From positions 1 through 64,000 of the forward strand of contig JANQQK010000039.1 of the NCBI GenBank assembly GCA_028289375.1: a stretch of 64,000 nucleotides of DNA, in the 5' to 3' direction. This DNA is from Phycisphaerae bacterium (GTDB lineage Bacteria; Planctomycetota; Phycisphaerae; UBA1845). Position numbers and translations under genes: made by a program. Below are positions 1-64,000 of this stretch, piece after piece. The stretch's first letter is position 1. Every line of letters begins with the position of its first letter. The notes beneath the pieces were generated by a model. That model did not search any database. It saw only the letters and a program-made list of their open reading frames with translations, and had not been told where the DNA came from.

Positions 1-3000
1 GAGCATCACATCGTCGATACGATCCCCATTCACGTCACGGACAGACTTGACGTTGTAGCCAATCTGGTCTCCGGGTATCTCGCCGCGAATACGAAGCGCC
101 GGTGGCCGGGTCAGCGGATCGTTGAGCGAGCCCAGCTCGATATTACCGATCGGCGAACGACCGTACACAATGTACACAGCCCCCGTGTCTTCCAGTGCGG
201 AGGAGCGATCGTTCAGCCGCGCGCCACAGAGCAAATCCGGCACCGAATCCAAATTGAAATCCCCCGCCGACGTCCCGCCAGCGAGAAAATCGGTGGGATC
301 CTCCGCAAACACCTGGAAGGAATCGACTGGGACAAACGGACCGCATCGTGCCTCGGGGTCCTGAGCATTGCATGAGCCTGGTTCCGGACATGGAGAACCA
401 TCTTTCTCGTCGCCCGGCGTCGGAATGCACGACGTTCCTTCATTGCCCGCCCGATCACGCCAGAAGTCAACGTCATAATCCGTTCCCGGGAGCACCACGA
501 TGTCGCCCGTGAAACCCCGAGCGTTGAAGTGCGTGGAACTCACGCCGAAATTCTGCAGCGTTTCAATGTTATCCAACTCATTACGCGGCGAGGAGATGAT
601 GATGTCGGGTGTGCCATCCAGCGCCAAATCCTCCGTCCAGGAAACGTTGTAACCGAACAACCCATTCAGTGGTGGCTGACCGAGTTGCGACGAATCGACA
701 AAGTCGTACCAGCCAGCCTGGAATCGCAATCCTGGAATACGCCCACCCTCATCACCCTGTGCCTGCTGCGTCACAAAGTCGGGCAGAATGATCGGGCGTT
801 GACCGATGAGTTCAAGCGAAACGATCGTATCGGACAGCCGCTCAGGATTGATGAGTCCTGCACTGTCTCGTGCCTCGCTGTTCATGATGACGGCGAATCC
901 ACCGGCCTCGTAGATGGTCTCGTTCGTCGGGTCGTCGGAGGCGTTGTTGGGCAGATTGTCCGGGTAGCAGCCGAATGGACCACCCAGAAGTTCGCGGTCG
1001 TAAGTAATGGTCATGCGCGGCCGCTGCCGCTCATCGCTGAACTCACTCGATGCGAAACGTGCATTGTCATCGGCATCGTCATCCGGAACGATGATGAATC
1101 GCAGTTCATTTTGAGGCAGATCACTGATCAAAAGTCGCTGGAGCAACTGGCCAATGCCGATCGTCACAACACCACCGACGTTGTTCGCATTGACGTTTGC
1201 CAATTCCTCTTCTTCGTAGTGCTCGCCCGCCACAGGCGCGCCACCACCGGAAATGAAATTGTTAAACGTCACCGTGCTTGAATCGAAGTCCTCAAACAGC
1301 TCGTGAACACTACCGCCGCCACCGGGATTGAGAACGTTCAATCGCAGCGACCCTGCAACATTGGAAATACTCTCCGGAGTATCGACAGCCGGAAACTGCT
1401 CCAGAACATCCGTGAATTTGATCAGAATGAACGACTGGTTGTTCGCATCCTCATTGATGTACTCCAGGTCGTCCGCTCGGAAGTTCTGATTCGGTGCTGC
1501 GCTGGAGATATAGGTGTCTTCGACGCCGAAGTAGCTCTCCGTCGGAAGGGCATCGTCGTTAACTTCGATCTCACGACCATTCGGACCCTGCTGCAGACGA
1601 ATTTCCACCATCGAGGTCTCATCGGCGTCCGGTGGATTGTCGTCCGGATCGTCATCACGCCCCTGGAACTGTCCCTCGGCGTGCGCCATGCCAATGATCA
1701 ACTCGGGTCGGCCATCACCGCTGATATCCGGAATGGAAGTTACGTCGGTTATCCCCATCGTCGTCGGATCCGAGATGCCCAACAAGTCACCCCGCAGTGG
1801 CGGGGCTTCCATGATGAACCCGGGAATCGTTCGGGCCGTGCTGTTGACGTTGACGACACCACCGAATCGCAAACCATCCTGCCCGTAAATCACGTAGCCT
1901 TCGCCGATATTCCCGAAGTTGCGCGGATTGCCGAACTGGGCCACCAGACAGAAATCATCGACACCATCCAGATCAAAATCATCGATTCCGCACATCGTCG
2001 TCCCCAGCCGCGACCCCGGGTTGAACCCGCGGAAAGTCACGCCGCTGATCGTCCGCCCGACCTGCCCCAAATCGACGAAACCTGACGCCGCACGCACGAT
2101 GTTGATCGTGCCCGCTGCGTACGAATGAACCTCCTGATTCTGGCCATCCGTAATCGTCGCGCGAATGAAATAGGGCTGACCATCCTCGCGAAGCGGAATC
2201 GTGTCGAGATCGATGTCGATTGCGAACGTCTTCGGTTCAAAATCACCGAGTGGAATCTCGAGCGGATCAGCCACCGCGATAATGCGCGACGGATCGGGCG
2301 CCACCACGTTGTCATTTAGCGGATCATCGTCCAAGTCCAACACCACGTAGAGCGTCGTGGTGCTGTCGGGATCGAAAGGCGTCTGATCATCCATCGGCAC
2401 CAGCGTCTCCGGAATCCGCACGGGTAGAACATCCACGACCAGCGTGTCATCCTGCGAGACGGACCGGTTAAAGCTCGGCTCGGACACGAACACCCGTGGC
2501 GGCTCGTTAACCGTCACCGTGGTGCCCGGCTCGACCACCGTGATGATCACCGGTCCGAGGCTGCTCGTCCGGTTGGTCGCGATTGTCGTGACCGGCTGAT
2601 TGATCCCATCGGAGATCTGCCCCCGCAGGGTGTACGAACCCACCGGGACGAATGTCGTCGACGCGGTAAACCGATCGCCGCTGCCGTCCGGATTCTCCCG
2701 AATACCGCTCACCAACGGGATCACGATGCTCCCGTCATTCTCGTTGATCAGCGAAAACGAAATCAATGCGTCGCTGTCACGATCCGTGTCCAACCACTCA
2801 ATCACCAACCCCTGCCCCTGACTCACCGAAAGGTCGAGATCAGGCCGGGTGATCTGCAAAGTCGGAATCTCTGTCCCACTCACCTCTCCGCCCTCGATCG
2901 GAATGGGCAACAGCGGGGTGGGGTTGCAATGCAACGCAGCCAGCGAAAGCACACAAAGCGAGATTTTCGCGAAACGAAGGATCGGCATATCAGAACGGAA

Positions 3001-3003
3001 CAT
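1..3003 (-). CDS. FG-GAP repeat secreted protein (3' end outside window)
   Basis: The minus-strand frame is open from ATG at 3003 to the window edge, so about 1000 residues are seen and the C-terminus is missing. The N-terminus has basic residues, then a hydrophobic stretch (ISLCVLSLAALHC), which looks like an export signal. The Cys could be lipidated but the His before it is a poor lipobox. At least five FG-GAP/calcium-loop repeats are visible, e.g. DFDLDGVDDF near residue 343, PDISGDGRPELIIG near 425, FNLDSVPDLLCGA near 912 and VRDVNGDRIDDVML near 985. Between them lie beta-rich Ig/cadherin-like stretches (residues 40-330). GGAG sits 7 nt before the ATG. FG-GAP proteins form beta-propellers that bind Ca2+ and ligands at the cell surface; the ligand here is unknown. 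Confidence 0.85.
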   Translation of the reverse strand, partial: MFRSDMPILRFAKISLCVLSLAALHCNPTPLLPIPIEGGEVSGTEIPTLQITRPDLDLSVSQGQGLVIEWLDTDRDSDALISFSLINENDGSIVIPLVSGIRENPDGSGDRFTASTTFVPVGSYTLRGQISDGINQPVTTIATNRTSSLGPVIITVVEPGTTVTVNEPPRVFVSEPSFNRSVSQDDTLVVDVLPVRIPETLVPMDDQTPFDPDSTTTLYVVLDLDDDPLNDNVVAPDPSRIIAVADPLEIPLGDFEPKTFAIDIDLDTIPLREDGQPYFIRATITDGQNQEVHSYAAGTINIVRAASGFVDLGQVGRTISGVTFRGFNPGSRLGTTMCGIDDFDLDGVDDFCLVAQFGNPRNFGNIGEGYVIYGQDGLRFGGVVNVNSTARTIPGFIMEAPPLRGDLLGISDPTTMGITDVTSIPDISGDGRPELIIGMAHAEGQFQGRDDDPDDNPPDADETSMVEIRLQQGPNGREIEVNDDALPTESYFGVEDTYISSAAPNQNFRADDLEYINEDANNQSFILIKFTDVLEQFPAVDTPESISNVAGSLRLNVLNPGGGGSVHELFEDFDSSTVTFNNFISGGGAPVAGEHYEEEELANVNANNVGGVVTIGIGQLLQRLLISDLPQNELRFIIVPDDDADDNARFASSEFSDERQRPRMTITYDRELLGGPFGCYPDNLPNNASDDPTNETIYEAGGFAVIMNSEARDSAGLINPERLSDTIVSLELIGQRPIILPDFVTQQAQGDEGGRIPGLRFQAGWYDFVDSSQLGQPPLNGLFGYNVSWTEDLALDGTPDIIISSPRNELDNIETLQNFGVSSTHFNARGFTGDIVVLPGTDYDVDFWRDRAGNEGTSCIPTPGDEKDGSPCPEPGSCNAQDPEARCGPFVPVDSFQVFAEDPTDFLAGGTSAGDFNLDSVPDLLCGARLNDRSSALEDTGAVYIVYGRSPIGNIELGSLNDPLTRPPALRIRGEIPGDQIGYNVKSVRDVNGDRIDDVML

Positions 3004-3380
3004 CCGGTTTCTCCATGGACATAATCAACTACCGCTTTAATCGCGGTGACGCCCTTCTATGACGGTCGTCGCGGTTGGAAGCCGAATCTTACACGCCGGG
3101 CGTGGTCGTGACAAAGTCCCCGGTGCGATTCGGGCCTTTTCCAGACCCCGGCGCACCGACGACCGCCGTCATCGTAGGTTTCACCCGATTGTCCGGTCAA
3201 TGTCACATGCCATCAAATGCACCACTCCCGCATCTCACGGGCATTCTCAGCCATGTCACGACTTGACCCTGCACCCGGTCGCACTAATCTCCTCTTGGCC
3301 AACCAATTCTCCTGTGCTGAGATGGTGTCACGGTTGGCCGGTGAACAGTCGAGACACTCCCAGCAACAAGGAAAAACACA
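3004..3380. other. Divergent intergenic region
   Basis: This stretch separates the leftward FG-GAP gene from the rightward tpx. It holds the candidate tpx promoter and a small inverted repeat (ACCGC-N7-GCGGT, 3031-3047) just upstream of the FG-GAP gene. No convincing coding frame was seen. Confidence 0.6.
3263..3290 (+). promoter_or_regulatory. Candidate promoter of tpx
   Basis: TTGACC (3263-3268), a 16-bp spacer and TAATCT (3285-3290) lie about 90 bp before the tpx start. The -35 is a good match and the -10 a poor one. Confidence 0.35.
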
Positions 3381-3890
3381 ATGTCACGCTCCTGCACGCT
3401 CAAAGGCAACGCCCTCTCCCTCGAAGGTCCGGAACTCAAGGTCGGGGACAAAGCCCCCGAAGCTTCCCTCAAAAAGAACCTCGTCGAGTCGATGAACCTC
3501 TCCGAAACCTCGGGCAAGGTGCGCATCATCAGCGTCGTCCCCTCACTCGATACGCCTGTCTGCGCTTTGCAGACAAAGCGGTTCAACGAGGAAGCCGCCG
3601 CCATCGACAACGTCAGCTTCATGACGGTGTCGTGCGATCTTCCAGTGGCGATGAGTCGTTTCTGCGGCGCTGAGAACATCGACATGGAGAAGATGCACGT
3701 GCTGAGCGACCACAAGGACACGAGCTTCGGCAAGTCCTTCGGGACGCTCATCCCCGATCTCCGCGTCGAATGCCGCGCTGTCTTTGTGCTCGACAAGGAC
3801 GACACGATCAAACACGCAGAGTACGTCGGCGAAGTGGCAGATCACCCCGACTACGATGCCGCATTGAATTGTGCCAAGGGACTCGTTTGA
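3381..3890 (+). CDS. tpx: Thiol peroxidase (Tpx, atypical 2-Cys peroxiredoxin)
   Basis: A 169-residue protein of the usual Tpx length. It reduces hydrogen and lipid peroxides using thioredoxin. The family signature is clear: PSLDTPVC places the peroxidatic Cys at residue 61, with Thr58 in the active site. The resolving Cys is Cys95 (RFCGAENI). An AAGGA ribosome site lies upstream of the ATG. It is monocistronic, with a candidate promoter before it and a hairpin terminator after it. The family is normally cytoplasmic or periplasmic; no signal peptide is seen here, so cytoplasmic is likely. Confidence 0.95.
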   Translation: MSRSCTLKGNALSLEGPELKVGDKAPEASLKKNLVESMNLSETSGKVRIISVVPSLDTPVCALQTKRFNEEAAAIDNVSFMTVSCDLPVAMSRFCGAENIDMEKMHVLSDHKDTSFGKSFGTLIPDLRVECRAVFVLDKDDTIKHAEYVGEVADHPDYDAALNCAKGLV

Positions 3891-3928
3891 CGCGGACTTG
3901 TCGCGCCTGATGTGAAAACAATCGGGTC

Positions 3929-3955
3929 AAAGGCGTCGAATCACCGACGCCTTTT
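3929..3955. terminator. Bidirectional terminator between tpx and the FHA-phosphatase gene
   Basis: AAAGGCGTCG, a 6-nt loop and CGACGCCTTT form a perfect stem with T-runs on both strands. It lies between convergent genes, so it can end transcripts from either side. Confidence 0.8.
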
Positions 3956-3967
3956 TCATGCGCTCAT

Positions 3968-5614
3968 TCAGACCGTCGCCGTTTGGGTCTGCGTTTGAGG
4001 CCCAACGCGCAACGCCATCATCGTGAGATCGTCCGACTGCGGTGCACCATGCGAATGCGCCGAAACCGCTTTGCGCATGCGACGGATCACACCGTTCGGA
4101 TCATCCCCGATGCACTCATGCAGCACATCGATCATGCGATCCTCGCCAAACAGCTCATCATCCGCACTCATCGCTTCATACACGCCATCCGTGTAACCGA
4201 AAATCGTCACCGGCCCCTGCGTTAGATCGAACTCGGCCGTCTGGTAGCCGGCGTCCTCGACAATTCCCAACGGCAGCCACGGCTCAGCCTTGAACGGCCG
4301 CACCTCGCCTGTTTCGTGGTAAATCCCGTAGGGCGGCGGATGACCAGCCAACGCCAGTCGCATCTTGTTTGCGTCCGGATCGACGATCGCCGCGAAACAC
4401 GTCACAAATTTCGACGCATCCGTGTTGTCGTACAGCAACCGATTCCACTCGGTCAGCAACTCGCTCAGATCATCACTCTGCGACATCGTCAAACGCACCG
4501 CACCCTGCAGATTGGACATCAGCAACGAAGCAGCCACACCCTCACCGGTCACATCGGCGATCAGAAAACCAATGCGACCGTCGTCCAGCGTGATCACGTC
4601 GTAGTAGTCACCGCTGACCCCGCGCCCCGGCTCATTCAGTGCGGCGATGGCCAGGTTTTCGCGCTGTGGCAACGTCCGCGGAAAGAGAATCTGCTGAATT
4701 TCACGAGCGACGGCCAACTCCGCCTCGTACTCCAGTTTCTGTTTCTGCTCTTCCATCAAGCGGGCGTTGATCAGCCCGATGGAGACCTGCCGCGCAATGG
4801 CCGCCAGGAAATCGACATCCTCCTTGGAGTAGGTCGTCCCCGTCGATGTCCGATCGCCGTAAATGACACCCAGAACATTCTTCTCATGCTCAAGCGGCAC
4901 GCACATCGCCGATCGGATTCCGTGTTGCACCATGCTCACCGTCGGATCCACCTTCTGACCACCGCTATCGGTGATGACCGCGCGCTCGCCATGATCCATC
5001 GCACGCCCGAGTATCGATCGGCTGACCGTCAATTCACCCGTCGCCGCGCGCAGATTGCGTACGATAGGCCAATCCACGCCACGACCGTTCACCTTACGCA
5101 ATCCCACCGCACCACGTTCAAACCGCAGCATGTCGAAACAGATGTCCATCGCGTCTTCAAGCAGGATCTGCCGGTCTCGCAGCTTGGTCAGCCGCTCGCT
5201 CAAGTCGTAGATCATCTGCAACCGGCGCTGGCTCAACTCAAGCGAGATCTGAGGGGACCGAAAACTCGCCGCAGCCGACGTCGTGTCATCCGCCACGACC
5301 ACGGTGCTGAACCGATCGGCTGCCTGTCGTTCATCGAGGAAGCGTACCTCCACCGAACCGATCGAGACGAGGTCCATGTGCGACAGCTCATGGACCTGAA
5401 TACGCTGCTCGTTAACAAGCGTACCGTTCTTGCTGCCAAGATCCTGAATCACACACTGGCCATCATCGCAGCGCAGCATCGCATGCCGCCGCGACGCACT
5501 CGGATCGTCAAGCAGAATGCCGCACATCGGGTCACGTCCCAGCACGTGCGCACCGTGCGGAATCGCCTGTTCCTGCGAACGACCGTCAGCATATCGAATT
5601 TGAAGATGGGCCAC
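3968..5614 (-). CDS. FHA-GAF-PP2C (SpoIIE/RsbU-type) serine phosphatase
   Basis: A soluble signalling protein with three domains. The FHA domain (about 1-95) has GRD, SRRH and SKNGTLVN, the residues that bind phosphothreonine. The GAF sensor domain is at about 150-310. The PP2C-SpoIIE phosphatase (about 330-545) shows SGDYYD, IADVTGEG, AGHPPP, GYTDGVYE and SDDLTMMAL. Relatives dephosphorylate anti-sigma-factor antagonists in partner-switching systems. The start is chosen as GTG at 5614, which shares a base with the stop of the MazG-like gene (TAGTG). An in-frame upstream extension would overlap that gene by about 120 nt. No anti-sigma or antagonist gene lies nearby, so the target is unknown. 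Confidence 0.88.
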   Translation of the reverse strand: MAHLQIRYADGRSQEQAIPHGAHVLGRDPMCGILLDDPSASRRHAMLRCDDGQCVIQDLGSKNGTLVNEQRIQVHELSHMDLVSIGSVEVRFLDERQAADRFSTVVVADDTTSAAASFRSPQISLELSQRRLQMIYDLSERLTKLRDRQILLEDAMDICFDMLRFERGAVGLRKVNGRGVDWPIVRNLRAATGELTVSRSILGRAMDHGERAVITDSGGQKVDPTVSMVQHGIRSAMCVPLEHEKNVLGVIYGDRTSTGTTYSKEDVDFLAAIARQVSIGLINARLMEEQKQKLEYEAELAVAREIQQILFPRTLPQRENLAIAALNEPGRGVSGDYYDVITLDDGRIGFLIADVTGEGVAASLLMSNLQGAVRLTMSQSDDLSELLTEWNRLLYDNTDASKFVTCFAAIVDPDANKMRLALAGHPPPYGIYHETGEVRPFKAEPWLPLGIVEDAGYQTAEFDLTQGPVTIFGYTDGVYEAMSADDELFGEDRMIDVLHECIGDDPNGVIRRMRKAVSAHSHGAPQSDDLTMMALRVGPQTQTQTATV

Positions 5615-5907
5615 TACGACTTCGTGGTGCACGTGCAGACATACAAACTGCAACCCGGGCACCCTTCTCCATATTTCTTCCGCAACGCCGCCGTCAGGTC
5701 GATTCCTTCGACATTCGCCAGCGTCACCACCCACGCGATCACGTCAGCGAACTCACCCTCCAGTTCGGCTTTGTCACCCTCAGCGATCGCCGCCGCAAGT
5801 TCGCCAACCTCCTCTGACAACCAGAGAAAGGTCCGCGCCGATCCGCGCTCGCGGTCCTTGCTCGAATACATCTTCTCAATCAAGGCTTGAAGATCATCGA
5901 TCGTCAT
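5614..5907 (-). CDS. MazG-like nucleotide pyrophosphohydrolase
   Basis: A 97-residue all-alpha protein. EEVGELAAAI followed by EGEFADVIAW gives the ExxE...ExxD metal-binding pattern of MazG/dUTPase-like NTP pyrophosphatases, which hydrolyse (d)NTPs to NMP and PPi. The C-terminus has an unusual CPGCSLYVCTC cluster that could bind a metal. The start is ATG 5907; a longer frame upstream would be non-family sequence overlapping the previous gene. A TATACT lies only 7 nt before the ATG, so a leaderless transcript is possible. The next gene starts in its stop codon, implying translational coupling. Substrate is not predictable from the sequence. Confidence 0.85.
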   Translation of the reverse strand: MTIDDLQALIEKMYSSKDRERGSARTFLWLSEEVGELAAAIAEGDKAELEGEFADVIAWVVTLANVEGIDLTAALRKKYGEGCPGCSLYVCTCTTKS

Positions 5908-5930
5908 GGTCGCCAGTATAGCGACCTGAC

Positions 5931-7706
5931 TCAGTGACCGATACGGGCGGACGCATTGGCCGTCCCAAGGTCGGAAACCTGCCGGGGAAGATCGAATTCC
6001 AGAAGGGCAAATCGTCCGTTGAACCACGTCGACCGCGCTCGCAATGCCGACAAGTCCCGCTGCATCCGCGTCGTCGGCGTTCCCTCGGGCGTGTGCTTTT
6101 CCATATCAATCAGAATCCACCGGACATTCCGCTCTCGGCAGAATCGCGACAACTCCGACAGGCGTGTCTCCTGACCGTACAACTCGCGGTAGCGCTCGTA
6201 CCACCCGCGCGCCGCCTCCGCGTCAAACGGAAAACACTTCCAGTCAAAATATGGAATGCGATGCGCGTGCGCGCGGAAACCCCGAATCGTCGGCGTCACC
6301 AAGACCATGTCATCCGGCCCCACGACGTCGTCCACCCGCGCGAACGCCTCGGCCATCGACGCCTCCAGTTCGTTCCACCGTGTCGTCGTCATCCGCTCCG
6401 TCACCGACAACGGCCCCCCGAACATCAATAAACCAATGACCGCTGCCACCACACCGGCCATCGATGCCCCTCGTCCTCCCCGCCCTTTCGACGCAACACA
6501 GCCCAACACAAGCACGACGCATAACATCGCTGCAAACTGCCACACCACCGACTGCCAACCCGGCAGCACGCACCACAGCAAGGCAGCCGTCACGAGCGTC
6601 ACAATTCCAAGAATCGTCCGCACTACCGACTCGCGAACGAACGACTCCTGCGATGTGACGATGTCGGTGAGCACAGTCGCCGCCCCGATCGTGCCAATGA
6701 TGTTGAAGTACACCAGGCTGCGATACGGATACGAGACCGCCGCCAGTTTCACACGAATCCATTCAATGCCCACGAATCCGCCGATCGCAATCACCGACAA
6801 AGTCGACAACACCAGGAGCAGCTGCCGACCACGCCGTCGCTGCATGTCCGTCAGTCCGAACATCAACCATCCAACCGCCGACAACCCCAGACCCAGCGTC
6901 AGGATCAGCCGTGCCACACGATTGAACGACCATGTCGAAATGACCGTGTGATGCGGATGCCGCGTCAAACAGAATATCTCGACAAACTCACGTCCACCCA
7001 TCCCTTCGGAGGGATGCGTCATGCCATACCAGATCAGTGGCGTTGCACCGATCAGGTACGCCACGACAACGGGAAGCAACGCCCGAATCCGCCGGACAAC
7101 GCCCCCCTGCTCCCCTGCCACGATGTGCATCACGCAGATGGCCAGCAACGTGTGCGCCGCCACAATCGGATGAAACAACGCACCCACCAACATCGCCACC
7201 GACGCCCACGACATCCGCCCAAGCATGACCAACAAAACACCAACAAAACAGCAAGGCCACGACAGCCCAACCGGCGTCCCGAATGGCGGCAGAAAGTGGT
7301 AGCCGCTCGCCGACGCCAATGCGCGCTCCCCCAGTAGGAGCATCAGAAATACAAACACACCCCGCGACGCACCGCCGATGACACGACACCCGAACATCAT
7401 CGCCATCATCCCGGCCACCACCGACACAACGCGTACCGCGTACATCGCCGATTCAACACCGACCCAACGCGCCATCGACGCCGTCAGGTGCACAAACACA
7501 ACGTGCTGCGAACCACTGTTGAGAAACGGATCGTTGGGCAGGTAGGTTGGATCAAGCAACCGCTGAATGTGCGGCAGCAGGACCTCGTGATCGGACAGGC
7601 CGAACTCGGTCGGATAGCGGACGATCCAGAAAGATGACGCGACCAGGACGAGCAGAATGCCCGTCAGGTAGGATCGCCAATCCCGCGCTGCTTTCTGGTC
7701 GTTCAT
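5931..7706 (-). CDS. Polytopic membrane protein, function unknown
   Basis: About 590 residues with roughly ten hydrophobic segments, the first at residues 13-30. A soluble tail of about 170 residues (GPDDMVLVTPTIRGFRAH, then ERNVRWILIDMEKHTP) follows. Multi-TM N-terminus plus extracytoplasmic C-terminal domain resembles lipid-linked glycosyltransferases or DUF6798-like proteins, but no catalytic DxD or ExD motif was certain. ATG 7706 is preferred because it puts a short basic/acidic stretch directly before TM1. An upstream ATG at 7772 adds 22 residues without an obvious ribosome site. It lies 23 nt before the MazG-like gene in the same direction. Confidence 0.7.
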   Translation of the reverse strand: MNDQKAARDWRSYLTGILLVLVASSFWIVRYPTEFGLSDHEVLLPHIQRLLDPTYLPNDPFLNSGSQHVVFVHLTASMARWVGVESAMYAVRVVSVVAGMMAMMFGCRVIGGASRGVFVFLMLLLGERALASASGYHFLPPFGTPVGLSWPCCFVGVLLVMLGRMSWASVAMLVGALFHPIVAAHTLLAICVMHIVAGEQGGVVRRIRALLPVVVAYLIGATPLIWYGMTHPSEGMGGREFVEIFCLTRHPHHTVISTWSFNRVARLILTLGLGLSAVGWLMFGLTDMQRRRGRQLLLVLSTLSVIAIGGFVGIEWIRVKLAAVSYPYRSLVYFNIIGTIGAATVLTDIVTSQESFVRESVVRTILGIVTLVTAALLWCVLPGWQSVVWQFAAMLCVVLVLGCVASKGRGGRGASMAGVVAAVIGLLMFGGPLSVTERMTTTRWNELEASMAEAFARVDDVVGPDDMVLVTPTIRGFRAHAHRIPYFDWKCFPFDAEAARGWYERYRELYGQETRLSELSRFCRERNVRWILIDMEKHTPEGTPTTRMQRDLSALRARSTWFNGRFALLEFDLPRQVSDLGTANASARIGH

Positions 7707-7829
7707 TCCGTCGTCCGGCGGCCATGGGTGCGACGTGTCGGGCATCCAAGCGAACCGACGCACCACACCCATTGATTATCGGACAGAAGGACTGCGCACT
7801 TCGTGATGAACCACGATCCGGCAACGCGG

Positions 7830-9188
7830 TCAGGCGCCACCAAGACCAAACGCATCGTGAATCGCGCGAACCGCCCCCGGTCCGTCATCGCCCTTCACGA
7901 CCAGGCACACGCTCAGCTCGCTGGAACCCTGGGCGATCGCCTCAATGTTAATAGATGCATCCGACAAAGCGCCAAAAATTCGTGCAGCCACGCCGACCGA
8001 ACCGCGCATTCCCGAACCCACCGCCGCGACAACCGCCACGTGCTCATCCACCTCGACCCGCTTGGCCGCGTTCGTCCGCAGCAACTGCCCCTCAAGAACC
8101 GCACGGGCACGCGGAAGCTGGGACTCTGCGACAACCAGGGAGATCCCGGCTTCACTGACAGTCTGAGAAATCATTTGTACGTTGACTTCCGCCTCCGCAA
8201 GCGCCGCGAACACCTTCGCCGCCGTCCCCGGGCGACCGACCATCGCCGCACCCGCCACATTGATCAACGCCACGTTCTTCAGCAGCAAAACCGAGCGCAT
8301 GGTGGCCGTGGTCGGCGCGGTCTCGGTAATCAGCGTACCGGGGCAATCGGTGTTGAACGAACTCCGCACGCGAACCGGAATCTTGTGCTCAGCCGACGGC
8401 TCCAACGCCCGCGGATGCATCGACTTGGCCCCGAACTGGCCCATCTCGATCGACTCGGCGAACGTGATCTGATCCAACAGCTGAGCACCCGGCACATTGC
8501 GCGGATCGGCTGTCATTAACCCGTCCACGTCGCTGCAGATCCAGATCTCATCCGCCTTGAGCGCCGCCCCCAGAAGCGTGGCTGTGTAGTCCGACCCGCC
8601 GCGACCGATCGTCGAGATCACCCCATGCTGCGTCGCTCCCAGAAATCCCGTCACCACGATGCGTTCACCGTTCGCCATCAGCGGTTCCAGATTCTCATGA
8701 ATCTGGTACAGCGACAGGTTCATCAGCGGCTCGGCCTCACCATGTTGATCGTTCGTGACGATGCCGACCTCCTGCCCGGTCATCGCGCGACCGTCGAGCG
8801 CTGCCGCCGTCAGAATGGCGGACAATTGCTCACCATGCGACACAACCGCGTCACGCGACCGCGGCGTCAACTCACCCACCGCAACGATACCCGCGACAAG
8901 CGTCTCGAGATTCGCCAGCAGCGGCTCGACCTTCTCCATCACGCCAAGCTCAGCCGCAGCCTCCTCATGACGACGTCGAATTTCGGCCAACAGCGTGTAC
9001 TTCACTGACCGGTTGCCCGACCCCGCCGCCTCCGCCAATTCCAGAAGCAGGTCCGTCACACCACCCATTGCCGACACGACCGTGACAACCTGGTGCTTTT
9101 CCTGTTGGGCACGGACGACGTCGGCACATCGACGAATCTTCTCGGCATCGGCCACCGACGAACCACCGAACTTCATGATGATCTTCAC
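7830..9188 (-). CDS. lysC: Aspartate kinase
   Basis: Phosphorylates aspartate, the first step to lysine, threonine and methionine. The kinase domain (1-270) begins KFGGSSVAD (residues 6-14), and later shows GRGGSDYTA and FGAKSMHPRA. Two ACT domains fill residues about 290-450, so feedback inhibition by lysine and/or threonine is likely. The start is GTG 9188, which overlaps the hom stop in GTGA and has GGGGGAAG just upstream; ATG 9176 is an alternative. It is the last gene of thrB-thrC-hom-lysC. This is a single-function kinase of about 452 residues, not fused to homoserine dehydrogenase. Confidence 0.96.
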   Translation of the reverse strand: MKIIMKFGGSSVADAEKIRRCADVVRAQQEKHQVVTVVSAMGGVTDLLLELAEAAGSGNRSVKYTLLAEIRRRHEEAAAELGVMEKVEPLLANLETLVAGIVAVGELTPRSRDAVVSHGEQLSAILTAAALDGRAMTGQEVGIVTNDQHGEAEPLMNLSLYQIHENLEPLMANGERIVVTGFLGATQHGVISTIGRGGSDYTATLLGAALKADEIWICSDVDGLMTADPRNVPGAQLLDQITFAESIEMGQFGAKSMHPRALEPSAEHKIPVRVRSSFNTDCPGTLITETAPTTATMRSVLLLKNVALINVAGAAMVGRPGTAAKVFAALAEAEVNVQMISQTVSEAGISLVVAESQLPRARAVLEGQLLRTNAAKRVEVDEHVAVVAAVGSGMRGSVGVAARIFGALSDASINIEAIAQGSSELSVCLVVKGDDGPGAVRAIHDAFGLGGA

Positions 9189-10204
9189 GATCTTCCCCCG
9201 ATCACATTCCAAATATCCAACAGATCCCGCATGACCGACGTCGCCGTCTCAATCCCGCCCGCGCCGCGACCAATCAACGTGATGTCCGAACTGGCTTTGA
9301 GCGACAGCGTGATCGCGTTCAAACTGGCCGGCACGTCGAGCGGATCGCCGATCGGCACCTCCTGCGGTGCGACCGACAGGGCTTCTCCGATTTCACCGAT
9401 CAGCTTCAGGTGGTTTCCTCGTTGCGCAGCCTCCTCGATGCGTTCCCGCGGCAAACCACGAATGCCCTCAACCTTCACGTCGCCAATCGTCGCCGGTCGC
9501 CCCAGCACGTAGTTGGCCAAGATCACGACCTTGGTGGCCGCATCAACGCCGTCGATGTCAGCGCTCGGATCGGTCTCCGCATATCCCAGGTCGATGGCTT
9601 CCTTCAGCACCGTGTCGAAATCAAGCCCCTCGCTGTGCATCTTCCACAGGATGAAATTCGTCGTCCCATTGAAGATGCCACGGACCATGGTCACCTCGTC
9701 GCCCCGGGCGCACTCGCGGGCCACGTTCAAAACAGGCGTGCCACCGCCGACCGTCCCGCTGAATCTGAATTGCACGCCGTTGAATTCCGCCAGCTCCAAC
9801 ATCGCCGGCATCGCAGCCGCGAGTGGCGCCTTGTTGACACTGATCGCGTGCTTGCCGGTCCGGAACGCGGCTTTGAGATTCTCTATCGATCGTCCGGGTG
9901 TCGACATCTGACTCGGTGACGCTTCCACCACAATGTCGGCGTCGCACTCGGCGATCAGTTGCGCCGCGTCGACTGTCCGCACGCCGTGACCTGCCACCCC
10001 CGCGACCGTTCCCGTGGACTCCTTCGCAGCCCGCAGTTCATCGGCGCTCAACCCGCGCTCGGAAACAGCGGCTCCCGTCGAATCGCACACCCCCACCAGT
10101 CGTGGCGACAATCCCTGCTGCTGATACAGCACCGACTGCTGCGCTTCCAGCAGATCGATAAACGACCTCGCCACCACACCATATCCCACCACGAAGATTC
10201 TCAT
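9185..10204 (-). CDS. hom: Homoserine dehydrogenase (short form, no ACT domain)
   Basis: Reduces aspartate semialdehyde to homoserine with NAD(P)H. The Rossmann fold starts at the first residues (RIFVVGYGVVARSF), and the family motifs NGTTNFIL and DPSADIDGVDAATK are present. At 339 residues it ends after the catalytic domain and lacks the usual C-terminal ACT domain, so feedback control may rest on LysC. The start is ATG 10204, sharing ATGA with the thrC stop. The longer upstream frame is the thrC tail read out of frame. Confidence 0.95.
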   Translation of the reverse strand: MRIFVVGYGVVARSFIDLLEAQQSVLYQQQGLSPRLVGVCDSTGAAVSERGLSADELRAAKESTGTVAGVAGHGVRTVDAAQLIAECDADIVVEASPSQMSTPGRSIENLKAAFRTGKHAISVNKAPLAAAMPAMLELAEFNGVQFRFSGTVGGGTPVLNVARECARGDEVTMVRGIFNGTTNFILWKMHSEGLDFDTVLKEAIDLGYAETDPSADIDGVDAATKVVILANYVLGRPATIGDVKVEGIRGLPRERIEEAAQRGNHLKLIGEIGEALSVAPQEVPIGDPLDVPASLNAITLSLKASSDITLIGRGAGGIETATSVMRDLLDIWNVIGGRS

Positions 10205-11382
10205 CGTAGTCCCAACGCCTCCTGCAACGAATCGAGCGTCGGCTGGGCATGCAGAATGGTCGGTTCGACGCGCAGAATCGCATCCGGATCCTTGAGACCG
10301 TGACCCGTCGTCACGCACACCACCGTCTCAGCGTCAACGCCATGCTTCTTGAGGTAGGCAATCGGGGCAACCGACGCAGGTTCGACAAAAACACCCTCGC
10401 GGTGTGCGAGTTCTCGTTGTGCCGCGAGAATTTCGGCGTCACTGACGGTCGCAGCCAAACCGTGCGAATCGTGGATCGCCGCCACCGCCTTCGCCCAGTT
10501 GACCGGCGCACCGATGCGGATGGCCGTCGCAATCGTCTCGGGTTCGGACACGTAGCATTTGTCAAGGTTGTCGTTCACGAACTTGGCGATCGGGGCAGCC
10601 CCTTCAGCCTGCACGCCGATCATCCGCGGCAGTTTCGTCGACAAACCGGCGTCACGGAATTCGCGGAAGCCCTTCCAGATCGCACTGATGTTGCCGGCGT
10701 TGCCCATCGGCAGCACGAGCGCATCCGGCGCGTCGCCCAACGCCTCGCACACCTCGAACGCCAGCGTCTTCTGCCCCTCCAGTCGAAACGGGTTGATCGA
10801 GTTCAACAGATACACATCGCCGGTCTCAGCCGACAGTTCCCGAACGACACGCATGGCGTCGTCAAAATTGCCGTCGACCTGCACGATCTGAGCACCGTGC
10901 GCCACCGACTGCGCGATCTTGCCCATGGCCACGTTGCCGCCGGGAATCAGCACGACCGCGTTCAGCCCCGCGCGACCGCCATACGCTGCCAGCGACGCTG
11001 CGGTATTGCCCGTCGACGCGCACGCAACCGCCTTCGCCCCCATCTCGATCGCCTTGGTGACACCCACTGTCATCCCGCGATCCTTGAACGAACAGGTCGG
11101 ATTCTCGCCCTCGTTCTTGACAAACATTCGATCGATGCCGTACATCTTCGCCAACGTCGGGCAAGGGTGAAAACCCGTATCGCCCTCGCTCAGCGATACC
11201 CGCTTGCTCGCATCAACCGGTAGAAACGACGCGTACCGCCAAACCCCCCGGCCGCACATCTGAACATCACCGAGCGAGTTCGCATCAACGGCGATTTCCA
11301 GCACGCTGCCGCACGCGTCACAGGTGAACACCACCTGCTCCAGCGGATACCGTGCGTCGCATTGGATGCACCGTTGGATCAC
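10201..11382 (-). CDS. thrC: Threonine synthase
   Basis: Converts O-phosphohomoserine to threonine with pyridoxal phosphate. The PLP lysine is Lys100 in NPTCSFKDRG. A GxGN-like loop (GNTAASLAAYGGRAG) and SINPFRLEGQ follow. The N-terminus carries a zinc-ribbon pair (Cys5/Cys8 and Cys21/Cys24), as in the short threonine-synthase class. The start is GTG 11382, sharing GTGA with the thrB stop, with GGAGG about 10 nt before it. Length (393) is normal. Confidence 0.96.
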   Translation of the reverse strand: MIQRCIQCDARYPLEQVVFTCDACGSVLEIAVDANSLGDVQMCGRGVWRYASFLPVDASKRVSLSEGDTGFHPCPTLAKMYGIDRMFVKNEGENPTCSFKDRGMTVGVTKAIEMGAKAVACASTGNTAASLAAYGGRAGLNAVVLIPGGNVAMGKIAQSVAHGAQIVQVDGNFDDAMRVVRELSAETGDVYLLNSINPFRLEGQKTLAFEVCEALGDAPDALVLPMGNAGNISAIWKGFREFRDAGLSTKLPRMIGVQAEGAAPIAKFVNDNLDKCYVSEPETIATAIRIGAPVNWAKAVAAIHDSHGLAATVSDAEILAAQRELAHREGVFVEPASVAPIAYLKKHGVDAETVVCVTTGHGLKDPDAILRVEPTILHAQPTLDSLQEALGLR

Positions 11383-12311
11383 GCGATTTCCTCCACAACC
11401 TGCGCCGCCGGCCCCACCGACGTCACGTGCACCACGCTCGACAACCCCGCCGTCTCAAATCCCGCCTTCATCGCATCAACCACGCGCTCTGCCCCGTCGC
11501 CGACCACGGCCATCACGGTCGGTCCCGCGCCACTGATCGTCACGCCGAACGCGCCGGCTTGCTTCGCCAATCGACGCACTTCGTCGAATCCGGGAATCAG
11601 CGGCGATCTTGCCCTATCGACAAATGATCCCTCGACGGCTGCGCCCAATGCCGCCGCGTCCCCGCGTATCAGGGCAGCCGTTATCGCCCCGCACCGCGCG
11701 CAGCCGGCTGCATACTCCTTCATCGTCACGGACGACGGCATCACCTTGCGGGATTCCTCGGTCGCCAACTCCACGCCCGGAGTGGCCACCACGAATCGAA
11801 TCTCCGATGCTGCATCCACGACCGTCAATCGCAACGGCTCGCGCTGATCCACGATCGTCAGCCCGCCGCAGATCGCAGCTGCGACGTTGTCCGCGTGCGC
11901 CGCCCCCGCCGCCGCACGCTCGCCCTCTGCCGCAAACGTCACCAGTTCCGTTTGGGACAATCCAAGTCCGAACAGCGCGTCGATCGCGACGACGGCTGCC
12001 GCAGCACTGGCCGCACTCGACCCAAGACCGCTGCCGGGTCGGATCCCCTTGGCGATGTGCATCCGCAGTGGTTCATCGAGGCCATGAGCAGCCATGACCG
12101 CGCGGACGGCCAAGCCTGCCGTGTTCCGCTCCCATTCCGCTGGAATCCCGTTGCCTGTCTGCCCCTCGATGTCGATGGCTGACGCACGATCCGCCCGTTC
12201 GAGCGTGACAACATCCGAGGCTGCGTCGACACACAGTCCGAACGCATCAAACCCGTACCCGAGGTTGGCGATCGAGGAGTAGGCTTTGACTTTCACGGCG
12301 GTGTCGACCAT
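11379..12311 (-). CDS. thrB: Homoserine kinase (GHMP family)
   Basis: Phosphorylates homoserine. The GHMP ATP loop is RPGSGLGSSAASAAAAVVAI, near residues 90-110; the N-terminus has the substrate stretch SIANLGYGFDAFGL. The C-terminal GHMP motif appears as AGAFGVTISGAGPTVMAV. AGGGG lies 4-8 nt before ATG 12311. It is first in the thrB-thrC-hom-lysC operon. No threonine attenuator peptide was seen in the leader. Confidence 0.95.
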   Translation of the reverse strand: MVDTAVKVKAYSSIANLGYGFDAFGLCVDAASDVVTLERADRASAIDIEGQTGNGIPAEWERNTAGLAVRAVMAAHGLDEPLRMHIAKGIRPGSGLGSSAASAAAAVVAIDALFGLGLSQTELVTFAAEGERAAAGAAHADNVAAAICGGLTIVDQREPLRLTVVDAASEIRFVVATPGVELATEESRKVMPSSVTMKEYAAGCARCGAITAALIRGDAAALGAAVEGSFVDRARSPLIPGFDEVRRLAKQAGAFGVTISGAGPTVMAVVGDGAERVVDAMKAGFETAGLSSVVHVTSVGPAAQVVEEIA

Positions 12312-12347
12312 GCCCCTATCCTAGCTTGGGGCGGTGTGAATCTAAAG

Positions 12348-12377
12348 TGGACTGACCGCGTGATTTGTTCCGATAAT
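12348..12377 (+). promoter_or_regulatory. Candidate promoter of the 29-codon mini-ORF
   Basis: TGGACT, an 18-bp spacer and GATAAT (12372-12377) point rightward into the mini-ORF, giving a leader of about 86 nt. The region also serves as the upstream flank of thrB. Confidence 0.4.
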
Positions 12378-12469
12378 CCCAGCAACGTGAACCCGTGTGC
12401 GGATGCGTCCGGTGCTGTTGTTTTCGGACGTTCGAGACGTACACACACCATGAACAAAAGGATCAAGCG

Positions 12470-12559
12470 ATGTTCTTTGACACCATCCTGACGGACCTGT
12501 TCTTCCAGTTTCTCAACGTCCTGATCAGCACGCTCTTCGGTGGGCTCACGCTCGTTTAG
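12470..12559 (+). CDS. Putative 29-aa hydrophobic membrane miniprotein
   Basis: ATG at 12470 to TAG at 12559 encodes 29 residues beginning MFFDTILTDLFF. Apart from two Asp near the N-terminus the peptide is almost wholly hydrophobic and could span the membrane once. AAAAGGA lies 8 nt before the start and a sigma70-like promoter lies upstream. The ribosome site sits in the loop between GAACA and TGTTC (12452-12475), a possible translation-controlling hairpin. It overlaps the tail of the convergent glutaredoxin-like gene by 14 nt. No family is recognised; reality of the gene is inferred from promoter, ribosome site and hydrophobicity. Confidence 0.45.
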   Translation: MFFDTILTDLFFQFLNVLISTLFGGLTLV

Positions 12560-12830
12560 ACGCTGATCCGTCCCCGCCGCTCACGCCGAGTCGATCGAGA
12601 TGCTCCCGCAGGGCACGCTCGCTGAGGCGGTGGCGGCAGAACTCCTCGCCATTGACGAACACGACCGGGATGTCGTGGCAGTAGAGGTTGTACGCCTCCT
12701 GATTCGCGGAATCGGAGATGTCGACCCGCTGCAGGTCGTAGCCACATCTCGACTGCAGTTTCTTCAGGACAAACCAGACCGGCTCGCAGAGGGTGCAATC
12801 TTCTTTCGTGTAGAAGGTGACGGTGGTCAT
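12546..12830 (-). CDS. Glutaredoxin-like thioredoxin-fold protein
   Basis: 94 residues with a thioredoxin fold: beta strand TVTFYTKEDC, active site CTLC at residues 10-13, the cis-proline segment DIPVVFVNGEEF and a C-terminal helix. Small proteins of this kind (glutaredoxin/DUF836-like) reduce disulfides with glutathione or another thiol. ATG 12830 shares ATGA with the stop of the alcohol dehydrogenase gene, so the pair is translationally coupled. The partner substrate is unknown. Confidence 0.85.
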   Translation of the reverse strand: MTTVTFYTKEDCTLCEPVWFVLKKLQSRCGYDLQRVDISDSANQEAYNLYCHDIPVVFVNGEEFCRHRLSERALREHLDRLGVSGGDGSASKRA

Positions 12831-13924
12831 CTCTTTGGATCGATCAGCGCCTTGACCACGCGACCGCTGGCCACCGCTGCCAACGCGTCGTTCGCATCCG
12901 ACAAGCCGTAGCGGTCCAGCTTCATCGCCGCCCACGGTTTGCTTCGCTCGGGGTTCATCATGATCTGCGCCCCGCGATAGAAGTGCGAGAAGTCAGAACC
13001 CCAGCAGCCACGAACGTCAAGGTGTTTCTTGTTCAGATCGACGTGCGGGTTGAACGCGATGTCACCATGGTCGGTGTATTGGCCGACGATGACGACCCGG
13101 CCGGCGTCGCGCGTGAAGCGCATCGCCTGAACGACCGCGATGGGTGCTCCGGTGGCTTCGATGGTGACGTCCGCCCCGCGCCCGCCGGTCTGCTCATGAA
13201 TCCACGTCATTCGCGCGTCGTCGTCATGCTCTTCGATGTTGAGAACCGCGTCCGCACCCGCCGCACTGGCTGATTCCAACCGATTGGCCGGCGCGCCGAT
13301 GCACAACACCCGCAACGCACCCGCCATCCTTGCAAAAATCGCGCAGGCGAGTCCCACCGGGCCGCTGCCGAGCACCAACACGGTATCGCCGATGGCCACG
13401 TCGGCGCGGTCCACCGCGTGCAACGCCGTCGGCAATGCACAGCCGCCGGCCATGTACGTTTCGAAATCTGCATCGCCAAGTCGAATGCACCGCGTGTCCG
13501 GTTTGATGTAGATCTTCTCCGACCAGCCGCCGCACAGACCATCGTCGAGGCCATACGTGATGCCGTACACCTTGCGATGCGGACAGCGCGTGGTCGCCTT
13601 GGAGACGAGGCAGTAGTGACAGGCGTTGCACGTGCGGTGTACGTCGAGAAACGTGACGCGGTCGCCTTCTGCAAATGGCTGACCATCGACATCCAGCAAC
13701 GTTCCGCGGATCTTGCCCAGCCGCCCAACCGACACGTGCCCCGGAACCAGCGGATACGGAACGCCCGCCAGCAATCCCCGCTGCAGGTACAGGTCGGTCC
13801 CGCAGACCTCGGACAATTCCACATCAAGCAGCGCGGAATTCGGTTCCAGGTCCGGTTCGGGGATATCACGAACTTCGACGTTGGCGTTGGGTTCGGGGAT
13901 GACGGCGGTGCGTACGGCGGCCAT
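12827..13924 (-). CDS. Zinc-dependent alcohol dehydrogenase family protein (MDR)
   Basis: A 365-residue medium-chain dehydrogenase. Visible are the catalytic zinc Cys (EVCGTDLY, about residue 41), the structural zinc set CNACHYC...C (about 99-113) and the NAD(P)-binding loop GSGPVGLA (near 190). The motif normally GHE is GHV here (PGHVSVGRLG), so the Glu next to the catalytic zinc His is lost. ATG 13924 overlaps the ispD stop as TAATG. Substrate is not inferable; relatives act on alcohols, polyols or threonine. Confidence 0.88.
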   Translation of the reverse strand: MAAVRTAVIPEPNANVEVRDIPEPDLEPNSALLDVELSEVCGTDLYLQRGLLAGVPYPLVPGHVSVGRLGKIRGTLLDVDGQPFAEGDRVTFLDVHRTCNACHYCLVSKATTRCPHRKVYGITYGLDDGLCGGWSEKIYIKPDTRCIRLGDADFETYMAGGCALPTALHAVDRADVAIGDTVLVLGSGPVGLACAIFARMAGALRVLCIGAPANRLESASAAGADAVLNIEEHDDDARMTWIHEQTGGRGADVTIEATGAPIAVVQAMRFTRDAGRVVIVGQYTDHGDIAFNPHVDLNKKHLDVRGCWGSDFSHFYRGAQIMMNPERSKPWAAMKLDRYGLSDANDALAAVASGRVVKALIDPKR

Positions 13925-14661
13925 TACCACTGCGCTTCTTCAAACGCACCGAGCTTGGGCACCTTCTTCTGCGGACGGGCCTTGATGATCGCGTTGGCCA
14001 GTGAGATGTCGGGCTTGGTCGTGATCTTCAGATTGGTTGGGTCTGACACGACAATCGAAACAGGCTGACCTGCCAGCTCGAACAACTGCGCATCATCTGT
14101 GACTTCGTCCGACTTGGCCGGCGGATTGTCGTACAGCTCGACCATCTTCTTGCGATCAAAAACCTGCGGCGTCTGGGCCTCGTAGAGTCCGGCGCGGTCG
14201 ACGGTTTCATCGACCACTTTCGACTCGCCGACGCGTTTGATCGTCCCGTGCAGGGGTGATGCGAGAATGGCCGCCCCGGTCTTGGCTGCCTCGGCGAACA
14301 CGGCGTCGATCATGTCGTGGCTCACGCAAGGGCGTGCTGCGTCGTGGACCGCCACCAGATCCGCGTCATCGGGCACTTCCTTGAGACCCGCAGACACCGA
14401 GTCCATGCGATGGGCACCGCCCTCGACGAGTTTGACGCCCATAAAGGCGAGGTTCGCGGCATACTTGGATTTCACCTCGGCCAGATCGTTGCCCGAAACA
14501 ACCAGAATGGTCGCACAGACGTCGTCGCGATTGACGAAGTGCTCGATCGACCTGAGAAAAACCGCGCGACCGTCGATCTTGGCCAGCGTCTTGTTTTCGC
14601 CACCGCCGAATCGCTCGCCCTTGCCGGCGGCTGCAATGATGACCGCGTATTTGACTGCCAT
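13924..14661 (-). CDS. ispD: 2-C-methyl-D-erythritol 4-phosphate cytidylyltransferase
   Basis: Transfers CMP from CTP to MEP in the non-mevalonate isoprenoid pathway. The N-terminal nucleotide-binding loop is IIAAAGKGERFGGGENK, and VHDAARPCVS and DEVTDDAQLFE are family signatures. Length (245) is slightly long, with a basic C-terminal tail (KARPQKKVPKLG). It follows the PIN/TRAM gene by 38 nt, an adjacency also known in Bacillus (yacL-ispD). ispF is not next to it. Confidence 0.95.
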   Translation of the reverse strand: MAVKYAVIIAAAGKGERFGGGENKTLAKIDGRAVFLRSIEHFVNRDDVCATILVVSGNDLAEVKSKYAANLAFMGVKLVEGGAHRMDSVSAGLKEVPDDADLVAVHDAARPCVSHDMIDAVFAEAAKTGAAILASPLHGTIKRVGESKVVDETVDRAGLYEAQTPQVFDRKKMVELYDNPPAKSDEVTDDAQLFELAGQPVSIVVSDPTNLKITTKPDISLANAIIKARPQKKVPKLGAFEEAQW

Positions 14662-14699
14662 GACTCCCTCTCAGACGCTCAAAGTTGCCTGAAATGTTG

Positions 14700-15914
14700 C
14701 TACGCCTTCGCTCCCGGTGTCGCGCGCGATTTGCGTGGCGGCTCGACCGACGATCCACCCGCGCGACCGAAGATCATCCGACCTGCGGACGTCTGCAGCG
14801 AACTCGTGACCGAGACGTCGATCGTCTTGCCGATGTGCGTCCTGCCGCCCTCGACCACGACCATCGTGCCATCGTCGAGATAACCGATGCCCTGACCATC
14901 ACCCTCGCCGGGCTTGATGATCTTGACCGCGACACCCTCGCCGGGCAGCAGCACCGGCTTCAGCGAATTGGCGATGTCGTTGATGTTGATGACCGTGACA
15001 CCACGCACCTGGGCGACCTGATTCAGATTGTAATCGTTGGTCACGATCCGACCGTCGAGATTCTTGGCGAGATCCACCAGACGCTCGTCGACCGAAACGG
15101 GATCGCCCGGTTCGGATTTGACGTCGTGAATGACGATTTCCACATCCTTGGTGGACTGCAGTTTGTTGAGCACATCCAGCCCGCGACGTCCGCGATTGCG
15201 CTTGAGCTTGTCGGGGCTGTCCGCCACCATCTGCAGCTCGGCCAACACGAATCGCGGCACGATGAACTCCGTTTCGAATACCCTGGTTTGCGCAAGATCG
15301 ACGATCCGCCCGTCGATGATGACAGACGTATCGAGTAGCAGCGGCCTGCCGCCTTTCTGTTGCTTGGCAAACTCCACATAGGGGATGACGAATCGTATAT
15401 CGTCCTTGGTCTGCACGATGAAGCTCACCGTCAGATAGCAGCACACCACGCCGATCATCAACTTGACCGTCGAGACGAATGGGTGATCCTGATAGCCGAT
15501 CTGCTGCCGTCGCATCCGCGTGACCATCTGCCGCGTGGTCTTACCTGTCACAAGGTCTTCGACAGGCTCTTCAACCGTCACCGGCACATCTGCGTAAACC
15601 GGGCTGCGCAACTCGGGAAACGTCCTTGTGAGCGAGTTGACCGCCAGATCAACAATCAACGACAACCCGAACGCGATCACCATGCCCACGACCAGGCCGA
15701 AGAACACACCCGAAATGGCTTTCAGCGATTTTTGCGGGATGAAGATGTCGACCGCGATGAAGATCATCGCGATGCCCAGGCAACTGATCAGCAGCAGGTC
15801 AGCGTATTGCGTGAACCAGAAGATTCGGCTTGGCTGATCGTTCTCGCCGGCGATAAACGTGATCGCCACGACCCCAAGTGCGAGGACAAACAATGCTCGT
15901 AGAATGATCAGCAA
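14700..15914 (-). CDS. PIN/TRAM-domain membrane protein (YacL-like)
   Basis: About 404 residues. Four hydrophobic helices occupy residues 1-170 (with a loop PVTVEEPVEDLVTGK before the fourth). A PIN nuclease-like domain (LLLDTSVIIDGRIVDL) follows at about 195-320 with acidic residues at the expected places (DTS, DERLVDLA, TNDYNL). A TRAM-like domain lies near 320-385 (GEGVAVKIIKPG, GQGIGYLDDGTMVVVEGG). The start is TTG 15914, with GGAG 8 nt before it; an upstream ATG would add 40 non-family residues. It begins the PIN-ispD-ADH-glutaredoxin chain. The family's RNA target is not established. Confidence 0.9.
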   Translation of the reverse strand: MLIILRALFVLALGVVAITFIAGENDQPSRIFWFTQYADLLLISCLGIAMIFIAVDIFIPQKSLKAISGVFFGLVVGMVIAFGLSLIVDLAVNSLTRTFPELRSPVYADVPVTVEEPVEDLVTGKTTRQMVTRMRRQQIGYQDHPFVSTVKLMIGVVCCYLTVSFIVQTKDDIRFVIPYVEFAKQQKGGRPLLLDTSVIIDGRIVDLAQTRVFETEFIVPRFVLAELQMVADSPDKLKRNRGRRGLDVLNKLQSTKDVEIVIHDVKSEPGDPVSVDERLVDLAKNLDGRIVTNDYNLNQVAQVRGVTVININDIANSLKPVLLPGEGVAVKIIKPGEGDGQGIGYLDDGTMVVVEGGRTHIGKTIDVSVTSSLQTSAGRMIFGRAGGSSVEPPRKSRATPGAKA

Positions 15915-15980
15915 GGAATCGGCTCCAGTTCGCTGCCGGGGGTATACCGCGGGTCGTAGATCGGAAAGTCGACCCGAAAA

Positions 15981-16010
15981 GTGACGGCAGCCCTCTCTCT
16001 GAAGTATAAC
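15981..16010 (+). promoter_or_regulatory. Candidate promoter of the MATE gene
   Basis: GTGACG, an 18-bp spacer and TATAAC (16005-16010) lie 35 bp before the MATE start. The -10 overlaps that of the leftward promoter, so the two may compete. Confidence 0.35.
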
Positions 16011-16030
16011 CTCGGTAAGAACGCAATCAA
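16003..16030 (-). promoter_or_regulatory. Candidate promoter of the yacL-like/ispD operon
   Basis: On the minus strand TTGATT (16030-16025), a 16-bp spacer and TATACT (16008-16003) lie about 90 bp upstream of the TTG start. Confidence 0.5.
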
Positions 16031-16045
16031 TCAATCACCCTTTAC

Positions 16046-17458
16046 ATGAGCCAAACACCCGTTTCATCAACGCCGAATACGCAGGGAAAATCGCCCGCAC
16101 CCTCGATCGCCAATCGCGGAAGTGTGCGGCGGGCGCTCTTCTGGTTCGCCATGCCCGTCCTCGGCGAGCAGCTTCTCAATACCGCCGTCGGCCTCGTGGA
16201 CGTCTTTCTGGCCGGAACCATCAGCGTCCACGCGACGTCCGCGATCGGGTTGGCTGCCTACGTCGGCTGGCTGATGTCCATGCTGTTTATGCTGGTGGGG
16301 ACGGGTGCGACGGCGTTGGTCGCAAGGATGACCGGCGCCGGAAAGCACGCAGACGCCAACCTCTTCGCCAACCAATCGCTCGGTCTGGCAGCGGGTCTGG
16401 GCGTGGCGGGATTCGCATTCATCTGGCTGCTCGCACCGACGTTGGCCACCCTGCAGTCCATGTCACCCGAGACCAGCGCGGTCGTGGTGCACTACCTGCG
16501 CTTCGATGCGATCGGACATCTTTTTACAAGCTTCACCCTGATTGGTGCTGCCGCCATGCGCGGTGTCGGCGACATGCGGACGCCGTTCAAGATCCTGACG
16601 GTCGTCAACATCACCAACATCGTCACGTCCTACGCGCTCGTCTTCGGACTCGGACCGATCCCCGCCATCGGGATCAACGGGATCGTCATTGGCACGGTGT
16701 TCGGTCGATTCATCGGCGGCCTGCTCACCTTGATGACCCTGCGTCGCGGACGAGGCGGGTTGAAACTCGTTCCCAATCTGATGAAACCCGTGCGAGAATC
16801 AGTGCGTCGGATTCTGCGGATCGGTGGACCTGCCGCCCTCGACGGATTGATCATGTGGTCCGGACACTTCGCGTTCCTCATGCTCATCGGGCAACTCGAC
16901 GCCGGCAGCGCGGGCAATGCCTATTACGCTGCCCACATCATCGGCATTCGCGTGGAAGCGCTTACCTACCTGCCGGCCGTCGCATTCGGTGCTGCCGCGG
17001 CGACGATGGTCGGGCAGGCACTCGGGGCCGGTGACGCCGAACGTGCACGACGCGCCGGTCACGAGGCGGTGCTGCAATGCGGACTGCTCGGTGCCGCGTT
17101 AACCGGGTTCTACTACTTCGGCGCCGACGCCATTTTCAGGTGGATGCAGCAGACCGACGACGTTGTTCGCATCGCCGGACCGCCTGCGCTGCGCATGGCT
17201 GCCTTCTTCCAGGTCTTTCTCACGACGGCCATCATCTACGTCAACGCGTTACGCGGTGCCGGCGACACGCGTTACCCCCTGATCATCACGTTTGTCAGCG
17301 TGTACGTCGTCCGCCTGCCGGCTGGTTATCTGCTCGGCATCACGATGGAGTTGGGATTGATGGGTGCATGGATGGCCATGTGCGGGGACATGACCATCCG
17401 AGGGGTCTTGGCCACGATGCGCTTCGTGCGTGGCCGATGGATCGACACGACCGTGTGA
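16046..17458 (+). CDS. MATE-family efflux transporter
   Basis: 470 residues with about 12 hydrophobic segments in two homologous halves, the second opening with VRRILRIGGPAALDGLIMW. The N-half contains PVLGEQLLNTAVGLVDVFLAG and GTGATALVARMTGAG, and the C-half contains AAATMVGQALGAGDAERA; all are typical of MATE proteins. They export cationic drugs or metabolites with Na+ or H+. No clear ribosome site precedes ATG 16046 and the predicted 5' leader is short. It is divergent from the yacL-like operon. Confidence 0.93.
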   Translation: MSQTPVSSTPNTQGKSPAPSIANRGSVRRALFWFAMPVLGEQLLNTAVGLVDVFLAGTISVHATSAIGLAAYVGWLMSMLFMLVGTGATALVARMTGAGKHADANLFANQSLGLAAGLGVAGFAFIWLLAPTLATLQSMSPETSAVVVHYLRFDAIGHLFTSFTLIGAAAMRGVGDMRTPFKILTVVNITNIVTSYALVFGLGPIPAIGINGIVIGTVFGRFIGGLLTLMTLRRGRGGLKLVPNLMKPVRESVRRILRIGGPAALDGLIMWSGHFAFLMLIGQLDAGSAGNAYYAAHIIGIRVEALTYLPAVAFGAAAATMVGQALGAGDAERARRAGHEAVLQCGLLGAALTGFYYFGADAIFRWMQQTDDVVRIAGPPALRMAAFFQVFLTTAIIYVNALRGAGDTRYPLIITFVSVYVVRLPAGYLLGITMELGLMGAWMAMCGDMTIRGVLATMRFVRGRWIDTTV

Positions 17459-17483
17459 TCCATCGACGCACGCATTCATGACG

Positions 17484-19607
17484 TTACTCAGGTCGAACCG
17501 GCGACGACTCCGGAACCTGCACGGCTTCGGCGGCATCTCGGAGGATGGCAGCCACGGTATCACCCGGTGCAAGACCGGCGGCCCGATCCATCGCCTGCGA
17601 CGCTCCCACCGGATCACCACTCGAGTAGAGGATGTACCCAAGAACAAGCCACGCGTCGGCATCGGTCGGGTTGGCCGCGACGTGCAAGCGAAGGGTCTGT
17701 ACGTGTGCGATGAGGTCACCGTCATTGCCATACATCCGTTGTACGTCGATCGGACGGTCGATCACATCCGGCACCAACGAAAGCCCGCGCCGAATGGCGC
17801 CGGCAGCCGCGGAGTAGTTCTCCTGCGAGAACAGTGCCAACGCGTACGACAACTCACCGAATCCATTCTGCGGTGCATCGAGCACCGAGTACGAAAACAG
17901 GCGACGTGCCCCGTCATAGTCACCGTTGCGGAATGCCTCGACGCCTTCGGCAAGGTAGCCATTGTTGACCGGAATGCGCTCCTGCGGTGCAACCGTGACC
18001 GGCGCGGTTGGCCCGACAAACGCGTCGTTCGGATTGGTTGACACGACATTGCCATTCGTCGGCGCAACCGTTCCCGCAGCCTGCACACCGACATTGGGCA
18101 ATACCACATCAGCCCCGTCCACGTAGACTTCCACGGGCTGCTCGACAACAACGGTCGTTGGCCACGGATCGACAACCCAGACCGGCGAGAATCCAACCGA
18201 CGTGTATCGGTAGGGGAATCGATGGAAGTAGCAGTCAAACGCGCTGGCGTATCCGTACGGGTAGTACAGGCCATCATAGAAATGACCATAGTACGCAGCC
18301 CCGCAGCCGATCCGACCACGACCAAATCCGAACCCGACACCGCCATAAACTCCGCCTCCGATGAAACCGCCCCCGAATCCGCCATAGAAGCGGTTGTCGA
18401 AGCGATCGAATTCGCGGCGGTGGTAGAAGGCTGTCAGTGATCCATCACCGATGTGCAGCCCCGCCTGCAGCGAACTGTTGTGGTCGAAATTGGAGTAGCC
18501 GAGATTGATGTTGCCTGCTCGGCCTCGTCCACGATATCCGTTGAACCGAGGCGTATCAAAGCGTGAGCCGGCGTTGAATCCGCGTGAGTTGCCGACATAC
18601 GCCTTCCGCTCCGGAATGTTCCGTGACACGCGCGAACGCGATGCGATGCTCGTCGCCGCCGGTCCGACCAAAGGCCTCGCCAAGTCTGCAACGCCGCCAC
18701 GGTTGCGGCTGAACGTCCGCGTGGTGTTGCCCGATGTCCCGCGAACGCCACGCGTTGTCGGTCCGCCACGCCTTTGTGCGGAACGCGGCACGACGTTGCT
18801 GTTTGTCACCGGGGCGCGGCGAGTCGCACGATTGCTGTTGAAAACTGTGTCGGTCGAACGTCGGCCCGTGACCGGCGATCGGGTGGCCCGCGAGGACGTC
18901 CGCGGCACGACGGATGATCGCGAGGTCCTCGAACGCGTATCGGGGGCAACATTCGAGCGTGTGCCGCGCGACGGGGTCAACGTGTTCGGTGCCCTGCCCG
19001 TGCGACTGAACGAACGTGTGTTGGTTGAGAAATCCCTTCCGCGCGTCGACGGCGTGACCGACTGCCGCGTCGTGCGACTGCTGCTGCGCGGCGAAGTCGA
19101 GCGTGTGGATCGTGACGTTCGTGGCGTTGTCACCGGCGAGCGCGATGTCCGCGATGACGGCGAACGCATGGTGCCAGACCGTGACGTCGATCGGCGTGTG
19201 TTGACCGGAGACCGCGTTGTTGTCCGCGGACTCGATGAACTACGGCGTGAACGCGTGGCCGAGCGCGACGAACCTGCGCGTGAACGCGATGCCCGCGATC
19301 GGGACGTCGATCTCGGAACCGCACTGCGTGAACGGGATGCGCTGGACCGCGACGCCCGGGAGCGCGACGTTCGGGACCGTGGTGCCGACCGAGCAGATGA
19401 CCGCGAACTGCGTGAGCGCGACGCCGAGCGGGCCGAATGATTGGTCGTCCGCGAACGCGATGCGCTGGAACGACTCCGCATCGACGACGACCCGCGGGAC
19501 GCCCGGGAGCGACTCTGCGAGAACACTTCGGGCGACGCGGTCAACGCAATCAGTGCCGACAGCATGGCCACACTCCACCGTTTGGCGCGAAGGTTCGTGT
19601 TCATCAT
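17484..19607 (-). CDS. Secreted Arg/Ser-rich protein with TPR C-terminus
   Basis: 707 residues in four parts. Residues 1-30 form a signal peptide (RAKRWSVAMLSALIALTA) with a cleavage-like site before SQS. Residues about 31-320 are a low-complexity RS tract dominated by Arg, Ser and Thr. Residues about 365-470 are Gly/aromatic-rich (FYGGFGGGFIGGG, YYPYGYAS). Residues about 549-707 hold TPR-like repeats (AFRNGDYDGARRLF, DAWLVLGYILYSSGDPVGAS). AGGAG precedes the tandem ATGs at 19607/19604. A promoter lies upstream. Function is unknown; a cell-envelope or nucleic-acid/polyanion-binding scaffold is possible. It ends 25 nt from the convergent MATE gene. Confidence 0.85.
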   Translation of the reverse strand: MMNTNLRAKRWSVAMLSALIALTASPEVFSQSRSRASRGSSSMRSRSSASRSRTTNHSARSASRSRSSRSSARSAPRSRTSRSRASRSSASRSRSAVPRSTSRSRASRSRAGSSRSATRSRRSSSSPRTTTRSPVNTRRSTSRSGTMRSPSSRTSRSPVTTPRTSRSTRSTSPRSSSRTTRQSVTPSTRGRDFSTNTRSFSRTGRAPNTLTPSRGTRSNVAPDTRSRTSRSSVVPRTSSRATRSPVTGRRSTDTVFNSNRATRRAPVTNSNVVPRSAQRRGGPTTRGVRGTSGNTTRTFSRNRGGVADLARPLVGPAATSIASRSRVSRNIPERKAYVGNSRGFNAGSRFDTPRFNGYRGRGRAGNINLGYSNFDHNSSLQAGLHIGDGSLTAFYHRREFDRFDNRFYGGFGGGFIGGGVYGGVGFGFGRGRIGCGAAYYGHFYDGLYYPYGYASAFDCYFHRFPYRYTSVGFSPVWVVDPWPTTVVVEQPVEVYVDGADVVLPNVGVQAAGTVAPTNGNVVSTNPNDAFVGPTAPVTVAPQERIPVNNGYLAEGVEAFRNGDYDGARRLFSYSVLDAPQNGFGELSYALALFSQENYSAAAGAIRRGLSLVPDVIDRPIDVQRMYGNDGDLIAHVQTLRLHVAANPTDADAWLVLGYILYSSGDPVGASQAMDRAAGLAPGDTVAAILRDAAEAVQVPESSPVRPE

Positions 19608-19681
19608 TGCTTCTCCTGAGTATGCCCGCCTCGGGGAAACGCCGCTCTTGTTCCGAGCCCTCAATAGTTTCTCTATGTTAA

Positions 19682-19710
19682 ATAATAGCACCTGAATGCT
19701 AAATCGGCAA
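19682..19710 (-). promoter_or_regulatory. Promoter of the RS-rich gene
   Basis: TTGCCG (19710-19705), a 17-bp spacer and TATTAT (19687-19682) lie in an AT-rich patch about 75 bp before the ATG. Confidence 0.6.
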
Positions 19711-19788
19711 CGGATTTATCGGATTCCACCCCCCGCCAGAATAATGCGTAAAGCATTTATCTGAAATAACTTAAAGGTGATCGATGTG

Positions 19789-20484
19789 TCAGGAAAGTTT
19801 GCTGAGCAGCGCCGGAATCTCATCAAGCCGGCTGATCTGGTAGTCCGGATGGGCCTTCCCGACGTCATGGATGCGGCGGTCGCGGCAGATCCACGCGGCC
19901 TGGATGCCGAAATTCTGAGCGCCCTCGATGTCACTGTGCAGCGAATCGCCGACGTGCAGGACCTCGGCTGGCTGGACGTTCATCATCTCGCACGCCTTGG
20001 CGAAAATGGCTGGCTCGGGCTTGTAGCAACGGGCGTCCTCGCTGGAGAGGATCGCGTCGAAACGCAAGCTGTGCTTCTCGATGGCGGCCAACAGATGGTC
20101 GGTGTCGGCATTCGAGACGCAGCAGATCGGCAGATCGATCGAGGCGATGGCGGCAGCGGCTTCGGTGTGCAAATGCGGATCACACCAGTAGGCGTACAGG
20201 CGGTCTGCGTAGGGATTCGGATCGACATCGCCGACGAGGGGCTTGAGCGTTTCGATCAGGCTTTCACACTCGCATTCATGAAGCGTTTTGAATCCGTCGT
20301 GGTTGCAGGTCTCGATCATCCTGAAGAAGCGATTGCCCCACGCGACGGTCAACTCGGCAGCGGACATGTCCAGCTTGAAGTCGGTGACCACTTGCTGGCA
20401 AACAGATTCGACGGCTTCCACATCGCCCGCAGCCACGGTGCCGTAGAAATCGAGAAACAAGGCTTTGAAGCGACGTTCGGACAC
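19789..20484 (-). CDS. HAD-superfamily hydrolase
   Basis: 231 residues with the four HAD motifs: LDFYGT (nucleophile Asp near residue 12), CVSNAD (motif II), YKPEPAIF (motif III Lys) and HVGDSLHSDIEGA (motif IV). The cap is a helical insert between motifs I and II. Such enzymes are phosphatases or dehalogenases; the substrate cannot be read. It starts with GTG 20484, preceded by GGAAGG, and is the last gene of the ribosomal run, 42 nt after the HIT gene. Confidence 0.9.
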   Translation of the reverse strand: MSERRFKALFLDFYGTVAAGDVEAVESVCQQVVTDFKLDMSAAELTVAWGNRFFRMIETCNHDGFKTLHECECESLIETLKPLVGDVDPNPYADRLYAYWCDPHLHTEAAAAIASIDLPICCVSNADTDHLLAAIEKHSLRFDAILSSEDARCYKPEPAIFAKACEMMNVQPAEVLHVGDSLHSDIEGAQNFGIQAAWICRDRRIHDVGKAHPDYQISRLDEIPALLSKLS

Positions 20485-20526
20485 AGGATGGCCTTCCCTT
20501 GGCGTGCAGTCTCAGCAGTCCGGGTT

Positions 20527-20958
20527 CTACCGCGTTTCGAGATACCCGGCGATTCGTTCGAGCAGTGATTCCGCCTCACCTGCGGCGTAGGTCCCCGCAT
20601 TCCATCGGAATCCGAGACCATCGCCATCGCGACGCGGAACGATGTGCAAGTGTACATGGTCGACTACCTGACCGGCGACGGAACCGTTGTTCTGCAGGAT
20701 GTTGACCCCACTCGCGCCGGTTGCGGACATGATGGCCTGCACCAGTGTCGGGAGATGACGCGCAAGCGATGCGGCTGCGTCTGGCGTCATATCCTCCATG
20801 CGTCTGGCATGCCGCCTCGGGATGAGCAGCGTATGTCCGGACGCCAGCGGTGCGATGTCGAGAAACGCGTAGGCGTCTTCGGTATCCAGAACGCGGTGGG
20901 ACGGTATGTCCCCAGCCATGATCTTGCAGAACACGCAGTCGGCGTCGGTCGTCATCAT
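20527..20958 (-). CDS. HIT-family nucleotide hydrolase/transferase
   Basis: 143 residues. The N-terminus CVFCKIMAGDIPSH is typical of the HinT-like branch, and the catalytic triad HVHLHIVP is at about 109-116. Such proteins hydrolyse purine nucleoside phosphoramidates or related compounds. It is 18 nt downstream of rplQ, so it should be on the ribosomal transcript. Confidence 0.93.
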   Translation of the reverse strand: MMTTDADCVFCKIMAGDIPSHRVLDTEDAYAFLDIAPLASGHTLLIPRRHARRMEDMTPDAAASLARHLPTLVQAIMSATGASGVNILQNNGSVAGQVVDHVHLHIVPRRDGDGLGFRWNAGTYAAGEAESLLERIAGYLETR

Positions 20959-20976
20959 TCCACCGACTCGCCTGCC

Positions 20977-21681
20977 CTACTCTTCCTTGGTCTCTTCAGC
21001 GGCGGAATCGGCGGATTCCTCAGCCACCGGCTCAGCGGGTGCTTCCTCGACCGCCGGTTCCGGGGCTTTAGTCGATGACGTGCCAGCCTTGCTTGCCTTG
21101 ATGGCGGCGGCGTAGCGAGCATCGGCTCTTCGGCGGCGGGCGCCTTTCGCAGCTTTGGTGACGCTGCCCGGATGCTCTTCATCACCGACGAGTTCCAGGA
21201 CGGCCAACGGCGACTGGTCACCCACGCGACGCTTGGCCAGCTTGATGAGACGCGTGTAACCGCCGTCACGACCGTCGTACTGCGTCGAGACGGACTCGAT
21301 AAGCCGGTGCGAAATGGTCTCAGCCGTAAACTCAAGACGACCCTTGGGCTGCCCCGTGCGGTGCCGGCGACCTGTCTTGGCAGCGATCACCTGAGCGCGG
21401 GCGGCGTCGGACATCATCTCGTAGCTGCCACGATGCTCGCGGGGGATGAGCGAACGCTCGCCGAGCAGCTTATGGATGCGACGACGCGCGACAAGGTCAC
21501 CCTTCTTCGCTCGCTTGGCCAGCGTGATCAGCTTTTCAGCGAACGGGCGAACGTCCTTCGCCTTCGGCAGCGTCGTCGTGATCTTGCCATGCTCGAACAG
21601 CGACTGGGCCAGGTTGCGTCGCAGCGCCTTACGGTGCGACGTGGTACGGTTCAGCTTGCGTTGTGAGACGCGGTGGTTCAT
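20977..21681 (-). CDS. rplQ: 50S ribosomal protein L17, extended
   Basis: The core is unmistakable: MNHRVSQRKLNRTTSHRKA at the N-terminus and RDGGYTRLIKLAKRRVGD later. At 234 residues it is about 100 longer than the E. coli protein. An insert lies at about 75-125 (GERSLIPREHRGSYEMMSD and on) and an Ala/Glu-rich acidic tail at about 190-234. It follows rpoA by 21 nt, the standard order. Confidence 0.96.
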   Translation of the reverse strand: MNHRVSQRKLNRTTSHRKALRRNLAQSLFEHGKITTTLPKAKDVRPFAEKLITLAKRAKKGDLVARRRIHKLLGERSLIPREHRGSYEMMSDAARAQVIAAKTGRRHRTGQPKGRLEFTAETISHRLIESVSTQYDGRDGGYTRLIKLAKRRVGDQSPLAVLELVGDEEHPGSVTKAAKGARRRRADARYAAAIKASKAGTSSTKAPEPAVEEAPAEPVAEESADSAAEETKEE

Positions 21682-21702
21682 GGGTCACCTACGGTTGCAC
21701 TG

Positions 21703-22824
21703 CTAGTTGGGGTCCGCCGGAACGGACATCTCTGTTTCGGTGGAACCGGACGCCGTGCCGCCCGGAGCATCCGAGACGTACGCGTCCGAACTGAAATACT
21801 GCGTCTGGGCTGGCGGCGCGGGCGGCGGAGATCCACCGCCACCGTCCATTGACATGCCCAGCGACAAGCCGAGGTCGGCCAGTTTGCGACGGACCTCACG
21901 CAACGAAGTCTTGCCAAAGCTGCGAAGGCGGAGCAGGTCTGCCTCGCTCTTGCTGGCCAGTTCGCCGATCGTCGCGATTCGGGCGGCTTCGAGGCAATTG
22001 CTCGAACGCACGGAGAGGTCCAGCTCGGAGACAGACTTGCTGAGCAGCTTTTCCATCTCGTCGTTGACCTGCGACGACTGCATCTGCACTGGAGCAGCAG
22101 ACTGAATATAGTCAGAACCCAATTCGTGATACTGCACGAACGGGTTGAGGTGCTTGCGAAGAATCTTGGAGGCTTCGACCAGCGCGTCCTCAGGCAACAC
22201 CGTGCCGTCGGTCCACACTTCCAGGATCAGCCGATCGTAATTGGTGCGCTGACCGACACGGGTATCTTCGGTGCGGTAGCGAACGCGAATCACGGGCGAG
22301 TAGATCGAATCCACCGCGATGACACCGACTTCCTGCTCAGCCGGGCGGTTTTCCTCGGCCGTCGCATAACCGCGACCCCGTGTCACGACCATCTCCAGCT
22401 GGAATTCGACGTCGTCGGTCAGCGTCGCCAACACGTGATCGTGATCCAGAATGTCGATGGAAGCATCGGCTTCGATGTCACCGGCGACGACCGGACCCTT
22501 CGTGTTCTTGTGAACACGCATGGTCTTGGGCTCGTCGGCCTCGCAGTCGACGATCAATCCTTTGACGTTCAGGATGATGTTGGTGACATCCTCGAGGACA
22601 CCGGGGATGGACATAAATTCATGGGGCGCACCGGCGATTTTGACGGAGCTGACGGCTGCCCCTTCCAAGCTGGAAAGCAGCACGCGCCGCAGCGAGTTTC
22701 CGACGGTGACGCCGAAACCACGCTCGAACGGTTCAATGCGGAACAGTCCGTACGTATCCGTACTGACGGATTCATCCCGCTGAACCTCACTGGGCAACTC
22801 CAAACCACGCCATCTAATACGCAT
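21703..22824 (-). CDS. rpoA: RNA polymerase alpha subunit
   Basis: 373 residues. The alpha-NTD (LFRIEPFERGFGVTVGNSLR, about 27-46) drives assembly. The alpha-CTD (about 255-325; RSSNCLEAARIATIGELA) binds DNA UP elements and activators. A Gly/Pro/Ser-rich tail of about 45 residues follows the CTD. AGGAG precedes ATG 22824. The usual upstream neighbour rpsD is missing, leaving a 341-nt gap after rpsK. Confidence 0.97.
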   Translation of the reverse strand: MRIRWRGLELPSEVQRDESVSTDTYGLFRIEPFERGFGVTVGNSLRRVLLSSLEGAAVSSVKIAGAPHEFMSIPGVLEDVTNIILNVKGLIVDCEADEPKTMRVHKNTKGPVVAGDIEADASIDILDHDHVLATLTDDVEFQLEMVVTRGRGYATAEENRPAEQEVGVIAVDSIYSPVIRVRYRTEDTRVGQRTNYDRLILEVWTDGTVLPEDALVEASKILRKHLNPFVQYHELGSDYIQSAAPVQMQSSQVNDEMEKLLSKSVSELDLSVRSSNCLEAARIATIGELASKSEADLLRLRSFGKTSLREVRRKLADLGLSLGMSMDGGGGSPPPAPPAQTQYFSSDAYVSDAPGGTASGSTETEMSVPADPN

Positions 22825-23165
22825 TCAACACCTCTCCTGCCGCCGAAAGATACCTGTCCGCCCACCAAGTCAAGGCGGGCTTTTCGCCTAGCGACTGCGC
22901 ATCCCGCCGATGAGCAACGCCCCGACCGGAATCTGCACATGCTCCCGAGAAGGCAAGGCCACGATCCGTCCTTCACGACGATCCGACAGCCGCTTCATCC
23001 ATCGCTGTCGCGTCGCCTGATTTTCCCCCGACAGGTCACGCACAGCACTCAGTCTGCCGCAACTCACTGCACGATCCTGCTTACCATCCCCCGAACTCAA
23101 CTTTACACCACCACGGGCGACCCGATTGGTCACGTCGCCAGGACGCAACGGACGCCCGCGCTGTC
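22825..23165. other. Gap between rpsK and rpoA where rpsD would be expected
   Basis: No S4 sequence is found. Reading leftward, a frame ending at TAG 22888-22890 stays open through the gap, with an ATG 28 codons before its end (near 22.97 kb), but it has no family match and no ribosome site I trust. A stem GCCCGCC-N7-GGTGGGC lies just before the rpoA ribosome site and could be a regulatory hairpin. Confidence 0.5.
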
Positions 23166-23549
23166 CTACACTCGCCGTCGCTTCGCGGGTCGACAACCGT
23201 TGTGCGGAATCGGCGTTACGTCCTCGATCGACTGAATCCGCATGCCCGCGCCTTGAAGCGCCGTGATGGCCGACTCGCGTCCGGAACCTGGTCCCTTCAC
23301 GCGAACCTCCACTTCCATCAGGCCGAATTTCTTGGCCGCGTGGGCCGCCTGCTCTGCCGCACGCTGCGCGGCGAACGGGGTGCTCTTTCGCGTGCCTTTG
23401 AACCCAACGGTACCCGCCGACGCCCACGAGAGGACCTCGCCATTGACGTCGGTAATCGTCACCATCGTGTTGTTGAACGTGGCCTTGATGTGCGCGATTC
23501 CTCGCGCGACATTGCGACGCGTGCGTTTCTTGCCTGGACCCTTAGCCAC
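23166..23549 (-). CDS. rpsK: 30S ribosomal protein S11
   Basis: 127 residues, normal length. [15 protein letters not shown] and [12 protein letters not shown] are S11 signatures. The start is GTG 23549, 8 nt inside the end of rpsM and 7 nt after AAGGAG; the longer frame is rpsM read out of phase. S11 forms part of the 30S platform. Confidence 0.96.
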
Positions 23550-23931
23550 GGTGCAACTCCTTGATACCCTTCTTGCCGGCCACAGTCTTCTTTGGTCCCT
23601 TGCGTGTGCGTGCGTTGCAACGCGTGCGCTGGCCTCGGACCGGCAGGCCGACGCGATGCCGCATGCCGCGATAACAGGCGATGTCACGCAGACGAGCGAT
23701 GCACGCCGAGACGTGCCGACGCGCCTGACCTTCGACCGTATAGCTGCGGTCAATGATGCCCGCGATCCGCGACACTTCGTCCTCAGTCAGATCCTTGGAT
23801 TTGACTTTGAAGTCGATGCCCGCTTCCTTGAGGATCTGCCGGGCGGTGTGCGGCCCAATTCCGTAGATATAGCGCAGGGAGTATTCAACCTGCTTGTTTG
23901 CTGGAATATCGACGCCTGCGATACGTGGCAT
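23542..23931 (-). CDS. rpsM: 30S ribosomal protein S13
   Basis: 129 residues beginning [35 protein letters not shown] and the basic C-tail are diagnostic. S13 contacts the P-site tRNA and the 50S subunit. Spacing to rpmJ is 12 nt, and rpsK overlaps its end. Confidence 0.97.
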
Positions 23932-23943
23932 GCGACTGCTCCT

Positions 23944-24060
23944 TTAACCCTGACGCTGCTTGTGACGCGGATTCGACGAGCAGACCACCCGCACGATGCC
24001 CTTGCGCTTCACAACCTTGCAATTCTCACAAATTCGTTTCACACTCGCTCGGACTTTCAT
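23944..24060 (-). CDS. rpmJ: 50S ribosomal protein L36
   Basis: 38 residues, [17 protein letters not shown] at the start. The zinc ligands Cys11, Cys14, Cys27 and His33 are all present, so it is the zinc-binding (C+) form. It lies between map and rpsM, but infA is not beside it. Confidence 0.96.
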
Positions 24061-24113
24061 CCTTCGTACTCCTTGCGATGCGCCGATTCGCGCACTAACT
24101 GAGGACAGCGCCC

Positions 24114-24962
24114 CTAAGGGCCTGTCAGAATGACGACACCCTTGTCGGTCATCGCCAATGTATGCTCAAAATGGGCCGCCCAGCTTCCGTCACGTGTGAC
24201 GATAACCCAGCGGTCCGCATCACTGTAGCGCACCTCATGCGTTCCGGCATTGACCATCGGCTCAACCGCAATGGTCATGTTCGAACGCAGCCGAAAATCT
24301 GATTTCGCCTGCTTGCGATCGTGGTAGTTCGGCACCTTGGGTTCCTCGTGCATCTGTTGGCCAATACCATGACCGACGAAGTCACGAACAACCGAAAACC
24401 CGTTCTGCTCAACGTATTCCTGCATTTTGGAGGCGACTTCACCCCACATCCGATCGGGGGCCATCTCCTCAATAGCGAGTTTCAACGTGTTTTCCGTCAC
24501 GTCAAGCAGTTTTTGTGCATTTTCGTCAATTTCGCCAATCGCGAGCGTCCGGGCCGCGTCTCCGCAATACCCTTCAAGTCTCACTCCACAATCGACACTG
24601 ACAATGTCGCCTTCGTTCAGCACGCGGTCGCCCGGAATTCCGTGGACGATTTCCTCGTTCACGCTGATGCACAACGCGGCCGGAAAGGCGATCCGCGCCT
24701 GCGGGTTGACCACACCCTTGAAGAGCGCCGTCGCGCCGGCGTCGGCGATCCGCTTCTCGGCGAGTTCGTTCAACTCTGCCGTCGTGATGCCGGGCTTTAC
24801 CGTTTCGCGGACCTCCTCATGAACCTGGTACACGAGGTGACCTGCTTTGCGCATCAGATCAATCTCGCGCTGACTCTTGAGAATGATCCCACGCTGGCCC
24901 ATCGACGATTGCTTCGCTTTCTGCATCCTGTCCAACGACTTCTTCACCGCCAAATCGCCCAT
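24114..24962 (-). CDS. map: Methionine aminopeptidase, type I
   Basis: Removes the initiator Met from new proteins using two metal ions. The ligand set D, D, H, E, E is visible in [43 protein letters not shown] and HFEHTLAMT. At 282 residues it carries a 25-residue basic N-terminal extension; internal ATGs exist, so the start is uncertain. It follows secY directly; adk, usually between them, is absent. Confidence 0.95.
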
Positions 24963-24964
24963 GC

Positions 24965-26308
24965 TCAGGACATTCGTCCGCGAATCTGGCCCTCGCCACC
25001 AAGGAAGCCTTCATAGTTACGCATAATCAGGCTGGCTTCGATACGCTGGACAACATCCAACGCCACACTCACGACAATGAGCAATCCCGTTCCGCCCAGA
25101 AACGCCGAGACGAAGAACGGTATCTGCAACCACTCGCCGATGATCGTCGGAATAATCGCAATCAGGGCAAGAAAGGCCGCGCCGACATACGTGATGCGGC
25201 CCATCACTTTTTCAAGATAGTCAGCGGTGCGCTTGCCTGGACGAAGTCCCGGAATGAAGCTGCCATAGTCACGCAGGTTGTTGGCCATCTCCTTCGGCTG
25301 GAACTGAACGGTGGTCCAGAAGTACGCGAAGAAAAAGACCATGCCAACATAGGTCAGGACGTAGAGGAATCCACCCGTGCCAAACGCGTTGGCCAGGAAG
25401 TTCCATGGTCCGCCGCGGAAACCGGCTGCAAGCTGCTGAAAGAGCACGCTCGGGAAGATCAGCAACGAGCTGGCGAAGATGATCGGCATCACCCCACCGT
25501 GGTTCACGCGAAGCGGAAGGTATTGGCGCTGACCGCCATAGACACGGCGGCCACGCGTCTGCTTGGCCTGCTGAATCGGGATGCGACGTTGGCCTTGCGT
25601 GATCAGAATCGAGCCAGCCACGACACCCACGAAGGCAACGACGAGGAACAGTATCTTCGACGGGCCAAGGGCGTCTCCACCAATCGACGTCACGGTGAAA
25701 TCGGCATTGTCGTAAACATACATCACCGCCTGTGGCATCTGCGCGATGATACCGGCCATGATGATCAGCGACACACCATTTCCAATGCCGTACTTGTCCA
25801 CCTGTTCGCCAAGCCACATCAGGAAGATCGTCCCGCTGGTCAGTGCCAGCAGACACATGATCCAATAGAAAATGGATCCACTGAAGTCGGCGTAGACAAA
25901 CTGATTGGCGTGCAGATAGCGCATCCAAATTGTGCCCTGAATCAAACAGAGCAGAACCGTTGAGTATCGCGTGTATTCGGTGATTTTCTTGCGACCCGCC
26001 TCGCCTTCCTTCGACAACTTTTCGAGGGAGGGCACAACCGTCACAAGCAACTGGAAAATAATCGACGCCGAGATGTACGGCATGATGCCCAGACCAAAAA
26101 TCGTACTCTGGCCAAGATCACCACCGGTGAACATCGCGAAGTACTGACCAAAGTCACCCAGGCCAGCTGACTGCCCCATCGCTTCCTGGTCGACACCGGG
26201 AATGGGCACGTAAAAGCCAAGCCGGTAAATGCCGAGCATTCCCATGGTGAACAGCAGCTTGTTCCGCAGTTCCGGTACTTTGAAGATGTTCAGAAACGTC
26301 TTAAGCAT
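24965..26308 (-). CDS. secY: Protein translocase subunit SecY
   Basis: 447 residues with ten hydrophobic helices. Signatures include GIYRLGFYVPIPGVD, FTGGDLGQSTIFGLGIMPYI and RPGKRTADYLEKV. It is the channel of the Sec translocon with SecE (also in this window). It follows rplO by 12 nt. Confidence 0.97.
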   Translation of the reverse strand: MLKTFLNIFKVPELRNKLLFTMGMLGIYRLGFYVPIPGVDQEAMGQSAGLGDFGQYFAMFTGGDLGQSTIFGLGIMPYISASIIFQLLVTVVPSLEKLSKEGEAGRKKITEYTRYSTVLLCLIQGTIWMRYLHANQFVYADFSGSIFYWIMCLLALTSGTIFLMWLGEQVDKYGIGNGVSLIIMAGIIAQMPQAVMYVYDNADFTVTSIGGDALGPSKILFLVVAFVGVVAGSILITQGQRRIPIQQAKQTRGRRVYGGQRQYLPLRVNHGGVMPIIFASSLLIFPSVLFQQLAAGFRGGPWNFLANAFGTGGFLYVLTYVGMVFFFAYFWTTVQFQPKEMANNLRDYGSFIPGLRPGKRTADYLEKVMGRITYVGAAFLALIAIIPTIIGEWLQIPFFVSAFLGGTGLLIVVSVALDVVQRIEASLIMRNYEGFLGGEGQIRGRMS

Positions 26309-26320
26309 GGTTCTTCCAGA

Positions 26321-26791
26321 TTACTGATCCGCCGATGGGCGGTTGTTGACGACTTTGGCTTCGCCACCGGCCGCTGAAATCTTCTCAGCCGCCTGCTTGC
26401 TGAACTTGTGGGCTTCAACAGTCAGTTTCTTGGACAACTTGCCGAATCCGAGAACCTTGACGCCAAGACGCTTGTGACGAATCAGGCCCGCTTCCGACAG
26501 CGACGCGAAGGTCACGTGGCCACCCGATTCAAAGCGTTCCTCAAGGTCCTTGACGTTTACCACGTTGTAACGGGTGGCAAAATTGATGTTGTTGAAACCG
26601 CGCTTGGGCAAACGACGGAACAGCGGCATCTGGCCACCCTCGGCCATGCCGCGACTCTTCCAGCCGGCGCGCTGACCGGCACCTTTGTGACCGCGTCCGG
26701 CGGTCTTGCCGTTTCCGCTTCCGGTACCACGACCAATGCGTTTTCGCTTGCGATGGGCACCGGCCAGTTTCGTGATGTCGGTAATGTTCAT
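26321..26791 (-). CDS. rplO: 50S ribosomal protein L15
   Basis: 156 residues. The Gly/Arg-rich N-terminus KRIGRGTGSGNGKTAGRGHK and the segment RLPKRGFNN are diagnostic. It directly follows rpsE (12 nt), so rpmD (L30) is missing from its usual slot. Confidence 0.97.
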   Translation of the reverse strand: MNITDITKLAGAHRKRKRIGRGTGSGNGKTAGRGHKGAGQRAGWKSRGMAEGGQMPLFRRLPKRGFNNINFATRYNVVNVKDLEERFESGGHVTFASLSEAGLIRHKRLGVKVLGFGKLSKKLTVEAHKFSKQAAEKISAAGGEAKVVNNRPSADQ

Positions 26792-26803
26792 GACGGTTAT
26801 CCG

Positions 26804-27331
26804 TTAGCGAGCCAACGACACGCCGCGCAGTTCGGCCACATCGCTGGGAGCACGCATCGACGTCAATGCTTCGAACGTCGCACGCACCAGGTTCTTGGGA
26901 TTTCGCGAGCCGTAGCTCTTGGTCAGACAATCGTTCACGCCGGCCAATTCCAGGACCGAACGCACACTCGCGCCAGCGATCACACCAGTACCGGGACTGG
27001 CCGGCAGCATGACGACCTGTGCGGCCCCGAAGCGTCCCAGGACGCGGTGCGGCAGCGTGCCACCAAGCAGACCGATTTGCGTCAGGTTGCGGGTCGCCAA
27101 CTTGCGTGCCTTTTCGACGGCCATGGGCACTTCGGGGGCTTTGCCATACCCGATACCCACCTTGCCTTTGCGATCGCCAACAACGACGAGCGCGGCGAAG
27201 CTGAACCGCCGACCACCCTTGACCACGGTGGCGCATCGGTAAATGCGGACGACATTGTCATCCAACCCACCATCATCCCGCTCCTGCGGGGCGTTGGATG
27301 GCTTTCGACCTTTTTGTTCCATTTTCGTCAT
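26804..27331 (-). CDS. rpsE: 30S ribosomal protein S5
   Basis: 175 residues. VVVGDRKGKVGIGYGKAPEV and PASPGTGVIAGASVRSVLEL are S5 signatures. S5 helps decoding accuracy and mRNA entry. The N-terminus has a short basic/acidic extension before the RNA-binding domain. Confidence 0.97.
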   Translation of the reverse strand: MTKMEQKGRKPSNAPQERDDGGLDDNVVRIYRCATVVKGGRRFSFAALVVVGDRKGKVGIGYGKAPEVPMAVEKARKLATRNLTQIGLLGGTLPHRVLGRFGAAQVVMLPASPGTGVIAGASVRSVLELAGVNDCLTKSYGSRNPKNLVRATFEALTSMRAPSDVAELRGVSLAR

Positions 27332-27373
27332 ATTGGCCGTCTCTAACTCTGGGCGTTCGACAAACGACGCGTG

Positions 27374-27742
27374 CTAAAACTTCAACCCTGCCTCACGCAT
27401 CGCCTCAGCGAGCGCCTTGATGCGTCCGTGATACTTGTATCCGTTGCGATCAAACACAATCGCCGCCACGCCGGCCGACTTGGCCCGCTCTGCCAGCGCG
27501 ACGCCGACCGCCTTGGCGGCTTCGACGTTGCCGCCGCCTTTCAGCTGACCGGTCAGATCCTTGTTGAGCGACGAAGCCTGGCACAGCGTCACACCCTTGA
27601 GATCGTCAATGATCTGGGCGCTGATATTCTTGTGCGACCGTGTCACCGACAGACGTGGGCGATCGGGGGTACCGATGACGCGTTTGCGGATACCACGTTT
27701 CCGCCGCTGTCGTCGCATGTTTTTGGCAACCGTTGCACTCAT
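27374..27742 (-). CDS. rplR: 50S ribosomal protein L18
   Basis: 122 residues. RLSVTRSHKNISAQIIDD and DRNGYKYHGRIKALAEAMRE match L18, which binds 5S rRNA with L5. Neighbours are rplF and rpsE in standard order. Confidence 0.96.
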   Translation of the reverse strand: MSATVAKNMRRQRRKRGIRKRVIGTPDRPRLSVTRSHKNISAQIIDDLKGVTLCQASSLNKDLTGQLKGGGNVEAAKAVGVALAERAKSAGVAAIVFDRNGYKYHGRIKALAEAMREAGLKF

Positions 27743-27768
27743 CGCAAAACCTCGAAAACAAAATGCCT

Positions 27769-28359
27769 TTAGCGTCCGCCAGCAAGCGCCTTACCCTGCT
27801 TGCGACGCACGTGTTCACCTTCAAAACGAATACCCTTGCCCTTGTACGGCTCGGGGGGGCGGATCTTGCGAACCGACGCCGCAAAGTGGCCCACGACCTG
27901 CTTGTCGCAACCCTTCACGAGAAACTTGGCCGGGTCGCTGTCACCACGGGCAGCGGGGGTTTCCACGGTGACTTCGACACCGTCGGGAATCGGGATCGAG
28001 AACTGCGCCTTGTCCTTGGTACCACGACCCATGAATCCGCAGTTGAGCTCAAGGAACTTGCCCTTGACGCCGCAACTGTAACCGGTGCCATAAACCTCAA
28101 GTCGCTGCTGGTATCCCTTGCTGACACCAACGACCATGTTGTTGATCAGGGCGCGACTCAGACCGTGCAGTGCCTTGGACTGCTTCTGATCGTTGGCGCG
28201 CTCGACGCGAACCTCGTTGCCTTCGACCGTCGCAGAAATCTGCTCCGGGAGCGTCCAATCGAGTGATCCGAGCGATCCCTTCACATTGACGCTCTTGCCG
28301 TTCACCGTCACAGTGACCCCGCCGGCGATTTCTACTGGCTTTTTTCCAATCCGTGACAT
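27769..28359 (-). CDS. rplF: 50S ribosomal protein L6
   Basis: 196 residues from MSRIGKKPVEIAGGVTVTV. Two L6 domains are present, with PEPYKGKGIRFEGEHVRRKQ near the C-terminus. The start at 28359 is chosen because the upstream in-frame extension lies inside rpsH. Confidence 0.96.
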   Translation of the reverse strand: MSRIGKKPVEIAGGVTVTVNGKSVNVKGSLGSLDWTLPEQISATVEGNEVRVERANDQKQSKALHGLSRALINNMVVGVSKGYQQRLEVYGTGYSCGVKGKFLELNCGFMGRGTKDKAQFSIPIPDGVEVTVETPAARGDSDPAKFLVKGCDKQVVGHFAASVRKIRPPEPYKGKGIRFEGEHVRRKQGKALAGGR

Positions 28360-28387
28360 CTTGCAAAAACCCTCGCCAACTAGCGGT

Positions 28388-28783
28388 CTAGTACACCGTG
28401 CACAGCAACTCACCGCCGACGCGTTCCTGGCGGCAGTGACGATCGCTGAGCACACCCTTGCTCGTTGAGACGATCGCGATGCCCAACCCGTCGAGCACCT
28501 GCGGCATGTCTTCAACGCCGACGTAACGGCGACAGCCCGGCTTCGACTCACGCTGAATCGAACGGATCAACTGCTCACCACGCTTGCCGTACTTGAGGTG
28601 CACACGCAAAAGGCCTTGTTTGTTGTCCTCAATGACGTCGTAGTCATTGACGTAGCCTTCCTTCTTCAGCACCTCGGCAATGCCGATCTTGACCTTCGAC
28701 GCGGGAATGCGCACCTCGTGCTTGTTCGCACGAATGGCGTTGCGAATACGCGTCAACATGTCGGCAATGGGATCACTCCACAT
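28388..28783 (-). CDS. rpsH: 30S ribosomal protein S8
   Basis: 131 residues. DPIADMLTRIRNAIRANK opens the protein and GIAIVSTSKGVLSDRHCRQE closes it. S8 binds the central 16S rRNA domain and in E. coli represses the spc operon; such a site was not identified here. Confidence 0.97.
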   Translation of the reverse strand: MWSDPIADMLTRIRNAIRANKHEVRIPASKVKIGIAEVLKKEGYVNDYDVIEDNKQGLLRVHLKYGKRGEQLIRSIQRESKPGCRRYVGVEDMPQVLDGLGIAIVSTSKGVLSDRHCRQERVGGELLCTVY

Positions 28784-28816
28784 AGGACGAACCTCGTTTG
28801 GCCTGTACTTTCTTTG

Positions 28817-29002
28817 CTACCAGCTTGCCTTCTTCACACCGGGCACCATGCCCGCGTGTGCCATCTCGCGAAAACAGATCCGACACAGACGGAACTTGCG
28901 ATACACCGCACGCGACCGACCGCACCGCAGACAGCGACGCACCTTGCGTGTCATGAACTTCGGTTCCTTCTGACTCTTGTTGATCCAGGCAGTGGTAGCC
29001 AT
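28817..29002 (-). CDS. rpsN: 30S ribosomal protein S14, zinc-binding type
   Basis: 61 residues with Cys24, Cys27, Cys40 and Cys43 forming the CxxC...CxxC zinc site of type-Z S14. The tail [16 protein letters not shown] is diagnostic. It begins right after the rplE stop (no gap). Confidence 0.97.
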
Positions 29003-29560
29003 TTAGTTGTTTTCCGAATCTGTCCGACGGAACGGCATCCCGAGCATCTTCAGCAACGCTCGGGCATGGGCATCCGTTTCGGCGGTGGTTACGAACGTGA
29101 TGTTCATTCCTTGCACAAAGTCGACACGGTCGACGTCAACCTCGGGAAAAATCGTCTGCTCGGCGATGCCGATCGTGTAGTTGCCACGACCGTCGAAACT
29201 GGTCGTGCTCAAGCCGCGGAAGTCACGCGTCCTGGGAACCGCCACATTTACAAACCGCTCCACGAACTCGTACATCCGGCGACCACGAAGCGTCACCATG
29301 CAACCGATCTCATAGCCCTTGCGAAGCTTGAAGTTCGAGACACTCTTCTTCGCACGGCAGATCACCGGCTTCTGACCGCTGATCATCTCCAGATCGCGGA
29401 CCGCGGACTCAAGTCGCTTCTTTTCCTGAATCGCACGACCCAAGCCCATCGAGATCACGATCTTGCTGAGCTTGGGAATCGCCATTGGATTCTTGATGTC
29501 CAACTCGTCTTTCAACGACGGTGCGATCTCGCTCTTGTATGTCTCAACCAACGTGCTCAT
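29003..29560 (-). CDS. rplE: 50S ribosomal protein L5
   Basis: 185 residues. [20 protein letters not shown] and [20 protein letters not shown] are L5 signatures. It binds 5S rRNA and contacts the P-site tRNA. It abuts rpsN directly. Confidence 0.97.
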
Positions 29561-29613
29561 CGTTTCTCAGTCCTGTTGCAGTGTGCCACCGATGTCGGCC
29601 AACACGCTGTTCC

Positions 29614-29964
29614 CTAACGACTCCGCTCCGTCACAACGCCCAACACGGTTCCGGCGCTGGTCACGCGCTTTTTGCTGATGACCTTGCCGTTGGCGTCCTT
29701 CTCCGTCTCGAAGTGGACACGCAACCCGCGACCCGCCTTCGGGTCGTACGGCAGGACGTTGGAAATGTGGATCCCGGCTTCCTTCTGAATACGACCGCCC
29801 TGCGGGTTTTTCCGCGTTGGCCGCACGTGGCGGTACACCAGGTTGACGCCCTCGACAAATACGATGTCTCTGGACGTATCCACCTTCAAAACTTTGCCCA
29901 CGGCACCACGGTGATCGCCGCGGATAACCTGAACCGTATCATCTCGTCTGATCTTGCTCGCCAT
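29614..29964 (-). CDS. rplX: 50S ribosomal protein L24
   Basis: 116 residues with a KOW motif (DTVQVIRGDHRGAVGKVLKV) and then NLVYRHVRPTRKNPQGG. It is an assembly initiator of the large subunit. The start is 3 nt after the rplN stop. Confidence 0.97.
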   Translation of the reverse strand: MASKIRRDDTVQVIRGDHRGAVGKVLKVDTSRDIVFVEGVNLVYRHVRPTRKNPQGGRIQKEAGIHISNVLPYDPKAGRGLRVHFETEKDANGKVISKKRVTSAGTVLGVVTERSR

Positions 29965-29967
29965 GGC

Positions 29968-30384
29968 TTACACAACCTCGTCCGCAAGCGAAATAATCTT
30001 CATGAATCCGCACTCGCGCAGCTCGCGGGCGACGGCACCGAAAATACGCGTGCCACGCGGCTCGCTGTTCGCATCAAGCAACACGACAGCATTGCGGTCG
30101 AATCGAACATAACTGCCATCCGGGCGACGCGTCGGGTGCTTGGTCCGAACCACAACCGCCTTGGCCAGGCGTCGCTTGGATCGGTCCTTACGCCCCTGCC
30201 CACCGGAAAAATCACTGTTGGGCAACGCCTTCTTGACGGTCACCACGACGATGTCGCCAACACCCGCCGTCCGCAGCCGCTTCTTGCCCGTGCGGGCGGT
30301 ACTGCCACCCAGAACCGAAATCACCATCACCTCTTTGGCGCCGGTGTTGTCGGCCACATCCACTCTTGATTGCATCTGAATCAT
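29968..30384 (-). CDS. rplN: 50S ribosomal protein L14
   Basis: 138 residues, somewhat longer than the usual 122. [20 protein letters not shown] is diagnostic, and the C-half [20 protein letters not shown] is intact. The extra residues are an insert around [24 protein letters not shown] lies 7 nt before the ATG. Confidence 0.97.
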
Positions 30385-30417
30385 CAGATCGCTCCGCGCA
30401 ACTCAATCAACCGCCGA

Positions 30418-30699
30418 TCAGGCGCTGCCAATGATGCGTACCAGTCGCCAGGCCTTCGTCTTGGAAATCGGGCGACACGACATCACCTCAACCCGGTCAC
30501 CCTCTTTCGCCTGGTTCTGCTCGTCGTGGGCATGGAGCACCATGCGACGCTTGAGAATCTTGCCGTACTTGGGGTGCTTGACCTGGAACTGACAGACGAC
30601 CTTGATCGTCTTGTCACCCTTGTCCGATGCCACGACACCCTGACGGGTGCGGCGACTGTTCCGAACGACTGTTGTTGTGGCTGTCTCGCTCATGTTCAT
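30418..30699 (-). CDS. rpsQ: 30S ribosomal protein S17
   Basis: About 93 residues. RRTRQGVVASDKGDKTIKV and HPKYGKILKRRMVLHAHDE are S17. The start is ATG 30699, after AGGA; the longer frame adds residues with no family match. Confidence 0.95.
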   Translation of the reverse strand: MNMSETATTTVVRNSRRTRQGVVASDKGDKTIKVVCQFQVKHPKYGKILKRRMVLHAHDEQNQAKEGDRVEVMSCRPISKTKAWRLVRIIGSA

Positions 30700-30754
30700 C
30701 CGACGTCCTGGCCACGGCACGATTCACCGCCAGCCCTGCGTCATCTCCGGTTCG

Positions 30755-30997
30755 CTACTTCTGGCGGGCTGCCACCGCCTCCATGTGCGCCTGATATTCC
30801 TCGATACCCGTCACGTCCCGCTCGCGCAGGACGGTGAATACGCGGGCAATGTCTTTTCGCGTGCCCGTCAGCAGATTGGGATTCGCCAGTTTTTCCGTCA
30901 CCGACTGCGACCGCAGATCAAACAGATGGCGACGCAGGCGTTCCAGCTCACCATGCAGCTCTTCGGTCTTCATCTCACGGATTTCGCTAATCTTCAC
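30755..30997 (-). CDS. rpmC: 50S ribosomal protein L29
   Basis: 80 residues from a GTG start. MKTEELHGELERLRRHLFDL and TGTRKDIARVFTVLRERD match L29, which lines the exit tunnel. It has about 15 extra residues at the C-terminus. Confidence 0.95.
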   Translation of the reverse strand: MKISEIREMKTEELHGELERLRRHLFDLRSQSVTEKLANPNLLTGTRKDIARVFTVLRERDVTGIEEYQAHMEAVAARQK

Positions 30998-31016
30998 ATC
31001 AACACCTCAACGTGGC

Positions 31017-31436
31017 CTACAGACCGTGACGACGCTCGACAAACCGACACTTGCAGGGCATCTTGCTCGACATACGCCGCATCGCCTCGCGGGCAACATC
31101 ACGCTCCACGCCACCGATTTCGTACAACATCGTGCCGGAGCGAATGCATGCGACCCAGCGGGCAGGCTCACCCTTGCCCTTACCCATGCGTGTCTCCAGC
31201 GGCTTGGCCGAGACCGGCTTGTGCGGGAAAATGCGGATGTACACCTTGCCCTCACGCTGGAGGAAGTGCGTCGCCGCCACACGACCCGCCTCGATCTGCC
31301 TGGCCGTGATCCAGCCCGAATCAAGTGCCTGCAAACCATACTCGCCGTAGGCCACCGTGTTGCCCTTGGTCGCACGCGGGCGAATACGACCACGCTGCGA
31401 TTTTCGGAACTTCACTCTTTTGGGCATCAAGGCCAT
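31017..31436 (-). CDS. rplP: 50S ribosomal protein L16
   Basis: 139 residues. [20 protein letters not shown] and [20 protein letters not shown] are typical L16, which positions A-site tRNA. The true start may be the second Met, three residues in. Confidence 0.97.
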
Positions 31437-31466
31437 GACAAAGCCCTCCGCAAATCCAAATCCGCG

Positions 31467-32171
31467 CTACGCGCGTTTCATCTTCTTACCCTGGTAACGC
31501 TTCGACGCCGTCATGCCCTCGTCCGGCAATTCCTCGCCATAGCGACCGGTATACAACCATACTTTCACGCCAATCGCACCATACGTCGTGAACGACTGGG
31601 CAAACCCATAGTCCACGCGGGCCTGCAACGTGTGCAGCGGAATCGAACCGCGAATCTGCGTTTCCTTCCGCGCCATTTCAGCACCGCCAAGTCGACCAGA
31701 CACCTTGATCTTGATGCCCTTCGCCCCGGCGCTCATGGCCGCATCACAACGCTGCTTGAGAATCCGACGGAAACTGCCGCGCTTCTTCAGCTGCTCGGCA
31801 ATGCCCTCGGCGATCAACTGTCCATCCAGATCGGGAGCACGAATCTCAACGATGTTCACGCTGATCTTCCGCTCAACCAGGTCTTCCAATGCCTCACGCA
31901 GCTTGTCGACCTCGGCACCCTTGGGACCGATGACCAGACCAGGCCTGGCCGTGTGCAGCACGACCTTCACCTCGTCGCGTGTACGCTCGATCTCGACGCG
32001 GGCAACCGCTGCATAGGGCGGCCTGCGATTCAACTGCTTGTCGACGTAGCGGCGGATCTTGAGATCCTCGATGAGAAACTCGGCGTAGGCGGCCTTCGGG
32101 GCGTACCAGCGCGAAGACCAGTCCTCGGTAATGCCGACGCGAAAACCATGCGGGTTTACTTTTTGTCCCAC
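31467..32171 (-). CDS. rpsC: 30S ribosomal protein S3
   Basis: 234 residues from GTG 32171 (VGQKVNPHGFRVGITEDW). The KH domain GLVIGPKGAEVDKLREAL and the S3 C-domain GAKGIKIKVSGRLGGAEMAR are intact. The upstream extension is not S3-like and was dropped. Confidence 0.97.
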   Translation of the reverse strand: MGQKVNPHGFRVGITEDWSSRWYAPKAAYAEFLIEDLKIRRYVDKQLNRRPPYAAVARVEIERTRDEVKVVLHTARPGLVIGPKGAEVDKLREALEDLVERKISVNIVEIRAPDLDGQLIAEGIAEQLKKRGSFRRILKQRCDAAMSAGAKGIKIKVSGRLGGAEMARKETQIRGSIPLHTLQARVDYGFAQSFTTYGAIGVKVWLYTGRYGEELPDEGMTASKRYQGKKMKRA

Positions 32172-32220
32172 GATGCACTCCAGCCGCCGACCTGTCGCCG
32201 GCACGAAAACACTACCCAAA

Positions 32221-32574
32221 CTACATCTCTGCCACTTTGACGATCAGGTGACTTGTCCGCTTCTCGATCGGATGCGCACGACCACGATCCTTCGGACGCC
32301 AACGCATCATCGCAGGGCCTTCATCCACGCGGGCTTCGGCGATGTACAGGCGACGCATGTCCGCCTCCTGCTCGTTCGCGTTGGCCATCGCAGACTTGAT
32401 CACCTGCGTGATCATGCCCGACGCACGCTTCGGATTAAACCGAAGCACGTCGAGTGCCTGCTGACAATGCATGCCTCGCACATGCCCCATCACCAGACGT
32501 GCCTTACGCGGCGCAATCCGGGCGAAGCGGTGCTTGGCCACCCAGGTGTTCTCTTGTGTCAGCGTTTCAGCCAT
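32221..32574 (-). CDS. rplV: 50S ribosomal protein L22
   Basis: 117 residues. RIAPRKARLVMGHVRG and PAMMRWRPKDRGRAHPIEKR fit L22, including the tunnel beta-hairpin. Order rpsS-rplV-rpsC is standard. Confidence 0.97.
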   Translation of the reverse strand: MAETLTQENTWVAKHRFARIAPRKARLVMGHVRGMHCQQALDVLRFNPKRASGMITQVIKSAMANANEQEADMRRLYIAEARVDEGPAMMRWRPKDRGRAHPIEKRTSHLIVKVAEM

Positions 32575-32589
32575 CAGCTACCTACCTGA

Positions 32590-32859
32590 CTACTTCTTCT
32601 TGCCGGCCGTGTGACCACGGAACGAGCGGCTGAGCGCGAACTCGCCGAGCTTGTGGCCCACCATATCCTCGGTGACGAACAACGAGATGAACTTGTTGCC
32701 GTTGTGCACTTCAAACTTCGCCCCGACAAACTCCGGAACGATCGTGCAATGGCGAGCCCAGGTGCGAATCGGCGTGTTAACACCCGACTCCTTGGCTGTC
32801 ATCACCTTGCGGTACAGCTTCTCGTGTACGAACGGACCCTTTTTCTGTGAACGAGTCAT
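32590..32859 (-). CDS. rpsS: 30S ribosomal protein S19
   Basis: 89 residues: MTRSQKKGPFVHEKLYRKV, then TWARHCTIVPEFVG and GEFALSRSFRGHTAGKKK. S19 sits in the 30S head with S13. Confidence 0.97.
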   Translation of the reverse strand: MTRSQKKGPFVHEKLYRKVMTAKESGVNTPIRTWARHCTIVPEFVGAKFEVHNGNKFISLFVTEDMVGHKLGEFALSRSFRGHTAGKKK

Positions 32860-32946
32860 CTTCCTGCCTTGTCAAGCGTTAGTAACACTTGCCAAGCAAC
32901 CGCGGTTCGATTCTACAAATCGCCTGCGATCACAGAGGCCAATGAT

Positions 32947-33813
32947 TTACTTCTTCGGTATCGTCAACTGTCCGTAACGCTTGCTCTTGCGACGACGCAG
33001 GATCCGCGCGTTGGACACTTTCTTCTTGTTACGCGTCCGGCCGCCCTTGGCCAACTTGCCCCACGGGCTGCACGGGTGGCGACCGCCACCGCTGCGACCC
33101 TCACCACCGCCAAGCGGGTGCGAAACAGGGTTCTGAGCGGTACCACGCACATGCGGGCGACGCCCCATGTGACGCTTGGTGCCGGCTTTGCCGATGCTGC
33201 GGTTCTGATGGTCGAGATTGCCGATCTGGCCGATCGTCGCACGACACTCCACGCGAACCTGACGCATCTCACCGGACGGCATGACCAGGGTTGCCCAGTC
33301 ACCCTCGCGGGCCAACAGACGAATGACAGTACCGGCGCTTCGGGCGAGCTTGCCGCCCTGCCCCGGGTTCATCTCAACGTTGTGAACATCCAGACCAATC
33401 GGGATGTTTTTCAAAGGTGCGGCGTTGCCGACCTTTGGCTCGATCTCGGTTCCACTTTCAATCTGGTCGCCATCGTTCAAACCAAGCGGAGCCAGAATGT
33501 AGCGATACTCGCCATCTTCGTACTTGACGAGGGCAATGTTGCACGAGCGATTCGGATCATACTCGATTCGCTCGACGATCGCCTTGACGCCATCCTTGTT
33601 GCGCTTGAAGTCGATACGACGATACAGCTTGCGGGCACCACCACCGCGATGCCATGCCGTGATCTTGCCGTGGTGATTGCGGCCACCCTTGCGCGAAATG
33701 CGCTCGGTGAGCGACTTTTTGGGCCGGCCTTTGTTGTCGGTCAGCTCGCGGAAGTCGTTGTAGACAAGCCCGCGTCGGCCCGGCGAAGTTGGTTTGATGC
33801 GTCGAAGTCCCAT
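32947..33813 (-). CDS. rplB: 50S ribosomal protein L2
   Basis: 288 residues, the usual length. [40 protein letters not shown] and [20 protein letters not shown] are L2 hallmarks, including the peptidyl-transferase-proximal His. An 87-nt gap follows before rpsS. Confidence 0.98.
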
Positions 33814-33825
33814 GGCAGTCTTCTA

Positions 33826-34137
33826 TCAGAACAGGTCAATGTGGCTGTTGGCGTCGAGCGTCACGACAGCCTTCTTCCAGTCAGCCGTCTTGCCGACACG
33901 CAAACGCACGCGACGCTGCTTGCCGCGACGGTTTGCCGTCCGAACCGACAGCACCTTCACCTTGTAAATCTTCTCAATCGCACCGCGGATCATCGGCTTG
34001 GATGCCTCCGGGTGCACCTCGAACGTGTACGAACCGCCGCGGGCCGGCTTGTGCTTCGTTGCATCCTGCGACGTCGTGGAAAGGTGCGTACCCTTTTCCG
34101 TGACGATTGGCCGCTTGATGACGTGGTAAATATCCAT
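33826..34137 (-). CDS. rplW: 50S ribosomal protein L23
   Basis: 103 residues. VIKRPIVTEKGTHLSTTSQD and FEVHPEASKPMIRGAIEKIY are L23. It has an insert after residue 20. L23 docks SRP and trigger factor at the exit tunnel. Confidence 0.96.
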   Translation of the reverse strand: MDIYHVIKRPIVTEKGTHLSTTSQDATKHKPARGGSYTFEVHPEASKPMIRGAIEKIYKVKVLSVRTANRRGKQRRVRLRVGKTADWKKAVVTLDANSHIDLF

Positions 34138-34168
34138 CGCGATTCCTCAGTCCGTCGACCCCGCAGGC

Positions 34169-34816
34169 CTATCCCTCATCGCCGGCATTCAACGTCACCG
34201 GATCCTTCACCAGCAAATCAAACGCCGATCGCGTCATCACAAATCGATCGCGACGCAGAATGTCGTACGCCGTCAACTCCGTGATCGGCTTGACTTCGGT
34301 CTTGGCCACGTTGCGACCCGAGCGGTACATCATGTCATCCTGACCACCCATCGCAACGACACAGCCTTTGCTGACACCAAGTCCATTCATCACCGACACG
34401 AACTGTTTCGTACTTGGCGAATCGAACTTCGGATCGTCAACAACAACAGCACTCTCGCTGACGATCTTGGCAAGGATCGCGTTGTTTCGCGCCAAGCGTC
34501 GCATCTTGCGGTTCATCGTCTGATCGTAATTCTGATTGCCCTTGGCGAACGCGACACCGCCACCCTTACGGACAACCGTGCGACGCGTACCCATGCGGGC
34601 GTTGCCTGTGCCCTTCTGGCGATAAAGCTTGCGTGTCGAACCTTCGACCATCCCGCGACTCTTGGTCGCCGAGGTGTTCTGACGGGCGTTGGCCCGATAC
34701 ATCACAACCGCCTGCTTGAGCAGCTGAGGCCGCACACGCGTGCCCAGAATGGCAGGGTCAATCTCGACCGTACCCGATGACTTGCCGTTGTTGTCGTACG
34801 TCGGTATCTGCAACAT
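34169..34816 (-). CDS. rplD: 50S ribosomal protein L4
   Basis: 215 residues. KSRGMVEGSTRKLYRQKGTG and GTRRTVVRKGGGVAFAKG are the tunnel loop of L4. In E. coli L4 represses the S10 operon; no matching leader was identified here. Confidence 0.97.
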   Translation of the reverse strand: MLQIPTYDNNGKSSGTVEIDPAILGTRVRPQLLKQAVVMYRANARQNTSATKSRGMVEGSTRKLYRQKGTGNARMGTRRTVVRKGGGVAFAKGNQNYDQTMNRKMRRLARNNAILAKIVSESAVVVDDPKFDSPSTKQFVSVMNGLGVSKGCVVAMGGQDDMMYRSGRNVAKTEVKPITELTAYDILRRDRFVMTRSAFDLLVKDPVTLNAGDEG

Positions 34817-34822
34817 GACCGC

Positions 34823-35470
34823 CTACGCCTTGGTCTTCGCTTGTCTCACAAAAACAACGCCCCCGTTCGGACCGGGGACGCTACCTTTGATCAACAGCAG
34901 ATTGTTCTCAACATCCACGCCCATCAATTTCAGATTGCGGGCAGTGCGACGGACGTGGCCCATATGACCGGCCATCTTCTTGCCCTTGCGAATTCCGCAA
35001 CCACGGGCGACATCAGAGTGACCACCGATACTACCCGGCGATCGGTGCTTGCGCTCAACGCCGTGCGAGGCCAGCTGACCACCAAATCCCCAACGCTTCA
35101 TAACGCCCTGGAATCCGCGGCCCTTCGACGTGGCCGTCACATCAACGAAATTCACGCCCTCGTTGAACTGATCAACCGACAGCACATCGCCCGCGGAAAC
35201 GTCGGCCGACTCATTCAAGCGCAACTCGCGTGCAAACCGCTTTGGACCAGTGCCCGCCTTGGCGGCGTGACCGATCAAAGGCCTGGTTGAGCGATGAGGC
35301 TTGCAATCTTCAAAGCCCATCTGGACGGCATCGTAGCCATCCGATTCGTTGTCCTTGACCTGAAGCACGGTACACGGTCCCGCCTGCACCACGGTCACCG
35401 GCGTCACAACGCCATTGTCACCGTGAATCCGGGTCATGCCGACTTTCTTGCCAATCAGTGCCGGTGTCAT
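34823..35470 (-). CDS. rplC: 50S ribosomal protein L3
   Basis: 215 residues. MTPALIGKKVGMTRIHGDNG, KGRGFQGVMKRWGFGGQLAS and GSIGGHSDVARG are L3 signatures; it is an early 50S assembly protein. A 142-nt gap separates it from rpsJ. Confidence 0.97.
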   Translation of the reverse strand: MTPALIGKKVGMTRIHGDNGVVTPVTVVQAGPCTVLQVKDNESDGYDAVQMGFEDCKPHRSTRPLIGHAAKAGTGPKRFARELRLNESADVSAGDVLSVDQFNEGVNFVDVTATSKGRGFQGVMKRWGFGGQLASHGVERKHRSPGSIGGHSDVARGCGIRKGKKMAGHMGHVRRTARNLKLMGVDVENNLLLIKGSVPGPNGGVVFVRQAKTKA

Positions 35471-35612
35471 TGCAAACCACCAATATCACCCCGAAGACGA
35501 ACGGGGCTCAAACCTCTGCCGATCCCAACAGATCGGCATGCTCATGTCTTCCAAGAATCTTCAGATGGGGCAGACCGACCAACACCTGATCGGCCACCAC
35601 ACTCGGGCAAGG

Positions 35613-35924
35613 CTACGCCTTGATTTTCACGAACACGCCCGCCGGAACCACCAAACGGTTCAACGACTCAATGGTCCGCGCCGTTGGCTCGTAAATGTCG
35701 ACAATGCGCTTGTGCGTCCGAATCTCGAACTGCTCGCGCGATTTCTTGTCGATGTGCGGCCCACGCAGCACCGTGTAACGCTCGACCCGCGTCGGAAGCG
35801 GGATGGGACCCAGAACCTTCGCGCTGGTGCGCTTTGCATGCTCCACGATCTCCTTGGCAGACACCTCAAGGGCGCTGGGATCGTAGGATTCCATCCGAAT
35901 TCTAATCCGTTCGCTCGTTGGCAT
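35613..35924 (-). CDS. rpsJ: 30S ribosomal protein S10 (NusE)
   Basis: 103 residues. [20 protein letters not shown] and [20 protein letters not shown] are S10. It also binds NusB and NusG in antitermination; nusG is in this window. It is the first gene after the promoter at about 35.98 kb. Confidence 0.97.
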
Positions 35925-35972
35925 TACTTCCTCGTTGCCGGGTCAGATTCTTAACTTCTCCCGAGTCGGGCG

Positions 35973-36000
35973 AGGATACGAATTTTCGGGGTCTTGTCAA
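35973..36000 (-). promoter_or_regulatory. Promoter of the S10-spc-alpha run
   Basis: On the minus strand TTGACA (36000-35995), a 16-bp spacer and TATCCT (35978-35973) lie between the fusA stop and rpsJ. The leader would be about 40 nt. Confidence 0.65.
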
Positions 36001-36035
36001 CCACGCCCGACCGCTCTTTCTTGTGACTTTTTCCG

Positions 36036-38093
36036 TCAAAACACGTCCTTGCCGGAAACCGGGGCAAAATGGGACATCTCCATCGTCGCCGACGCCCGCC
36101 CTTGTGTCATGCTGCGCAGCTGCGTCGTGTATCCAAACAACTCACGCAGTGGAACGTGGGCGTCCACGACGCGGAATGGCCCCCGAATGTCCGTCCCCGT
36201 GATGACCGCTCGGCGGACATTCAAATCGCTGTTGACCGTGCCAAATGACTCGTCCGGCGTCACGATCTGAACCTTCATCACCGGCTCCAGAACCACCGGA
36301 TTTGCCTCACGCATTGCGTTTTCGAACGCCACACGGGCCGCATTCTCAAACGCCAGCTCGGAGCTCTCGTCTTCGCTCACCTGGGCATCAATCAGCGTCG
36401 CCTTCCAGTCGATCACCGGGCTGCCATGCACGACGCCGCTGGCTGCCGCATCCTGGACGCCCTGTCGAACGGCTTCCAGGAATTCCGGTGTCAGCGTTTC
36501 GGGTGGCGTGGCGTCCGCAAACTGCCAACTCTCACCGCCGGATTCCCGCTCCATCGGTTCCAATCGCAGTTTGACGACTGCGAAGTGGCCACGACCAGCA
36601 AACTCGCGGACAAACCGTCCTTCGGCCTCCGCAGCTGTCGTGACAGTCTCGCGGAAGGAGACGCGCGGCTGCCCGACGTTCACTTCCACTTTAAAATCAT
36701 CCCGAATCCGGCGCGTCAGCACCTCAAGATGCAACTCGCCCATGCCGGAAATCAGCATTTGGCCCGTTTCCTCGCTGATGCGCGTGTGGAAGGTGGGGTC
36801 CTGGCGGGTAAGCGATTGCAATATGCCCACGAGTTTGTCGCGGTCCTTGGACGAAACCGGCTCGATCGACTGGGCGATGACGGCTTCGGGAAACTCGATT
36901 TTTTCAAGCAGAACCGGGGCCTTGGTGTCGCACAAGGTATGGCCGGTCAGCGATTCCTTCAGGCCGATCACGGCGACGATATCCCCCGCCTCCGCCTGGT
37001 CGATCTGCTCACGTTTCTTGGCGAACACGCGGAACATCCGCGACAGGTTCTCCTTTTCGTTGAGGGCGGGATTGAGCACGCGCGACGACGCCTTCAGCGT
37101 TCCCGAATAGACACGCACGTAGCAGAGATCGACGGGCTTTTCGGCCACGATCTTGAATACGTAGGCTGCCAACGGCCCTTTCGGGTCCGGCTTCAGTTCG
37201 ATGTCCCCGCCATTCTTGTCGGCTTTGTGCGCGACGACGGGTGGTACGTCGAGCGGAGACGGCAGGTACCGGACCACGCCATCAAGCAGTCGCTGCACAC
37301 CGACATACTTCAACGACGAGCCACACAGCGTTGGCTGCAACGCGCTTCTGATCGTCCCCTCGCGGAGGGCAGCGATGATATCGTCAGCGGTCAGCGGCTC
37401 ATCATTCAGGTACTTCTCCATCAGCGCTTCGGAGACTTCAGCCGCCTTTTCCTCGAGGTTTTTCCTCGCTTCGGTGGCTTCTGCCAGGAGCGATTCGGGG
37501 ATGTCCTTCTCGACGAACTTGGATCCCTGCGTGTCGGACTGGTAGTACACCGCTTTCATGGCGATCAGATCGATCAGGCCTTCGAACCTGTTCTCGGCGC
37601 CGATCGGAATTTGAACGGGCACCGGATTGGCGCCGAGTCGCTTCTCGATGGACGCGACGGATGCCTGAAAATCCGCACCAATCTTGTCCATCTTGTTCAG
37701 AAAGCAGATGCGCGGGACGTTGTAACGATCGGCTTGATGCCACACCGTTTCGCTCTGCGCTTCGACGCCTTCCTTGGCGTCAAATACCGCGATCACACCG
37801 TCCAGGACGCGCAGGGATCGTTCGACCTCTGCGGTGAAGTCGACGTGGCCTGGTGTATCGATCAGGTTGATCGTGTGGTCATGCCAACTGCAGGTCACGG
37901 CGGCGGAGTAGATCGTGATGCCGCGTTCCTGCTCCTGCTCATCGAAGTCGGTGGTCGTGGTGCCCTCATCGACGTCGCCCATGCGGTGGGTCTTGCCGGC
38001 ATAGTAGAGCACCCTTTCGGTGGTCGTGGTTTTGCCGGCGTCGATGTGGGCGGCGATGCCGATGTTGCGGACCTTGGGAAGATCAAGGCTCAT
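36036..38093 (-). CDS. fusA: Elongation factor G
   Basis: 685 residues. G1 is AHIDAGKTT (residues 15-23), G3 is DTPGHVDF and G4 is NKMDK; domains II-V follow. The G2/switch I region reads [20 protein letters not shown], where common EF-G has [13 protein letters not shown](Q/T)SAAT, so it is a divergent subfamily. Known extra EF-G subfamilies of spirochaetes, planctomycetes and mitochondria differ in this region. It has its own promoter after a terminator, and no tuf follows it. Confidence 0.93.
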
Positions 38094-38175
38094 GATGCGT
38101 CTCTAAACACGTTGTTGCCAGGTATCATCTCGATGATTGTCGCGATCCGGCGTGCTCAGCGTCACGACGGGGCGC

Positions 38176-38204
38176 ACTATAGTGGTCCGTTCTGCGCATG
38201 AAAA
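38176..38204 (-). promoter_or_regulatory. Promoter of fusA
   Basis: TTTTCA (38204-38199), a 17-bp spacer and TATAGT (38181-38176). The -35 overlaps the T-run of the rpsG terminator. Confidence 0.55.
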
Positions 38205-38230
38205 GACCCGATGCGACTGCTCGATCGGGC
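38201..38230 (-). terminator. Terminator after rpsG
   Basis: CCCGAT (38229-38224), an 11-nt loop and ATCGGG (38212-38207), then TCTTTT. It splits rpsL-bioY-rpsG from fusA. Confidence 0.6.
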
Positions 38231-38253
38231 CTCGAATTCGTTGATTTAGCGAC

Positions 38254-38730
38254 CTACCACGCGAAGTGGGCAAACGCCTTGTTCGCGTCGGCCATGCGGT
38301 GCACATTCTCGCGTGTGGTCATGGCGGTTCCTTCGCCCTTGTACGCATCGGCGATTTCCTGGGCGAGGAATTCGCACATCGGCTTGCCCGAGCGTCCACG
38401 GATGGCCGCAAGCACCCAGCGAATCGCGAGCGACTGCTGACGCTTGCGGTTGACCTGCATCGGAACCTGGTAGTTCGAGCCGCCAACACGCTTGGAGCGA
38501 ACCTCGATGTTCGGCTTGACGTTGTTGATCGCCGTCTCAAAGACTTCGATCGGGGGCACGTCCTTGATGCGCTTGCCGATGATGTCCATGGCATCATAGA
38601 AGACGCGCTGTGCGACACTCTTCTTGCCGTCATACATGAGGCAGTTCACGAACTTGCTGACCAGCTTGCTGTTGAACCGCGGGTCTGGACGAAGTTGCTC
38701 AACGGATGATGTGAATCGTTTGTATCCCAT
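38254..38730 (-). CDS. rpsG: 30S ribosomal protein S7
   Basis: 158 residues. [20 protein letters not shown] and [20 protein letters not shown] are S7, which nucleates the 30S head. It follows bioY by 17 nt rather than rpsL directly. Confidence 0.97.
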
Positions 38731-38747
38731 ACGCCTGTAAACCCTGA

Positions 38748-39347
38748 CTAAGCAGATTCCTCGTTGTTTTCCAAATCCGACGCTTTTCCGATCAACGATG
38801 TTGCGAATCCGAATGCCTCAAACGCCGCAACCGCAATGGCTGCTTCAACTGCTGCTTTGACGACAAACGGCTTGAAGCCCTTGGTAAATGCATCGGCCAA
38901 TGATGGCTCGACCGAAACAGCCAACCACAGCGAACCCATGGTCAGCACGATCATGGCCCCAACGCCGACGGCCACGCCGCGACCGAGTGTTCCACGCGCC
39001 GACCGCGCGATCATCGCTGTCACGAATGCAGCGATCACGAATCCCACAAGATAGCCGGCCGTCACGCCCATCAGCCCGGCTGAACCCGGGACGAACATGG
39101 GCAATCCCAACGTGCCCAGTCCCACATACGCGACCATCGCAGCGGCTGCGGCCACGGGTCGCAAGACCAGGCCGGCCAGCAGGACACCGACAAGCTGAAG
39201 CGTCATGGGAACCGGCGTGAAGGGTGTCCACACTTTCGCGTGCGCACCCAGCGCCGTGATCGCACAGATGGCAGCGATCCAGCCAAGCTCGCGCAAGACG
39301 GACCGTTGGGTTGTGATGGATGAAACCGTCGCGGTGGAAGTCGTCAC
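38748..39347 (-). CDS. bioY: BioY-family biotin transporter (ECF S component)
   Basis: 199 residues with about six hydrophobic helices. [20 protein letters not shown] and [20 protein letters not shown] are BioY hallmarks (the biotin-binding region). Alone or with an ECF energy-coupling module it takes up biotin. GTG start 39347 with AGGA before it. It sits between rpsL (11 nt) and rpsG (17 nt), an unusual location that ties it to ribosomal expression. No bioM/bioN or ECF ATPase genes are nearby. Confidence 0.9.
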
Positions 39348-39358
39348 GATCAGATGTC

Positions 39359-39751
39359 CTACTTCTTGCGACGCTTCACGCCGTACTTGCTGCGACCCTG
39401 ATTACGCGGGCGGTTTTCCTTGTCGCCCTCAACAGCCGAGCAGTCCAGAGCGCCACGCACAATGTGGTAGCGAACACCGGGCAGGTCACGAACACGTCCG
39501 CCACGCACAAGCACGATCGAGTGCTCCTGCAGGTTGTGATCGATACCACCGATGTAGGCAGTCACTTCCTTGCCGTTGGTCAGGCGGACACGTGCCACCT
39601 TACGCAAGGCCGAGTTCGGCTTCTTCGGGGTCTGCGTCTTGACGATCAGGCAGACGCCCTGCCGCTGCGGGCACTGGGCAAGATCACGAACCTTGGACTT
39701 TTTGCCCACAATTCGGCGTGGCTTACGAACAAGTTGGTTAATCGTTGGCAT
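39359..39751 (-). CDS. rpsL: 30S ribosomal protein S12
   Basis: 130 residues. [40 protein letters not shown] and [13 protein letters not shown] are diagnostic. Lys residues targeted by streptomycin resistance are wild type in PKKPNS. First gene behind its own promoter. Confidence 0.98.
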
Positions 39752-39820
39752 AAAACGCTTCTCAAATCCAGTATCGAAGGTGCCTTGTTACGCGTTCGCA
39801 GTCTCTGCCGCGAGCCGCAT

Positions 39821-39850
39821 ACTATAGCCCGGAACCGGCGCGTTTGACAA
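39821..39850 (-). promoter_or_regulatory. Promoter of rpsL-bioY-rpsG
   Basis: TTGTCA (39850-39845), an 18-bp spacer and TATAGT (39826-39821). The predicted leader is about 65 nt. Confidence 0.65.
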
Positions 39851-39883
39851 TACCCGCCGATCACGTCTTTCGCTGTCCACTGA

Positions 39884-44338
<4,455 letters not shown>

Positions 44339-44388
44339 CTGGTTCAATCCTTCTTCCTGCGTTGGTTTCGCTGCCTGCTCAACGCGAT

Positions 44389-44886
44389 TTATTCAGCCGC
44401 CACGCTCATCGCCGCGGCGGATTCGGTCTGTGCCTGTGTCGCAACGTCCAACTTCATGGCCACGACACCACCCATTTTCTTAAAGCCCATCTCCTCGCAG
44501 AAGTCAGCCTCCGTGCCGTAACACAGCACGTGGATGTCTTCGACGCCGAATGCCCGAAGGGCTTCGATCACGCGACGGGCCATCTCATGCGCAATGCCGT
44601 CACTGTCATGCTCAATGCGCCCCTCGACGCGCGTCACGGCAGCCGGTCCCTGAAACGCCGGATCGAGCTTGCACTCGGCCAACTGGCCTCGCACACCGTC
44701 GGTCGTCCCGCGGGCGATGCCGATCAACCGTCCATCCTTCCGCGCGGTGACAAAGCAGCGACTCTGCTCAATCATGCGCGCAAGCTTTTCCCGCGACTCG
44801 GGTCTGTGGTGATGCTGCTGGTCGTAAAAGGCAGCCAACTCATCCACTTCCACGGATTCAACCGTTTCATACATGACTTCAGACAC
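44389..44886 (-). CDS. GNAT-like N-acetyltransferase embedded between rpoB and rpoC
   Basis: 165 residues. The pattern [23 protein letters not shown] and a C-terminal [17 protein letters not shown] fits the GNAT fold (strand 4, a weak motif A and the closing beta-alpha-beta). The classical acetyl-CoA loop RxxGxG is not seen at the motif A position, so activity is uncertain. GTG 44886 follows a strong AAGGAGG. It is 34 nt after rpoB and 50 nt before rpoC, in the same direction, so it is transcribed with the polymerase genes. Substrate is unknown. Confidence 0.7.
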
Positions 44887-44920
44887 TGCGCGACCTCCTT
44901 ACTCTAAGGTCCATCGCCGA

Positions 44921-48694
<3,774 letters not shown>

Positions 48695-49056
48695 CTTCAA
48701 CAATCCCTTTCCATCTCATGCCGCCAACATCGCGGCACGCCGACGCTGAGCCTTCACCACGACACAGCGCAAACGCCGAAAATTCGGACGCCTCTCGACT
48801 TCCACTCAATCACGCCAAGGCAGGATCGCCCGCGCGTGACACATGGCGCGCACGGATCACCGTCGCACCATGTCGTGCTCGTTGTTCATTCCGGGACAGG
48901 TCATCGCCACGGGAGCATCTGTGCGATCGGGCGTCCCACCGATTCCCTCGCGGGCATCAGCCGGCGTCTTGCAACACCACCCGTTCTGTCTCGCTCCCCG
49001 ACGATCAATCGGGAAAAACGTCACCGGCGGGCAAAGCACCCGCCGGTGCGGGAAAA
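48695..49056. other. rplL-rpoB intergenic region
   Basis: Besides the hairpin and T-run at 49014-49048 I see no coding frame with family support. This is the position where E. coli has its attenuator and an RNase III site. Confidence 0.6.
49014..49048 (-). terminator. Hairpin terminator/attenuator after rplL
   Basis: CACCGGCGGG, a 7-nt loop and CCCGCCGGTG form a perfect 10-bp stem starting 8 nt after the rplL stop, followed by ACGTTTTT. Partial termination here would make less RNA polymerase than L7/L12, as in E. coli. Confidence 0.8.
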
Positions 49057-49464
49057 CTACTTGATCTCGACGGCGCCGCCGGCTTCCTCGAGTTCCTTCT
49101 TGAGGGCTTCGGCATCTTCCTTCGAAATGCCCTCTTTGACCGGCTTTGGTGCGTTGTCCACCAATTCCTTGGCTTCCTTGAGACCAAGACCAGTCGCACC
49201 GCGAACAGCCTTGATCACCTGGATCTTCTTGTCGCCAGCAGCCGCCAAAATGACGTCAAACGAGGTCTTCTCCTCGGCAGCTTCACCACCGCCACCACCA
49301 CCGCCACCAGCGGCCATCACAACACCGCCACCGGCAGGCTCGATCCCGTGGACTTCCTTCAGGCAGTCCACCAGATTCTGTGCATCCTTCACCGTCAATC
49401 CAACAAGCTTGTCCGCCAATTCCGTGATCTCAGCGGTGAATTCCTTCGCAGGTGCCTCAGCCAT
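49057..49464 (-). CDS. rplL: 50S ribosomal protein L7/L12
   Basis: 135 residues. The C-terminal domain [20 protein letters not shown] and [20 protein letters not shown] binds GTPase factors. The linker, normally Ala-rich, is [16 protein letters not shown] (about 54-69). ATG 49464 follows AAGGAG. It comes after rplJ. Confidence 0.96.
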
Positions 49465-49624
49465 TGCTACCAAACTCCTTCTTATGCATCGCCGGACCAA
49501 TAGGCGGTATCAACGCGACACCATTTCATCCCGCAAACCTGCGGAACCTGCCGATCCTCGGCGTCAAAATCCCAATTACACGACCAGCCGAACCACGTCA
49601 CACGGTTCGCCGGCAAACGCTCGC

Positions 49625-50134
49625 CTACTCCTTATCCGCCATCGCCTTCAGGCAACCCGCAATCTTCGCCTGCGGCGAGGACAACGCGCCAGCCAGCGAA
49701 CGGCCCGGCGAGCCGATCAAACCTGCCAAGTCGCCGAGAATCTCCATCCGGCTTTTCATCTTGGCCATCTCGGACACGGGCGTGATTTCCGAGTCGCCCA
49801 GCAGAAGACCGTTCTTCAACACGATCTTCGGATACTCCTTGAGCATCCCGGCAACCGTCTTGGCCACCTCGACGATGGAATCGCCACCGGTCAGCAGCGC
49901 ACAAGGCCCTTCCAGACTCTCACCCAGCGCGTTCAGCGGACCATCCGCGAACGCCCGGCGGGCGAGGCTGTTCTTGATCACCTGGCAGGTGATCGATTTC
50001 TCACGGAGTTTACCGCGAACCGCCTGGGTCTCTTCGACCGTCAGTGCCGTGATGTCGACCACGCACGCTTCCTCCACACCGACATAGCGGCTGCGAAGCG
50101 TATCGGTCACCATTTCCTTGAGGGCTTTACTCAT
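49625..50134 (-). CDS. rplJ: 50S ribosomal protein L10
   Basis: 169 residues. ITCQVIKNSLARRAFADGPL and the segment GPCALLTGGDSIVEVAKTVA are L10. Its C-terminal helix carries L7/L12 dimers. A 160-nt gap follows before rplL. Confidence 0.95.
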   Translation of the reverse strand: MSKALKEMVTDTLRSRYVGVEEACVVDITALTVEETQAVRGKLREKSITCQVIKNSLARRAFADGPLNALGESLEGPCALLTGGDSIVEVAKTVAGMLKEYPKIVLKNGLLLGDSEITPVSEMAKMKSRMEILGDLAGLIGSPGRSLAGALSSPQAKIAGCLKAMADKE

Positions 50135-50196
50135 GATATTCGTTCCACAAAAAGACCAGGCGTATCACGCGTGCCTTCTGATTGTTAACCAAACCC

Positions 50197-50928
50197 CTAC
50201 GACTGATCCACCGCCAGCGACACCGACGGCGTCATCGTCGCCGACAGCGATACGCGCTTGATGTACGTTCCCTTTGCGGCGGCTGGCTTGATCTTCTGAA
50301 TCTGATGAACCACCGCCTCGATATTCTCTTTCAGGTCGGCCGTCGGAAAACTCACCTTGCCAACCGGAAGATGAATGTTGCCGCCGGCATCATTGCGATA
50401 CTCGAGCTTGCCAGCCGCAAATTCCTTCACCGCCGTCACGATGTCCGGCGTCACCGTGCCCGCCTTCGGGGTCGGCATCTTGCCCTGAGGACCGAGAACC
50501 TTACCGAGTCGGCCAACCTTGCCCATCATCGATGGATGCGCGATGGCGACATCGAAGTCCATCCAGCCCTTGTTAATCTTGTCGACCAACTCATCGGAAC
50601 CGGCTTCGATGGCGCCGGCTTCTTTCGCTTCGGCCGCCTTGTCGTCGTCGCAAAAGACGATGACCGTCTTGGTCTTGCCGATGCCCTTCGGCAGCGACAT
50701 CGAACCACGCAGCATCTGATCAGCCTGCTTCGGGTCGATCCCGAGATGCATGCACAACTCGACCGTCTGGTCGAATCCCTTGCGCTTGCGGCCATTCTTA
50801 TAGCCACGGTCCGACCCGACGCCCGCCAAACGCTTGACCGTCTCAATGCCGGCATCCAGCTCGACAGACTCCTTCGAGCCACCGCCGGCGTCCAACTGCT
50901 TGCGATACCGAACACTCTGTTTTGGCAT
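50197..50928 (-). CDS. rplA: 50S ribosomal protein L1
   Basis: 243 residues. GIDPKQADQMLRGSMSLPKG, then GRLGKVLGPQGKMPTPKAGT, are L1 signatures. L1 forms the stalk and in E. coli represses rplKA; a binding site was not identified. Confidence 0.97.
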   Translation of the reverse strand: MPKQSVRYRKQLDAGGGSKESVELDAGIETVKRLAGVGSDRGYKNGRKRKGFDQTVELCMHLGIDPKQADQMLRGSMSLPKGIGKTKTVIVFCDDDKAAEAKEAGAIEAGSDELVDKINKGWMDFDVAIAHPSMMGKVGRLGKVLGPQGKMPTPKAGTVTPDIVTAVKEFAAGKLEYRNDAGGNIHLPVGKVSFPTADLKENIEAVVHQIQKIKPAAAKGTYIKRVSLSATMTPSVSLAVDQS

Positions 50929-50966
50929 ATCTCAAACTCCACCGGCCCGCCGGCCGGAATCACTTC

Positions 50967-51395
50967 CTAGTCCACCACCGTGATGCCCATCGAGCGAGCG
51001 GTACCAGCCACAATCCGGCCGGCTGCCTCGACGTCGTACGCATTCAGGTCGTTCAGTTTCTTTTCCGCAATCTCGCGGACCTGCGCCATCGTCACCGAAC
51101 CCACCTTCTCCTTGTGCGGCACGCCGCTGCCCTTGGCGACACCAGCCGCCTCCTTGAGCAACACCGCCGCCGGCGGACTCTTCACCTCATAGGTGAATGA
51201 GCGATCACCATAAACCGTGATCACCACCGTCACCGGCATGCCGTTCAGGTCGGCCGTCGACGCATTGAACTGCTGGACGAACTGACCAATATTGACACCC
51301 TGCGCACCCAGCGCGGGACCGATCGGTGGAGCCGGGGTCGCCTGACCACCCGGTGCCTGCAACTTGATGGTTCCGGTTACTTCCTTCTTAGCCAC
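50967..51395 (-). CDS. rplK: 50S ribosomal protein L11
   Basis: 142 residues. [20 protein letters not shown] and [12 protein letters not shown] are L11 hallmarks. Starts with GTG 51395. It binds the GTPase centre of 23S rRNA. Confidence 0.97.
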
Positions 51396-51456
51396 TGCAA
51401 TTACCTCGTATCACGAAACCACGAACAGATGGGCACGCTTCGCCCACCGCACAGGT

Positions 51457-52056
51457 TCAGTTCACTTTTTCAAGCTGCCAGTACTCAACTTCAACCGGCG
51501 TTGCACGACCAAACACCTGCAACACAACCGTCACCATGCCGCGACGCTCATCGAGGGATTCAACCTCGCCCTCGTAGTTCTCAAAACTGCCTTCGGTGAT
51601 CTTGACCACCTCGCCCTTCTTGAGGTCCATCCCGGAAAGACCAGGCGCCTCTTCGGACGTCTCACAAGCAGCCAGCATCTGCACGACATCATGCTCGGAC
51701 ATCGGGATCGGCTTGCCCGACGACGCAATGAAATCGCCGACACCCGACGATTCCTTGATCGTGAACCAGACATCCTCGGGAATCGAACCGTCATCCTCCG
51801 TGCACATCTCGACGAAGACGTAGCCGGGATAGAGCTTGCGCTCCGTAATCCGAACCTGCCCCGCCTTCATCCGTCGCTCCTTGAGCGTCGGAACGAGCAC
51901 GCGACCGATGCGATGCTCAAGTCCCTCGATCTTGATCTTGCGATCAAGCCCTTCGCGAACGCGGTTCTCCTTGTTTGAAGCGACACGAAGCACGTACCAC
52001 TTCATTCCAGGGGCGGTCGAATTGGCGTTTTCCGAAGCCATTTCGTCCGTCGTCAT
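51457..52056 (-). CDS. nusG: Transcription elongation/antitermination factor NusG
   Basis: 199 residues. The NGN domain (MKWYVLRVASNKENRVREGL; ERKLYPGYVFVEM) and a C-terminal KOW domain (KKGEVVKITEGSFENYEGEV) are present. ATG 52056 shares ATGA with the secE stop. The N-terminus has 17 extra residues. S10, its partner, is at 35.6-35.9 kb. Confidence 0.96.
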   Translation of the reverse strand: MTTDEMASENANSTAPGMKWYVLRVASNKENRVREGLDRKIKIEGLEHRIGRVLVPTLKERRMKAGQVRITERKLYPGYVFVEMCTEDDGSIPEDVWFTIKESSGVGDFIASSGKPIPMSEHDVVQMLAACETSEEAPGLSGMDLKKGEVVKITEGSFENYEGEVESLDERRGMVTVVLQVFGRATPVEVEYWQLEKVN

Positions 52057-52610
52057 GACCCGCCCCCGATGACCTTCAGGAAGGTGAACACACGAATGAA
52101 GATGAAGTCCGCAACGAACAACAACAGCGCGAGCAGAATCGTGAACACAATCACGACTTTCGTCGAACCGATCAACTCATTGCGAGTGGACCAGCTCACC
52201 TTCTTCATCTCGCTCTCAGTCGCGATGAAGAAGTCACACGAACCTCGGTTCACACCGACGATCCACCAGATGACGAATCCAATCGTAGCCACGACCACGA
52301 ATGGGATGCCGATCTTCACCCAGAGCGTCCAGGCGGCGTCGTCGGCGAACACAATCTGGTTGTACAGAAAGTTGCCGCCAGACAGCGTCAGCAGACCCGC
52401 ACCCACAGCGGTGCCCATCCGGGTGTAGTATCCCTGACCGGGCTTGTACATCTCGAAGAACGATTGGCCACCACCGCCAGGCGGAGACGACGTTCCACGA
52501 CCCGATGACGGCCCGCTGCCCGACTTACTATCCTTGGACGATCGGTCGACAGTGGCTGTCGCACCGCCCGCCTTGTCGCCGCCAACATCCTGCTGCGAAG
52601 AATCGGACAT
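52053..52610 (-). CDS. secE: Preprotein translocase subunit SecE, extended
   Basis: 185 residues. The C-terminal SecE domain has ATESEMKKVSWSTRNELIGS and a final TM helix. Two further TM helices (about 70-125) and a disordered Ser/Gly-rich N-terminus precede it, so the protein is three-TM, unlike the common one-TM form. It is 66 nt downstream of tRNA-Trp. Confidence 0.93.
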   Translation of the reverse strand: MSDSSQQDVGGDKAGGATATVDRSSKDSKSGSGPSSGRGTSSPPGGGGQSFFEMYKPGQGYYTRMGTAVGAGLLTLSGGNFLYNQIVFADDAAWTLWVKIGIPFVVVATIGFVIWWIVGVNRGSCDFFIATESEMKKVSWSTRNELIGSTKVVIVFTILLALLLFVADFIFIRVFTFLKVIGGGS

Positions 52611-52676
52611 CGCCGAATCCTTTCACCAACTGCTGCCCGCCACGCTGCTTGCCATACCCTGCGTGGTCAATCTACC

Positions 52677-52750
52677 CAGGAGCGGAGGGACTCGAACCCC
52701 CAACCGCCGGTTTTGGAAACCGGTGCTCTGCCAAATTGAGCTACGCTCCT
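52677..52750 (-). tRNA. tRNA-Trp (CCA anticodon)
   Basis: A full cloverleaf: acceptor AGGAGCG/CGCTCCT, anticodon loop TTCCAAA in stem CCGGT/ACCGG, and T loop TTCGAGT. Discriminator is G73, right for Trp. The CCA end is not encoded. It lies between rpmG and secE on the same strand. Confidence 0.95.
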
Positions 52751-52791
52751 CCGAACCGGCCTCACACCGTCGGCGAGGAACGGCCCATGTA

Positions 52792-52959
52792 TTACTTACG
52801 CTTGAGTTTGTGCACCGTCCGCTTTCGCAAACGGGGGCAATATTTCTTCAGCTCGAGCTTCGGAACACCACCCATCACATTCACCGACGTGCGATAGTTC
52901 AGATCGCCCGTTTCGGTGCATTGCAACCACACATATTCGCGTTTCTTTGATTTTGCCAT
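52792..52959 (-). CDS. rpmG: 50S ribosomal protein L33
   Basis: 55 residues: MAKSKKREYVWLQCTETGD, then LKKYCPRLRKRTVHKLKRK. Only one Cys of each usual pair remains (Cys14, Cys41), so it is the zinc-free type. It lies between tuf and tRNA-Trp. Confidence 0.95.
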   Translation of the reverse strand: MAKSKKREYVWLQCTETGDLNYRTSVNVMGGVPKLELKKYCPRLRKRTVHKLKRK

Positions 52960-52987
52960 GATGCCTCTCCGGCCGCTGCCTCAGCGA

Positions 52988-54193
52988 CTACTCGAGGATC
53001 TTCGTGACAACGCCCGAACCAACCGTTCGGCCACCCTCACGAACCGCGAAACGAACACCCGACTCCATGGCAACCGGCTTGCCAAGCTTGACCTTCATCG
53101 TGACGTTGTCACCCGGCATGCACATCTCAGCGCCGCCCATCAGATCCAGCGAACCGGTCACATCCGTCGTGCGGAAGAAGAACTGCGGACGATACCCGTT
53201 GAAGAACGGCGTATGACGACCACCCTCTTCCTTCGTCAACACGTACACCTCGCACTCAAACTCCGTGTGCGGCGTGATCGTGCCGGGAGCAGCCAACACC
53301 TGGCCGCGACTCAGTTCTTCCTTGCCGATACCACGCAGCAGGCAGCCAACGTTGTCGCCAGCCATGCCCTGATCGAGCAGCTTGTTGAACATCTCAACGC
53401 CGGTCACGGTCGTCTTCTTCGACTCTTCCAGACCGACGATCTCGACCTCATCACCAACCGTGACAATGCCGCGCTCAATACGACCCGTACCGACCGTACC
53501 ACGACCCTTGATGCTGAAGACGTCCTCAACCGCCATCAGGAACGGCTGATCCGTCACGCGGGCAGGCTCTGGAACGTGTGCATCAACGGCGTCCAGCAAC
53601 TCCTGAATGCTCTTGGTCGCCTCAGGATCACTCGGGTTGTTCAACGCAGCAAGCGCCTGACCACGAATCACAGGTGCATCGTCGCCCGGGAAGTCATACT
53701 TGCTGAGCAACTCGCGAACCTCAAGCTCGACCAGGTCCAACAACTCCTCGTCATCAACCAGGTCGCACTTATTCAGGAACACCACCAGGTACGGAACGTT
53801 AACCTGACGGGCCAGAAGGATGTGCTCGCGCGTCTGCGGCATCGGTCCATCAGCCGCGGACACCACCAGGATCGCGCCGTCCATCTGGGCGGCACCGGTG
53901 ATCATGTTCTTGACATAGTCGGCGTGACCAGGGCAGTCGATGTGCGCGTAGTGACGCTTGTCCGTCTCATACTCAACGTGCGACGTCGCAATCGTCATGA
54001 TCTTCGTCGCATCGCGGCGACCCTGCGATTCAGACGCCTTGGCCACCTCGTCGTAGGCGATACCCTTGGAAAGGCCCTTCGCAGCTTGCGTCATCGTGAT
54101 GGCCGCCGTCAGCGTCGTCTTGCCGTGGTCAACGTGACCAATCGTGCCAACATTGACGTGCGGCTTGGTTCGCTCGAATGTTTCCTTAGCCAT
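52988..54193 (-). CDS. tuf: Elongation factor Tu
   Basis: 401 residues. G1 GHVDHGKTT (residues 19-27), G3 DCPGHADY and G4 NKCD are intact. It delivers aminoacyl-tRNA to the ribosome. It follows tRNA-Thr, as tufB does in E. coli; a second copy is not in this window. Confidence 0.98.
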
Positions 54194-54365
54194 CTGCTGT
54201 TCTATCCTCCACTCTGGTGTTTCTCGCTACGCGCCCCGCACATAACACGCGACAGGCGGCTCGTTTCTCTTTGTTCAATCCGCCGAACCAGGCTCACACG
54301 ATTCCTGCGTTCGACGGGGCAACGGCGGCTTCACAGGCCGATCGGTCCTGCCCCGAAATAGACAA

Positions 54366-54438
54366 AGCTGCTGACGGGACTCGAACCCGTGACCTCGTCC
54401 TTACCAAGGACGCACTCTACCGACTGAGCTACAGCAGC
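54366..54438 (-). tRNA. tRNA-Thr (GGT anticodon)
   Basis: Acceptor GCTGCTG/CAGCAGC, anticodon loop TTGGTAA in stem CGTCC/GGACG, T stem ACGGG/CCCGT. The CCA end is not encoded. First gene of the tuf operon, about 180 nt after the promoter. Confidence 0.95.
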
Positions 54439-54845
54439 AAACCGATCACGATCGAGTCCGTCCGGAACGCCCGTTGCGACAGACCAAAAGAAGATGCACC
54501 TGCACTACTTCAGGTCGTTTCGCCTGACGTTCTCACAATGACATCCCGCCCACAAGTCCAGCTATTCCTTCGACTTAGCCGTCATTGATCAAAATGGCGG
54601 GAGACTCAAAGCCTCGCGAGTATAGGCATCATTCGATTTCTGTCAAATCCAAAAAAACACGCCAAACCCACGACATCTCGGCCAACATTCAAGCCCATGC
54701 CCCATCACCCGCCACGCCGCGTGCATGGGCATAACGTCAAAATTCACCGCAACTTATAACCTCGATCCGCAAGCCGGTTTGTACTTTGCAACCCCGTGAA
54801 GTATCATCGCCGATCCGACAGTGCAGCCGCCCGCAGGAGCCCACC
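54439..54845. other. Divergent region between tRNA-Thr and the coiled-coil gene
   Basis: Holds the strong leftward promoter and its long leader. Rightward, no clear sigma70 match was found before the coiled-coil gene. No further tRNA or coding frame was seen. Confidence 0.6.
54619..54646 (-). promoter_or_regulatory. Strong promoter of the tRNA-Thr/tuf/rpoBC run
   Basis: TTGACA (54646-54641), a 16-bp spacer and TATACT (54624-54619) followed by a G/C-rich start region. It is the best sigma70 match in the window. Confidence 0.75.
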
Positions 54846-56660
54846 GTGATCCGCACCCCGTTCGATCCGTCTCAGTCCCGACAACCCCCACCCCAGTCGG
54901 CAACACACAACCCGCGCGGGATCACCGCTGCGCATCCACTCGAAATCCGCGAATCCGGTCACCCGATCCCGCGAAAAACACTGCGAACGGACAATCCCGC
55001 GAAACCGCGCTCGCTCAAGAGACGTTGGTTTCTCTCGCTGTTTCTCGCCATCGGTGCCGGAATCGTCGTCGCAGCGGCAGGGGAACTTCGCTACCGAGCC
55101 ACCGGCACCTTCACCGCCCCCAGTACACCAGCAGAGTGTCGCCGTGAATTCCTGGAATATCTCTGGCAACAGCAACAGGAAGGCGCCATCCGCAAGGGTT
55201 GGGCTGTCCACTCCCATGCTGAGAAAAGCACCATCGAAGTCTCCATCACCCACAAGACGCCGGAATCCGCCAAGAACACCATTCTCACGCTTGCCGACGG
55301 ATTGCGCGAGTTTCTCAGAATACGTGAAGAAGCGGCTGCAACCCTCGACGAAGACACCAACCGTGTCCTCGAAGACCTCATTGGCGAACTGAGCACCGAA
55401 GCCCAGGAGCAATCTCGCAAGCTCAATCAATCCGGCGACGCATCACAGGACCCACTCCTCGATCAGCGACGATTGCGCACATCACTTGCTGATCGGGTAC
55501 TTGAGCTGAATCAACTCCGCGCAAGCGAAGCAAAGGCCATCGAACAACTCGATCTCCTGGAACAGGCCAACGTCGACCAGCAAGTCCTCGTCACAGACGA
55601 AGACCGACAGAATGCGTACGACAAACGATCCGATCTCGTGCAGGACGCAGAGCAACTCGTCGTCCAACTGACCCAAGCCAGGCGGTTCATGGACAGCGTC
55701 TGGCAGTCCACCACGCCACATATCGATCAGTTGCTGTCGTCTGCTGCCGCTTCTGCGCAAGCCGGCGCCTATCAGCCAAACGAGGACACGAACAGCCCCG
55801 CTCACCTGTTCACAAGGACCGCCTCGCTATACCAGCAGCGACTTTCAAGGTTTGCACGCCAATGGACATCAGCGTTCGCGACGCTCCGCGAAGCGGCGAT
55901 CGACCCGCACAATCCCGTCGTGATGGAGCGTCATCGCGAGCTTAACGACATGCTCGGCGACTTCCTTTACCACGCCGGCAAACTCATGGACACCATGCAC
56001 GATCACACGCGCCGGCTGACCGAATCCGCCGCCTCCGCCGATGGCGACCAGCGCACCGTCGCCGCCATCCGGCGCAGCTTCCACCGCCTTGAATCCAGCC
56101 ACCGCCAGTTCGAATTTGCCGCATCCGACATCCGACGGCGAAACAACTTTAGGCTCGACTCCGCCCTCAAATCCGCCGGCGGGCTGCTCGGACGCATCCG
56201 CGAGGAAATGCAATCGATCGACGCACAACTCGTTCGCGACGCCAAGACAAAGTGGCTCGACGAGCGTAAGGCCGAACGCCTCTCATTGGCGACGCACATT
56301 CAGAATCTCCGCGACACGATCAACAGCCGCATCGATGAAATGATTGCCATCCAGGATCAGCTCGTCGAGACGATGCCGAGAATCGAGGCACACCTGCGCG
56401 ACCACGTGGCCGCTGAAACCGCCCGATCGCGCATCGCCGAGATCAACAAGCAACTCATCCAGCGCGAAAAGACGCTCGAGGAATTCCGCCAACGCGGCGA
56501 CATCCGCCGGCAGCTCTACCGTACCGAGCTAATCGGAACACACGTTGACGACGTTCCAGCCAACATCCGTGAGCGCATGCTCTTCGGACTTGGCGCAGCA
56601 CTGGCCACGTTCGTCACCTGCCTCGCATTGACGACGCGACTACGTTTTGTAAATGGCTAA
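54846..56660 (+). CDS. Two-TM coiled-coil protein (Wzz-like topology)
   Basis: About 604 residues. The first 58 residues are disordered and Pro-rich. One TM helix is at 59-81 (FLSLFLAIGAGIVVAAAG) and another at 577-599 (FGLGAALATFVTCLALTT). Between them lies about 490 residues of mostly charged helix with long coiled coils (e.g. EQSRKLNQSGD, EINKQLIQREKTLEEFRQ). This resembles polysaccharide chain-length regulators or cell-envelope tethers, but no Wzz motif was certain. GTG 54846 follows AGGAG; the ORF opens 20 codons earlier. No polysaccharide genes are adjacent. Confidence 0.75.
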   Translation: MIRTPFDPSQSRQPPPQSATHNPRGITAAHPLEIRESGHPIPRKTLRTDNPAKPRSLKRRWFLSLFLAIGAGIVVAAAGELRYRATGTFTAPSTPAECRREFLEYLWQQQQEGAIRKGWAVHSHAEKSTIEVSITHKTPESAKNTILTLADGLREFLRIREEAAATLDEDTNRVLEDLIGELSTEAQEQSRKLNQSGDASQDPLLDQRRLRTSLADRVLELNQLRASEAKAIEQLDLLEQANVDQQVLVTDEDRQNAYDKRSDLVQDAEQLVVQLTQARRFMDSVWQSTTPHIDQLLSSAAASAQAGAYQPNEDTNSPAHLFTRTASLYQQRLSRFARQWTSAFATLREAAIDPHNPVVMERHRELNDMLGDFLYHAGKLMDTMHDHTRRLTESAASADGDQRTVAAIRRSFHRLESSHRQFEFAASDIRRRNNFRLDSALKSAGGLLGRIREEMQSIDAQLVRDAKTKWLDERKAERLSLATHIQNLRDTINSRIDEMIAIQDQLVETMPRIEAHLRDHVAAETARSRIAEINKQLIQREKTLEEFRQRGDIRRQLYRTELIGTHVDDVPANIRERMLFGLGAALATFVTCLALTTRLRFVNG

Positions 56661-56694
56661 CAGCGATTGACCGCGAATGGTGATAAGTGCGGGG

Positions 56695-56832
56695 TCAGAC
56701 GATGTTGATCCGCTTGCGACCGGCCCGACGCTTCCGGTTGATCATCTTGCGGCCGCTGGCAGTTCGCATTCGTGCCCGAAAGCCCTGCTTGCGAGCGCGT
56801 TTAATCTTGCTGTTTCGACGTGGATAATGCAT
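56695..56832 (-). CDS. rpmH: 50S ribosomal protein L34
   Basis: 45 residues: MHYPRRNSKIKRARKQGFR, then RMRTASGRKMINRKRRAGRK. This is the typical small basic L34. The normal downstream partner rnpA is not here; the gene ends 34 nt from the convergent coiled-coil gene. Confidence 0.95.
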   Translation of the reverse strand: MHYPRRNSKIKRARKQGFRARMRTASGRKMINRKRRAGRKRINIV

Positions 56833-56909
56833 GCAACACCTGATGCGATTCGACTACACGACTCCATTTCCCGACCGGCGACGCATCCCGCCTCTCAGCC
56901 GAGCGGAGA

Positions 56910-56938
56910 ACTGTAACACACCCGCCAGACACCTGCAA
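56910..56938 (-). promoter_or_regulatory. Candidate promoter of rpmH
   Basis: TTGCAG (56938-56933), a 17-bp spacer and TACAGT (56915-56910), about 80 bp before the ATG. Confidence 0.4.
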
Positions 56939-57262
56939 CATCGCCGCACCGGGCAACTTCCCGGATCGCCAGCCTCCATGGTGCAGGGCGATCCCAGTCA
57001 GTCCGCTACCCCATGAACAGCCGTCAACGTTCACGCCCTGCCCCCCCGCCATCACGCGCATACCCCACAAACCCGATCTGCACGTCATTTGCGACCCAAT
57101 CGACCTGCCGGAGACCGCGATCAACCCGGCAGGCAAAAGCACAACACAGCCAACGTCCGAAAACATGATGACGACCGAGTTGTGATACTTCAAAAAATAC
57201 CGGACTTCCCCTGAATTCCGTGCCCCAACACGCTCGATGATTTGGTAAGCTAGTGCAACGAG

Positions 57263-57297
57263 TGGCTTCATAAGCCAGCACTGCAGCATTCTCAGTG
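57263..57297 (+). promoter_or_regulatory. Tandem hairpins in the rnc leader
   Basis: TGGCTT-CAT-AAGCCA (57263-57277) and CACTG-N9-CAGTG (57279-57297) sit one base apart, about 100 nt before rnc. They could be RNase III targets in its own leader, as E. coli rnc has. Confidence 0.4.
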
Positions 57298-57395
57298 CGG
57301 GTGGCCTCTCAAGTTCAAGAAACCGGCCCATGGCGAACGTCGCACCCGAAGAGATGGATCCTGCGACGTCCGCGATCGGCCCGTGAGACGATCGC

Positions 57396-58118
57396 GTGAC
57401 CCAGTCAGAAGCGCTCCAACGCGCGCAGGAAATCACCGGCTACACGTTTCGAGACCCCGCTCGCCTCCACCGCGCGCTCACGCACGCGTCCTTGGCCGAC
57501 CATCGCCTCGAAAGCAACGAACGACTCGAATTCCTCGGCGACGCCGTGCTCGGACTCGTGGTCTGCGAAGAGCTGTACCGCGTGTTTCCGGATGAACTGG
57601 AAGGCGAACTGACCAAGCTCAAGTCAGCCGTCGTATCCCGCCGTACCTGCGCCGACATCGCCGACCGCATGCAACTCACCGAGCTAATCTTCCTGGGCAA
57701 GGGCATGGAGGGACGTGGGAAAGTCCCCACCTCGCTGCGGGCGGCCGTCTTTGAATCCATCATCGGCGCGATTTTCCTCGACGGCGGGTTCGAGGCTGCC
57801 AAGGACTTCATCCTCGAACACATTCGCGATCACATCGAAGCAGCCGCCGAGTCAGACCACCAACACAACTTCAAGTCCCTGCTCCAGCAGCACGCCCAAA
57901 GGCAACTCTCGGCCACGCCGCACTACGAGCAACTCGACGAGAAAGGCCCGGACCACAGCAAGTGCTTCGAAATTTGCGTGACCATCGGTGGCAGACGCTT
58001 CAAGTCTGCTTGGGGCAACAGCAAAAAGGAAGCCGAGCAAAAAGCCGCCTATCTCGCCATGCAGGAACTCAGCCGCGCGGACTTTGATGTAACGGAATTG
58101 GGCCTCGACATCGCGTAA
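57396..58118 (+). CDS. rnc: Ribonuclease III
   Basis: Cleaves double-stranded RNA (rRNA precursors, mRNA). 240 residues with an N-terminal nuclease domain holding NERLEFLGDAVLGLVV (Glu43, Asp49) and ESIIGAIFLDGG (Glu120). The C-terminal dsRBD spans about 156-230 (HNFKSLLQQHAQ; SKKEAEQKAAYLAMQELS). The position matching E. coli Asp114 is Ala117 (RAAVFE), so one of four metal ligands is missing. The start is GTG 57396 with a weak ribosome site. Lone gene. Confidence 0.95.
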   Translation: MTQSEALQRAQEITGYTFRDPARLHRALTHASLADHRLESNERLEFLGDAVLGLVVCEELYRVFPDELEGELTKLKSAVVSRRTCADIADRMQLTELIFLGKGMEGRGKVPTSLRAAVFESIIGAIFLDGGFEAAKDFILEHIRDHIEAAAESDHQHNFKSLLQQHAQRQLSATPHYEQLDEKGPDHSKCFEICVTIGGRRFKSAWGNSKKEAEQKAAYLAMQELSRADFDVTELGLDIA

Positions 58119-58169
58119 GGCGTCGCACCCGACCTGTCCGGCTGTCGCACCAAGGCTTGCCTGCGCAAC

Positions 58170-58198
58170 AAAAAAAGGCGCCCCATTCGGGACGCCTT
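58170..58198 (-). terminator. Terminator of the dihaem cytochrome gene
   Basis: On the minus strand AAGGCG-T-CCC, loop GAAT, GGG-G-CGCCTT with one mismatch, followed by a run of seven T. It may also act rightward after rnc. Confidence 0.75.
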
Positions 58199-58230
58199 CG
58201 ATTTGGTACATTTCGAGTGTCCGCGATCGG

Positions 58231-59577
58231 TTAGATCGAGTCGAGGAACTTTCGAACAGCCGCACGCTGCCGCGTTTTCAAACGAAGATACGCATCGCGC
58301 GACGCAGCCGCTTCACCACCATGCTCCATGATGGCCGCGTCATACTTTGACATGTCGTCGGTATCGCGCGCCCGTCCGTCATGCAGCAACTGTGGTCGCA
58401 GGCGAACACCCCACAACGGGGCGGTCTTCATCTCAAAACCCTGCGCGTCGCCCTGCACAATCTGGTCACCCAACGCCCCCATGTCGTGCAACAGCATGTC
58501 AGAGAAGAGGAACACGGGCTTGTTCGACAACGCAGCAACCTCATTCGGCGCCGTGAACAGCACCGGCGTGTGACAATCTGCACAACCAATCTGGCGGAAC
58601 AGGAAGAAGCCGCGGTTGTTCAACGACGGCAATCGTGGAACCGGTGCGAGGAACCGCTGGAAATTGGCCATACGGTTGAAATTGGAGATGCCGTTCATAT
58701 CCGGCACGTCCTCCGGATCCTCGATCATGTCGCAATCACCCAGGGCAGGCGGATGAACGCCATTCGGGTCATTGTCCTGCATGAAGACGATATTCGTAAC
58801 GCCCGTCTCTTCCTTCTGGGCATCCGCGGAGAACGTATCAAGCGTCGCCACCTGGGCCTTCCAGCCAAAGCGACCCACGCGCTCGACCCCCTCGATCGGA
58901 TCCATCACGATATGGGCGCGGCCACTGATCCCGTCGCCGTCCGCATCAGTTGGATCTTCCAGGGCGAGGATCGTCTCGTCGGCGATCGCCTCCATCAACC
59001 CAGTGCCAAAAGTAGGCGTCGTGATCCGAAGTGCTGTCACGGTCGCCTCGTCAGGAATGACCTCCTGACATTCGTCCATATTGTTGATCACGGAGGACTG
59101 CAGCAAAGAGCCGCCGAAGTCGGCCATCGGGTCGAACTCACCCTTGCCGATCAGGCGGCCGAACCGCTCAACTTTCTTTACGCCCGCACCACCAATACCA
59201 CCCAAGGAGTGGCACGAAGCGCAGTTATTGTCATTGAAAATCGGGCCAAGCCCGTCTTCCGTCCCCAATTCACGCTGGAACTCTGCCAAACCTTCCTCGA
59301 ACAGCGCCAACTGATCAGGCGTCAGTCCGGGAAGCGGACGTGCGAAATCGTCCTTGTCGCCCATGCCAAACGCAACGACTTCGACGTGTTCGTTGTCGCT
59401 ATTTCCGGATTCCATCCCAGGCAGATTGCCACTGGCAGCGCCCACCTGCTTTCCATCACCTTCGCGCGCGTTTGGATCCTCGTTCAACCCGCCGCCGGCG
59501 AGAATCGTCGCCGATCCGACGCACAAGGCCAACGCAACCACCAACGGTCCCATCATCCAACGATGTCCTGATCTCAT
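58231..59577 (-). CDS. Dihaem c-type cytochrome, DUF1111/DHOR family
   Basis: About 448 residues. A signal peptide (WMMGPLVVALALCVGSATIL) exports it to the periplasm. Two haem-c sites are seen: CASCH (about residue 120) and CADCH (about 330). Other family features are GLGPIFNDNNCASCH at the start and LLHDMGALGD, PLWGVRLRPQLLHDGRA at the end. These proteins are thiol-oxidoreductase-like cytochromes of unclear physiological role. ATG 59577 is used, 10 nt after GGAG; ATG 59595 is an alternative. Confidence 0.9.
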   Translation of the reverse strand: MRSGHRWMMGPLVVALALCVGSATILAGGGLNEDPNAREGDGKQVGAASGNLPGMESGNSDNEHVEVVAFGMGDKDDFARPLPGLTPDQLALFEEGLAEFQRELGTEDGLGPIFNDNNCASCHSLGGIGGAGVKKVERFGRLIGKGEFDPMADFGGSLLQSSVINNMDECQEVIPDEATVTALRITTPTFGTGLMEAIADETILALEDPTDADGDGISGRAHIVMDPIEGVERVGRFGWKAQVATLDTFSADAQKEETGVTNIVFMQDNDPNGVHPPALGDCDMIEDPEDVPDMNGISNFNRMANFQRFLAPVPRLPSLNNRGFFLFRQIGCADCHTPVLFTAPNEVAALSNKPVFLFSDMLLHDMGALGDQIVQGDAQGFEMKTAPLWGVRLRPQLLHDGRARDTDDMSKYDAAIMEHGGEAAASRDAYLRLKTRQRAAVRKFLDSI

Positions 59578-59910
59578 TTGATCACTGCTCCACATGACTT
59601 GCGACGTTACGACCCTGCTCGTAAGCGTTCCCCGGGGACAGATTCCCTCGCGTCATGGTGTGCATGGTACCAGAGGCTGCGAAGCCGGTTCAAGCCTCAG
59701 TTCACGCCCCAACCAAGCCCAACGACTCAGATCGGTGGAAAATGAAGGGAAATTTGAGAATCTGGGGCCAGTTTGTCACCCGCCCTGTAAAAACGAGAGC
59801 GACGCCGTCGACCGCACCGTGTCGATGCACGAATTTCAGCCAAAAAAAAACTGCGACCGGGAGCGAGTCCCAGCCGCAGATCAAGTCAATCGATGCGACG
59901 AAAACGATGC
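59578..59910. other. Gap upstream of the dihaem cytochrome
   Basis: Contains the terminator of the small coiled-coil gene (59842-59879); the rest should hold the cytochrome promoter, but I see no good hexamers. Confidence 0.5.
59842..59879 (-). terminator. Strong intrinsic terminator of the 88-aa coiled-coil gene
   Basis: CTGCGGCTGGGA, loop and TCCCGGTCGCAG fold into a stem with two internal mismatches, followed by nine T. It begins about 30 nt after the stop codon. Confidence 0.85.
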
Positions 59911-60177
59911 CTATTCTTCGTCCTGCTCCAGCATCTTGCGAAGTTGCGTATTCTCACGACGCGTGGCTTCAAGGTCGAACAGCATGTACTTGATCGACAA
60001 TCGCAGGAAGTCGATGCTCTCCTGCAACTGGCCTACCGTCTCTTTCAACTGCTCATGACGTGCGCGGGTCTGCTCGGCCAACGCCGACAACCGTTCCCGA
60101 TCCTCTTCCGGCAACGTGCCGATTTCCGCAACGAGTTCCGCCAGTTTCTTCTGAAATGTTTCTTCGTTCATGCTCAC
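59911..60177 (-). CDS. Small coiled-coil protein, function unknown
   Basis: 88 residues, highly charged, predicted almost all-helical and coiled-coil (FQKKLAELVAEIGTLPEEDR; then LRLSIKYMLFDLEATRRENT). The centre has a short hydrophobic patch (SIKYMLFDL). The start is GTG 60177, 7 nt after GGAG; ATG 60171 is an alternative. It forms its own unit: promoter at about 60.25 kb, a 9-bp hairpin in the leader and a strong terminator. I recognise no family. Confidence 0.8.
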   Translation of the reverse strand: MSMNEETFQKKLAELVAEIGTLPEEDRERLSALAEQTRARHEQLKETVGQLQESIDFLRLSIKYMLFDLEATRRENTQLRKMLEQDEE

Positions 60178-60194
60178 TTCTTTTCTCCATCATC

Positions 60195-60221
60195 GAAGTC
60201 GTGTCGGCGAGGCACGACTTC
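60195..60221 (-). promoter_or_regulatory. Leader hairpin before the 88-aa coiled-coil gene
   Basis: GAAGTCGTG, a 9-nt loop and CACGACTTC form a perfect 9-bp stem ending 17 nt before the start codon, next to the ribosome site. It could control translation or mRNA stability. Confidence 0.55.
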
Positions 60222-60249
60222 AGACGCTTCTCTCCAAATTCTGTGTCCC

Positions 60250-60279
60250 ATTCTACCCCGTCCGCACGGTGCAAGTCAC
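60250..60279 (-). promoter_or_regulatory. Candidate promoter of the 88-aa gene
   Basis: GTGACT (60279-60274), an 18-bp spacer and TAGAAT (60255-60250). Confidence 0.45.
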
Positions 60280-60509
60280 ATCCGTCACGCACGAAACTTA
60301 AGTGAAAAACAGCATCATGCGTGCCAGGATGGCGACGGTGTCGGTATTCATGGACGTGGTTCCGATAAAAGCAGACCGTGTCGAATACACAGCGAATTCC
60401 GGCGCATTCGACGCGTGCCCGGCTCATGCGTCGGATTGTGTCGGATGATGAAAAAAAGAAACGTGACGGACTCTGATTGCTGCATGGCGTCACGTCGCGC
60501 CATCATCAA

Positions 60510-61352
60510 TCAGGTCCGATACGTCGTCCGCACGACGTCGGCCAACACCTCGACCATCGTGATCAGGTCGAGAAAGTTGTGGTGCAGAATGGCGCACATG
60601 CGATCGGCGATCCGGGTCTGAACGAACTCATGGTACGCCGTTGGAATCTCCGAACCCGGGATGTCATCCACCCGCCGCCGACCGCACACGAATCGCTCCA
60701 GCGTCTGCAGCTTGCAGTCGGGCAGGATCGTCTTGAAGCGTCGACGACACACGTGCAGCAGGTCGACGTGCCCCGCCGGCGGATGCAGTGGCACCCGCGA
60801 AACGGCCGCCCGATCCGCCACAAAAGGCCAATCGAAACTCTTGCCGTTAAACGTCACAAGATGAGGCCGACTGGCCAGAAGCGACGCGAAGTGCTGCAGA
60901 ATGGCGGCTTCCTCGGCGTAGGAGCGCGCCAACATCTGCTCGACCACGAAGTTGCCGTCATCGATGTACATCGCACCGATCAGAAAGACAGGCGTTCCCG
61001 CGAATCCGCACGTCTCAAGATCCATGAACAGCAGGTCACGCGCGCCAGCCTCCGCCGCCGCTTGCAGGTCCTCCAGCGCGTCAACGCGGGGGACGAGCGA
61101 AGCAGACAACACCTTGTCCAGCCACGCCGACGACTCGACGGCAGTCTGCCAATCGGGGTTCCCACGACGCTCGATCAGGTAGAACGTCTGGTCACCAGCA
61201 CCTGCCACCCGACCCGCCACCAGCGATTCCAGATCGCGCGGCCGCGCCTTGTCCGCGCGCGGCGCCCCAAGCCGATCCCCGGTCGTGATCGAGGCGCCCA
61301 GCCCACCGCGATTGAGTTTCTCCAGTCGTGCCCGCAGGTCGTTGCGATCCAT
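60510..61352 (-). CDS. YprB-like ribonuclease H-fold exonuclease
   Basis: 280 residues. The RNase H-like fold with a DEDD pattern is visible: FMDLETCGFAGTPVFLIG (about 108-125), LVTFNGKSFDWPFV, GHVDLLHVCRRRFK and HHNFLDLITM. This matches the RNase_H_2/YprB family. Activity on RNA or ssDNA is inferred. The N-terminal 100 residues are poorly conserved-looking. Starts at ATG 61352, divergent from the EEP gene. Confidence 0.85.
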   Translation of the reverse strand: MDRNDLRARLEKLNRGGLGASITTGDRLGAPRADKARPRDLESLVAGRVAGAGDQTFYLIERRGNPDWQTAVESSAWLDKVLSASLVPRVDALEDLQAAAEAGARDLLFMDLETCGFAGTPVFLIGAMYIDDGNFVVEQMLARSYAEEAAILQHFASLLASRPHLVTFNGKSFDWPFVADRAAVSRVPLHPPAGHVDLLHVCRRRFKTILPDCKLQTLERFVCGRRRVDDIPGSEIPTAYHEFVQTRIADRMCAILHHNFLDLITMVEVLADVVRTTYRT

Positions 61353-61427
61353 ATCCCTGCCATCATAGCAACGGACGCCGACCAGACACTACCCCGAATC
61401 GATGGGCCATGATTACAATCCCGCGAG

Positions 61428-62243
61428 ATGCGATTCAGATTGCTGACCTACAACATCCACAAAGCCATCGGCATGGACGGGAAGTACCGCCCCGACCGGA
61501 TCATCGCCGTTCTGCAACATCACAATGCCGACATCGTGCTGCTGCAGGAGGTCGACCGCGGCGTTCCCCGTTCCAATCACGAAGACCTCGCTTCGCTGCT
61601 CGGACGGTCGTTGCAGTACGAATACCGGGCTGCGGGCATGAATGTCGTGATGAAACGCGGGCGATACGGCAACGCAACGCTCACCCGTTTTCCCATCAGC
61701 CGCCAGCGCAACATCGACCTCACCGTCGCCTGGCGCAAACGACGCGGTGCCCAGCACACGTCGATCACCGTCACCAACAGCAAGCCCGGCATCTCGGTCG
61801 ACATTTTCAACATTCATCTCGGGTTGTCGGCGATGGAACGCAGAAGACAGGTGGCAGACTTGCTCTCGTCGAAGCAGATCACATCACTGCCCGTCGATCA
61901 ACCGGTCATCATCGCCGGAGACATGAACGATTGGCGTGGCGTGCTCAAGCGGCAGCGATTCACCAGTCAGGGTTTCGTCTGCGCGACGAACAGGCGCCCC
62001 GGTTCGCGATGGGCCATCAAGACCTTCCCCAGCATCGCCCCCACCGGCGGGCTGGACAAGATCTTCTACCGAGGCCCGATTCGCCCTATTCGCGTTTTTC
62101 GGAGTCGTCTGCTGCTGGCTCAGGAGGCGAGCGATCACCTCCCCGTGATTGCGGATTTTGAACTTGCGGCACCAGCATCGCTGACGGATCACGACGACCT
62201 TGCGGTTCAAAATGGGTCCGCCACCAGATCGGGAACGACTTGA
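61428..62243 (+). CDS. Endonuclease/exonuclease/phosphatase family protein
   Basis: 271 residues. Metal and catalytic motifs are in order: TYNIHKAIG (about 7-15), LLQEVD (about 38-43), NIHLG, IIAGDMNDW and LDKIF, then SDHLPVIADFEL. Relatives are DNA repair nucleases, phosphoesterases or sphingomyelinase-like enzymes. No signal peptide. A tail of about 25 residues after the core overlaps the convergent PDZ gene. Confidence 0.88.
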   Translation: MRFRLLTYNIHKAIGMDGKYRPDRIIAVLQHHNADIVLLQEVDRGVPRSNHEDLASLLGRSLQYEYRAAGMNVVMKRGRYGNATLTRFPISRQRNIDLTVAWRKRRGAQHTSITVTNSKPGISVDIFNIHLGLSAMERRRQVADLLSSKQITSLPVDQPVIIAGDMNDWRGVLKRQRFTSQGFVCATNRRPGSRWAIKTFPSIAPTGGLDKIFYRGPIRPIRVFRSRLLLAQEASDHLPVIADFELAAPASLTDHDDLAVQNGSATRSGTT

Positions 62244-62946
62244 TCGCGCGCTGATACGCTTCGATGCCCTCATCCGGGCTACCCACCGGTCGAAACTGTT
62301 GCGACGCCGAGTTACGCGTATCCGCGCCGATCGGAAAACGCACGGACTTCAGCTCGTACCCCCGGTAGAAATCCAGACGTGTCAGCACGCCCGCCCGCCG
62401 CGATCGCAATCGGTAACTCAACAGCGTGAAGTCCACCCCCTCCATGAACGACTCGCCATCAATGGCGATGATGCAATCGCCTGGCTGCATGCCAATCACA
62501 TCGGCGGAGCTGCCCTGCACAACGTGATTCACCTTGAATCCTGTCATCCCCTGCTCGACGCGCGAGTTGGTCGCGGCACTGACCGGCTCGGCGCTGATAC
62601 CCAGAAACGCGGACACGTCCGGAAGGTTGCGAATGAAGAACGCCTGGACGCAAATCTCCTCTATCCGCAGCCGCACCTCGAAGTCATCTGTTTCGCGATA
62701 GTACTTGCCCAGCAGGGTCAGATCATCATCCGTCAGGTTTCGCAACGCGCGATGCGCCGCTTCCCGAAGCGCGTAGTCAGGGCCGCCAAGCTCGCGAATC
62801 GACTTTTGGACACGCCCGACGATGTCGCCCGGTTCTTCCTCGCGGGCCGGCTCTGCCTGCGCGGTCGCCACCGCGGTGCACAGCGCAAGAATCAACGCAT
62901 GACAGACAGCGATTGGCGATGTTCTTAACCGACTCTTCATATTCAT
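62086..62946 (-). CDS. PDZ-domain protein, exported
   Basis: About 286 residues. A signal peptide (LRTSPIAVCHALILALCTAV) is followed by a helical region (about 45-110). A PDZ domain then spans about 120-220 (GFKVNHVVQGSSADVIGMQP, GDCIIAIDGESF). The C-terminus is disordered. PDZ proteins of this kind recognise C-termini of unfolded or membrane proteins; no protease domain is present. ATG 62946 is chosen; ATG 62940 is equally possible. Its last 158 nt lie antisense to the EEP gene. Confidence 0.8.
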   Translation of the reverse strand: MNMKSRLRTSPIAVCHALILALCTAVATAQAEPAREEEPGDIVGRVQKSIRELGGPDYALREAAHRALRNLTDDDLTLLGKYYRETDDFEVRLRIEEICVQAFFIRNLPDVSAFLGISAEPVSAATNSRVEQGMTGFKVNHVVQGSSADVIGMQPGDCIIAIDGESFMEGVDFTLLSYRLRSRRAGVLTRLDFYRGYELKSVRFPIGADTRNSASQQFRPVGSPDEGIEAYQRAIKSFPIWWRTHFEPQGRRDPSAMLVPQVQNPQSRGGDRSPPEPAADDSEKRE

Positions 62947-63008
62947 CCGTTGGTTGTTGCGAATGCTCGCGAACGCCTTCAAATCAGGCACTTGCGACGT
63001 CCGTCATA

Positions 63009-63038
63009 TTGACACTGCAACCATGCTTGCAGTTTAAT
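63009..63038 (+). promoter_or_regulatory. Promoter of the solute-binding protein gene, with palindrome in the spacer
   Basis: TTGACA (63009-63014), an 18-bp spacer and TTTAAT (63033-63038). The spacer is exactly the inverted repeat CTGCAA-N6-TTGCAG (7 bp if the flanking A/T is counted, 63014-63033). It is a probable repressor or activator operator. Confidence 0.6.
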
Positions 63039-63140
63039 AACAGGTCGTGGTTGTCCCCGGGGGAAACGCTCCGGGTGCTCTGAATCAACATCATCACACC
63101 AGGGTGAAACCGCCAAAAACTCAACCCCGGGAGCATACCC

Positions 63141-64000
63141 ATGTTCGCACGATTGTCCTCCGTGACCCTTCTCATCGCCTTCTCTGGTTTTCTGACGTTC
63201 TCAGGCTGCGAGAAGCCCGAACCGCAGATCGTCGTCGAGTACCCGACGACTCTCACCGTGCTGACCCCGCACAACCCGGACATCCGACATGAGTTTAACC
63301 GCGAGTTCACCAAATGGTACCAGAAAGAGTACGACAAGAGCGTCTCGATCCAGTGGGTCACCCGCGGCACGCCCGAATGCGTCAACATGATCGATGACAT
63401 CCACACAAAGGCCACGGAAGCAGCGCCGCGCGTCAAACCGGACGTCATGTTTGGCGGTGGCGTTCCCGATCACGATGAGATCGCCAAGAGAGGTTACGCA
63501 CGTCGCGTCAGTCTCGACATCGCCGACGGCGTCATTCCCGACGCCATCGCCGGACAGCAAACCAAAAACCCCGACGGATTCTGGTATGGTGTCGCCCTCT
63601 CGAGCTTCGGCATCGCACACAACAAGCAGGCGTGCGCCGACCGCAACATCACGCCGCCGCAAACGTGGGCAGACTTGGCCGACCCGCGATTCTTCGGTTG
63701 GATCGGTATTGCCGATCCCACCCGTAGCGGGAGTCACAAGCAATGCATGCTCCTGGTGCTCGATTCTCTGGGTTGGCGTGACGGCTGGTCCACAATCGTA
63801 CGGACGCTCGGCAACACCCGAGCCATCCAGACGAGCAGCTCTGACGTTCTCAGGCAGGTCGCCTCCGGAATGGTCCTGGGATCCTACTCCGTCAACTTCG
63901 ATGCCATGACACTCGCAGACGAAACCGATGGTCGCGTTGGCTACATCAACCCCCCCGACGCCACAGCTGCGTCTGTCGATTGCATCAGCGTCCTGAAGTG
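63141..64000 (+). CDS. ABC transporter substrate-binding lipoprotein (3' end outside window)
   Basis: 286 residues are visible with no stop before the window edge. The signal peptide ends in the lipobox FSGC (Cys at residue 23). The body is a type-2 periplasmic-binding fold: LTVLTPHNPDIRHEFNREFT, MFGGGVPDHDEIAKRGY, WADLADPRFFGWIGIADPTR, GSYSVNFDAM. It resembles iron (FbpA-like) or phosphonate/polyamine-type binding proteins; the ligand is not certain. GGGAG lies 8 nt before ATG 63141. Permease and ATPase genes presumably follow outside the window. Confidence 0.85.
   Translation, partial: MFARLSSVTLLIAFSGFLTFSGCEKPEPQIVVEYPTTLTVLTPHNPDIRHEFNREFTKWYQKEYDKSVSIQWVTRGTPECVNMIDDIHTKATEAAPRVKPDVMFGGGVPDHDEIAKRGYARRVSLDIADGVIPDAIAGQQTKNPDGFWYGVALSSFGIAHNKQACADRNITPPQTWADLADPRFFGWIGIADPTRSGSHKQCMLLVLDSLGWRDGWSTIVRTLGNTRAIQTSSSDVLRQVASGMVLGSYSVNFDAMTLADETDGRVGYINPPDATAASVDCISVLK

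Follow-up and report, generated by a model that had tools for sequence, protein, structure and literature searches.

The closest described relatives of the phosphatase considered here are RsbU-like PPM phosphatases with a GAF sensor, a group that includes RsbZ of C. difficile and OsaC of S. coelicolor and has solved relatives in RssB, Rv1364c and SiaA. RsbU triggers the general stress response, and stress phosphatases such as RsbZ have a GAF-linker-PPM layout (PMC12143880); another report describes STAS proteins as substrates of PPM phosphatases (PMC11418112). Fusions with an FHA domain are also on record: the Sorangium cellulosum proteins sce0876 and sce6543 have a SpoIIE-like domain fused to FHA or GAF, the two sensors being named on separate proteins (PMC2887360). 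For MazG, the nearest solved relative is the single-domain protein SSO3215 of Sulfolobus (PDB 1vmg). Both kinds of protein are known; no description of the two as a pair was found in the open-licence literature searched.

The window (the whole stretch of DNA analysed, 64,000 nucleotides from a Phycisphaerae bacterium) has a mazG-like gene running directly into the gene of an FHA-GAF-SpoIIE phosphatase (Table 1). This phosphatase has in common with the RsbU-like group the PPM aspartates and a long helix between sensor and PPM domain, and with the phosphatases of PMC12143880 the GAF-linker-PPM layout. Unlike them, it has an N-terminal FHA domain, is preceded by mazG and has no adjoining STAS or RsbW-type kinase gene, the neighbours of an rsb operon. 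It resembles the S. cellulosum fusions but carries FHA and GAF together. The explanation towards which we lean, with modest confidence, is a lineage-specific two-gene transcription unit that joins a housekeeping MazG to a stand-alone RsbU-like phosphatase whose targets are encoded elsewhere.

Table 1. Coordinates of the gene pair and its features within the window
Feature	Position	Strand	Details
TATACT, -10-like box, candidate promoter of the pair	5915..5920	-	7 nt ahead of mazG ATG
mazG-like gene	5907..5614	-	97 aa; ATG at 5907, stop TAG at 5616-5614
MazG C-terminal four-cysteine tail CPGCSLYVCTC	5629..5661	-	CxxC..CxC pattern in orthologues
TAGTG junction	5612..5616	-	mazG TAG and phosphatase GTG have G at 5614 in common
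FHA-GAF-SpoIIE (PPM-type) protein phosphatase gene	5614..3968	-	548 aa; GTG start 5614-5612, stop TGA 3970-3968
FHA domain	5357..5545	-	residues 24-86; Pfam E 5.7e-19
GAF domain	4775..5176	-	residues 147-280; Pfam E 1.7e-12
Long helix joining GAF to phosphatase domain	4685..4825	-	residues 264-310; AlphaFold2 model secondary structure
SpoIIE/PPM phosphatase domain	4004..4585	-	profile match residues 344-537; Pfam E 6.6e-47

Two conserved proteins and a one-base junction

The first gene encodes a predicted housekeeping, single-domain nucleoside-triphosphate pyrophosphohydrolase. It matches the MazG profile (PF03819) at E 1.8e-11, with 44.6 bits against a cut-off of 22, and its active-site residues are intact: the EExxE..ExxD motif, which we take to be the metal-binding motif of MazG, can be read directly in the window protein and occurs in 81 of 82 aligned orthologues. 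The best PDB match of the structure model (pLDDT 94.8) is 1vmg, with a similar fold and 49% identity over 80 alignment columns, and the MazG-like DR2231 structures rank 38th or lower among its fold matches. No NCBIfam model that would point to a substrate passed its cut-off for this protein; the same scan gave no model over cut-off for the phosphatase. The protein ends in a four-cysteine tail, present in 81 of the 82 aligned orthologues and in 79 of the best 80 MazG loci listed from named genomes (the 80th is cut by a contig end). The match to 1vmg runs over residues 3-79 of the query and 17-93 of the 95-residue chain; it stops before the tail, which thus has no counterpart in SSO3215. To judge from its sequence, it is likely a metal site. 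Its consensus in planctomycete orthologues, GCPGCGxxxCxC, is nearly invariant.

The second protein is predicted to be a stand-alone RsbU-like PPM enzyme. Its SpoIIE profile match scores 160.4 bits (cut-off 25), and six aspartates (D336 and D339, just ahead of the profile match, with D354, D476, D528 and D529), presumably the metal ligands of a PPM domain, are identical in all 70 aligned orthologues. This alignment, A1, has 70 rows and omits nine orthologues: six that were flagged for an internal stop, their alignments having run past the normal one, another that lies at a contig end and has an unusual length, and two that are partial. The FHA domain is similarly conserved at the residues that we take to be its phosphothreonine-binding set (G26 in 69/70 rows, R27 in 67/70, S41 in 69/70, and R42, H44 and N63 in 70/70), as well as at G64 (70/70). 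In the structure model (pLDDT 88.5) the FHA domain, the GAF domain, the long helix (block pLDDT 87-93 in the monomer model) and the PPM domain follow one another. The PPM part has its closest solved folds in RssB, Rv1364c and SiaA, and the FHA domain is closest, by sequence and by fold, to those of OdhI, GarA and Rv0019c (TB39.8); the matched chains of these three are short (about 94-186 residues), and the searches gave them neither a GAF nor a phosphatase match.

The Pfam matches bear out the domain identities, MazG and FHA-GAF-SpoIIE, that an earlier sequence-only reading of this DNA had assigned. That reading went further and suggested a nucleotide-stress response. Spelled out, MazG would keep the nucleotide pool clean, and the phosphatase would detect either nucleotides, by means of its GAF domain, or a partner in phosphorylated form, and would then turn on a stress regulon. 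The GAF domain speaks against this: a pattern search for NKFDE-like sequences, presumably the motif of classical cyclic-nucleotide-binding GAF domains, found none in the 70 orthologous GAF regions. Nucleotide sensing by this domain accordingly lacks sequence support; other ligands are possible.

Reading the sequence at the junction confirmed another of the earlier observations, that the stop codon of mazG and the start codon of the phosphatase gene have one base in common. The mechanical ORF list gives longer frames for both genes (5614..6027 for mazG and 3968..5734 for the phosphatase) because it begins each frame at the first possible start codon. The phosphatase frame is indeed open up to 5734, and one might argue that the protein starts at a different codon and that the wrong choice of start has created the overlap. 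This is highly improbable: phosphatase alignments of relatives in the window's family (f1) start at residues 1-10 of the shorter form (rows at contig ends excepted), the FHA match begins at residue 24, an extended N-terminus would sit within mazG in another frame, and the TAGTG is identical in the only other genome of the window's genus. The MazG alignments of f1 relatives likewise start at residues 1-3 of the 97-residue form.

The overlap had also been taken as a mark of special coupling, a claim that finds no support here, for two reasons. First, among 31 pairs measured (with start codons picked by script), the 1-nt overlap is confined to the window's genus, both genomes of which have it, and the other 29 pairs have gaps of +9 to +348 nt. 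Second, a minus-strand run upstream at 7830-12311, with genes identified by NCBIfam as thrB (homoserine kinase), thrC (threonine synthase), hom (homoserine dehydrogenase) and ask (aspartate kinase), has three junctions (thrB/thrC, thrC/hom and hom/ask) that can be read as 4-base stop/start overlaps, so overlap is common in that run.

Adjacency across the order

Conservation was followed in 114 genomes of the window's order, with thresholds of E 1e-60 for the phosphatase and E 1e-20 for MazG. The phosphatase was matched in 93 genomes, MazG in 101 and both in 85. With adjacency defined as same strand, less than 1 kb apart and mazG first, the pair is adjacent in 30 of these 85 genomes, or 31 if one counts G098, where a phosphatase fragment lies downstream of mazG at a contig edge and is likely a further pair. 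Among genomes with both genes, adjacency is found in 28 of 43 in f1, in 2 of 3 in a second family (f2) and in none of 39 in f4, f5, f6 and f8; within f1 itself, 14 of the 43 have the two genes apart. In the 39 genomes of other families the genes are on different contigs in 31 (assembly breaks possible in some), more than 300 kb apart in 7 and 6.7 kb apart in one. Furthermore, MazG occurs without a phosphatase match at E 1e-60 in 10 of 13 f5 genomes. Of 397 genomes drawn from across the class, 83 matched the phosphatase at 1e-55, and one of these 83 came from outside the order. The pair is a real, retained and lineage-specific neighbourhood, and it passes the check that the earlier reading had set, conservation in close relatives, with every adjacent case in f1 or f2. 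One genome of the sample, G026, has two FHA-GAF-SpoIIE copies at E <1e-60 (C28:1054-2673 and C83:31731-33344), one of which adjoins the single mazG match of that genome.

MazG itself is widespread in the phylum. The best 80 MazG loci listed from named genomes comprise 78 whose titles name Planctomycetota or members of that phylum, one titled Candidatus Binatota and one titled only bacterium. Within these 80 (some of which appear to be the same contigs as in the order sample and are not independent of it), 9 have a phosphatase of this kind at most 400 nt downstream, a tenth has it about 3.8 kb downstream and another has it on the opposite strand; the other 69 have none in the flank searched (at most 5 kb a side, often less). 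The Candidatus Binatota locus, L220, carries the pair, with a phosphatase alignment that begins 126 nt past the MazG match; the record is perhaps mis-binned or mislabelled.

How far this adjacency exceeds the local background can be judged from 128 stretches (127 new loci and one earlier), whose frames were clustered and whose neighbours were listed. Between genera of f1, MazG loci agree in the gene that follows MazG in 289 of 801 comparisons, (nearly) always the phosphatase, and in the upstream neighbour in 53 of 841. Phosphatase loci, in turn, have the same upstream gene in 289 of 838 comparisons and the same downstream gene in 34 of 925. Other neighbours at these loci are shared between genera about six to nine times less often than the pair partner; the surrounding gene order is mostly scrambled, and the pair therefore stands out. 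No p-value is attached to these counts because the comparisons are not independent, and they leave out the pairs of G033, G099 and G100, which slightly understates adjacency. At two loci (L069 and L070) mazG was masked by a longer phosphatase frame and was assigned by hand.

The neighbours were also considered as clues to function and were set aside: the ten recurrent ones differ by lineage and indicate no pathway. They are a sugar epimerase, an FG-GAP repeat protein, a TPR/peptidase-like protein, an ABC-2 membrane protein, DnaA, a GNAT-domain protein, a PEGA protein, a trypsin/PDZ protein and two proteins with no family over cut-off.

A phosphatase tree places these observations in order. It has 79 rows (the 70 of A1 and the nine omitted orthologues, trimmed at the stop), and its picture is the same as that of an earlier 70-row tree. 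All adjacent rows are on the side of the tree formed by f1 and f2, where 31 rows are adjacent, 17 are not and 2 have no call. A 28-row clade of f1 (SH-aLRT 99) is mixed: 16 rows are non-adjacent (G028 and G088 among them gave no MazG match), 11 are adjacent with gaps of 46-348 nt and 1 has no call. The remaining 19 f1 rows, which are not established as one clade, comprise 18 adjacent rows, none that is not and one without a call, with gaps from -1 to 142 nt. The simplest story is one gain followed by many losses, and on it we infer a single origin; the mixed 28-row clade, together with the at least ten changes of adjacency label that the tree needs, keeps this short of a demonstration.

The same pattern could be read as hitchhiking. 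The two genes would have become neighbours once by chance and would not yet have separated everywhere; neither a joint function nor a common transcript would be needed, and the overlap would be ordinary compaction where genes are densely packed. The confinement of the pair to two families of the order, the 16 unlinked rows of the 28-row clade, gaps that range from -1 to 348 nt and the three similar junctions of the thr run all fit such an account. It does less well with the background, since other neighbours have been dispersed far more thoroughly than the pair partner, and with the f1 rows outside the 28-row clade, where 18 of 18 rows with a call retain the pair. We regard hitchhiking as possible but doubtful, and the transcription-unit explanation as the better account; the sequence just upstream of the genes also bears on the choice.

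Candidate promoters and the upstream genes

Boxes resembling a -10 element were counted ahead of mazG and ahead of the phosphatase gene. The box test took matches of at least 5 of 6 positions, 4-60 nt from the start codon, against 200 dinucleotide shuffles; it is post hoc (the motif was first spotted by eye), the genomes are related and not independent, and matching a consensus does not prove a promoter. Pairs with a gap below 80 nt were called tight (n=18) and the others wide (n=13, with the phosphatase scored in 12). Before mazG, boxes occur in 9 of the 18 tight pairs (mean 1.6 in shuffles, none of the 200 as high), 7 of the 9 having a TG extension (shuffle mean 0.1), and their best -35 match is 3 of 6. 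Wide pairs have them before mazG in 4 of 13 (6 of 200 shuffles as high), and lone mazG genes in 10 of 51 (0 of 200), which is also some excess. Before the phosphatase the figures are 2 of 18 in tight pairs (60 of 200 shuffles as high), 4 of 12 in wide pairs (3 of 200), 6 of 17 in unlinked f1 and f2 genes (1 of 200) and 4 of 29 in other families (1 of 200). From these motif counts, a separate promoter for the phosphatase seems to be present only in cases where mazG is far away. That boxes in tight pairs precede mazG, not the phosphatase, is a further point against hitchhiking, and the test strengthens the transcription-unit part of the explanation that we favour.

In the window itself, the TATACT box has no TG, and a general promoter and terminator scan of 3850-12500 does not list the site. 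That scan returned 1 promoter-like site (1.9 in shuffles) and 8 terminator-like sites (6.9 in shuffles), no excess over chance. A 43-nt stretch just before the mazG start contains a hairpin (5908-5926, with TATACT in its loop region). The stretch folds at -14.5 kcal/mol in the window against -3.1 in the sister genome, and the hairpin was rejected as a conserved signal since it is not kept there.

At the level of translation, 3 of 18 tight pairs have a Shine-Dalgarno-like motif ahead of the phosphatase, neither of the two overlapping pairs among them, and 8 of 13 wider pairs have one (Fisher p 0.02, on sequences that are not independent). In the window's genus, where the pair would have tightened to a stop/start overlap, ribosomes that end mazG may begin the phosphatase by reinitiation.

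The transcript may also be longer than two genes, because a DUF6798 gene (5931-7772), between the thr run and the pair, is co-directional with mazG and 23 bases away from it. Among the loci compared, the order thrB-thrC-hom-ask, DUF6798 and pair occurs only in the window's genus. On the other side, a thiol peroxidase gene (3381-3890, plus strand; NCBIfam PRK00522.1, 177.7 bits, cut-off 123) is convergent to the phosphatase gene.

Candidate partners, possible mechanism and meaning

Profile searches of the genome to which the window belongs gave 11 SpoIIE matches, 9 STAS matches (PF01740), 9 HATPase_c_2 matches (PF13581; 4 over cut-off, 2 of them strong and RsbW-type) and 49 protein-kinase matches (some of which are pieces of one gene). 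The sequence-only reading had suggested locating a STAS/anti-sigma partner: genes of both types do occur in the genome, but none matches PF01740 or PF13581 on the contig of the pair. On another contig, C29, there is a STAS-RsbW-STAS cluster with a separate SpoIIE match at a distance of about 5.4 kb (C29:17835-18959 and 11884-12405), a candidate partner-switching module of this genome.

The nucleotide-stress idea draws on adjacency above the local background, on the title of PDB 3cra (E. coli MazG, the Regulator of Nutritional Stress Response) and on the role of RsbU in starting a general stress response (PMC12143880). A nucleotide-stress response is nevertheless unsupported, because MazG is widespread in the phylum and mostly has no such phosphatase nearby, because the GAF domain lacks the classical motif and because the STAS and RsbW-type genes are on other contigs; the complete lack of adjacency in the other families that have both genes, and the f5 genomes with MazG alone, point the same way. 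We consider it unlikely.

A stronger version would make the two proteins one device, in which the FHA and GAF domains of the phosphatase read the nucleotide state of MazG, or a metal bound by its tail, through contact or through a MazG product, so that the quality of the nucleotide pool sets a phospho-signal. Pairing across the clade and overlapping translation in one genus would then fix the ratio of MazG to phosphatase. This we hold to be very unlikely.

Under the transcription-unit explanation, the pair probably has a single origin, in an ancestor shared by two families of uncultured Phycisphaerae (Planctomycetota), and the two genes would be expressed from a common promoter. The FHA domain would dock on a phosphothreonine partner, the GAF domain would receive a signal and the long helix would relay it to the phosphatase domain, which would dephosphorylate a protein, most likely a STAS anti-anti-sigma protein, whose gene lies elsewhere. 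Selection would maintain the shared expression of the two genes; a common pathway, or a direct functional tie between MazG and the phosphatase, is possible but unproved.

If the pair does share a function, it would link the cleaning of the nucleotide pool to protein-phosphatase signalling in a genome with 11 SpoIIE and 49 protein-kinase matches, a complement whose signals, to our knowledge, have not been worked out. Even without a shared function, the pair is a natural experiment, since the same two genes stand together in some lineages and are separated in sister lineages.

Follow-up and report, generated by a model that had tools for sequence, protein, structure and literature searches.

The gene at positions 17484-19607 of the window, i.e. 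the whole stretch of 64,000 nucleotides from a Phycisphaerae bacterium (contig JANQQK010000039.1) that was analyzed, encodes a putative scaffold protein with a TPR domain and an unusual arm whose composition is conserved. Based on sequence comparisons, the layout that bears this arm is real and conserved, since it recurs widely across the phylum. The protein is tentatively interpreted, with somewhat less than even confidence, as an exported envelope or extracellular scaffold of a planctomycete-wide kind, in which the Arg-rich arm would bind polyanions and/or aromatic stretches and the TPR domain would dock a partner. Its 707 residues are arranged from the N- to the C-terminus as signal peptide, basic tract, Gly/Tyr/Phe-rich middle and acidic TPR end. 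The coordinates in the initial annotation were correct; the strand, which it had not given, is minus. The following features were assigned:

17484..19607, minus strand: whole gene, 707 codons plus stop, with the ATG at 19607 and the stop ending at 17484
19518..19607, minus strand: Sec-type signal peptide, residues 1-30, with predicted cleavage between VFS and QSRSR (reading of the sequence)
18648..19517, minus strand: Arg/Ser/Thr-rich tract, residues 31-320, presumed disordered (composition and frame test)
17988..18647, minus strand: Gly/Tyr/Phe-rich middle, residues 321-540, without a confident fold (composition, low pLDDT)
17526..17960, minus strand: acidic TPR domain, residues ~550-694 (Pfam, model helices, TPR-like PDB matches)
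19682..19710, minus strand: promoter-like site upstream of the gene, TTGCCG, 17 nt, TATTAT with extended -10 (weak evidence)
19789..20484, minus strand: HAD-family hydrolase, syntenic upstream neighbor (Pfam and gene order in relatives)

In the upstream region two promoter-like sites were seen versus 0.8 expected by chance. The second ATG at 19604 matches the start of the same-genus orthologue better than 19607 in the alignment and may be the true start. Secretion, as claimed initially, is predicted from the Sec-type signal peptide. Its n-h-c layout is common to all 15 relatives examined, most of which also possess an AxA-like site with Q or G as the next residue. The mature protein has a computed pI of 11.65. 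The tract behind the signal peptide had been described as dominated by Arg, Ser and Thr, and the residue counts bear this out: residues 32-320 comprise 79 Ser, 69 Arg, 43 Thr, 22 Ala, 19 Pro and 4 Asp, with neither Lys nor Glu. Ser accounts for 27%, Arg for 24%, Thr for 15% and acidic residues for about 1% of the ~290-residue tract, which has a net charge of +65; residues 31-330 have a pI of 12.0 and a net charge of +68. Arg and Ser together make up 51% of the first 290 mature residues. RS and SR dipeptides occur 66 times in the first 250 mature residues versus 38.3 +/- 5.0 in composition-preserving shuffles.

The initial annotation had raised the possibilities that the tract is a frame artefact or that it is absent in close homologues. 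Codon alignment of the tract with the same-genus orthologue gave mismatches of 0.49/0.28/0.65 at the three codon positions, and a frame-blind nucleotide alignment gave 0.50/0.30/0.59, with a gap length divisible by 3 in eight of the ten tract gaps. This codon-position pattern and the gap lengths indicate that the tract is in its true reading frame, and rule out a frame artefact as its origin. The signal peptide and the TPR domain share this frame, and the tract is present in close relatives. A long DNA repeat expansion was not found: only short arrays of 9 to 15 bases and no long tandem array were detected in the tract. With the tract as query, no second match emerged in the genome at E <= 1, a search in which composition filters may hide some matches. 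Antisense to the tract, a 311-codon open frame is located on the plus strand (18505-19440). Its translation is rich in Arg, Asp and Glu, as a mirror image of Ser/Arg codons would be, and the codon-position pattern favors the minus-strand frame. Elsewhere in the window, a 1008-residue open frame without Pfam match (41495-44518, plus strand) overlaps in antisense an open frame of 1487 residues on the minus strand (39884-44347) adjoining rpoB, and is probably a shadow frame. A mostly hydrophobic membrane protein of 613 residues with a match to DUF6798 is encoded at 5931-7772 on the minus strand; its gene sits in the strongest AT skew of the window (0.23-0.33 in 6001-8000), with a strongly negative GC skew.

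A Gly/aromatic-rich stretch and TPRs had been reported to follow the tract, and both are confirmed by composition and Pfam matches. Residues 331-540 harbor 17 Tyr, 18 Phe and 36 Gly, and modeling from the single sequence yielded pLDDT < 50 all along residues 340-545. Residues 541-707 have a pI of 4.5 and a net charge of -10. The profile search of the TPR part, which had been recommended, identified four Pfam TPR families above their curated cut-offs, namely TPR_16 with 40.4 bits (cut-off 32.7), TPR_2 with 34.1 (27), TPR_14 with 29.4 (23.5) and TPR_19 with 28.4 (25). DUF4192, weak and below cut-off, was the only non-TPR Pfam name in a scan with E up to 0.1, and no NCBIfam equivalog for the window protein was above cut-off. 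The single-sequence model is confident in the TPR region alone, where it is helical and TPR-like with pLDDT of ~80-94 over much of the region, and PDB fold comparison returned generic TPR matches only. In loci from other orders of the class (L084-L087, L093), a strongly conserved aromatic motif, e.g. YYPxYHRRFxFVSxGGYWPSxYRYRRYYWYGCHPYxWYG, is located ahead of the TPR part. By eye, conservation is higher in this motif than in the window protein's middle, and the motif may be a folded element.

Homologues were found in 36 of 40 related genomes when the C-terminal half was used as query, and a profile of the TPR part had a match in 71 of the 120 class genomes and in 76 of the 148 in the phylum sample. 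This phylum is probably Planctomycetota, as the genome contains a match to PSD1 (PF07587), which was seen in 0 of 14 control genomes. A basic low-complexity region and an aromatic-rich stretch precede the TPR part in 12 of the 17 class-level best-match loci, a set that takes in some loci from the family and order, and in 22 of the 29 best phylum-level loci. The layout criterion (a 150-residue window of net charge >= +12 and a 60-residue window with >= 15 Y/W/F/H) was fixed after the sequences had been seen, and these counts are therefore descriptive and no test. The window protein has all four layout parts in order, and its TPR domain is homologous to that of the phylum. An exported bacterial version with TPRs had been called unusual, a view that fails once the whole phylum is considered, as the layout is common there. 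This widespread layout of predicted exported proteins carries no curated Pfam or NCBIfam name beyond generic TPR.

The same HAD hydrolase gene adjoins in most genomes of the family and order with flanks read, and the PIN-TRAM, MATE, rplQ and rpoA genes are close by in several of these genomes. Outside the order, the HAD neighbor was not found beside a homologue in the loci whose flanks were examined; orthology in these genomes is thus based on layout and the match to the TPR profile rather than on gene order. The HAD hydrolase is a syntenic neighbor whose functional link is putative, and the HAD, PIN-TRAM and MATE neighbors suggest no pathway. TPR-domain proteins without a basic tract also occur (L082, L092, L095, L101, L105, L121). 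A 314-residue paralogue (L082:8735-9676, G000:C46), 34% identical in the TPR domain, lacks both the basic tract and the aromatic block, which indicates that the arm is no fixed companion of this TPR domain. Among the TPR controls from the same genome, 150-residue windows of net charge >= +20 were present in L136 (+42), L140 (+23), L133 (+22) and L153 (+21). On inspection these windows consist of Arg/His/Pro-type sequence without the kind of R/S tract seen in the window protein, and they look like out-of-frame or antisense readings.

A survey of tract length among relatives had been proposed, and both length and sequence proved to vary: the total length ranges from 426 to 890 aa, and the tract sequences have diverged beyond alignment. 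In each of the 16 proteins compared, which comprise the window protein plus 15 relatives, the net charge is +15 to +64 over the first 150-250 residues of the mature chain, whereas the C-terminal 170 residues are acidic (-3 to -16). Relatives freely swap Arg and Ser for Pro, Ala, Thr, Gly or Lys while the positive charge stays, so that charge and disorder, not RS dipeptides, look conserved. For comparison, drift was simulated by random substitutions at 62% GC with stops rejected, run to 47% identity. The endpoint contained 32% Arg plus Ser, 22% hydrophobic residues and 3.4% Asp/Glu, compared to 52%, 10% and 0.7% in the same-genus orthologue, whose tract is 47% identical. Four more diverged relatives (G004, G010, G017, G018), whose identity to the window protein is 25-32% even within the TPR part, still have 44-55% Arg plus Ser and 8-11% hydrophobic residues. 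Weaker tracts occur in G003, G008, G013 and G016, with 17-29% Arg plus Ser and a net charge of +13 to +34 over 290 residues, a span that overruns the tract in some of these shorter proteins. In most close relatives the tract has stayed rich in Arg and Ser and low in acidic and hydrophobic residues to a degree beyond that under simulated drift. As the simulation does not include slippage, this speaks for a composition-level constraint, short of proof. A tract that keeps its composition and not its sequence provides a natural test of whether extracytoplasmic selection can act on charge and disorder alone.

The interpretation as an exported scaffold is suggested by the positive tract and acidic C-terminal 170 residues of all 16 proteins, by a tract composition preserved more closely than under simulated drift, by the recurrence of the layout (12/17 and 22/29) together with a HAD gene order conserved within the family and order, and by the high pI of the mature protein. 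After predicted export through Sec, the disordered Arg-rich arm would bind negatively charged polymers in the envelope or matrix, such as LPS phosphates, acidic exopolysaccharide or extracellular DNA, and/or pair with Tyr/Phe stretches of other copies by cation-pi contacts. The TPR domain would dock a specific protein partner or, being acidic, the arm of another copy, and the outcome would be a multivalent, possibly condensed or adhesive layer. Judging from the sequence features, condensation and polyanion binding by the protein are plausible. The Arg arm contains no Tyr, no Trp and only 4 Phe, and the aromatic residues are located in a separate neutral block; thus, Arg-aromatic contacts need not dominate. 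The weak tracts of some relatives, such as G013 with a net charge of +15, and the lack of a tract in some TPR-domain proteins count against the scaffold, as does slippage, which is absent from the drift simulation and could also keep a tract R/S-rich. The envelopes of planctomycetes are unusual, and the inventory of their proteins is still in progress (PMC8567305); TPR or low complexity are nowhere mentioned in this subcellular proteome study. A further-reaching proposal, which we regard as quite unlikely, is a phylum-wide exported family that forms condensates or matrix, with the RS-like Arg arm and the Tyr/Gly block as extracytoplasmic stickers organized by the TPR docking domain. Such a family, if real, would be an extracellular equivalent in bacteria of the low-complexity scaffolds of eukaryotes.

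The main rival to the exported scaffold is a passive spacer. In this case function would lie in the TPR domain, and the tract would serve as a disordered linker or stalk, with a charge that has no ligand and a composition that reflects codon slippage and the requirement for a soluble, unfolded chain. The very variable length and sequence of the tract and the P/A/T/G that relatives put in place of Arg and Ser agree with such a spacer, and an excess of RS/SR dipeptides over shuffles is expected from slippage. However, neutral linkers are expected to drift, whereas net positive charge and near-zero Asp/Glu are kept in nearly all relatives, and the tract contains no recognizable DNA tandem array; overall, a spacer appears rather unlikely. 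An Arg content of 24% is out of keeping with a mucin-like stalk, in which Ser and Thr of the tract would receive O-glycans after export and keep the TPR domain off the surface, as typical stalks of this type do not resemble such a composition. No glycosyltransferase was seen adjoining the gene in the flanks examined. Although Ser and Thr constitute 42% of the tract and Ser/Thr/Pro-rich versions are common among relatives, we consider a stalk improbable. A functional eukaryote-like RS domain, phosphorylated by an SRPK-like kinase and with a role in RNA metabolism, would fit the composition and RS/SR dipeptide density of the tract, but is scarcely credible given the predicted Sec export, the lack of an RRM and of a long RS run, and the conservation of charge rather than RS dipeptides in relatives.

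Eukaryotic SR proteins share with the window protein a long, strongly basic and presumably disordered Arg/Ser-rich tract. SR proteins possess an RS region of >= 50 residues with > 40% RS content, and in the best 50-residue window of the protein described here 72% of the residues belong to RS/SR dipeptides. Unlike SR proteins, it harbors a signal peptide, an N-terminal tract and a TPR end, and no RRM was detected in a Pfam scan with E up to 0.1. Its longest alternating run is SRSRS, which differs from the long RS repeats of the SR family. The absent RRM, the short RS run and the predicted Sec export rule out membership in this family. The close resemblance to SR splicing-factor domains that had been claimed thus stands for composition and not otherwise, as charge, rather than RS dipeptides, is kept among the relatives; judged by sequence, what the protein shares with human splicing factors is limited to composition.

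The exported TPR scaffolds PrsT, MamA, BamD and PilW have the TPR domain in common with the window protein. NCBIfam models of the MamA, PrsT, PilW and BamD types gave weak matches to the window protein or its relatives, all far below the cut-offs. To our knowledge, no exported TPR scaffold protein combines this domain with an Arg/Ser arm of ~300 residues and an aromatic/Gly block. Searches of the open-licence literature turned up neither an exported RS-like tract in bacteria nor this protein family, which is weak evidence of absence. A secreted tick protein rich in Arg, aromatic residues and Gly assembles into adhesive condensates by means of cation-pi contacts between Arg and aromatic residues (PMC11794139). 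It shares with the window protein secretion, which is predicted here, as well as disorder and the Arg, aromatic and Gly composition. The two are unrelated in sequence and origin, and Arg and aromatic residues are periodic in the tick protein, whereas they form separate blocks in the window protein. The tick adhesive may thus serve as an analogy for an exported scaffold and is no relative of it.
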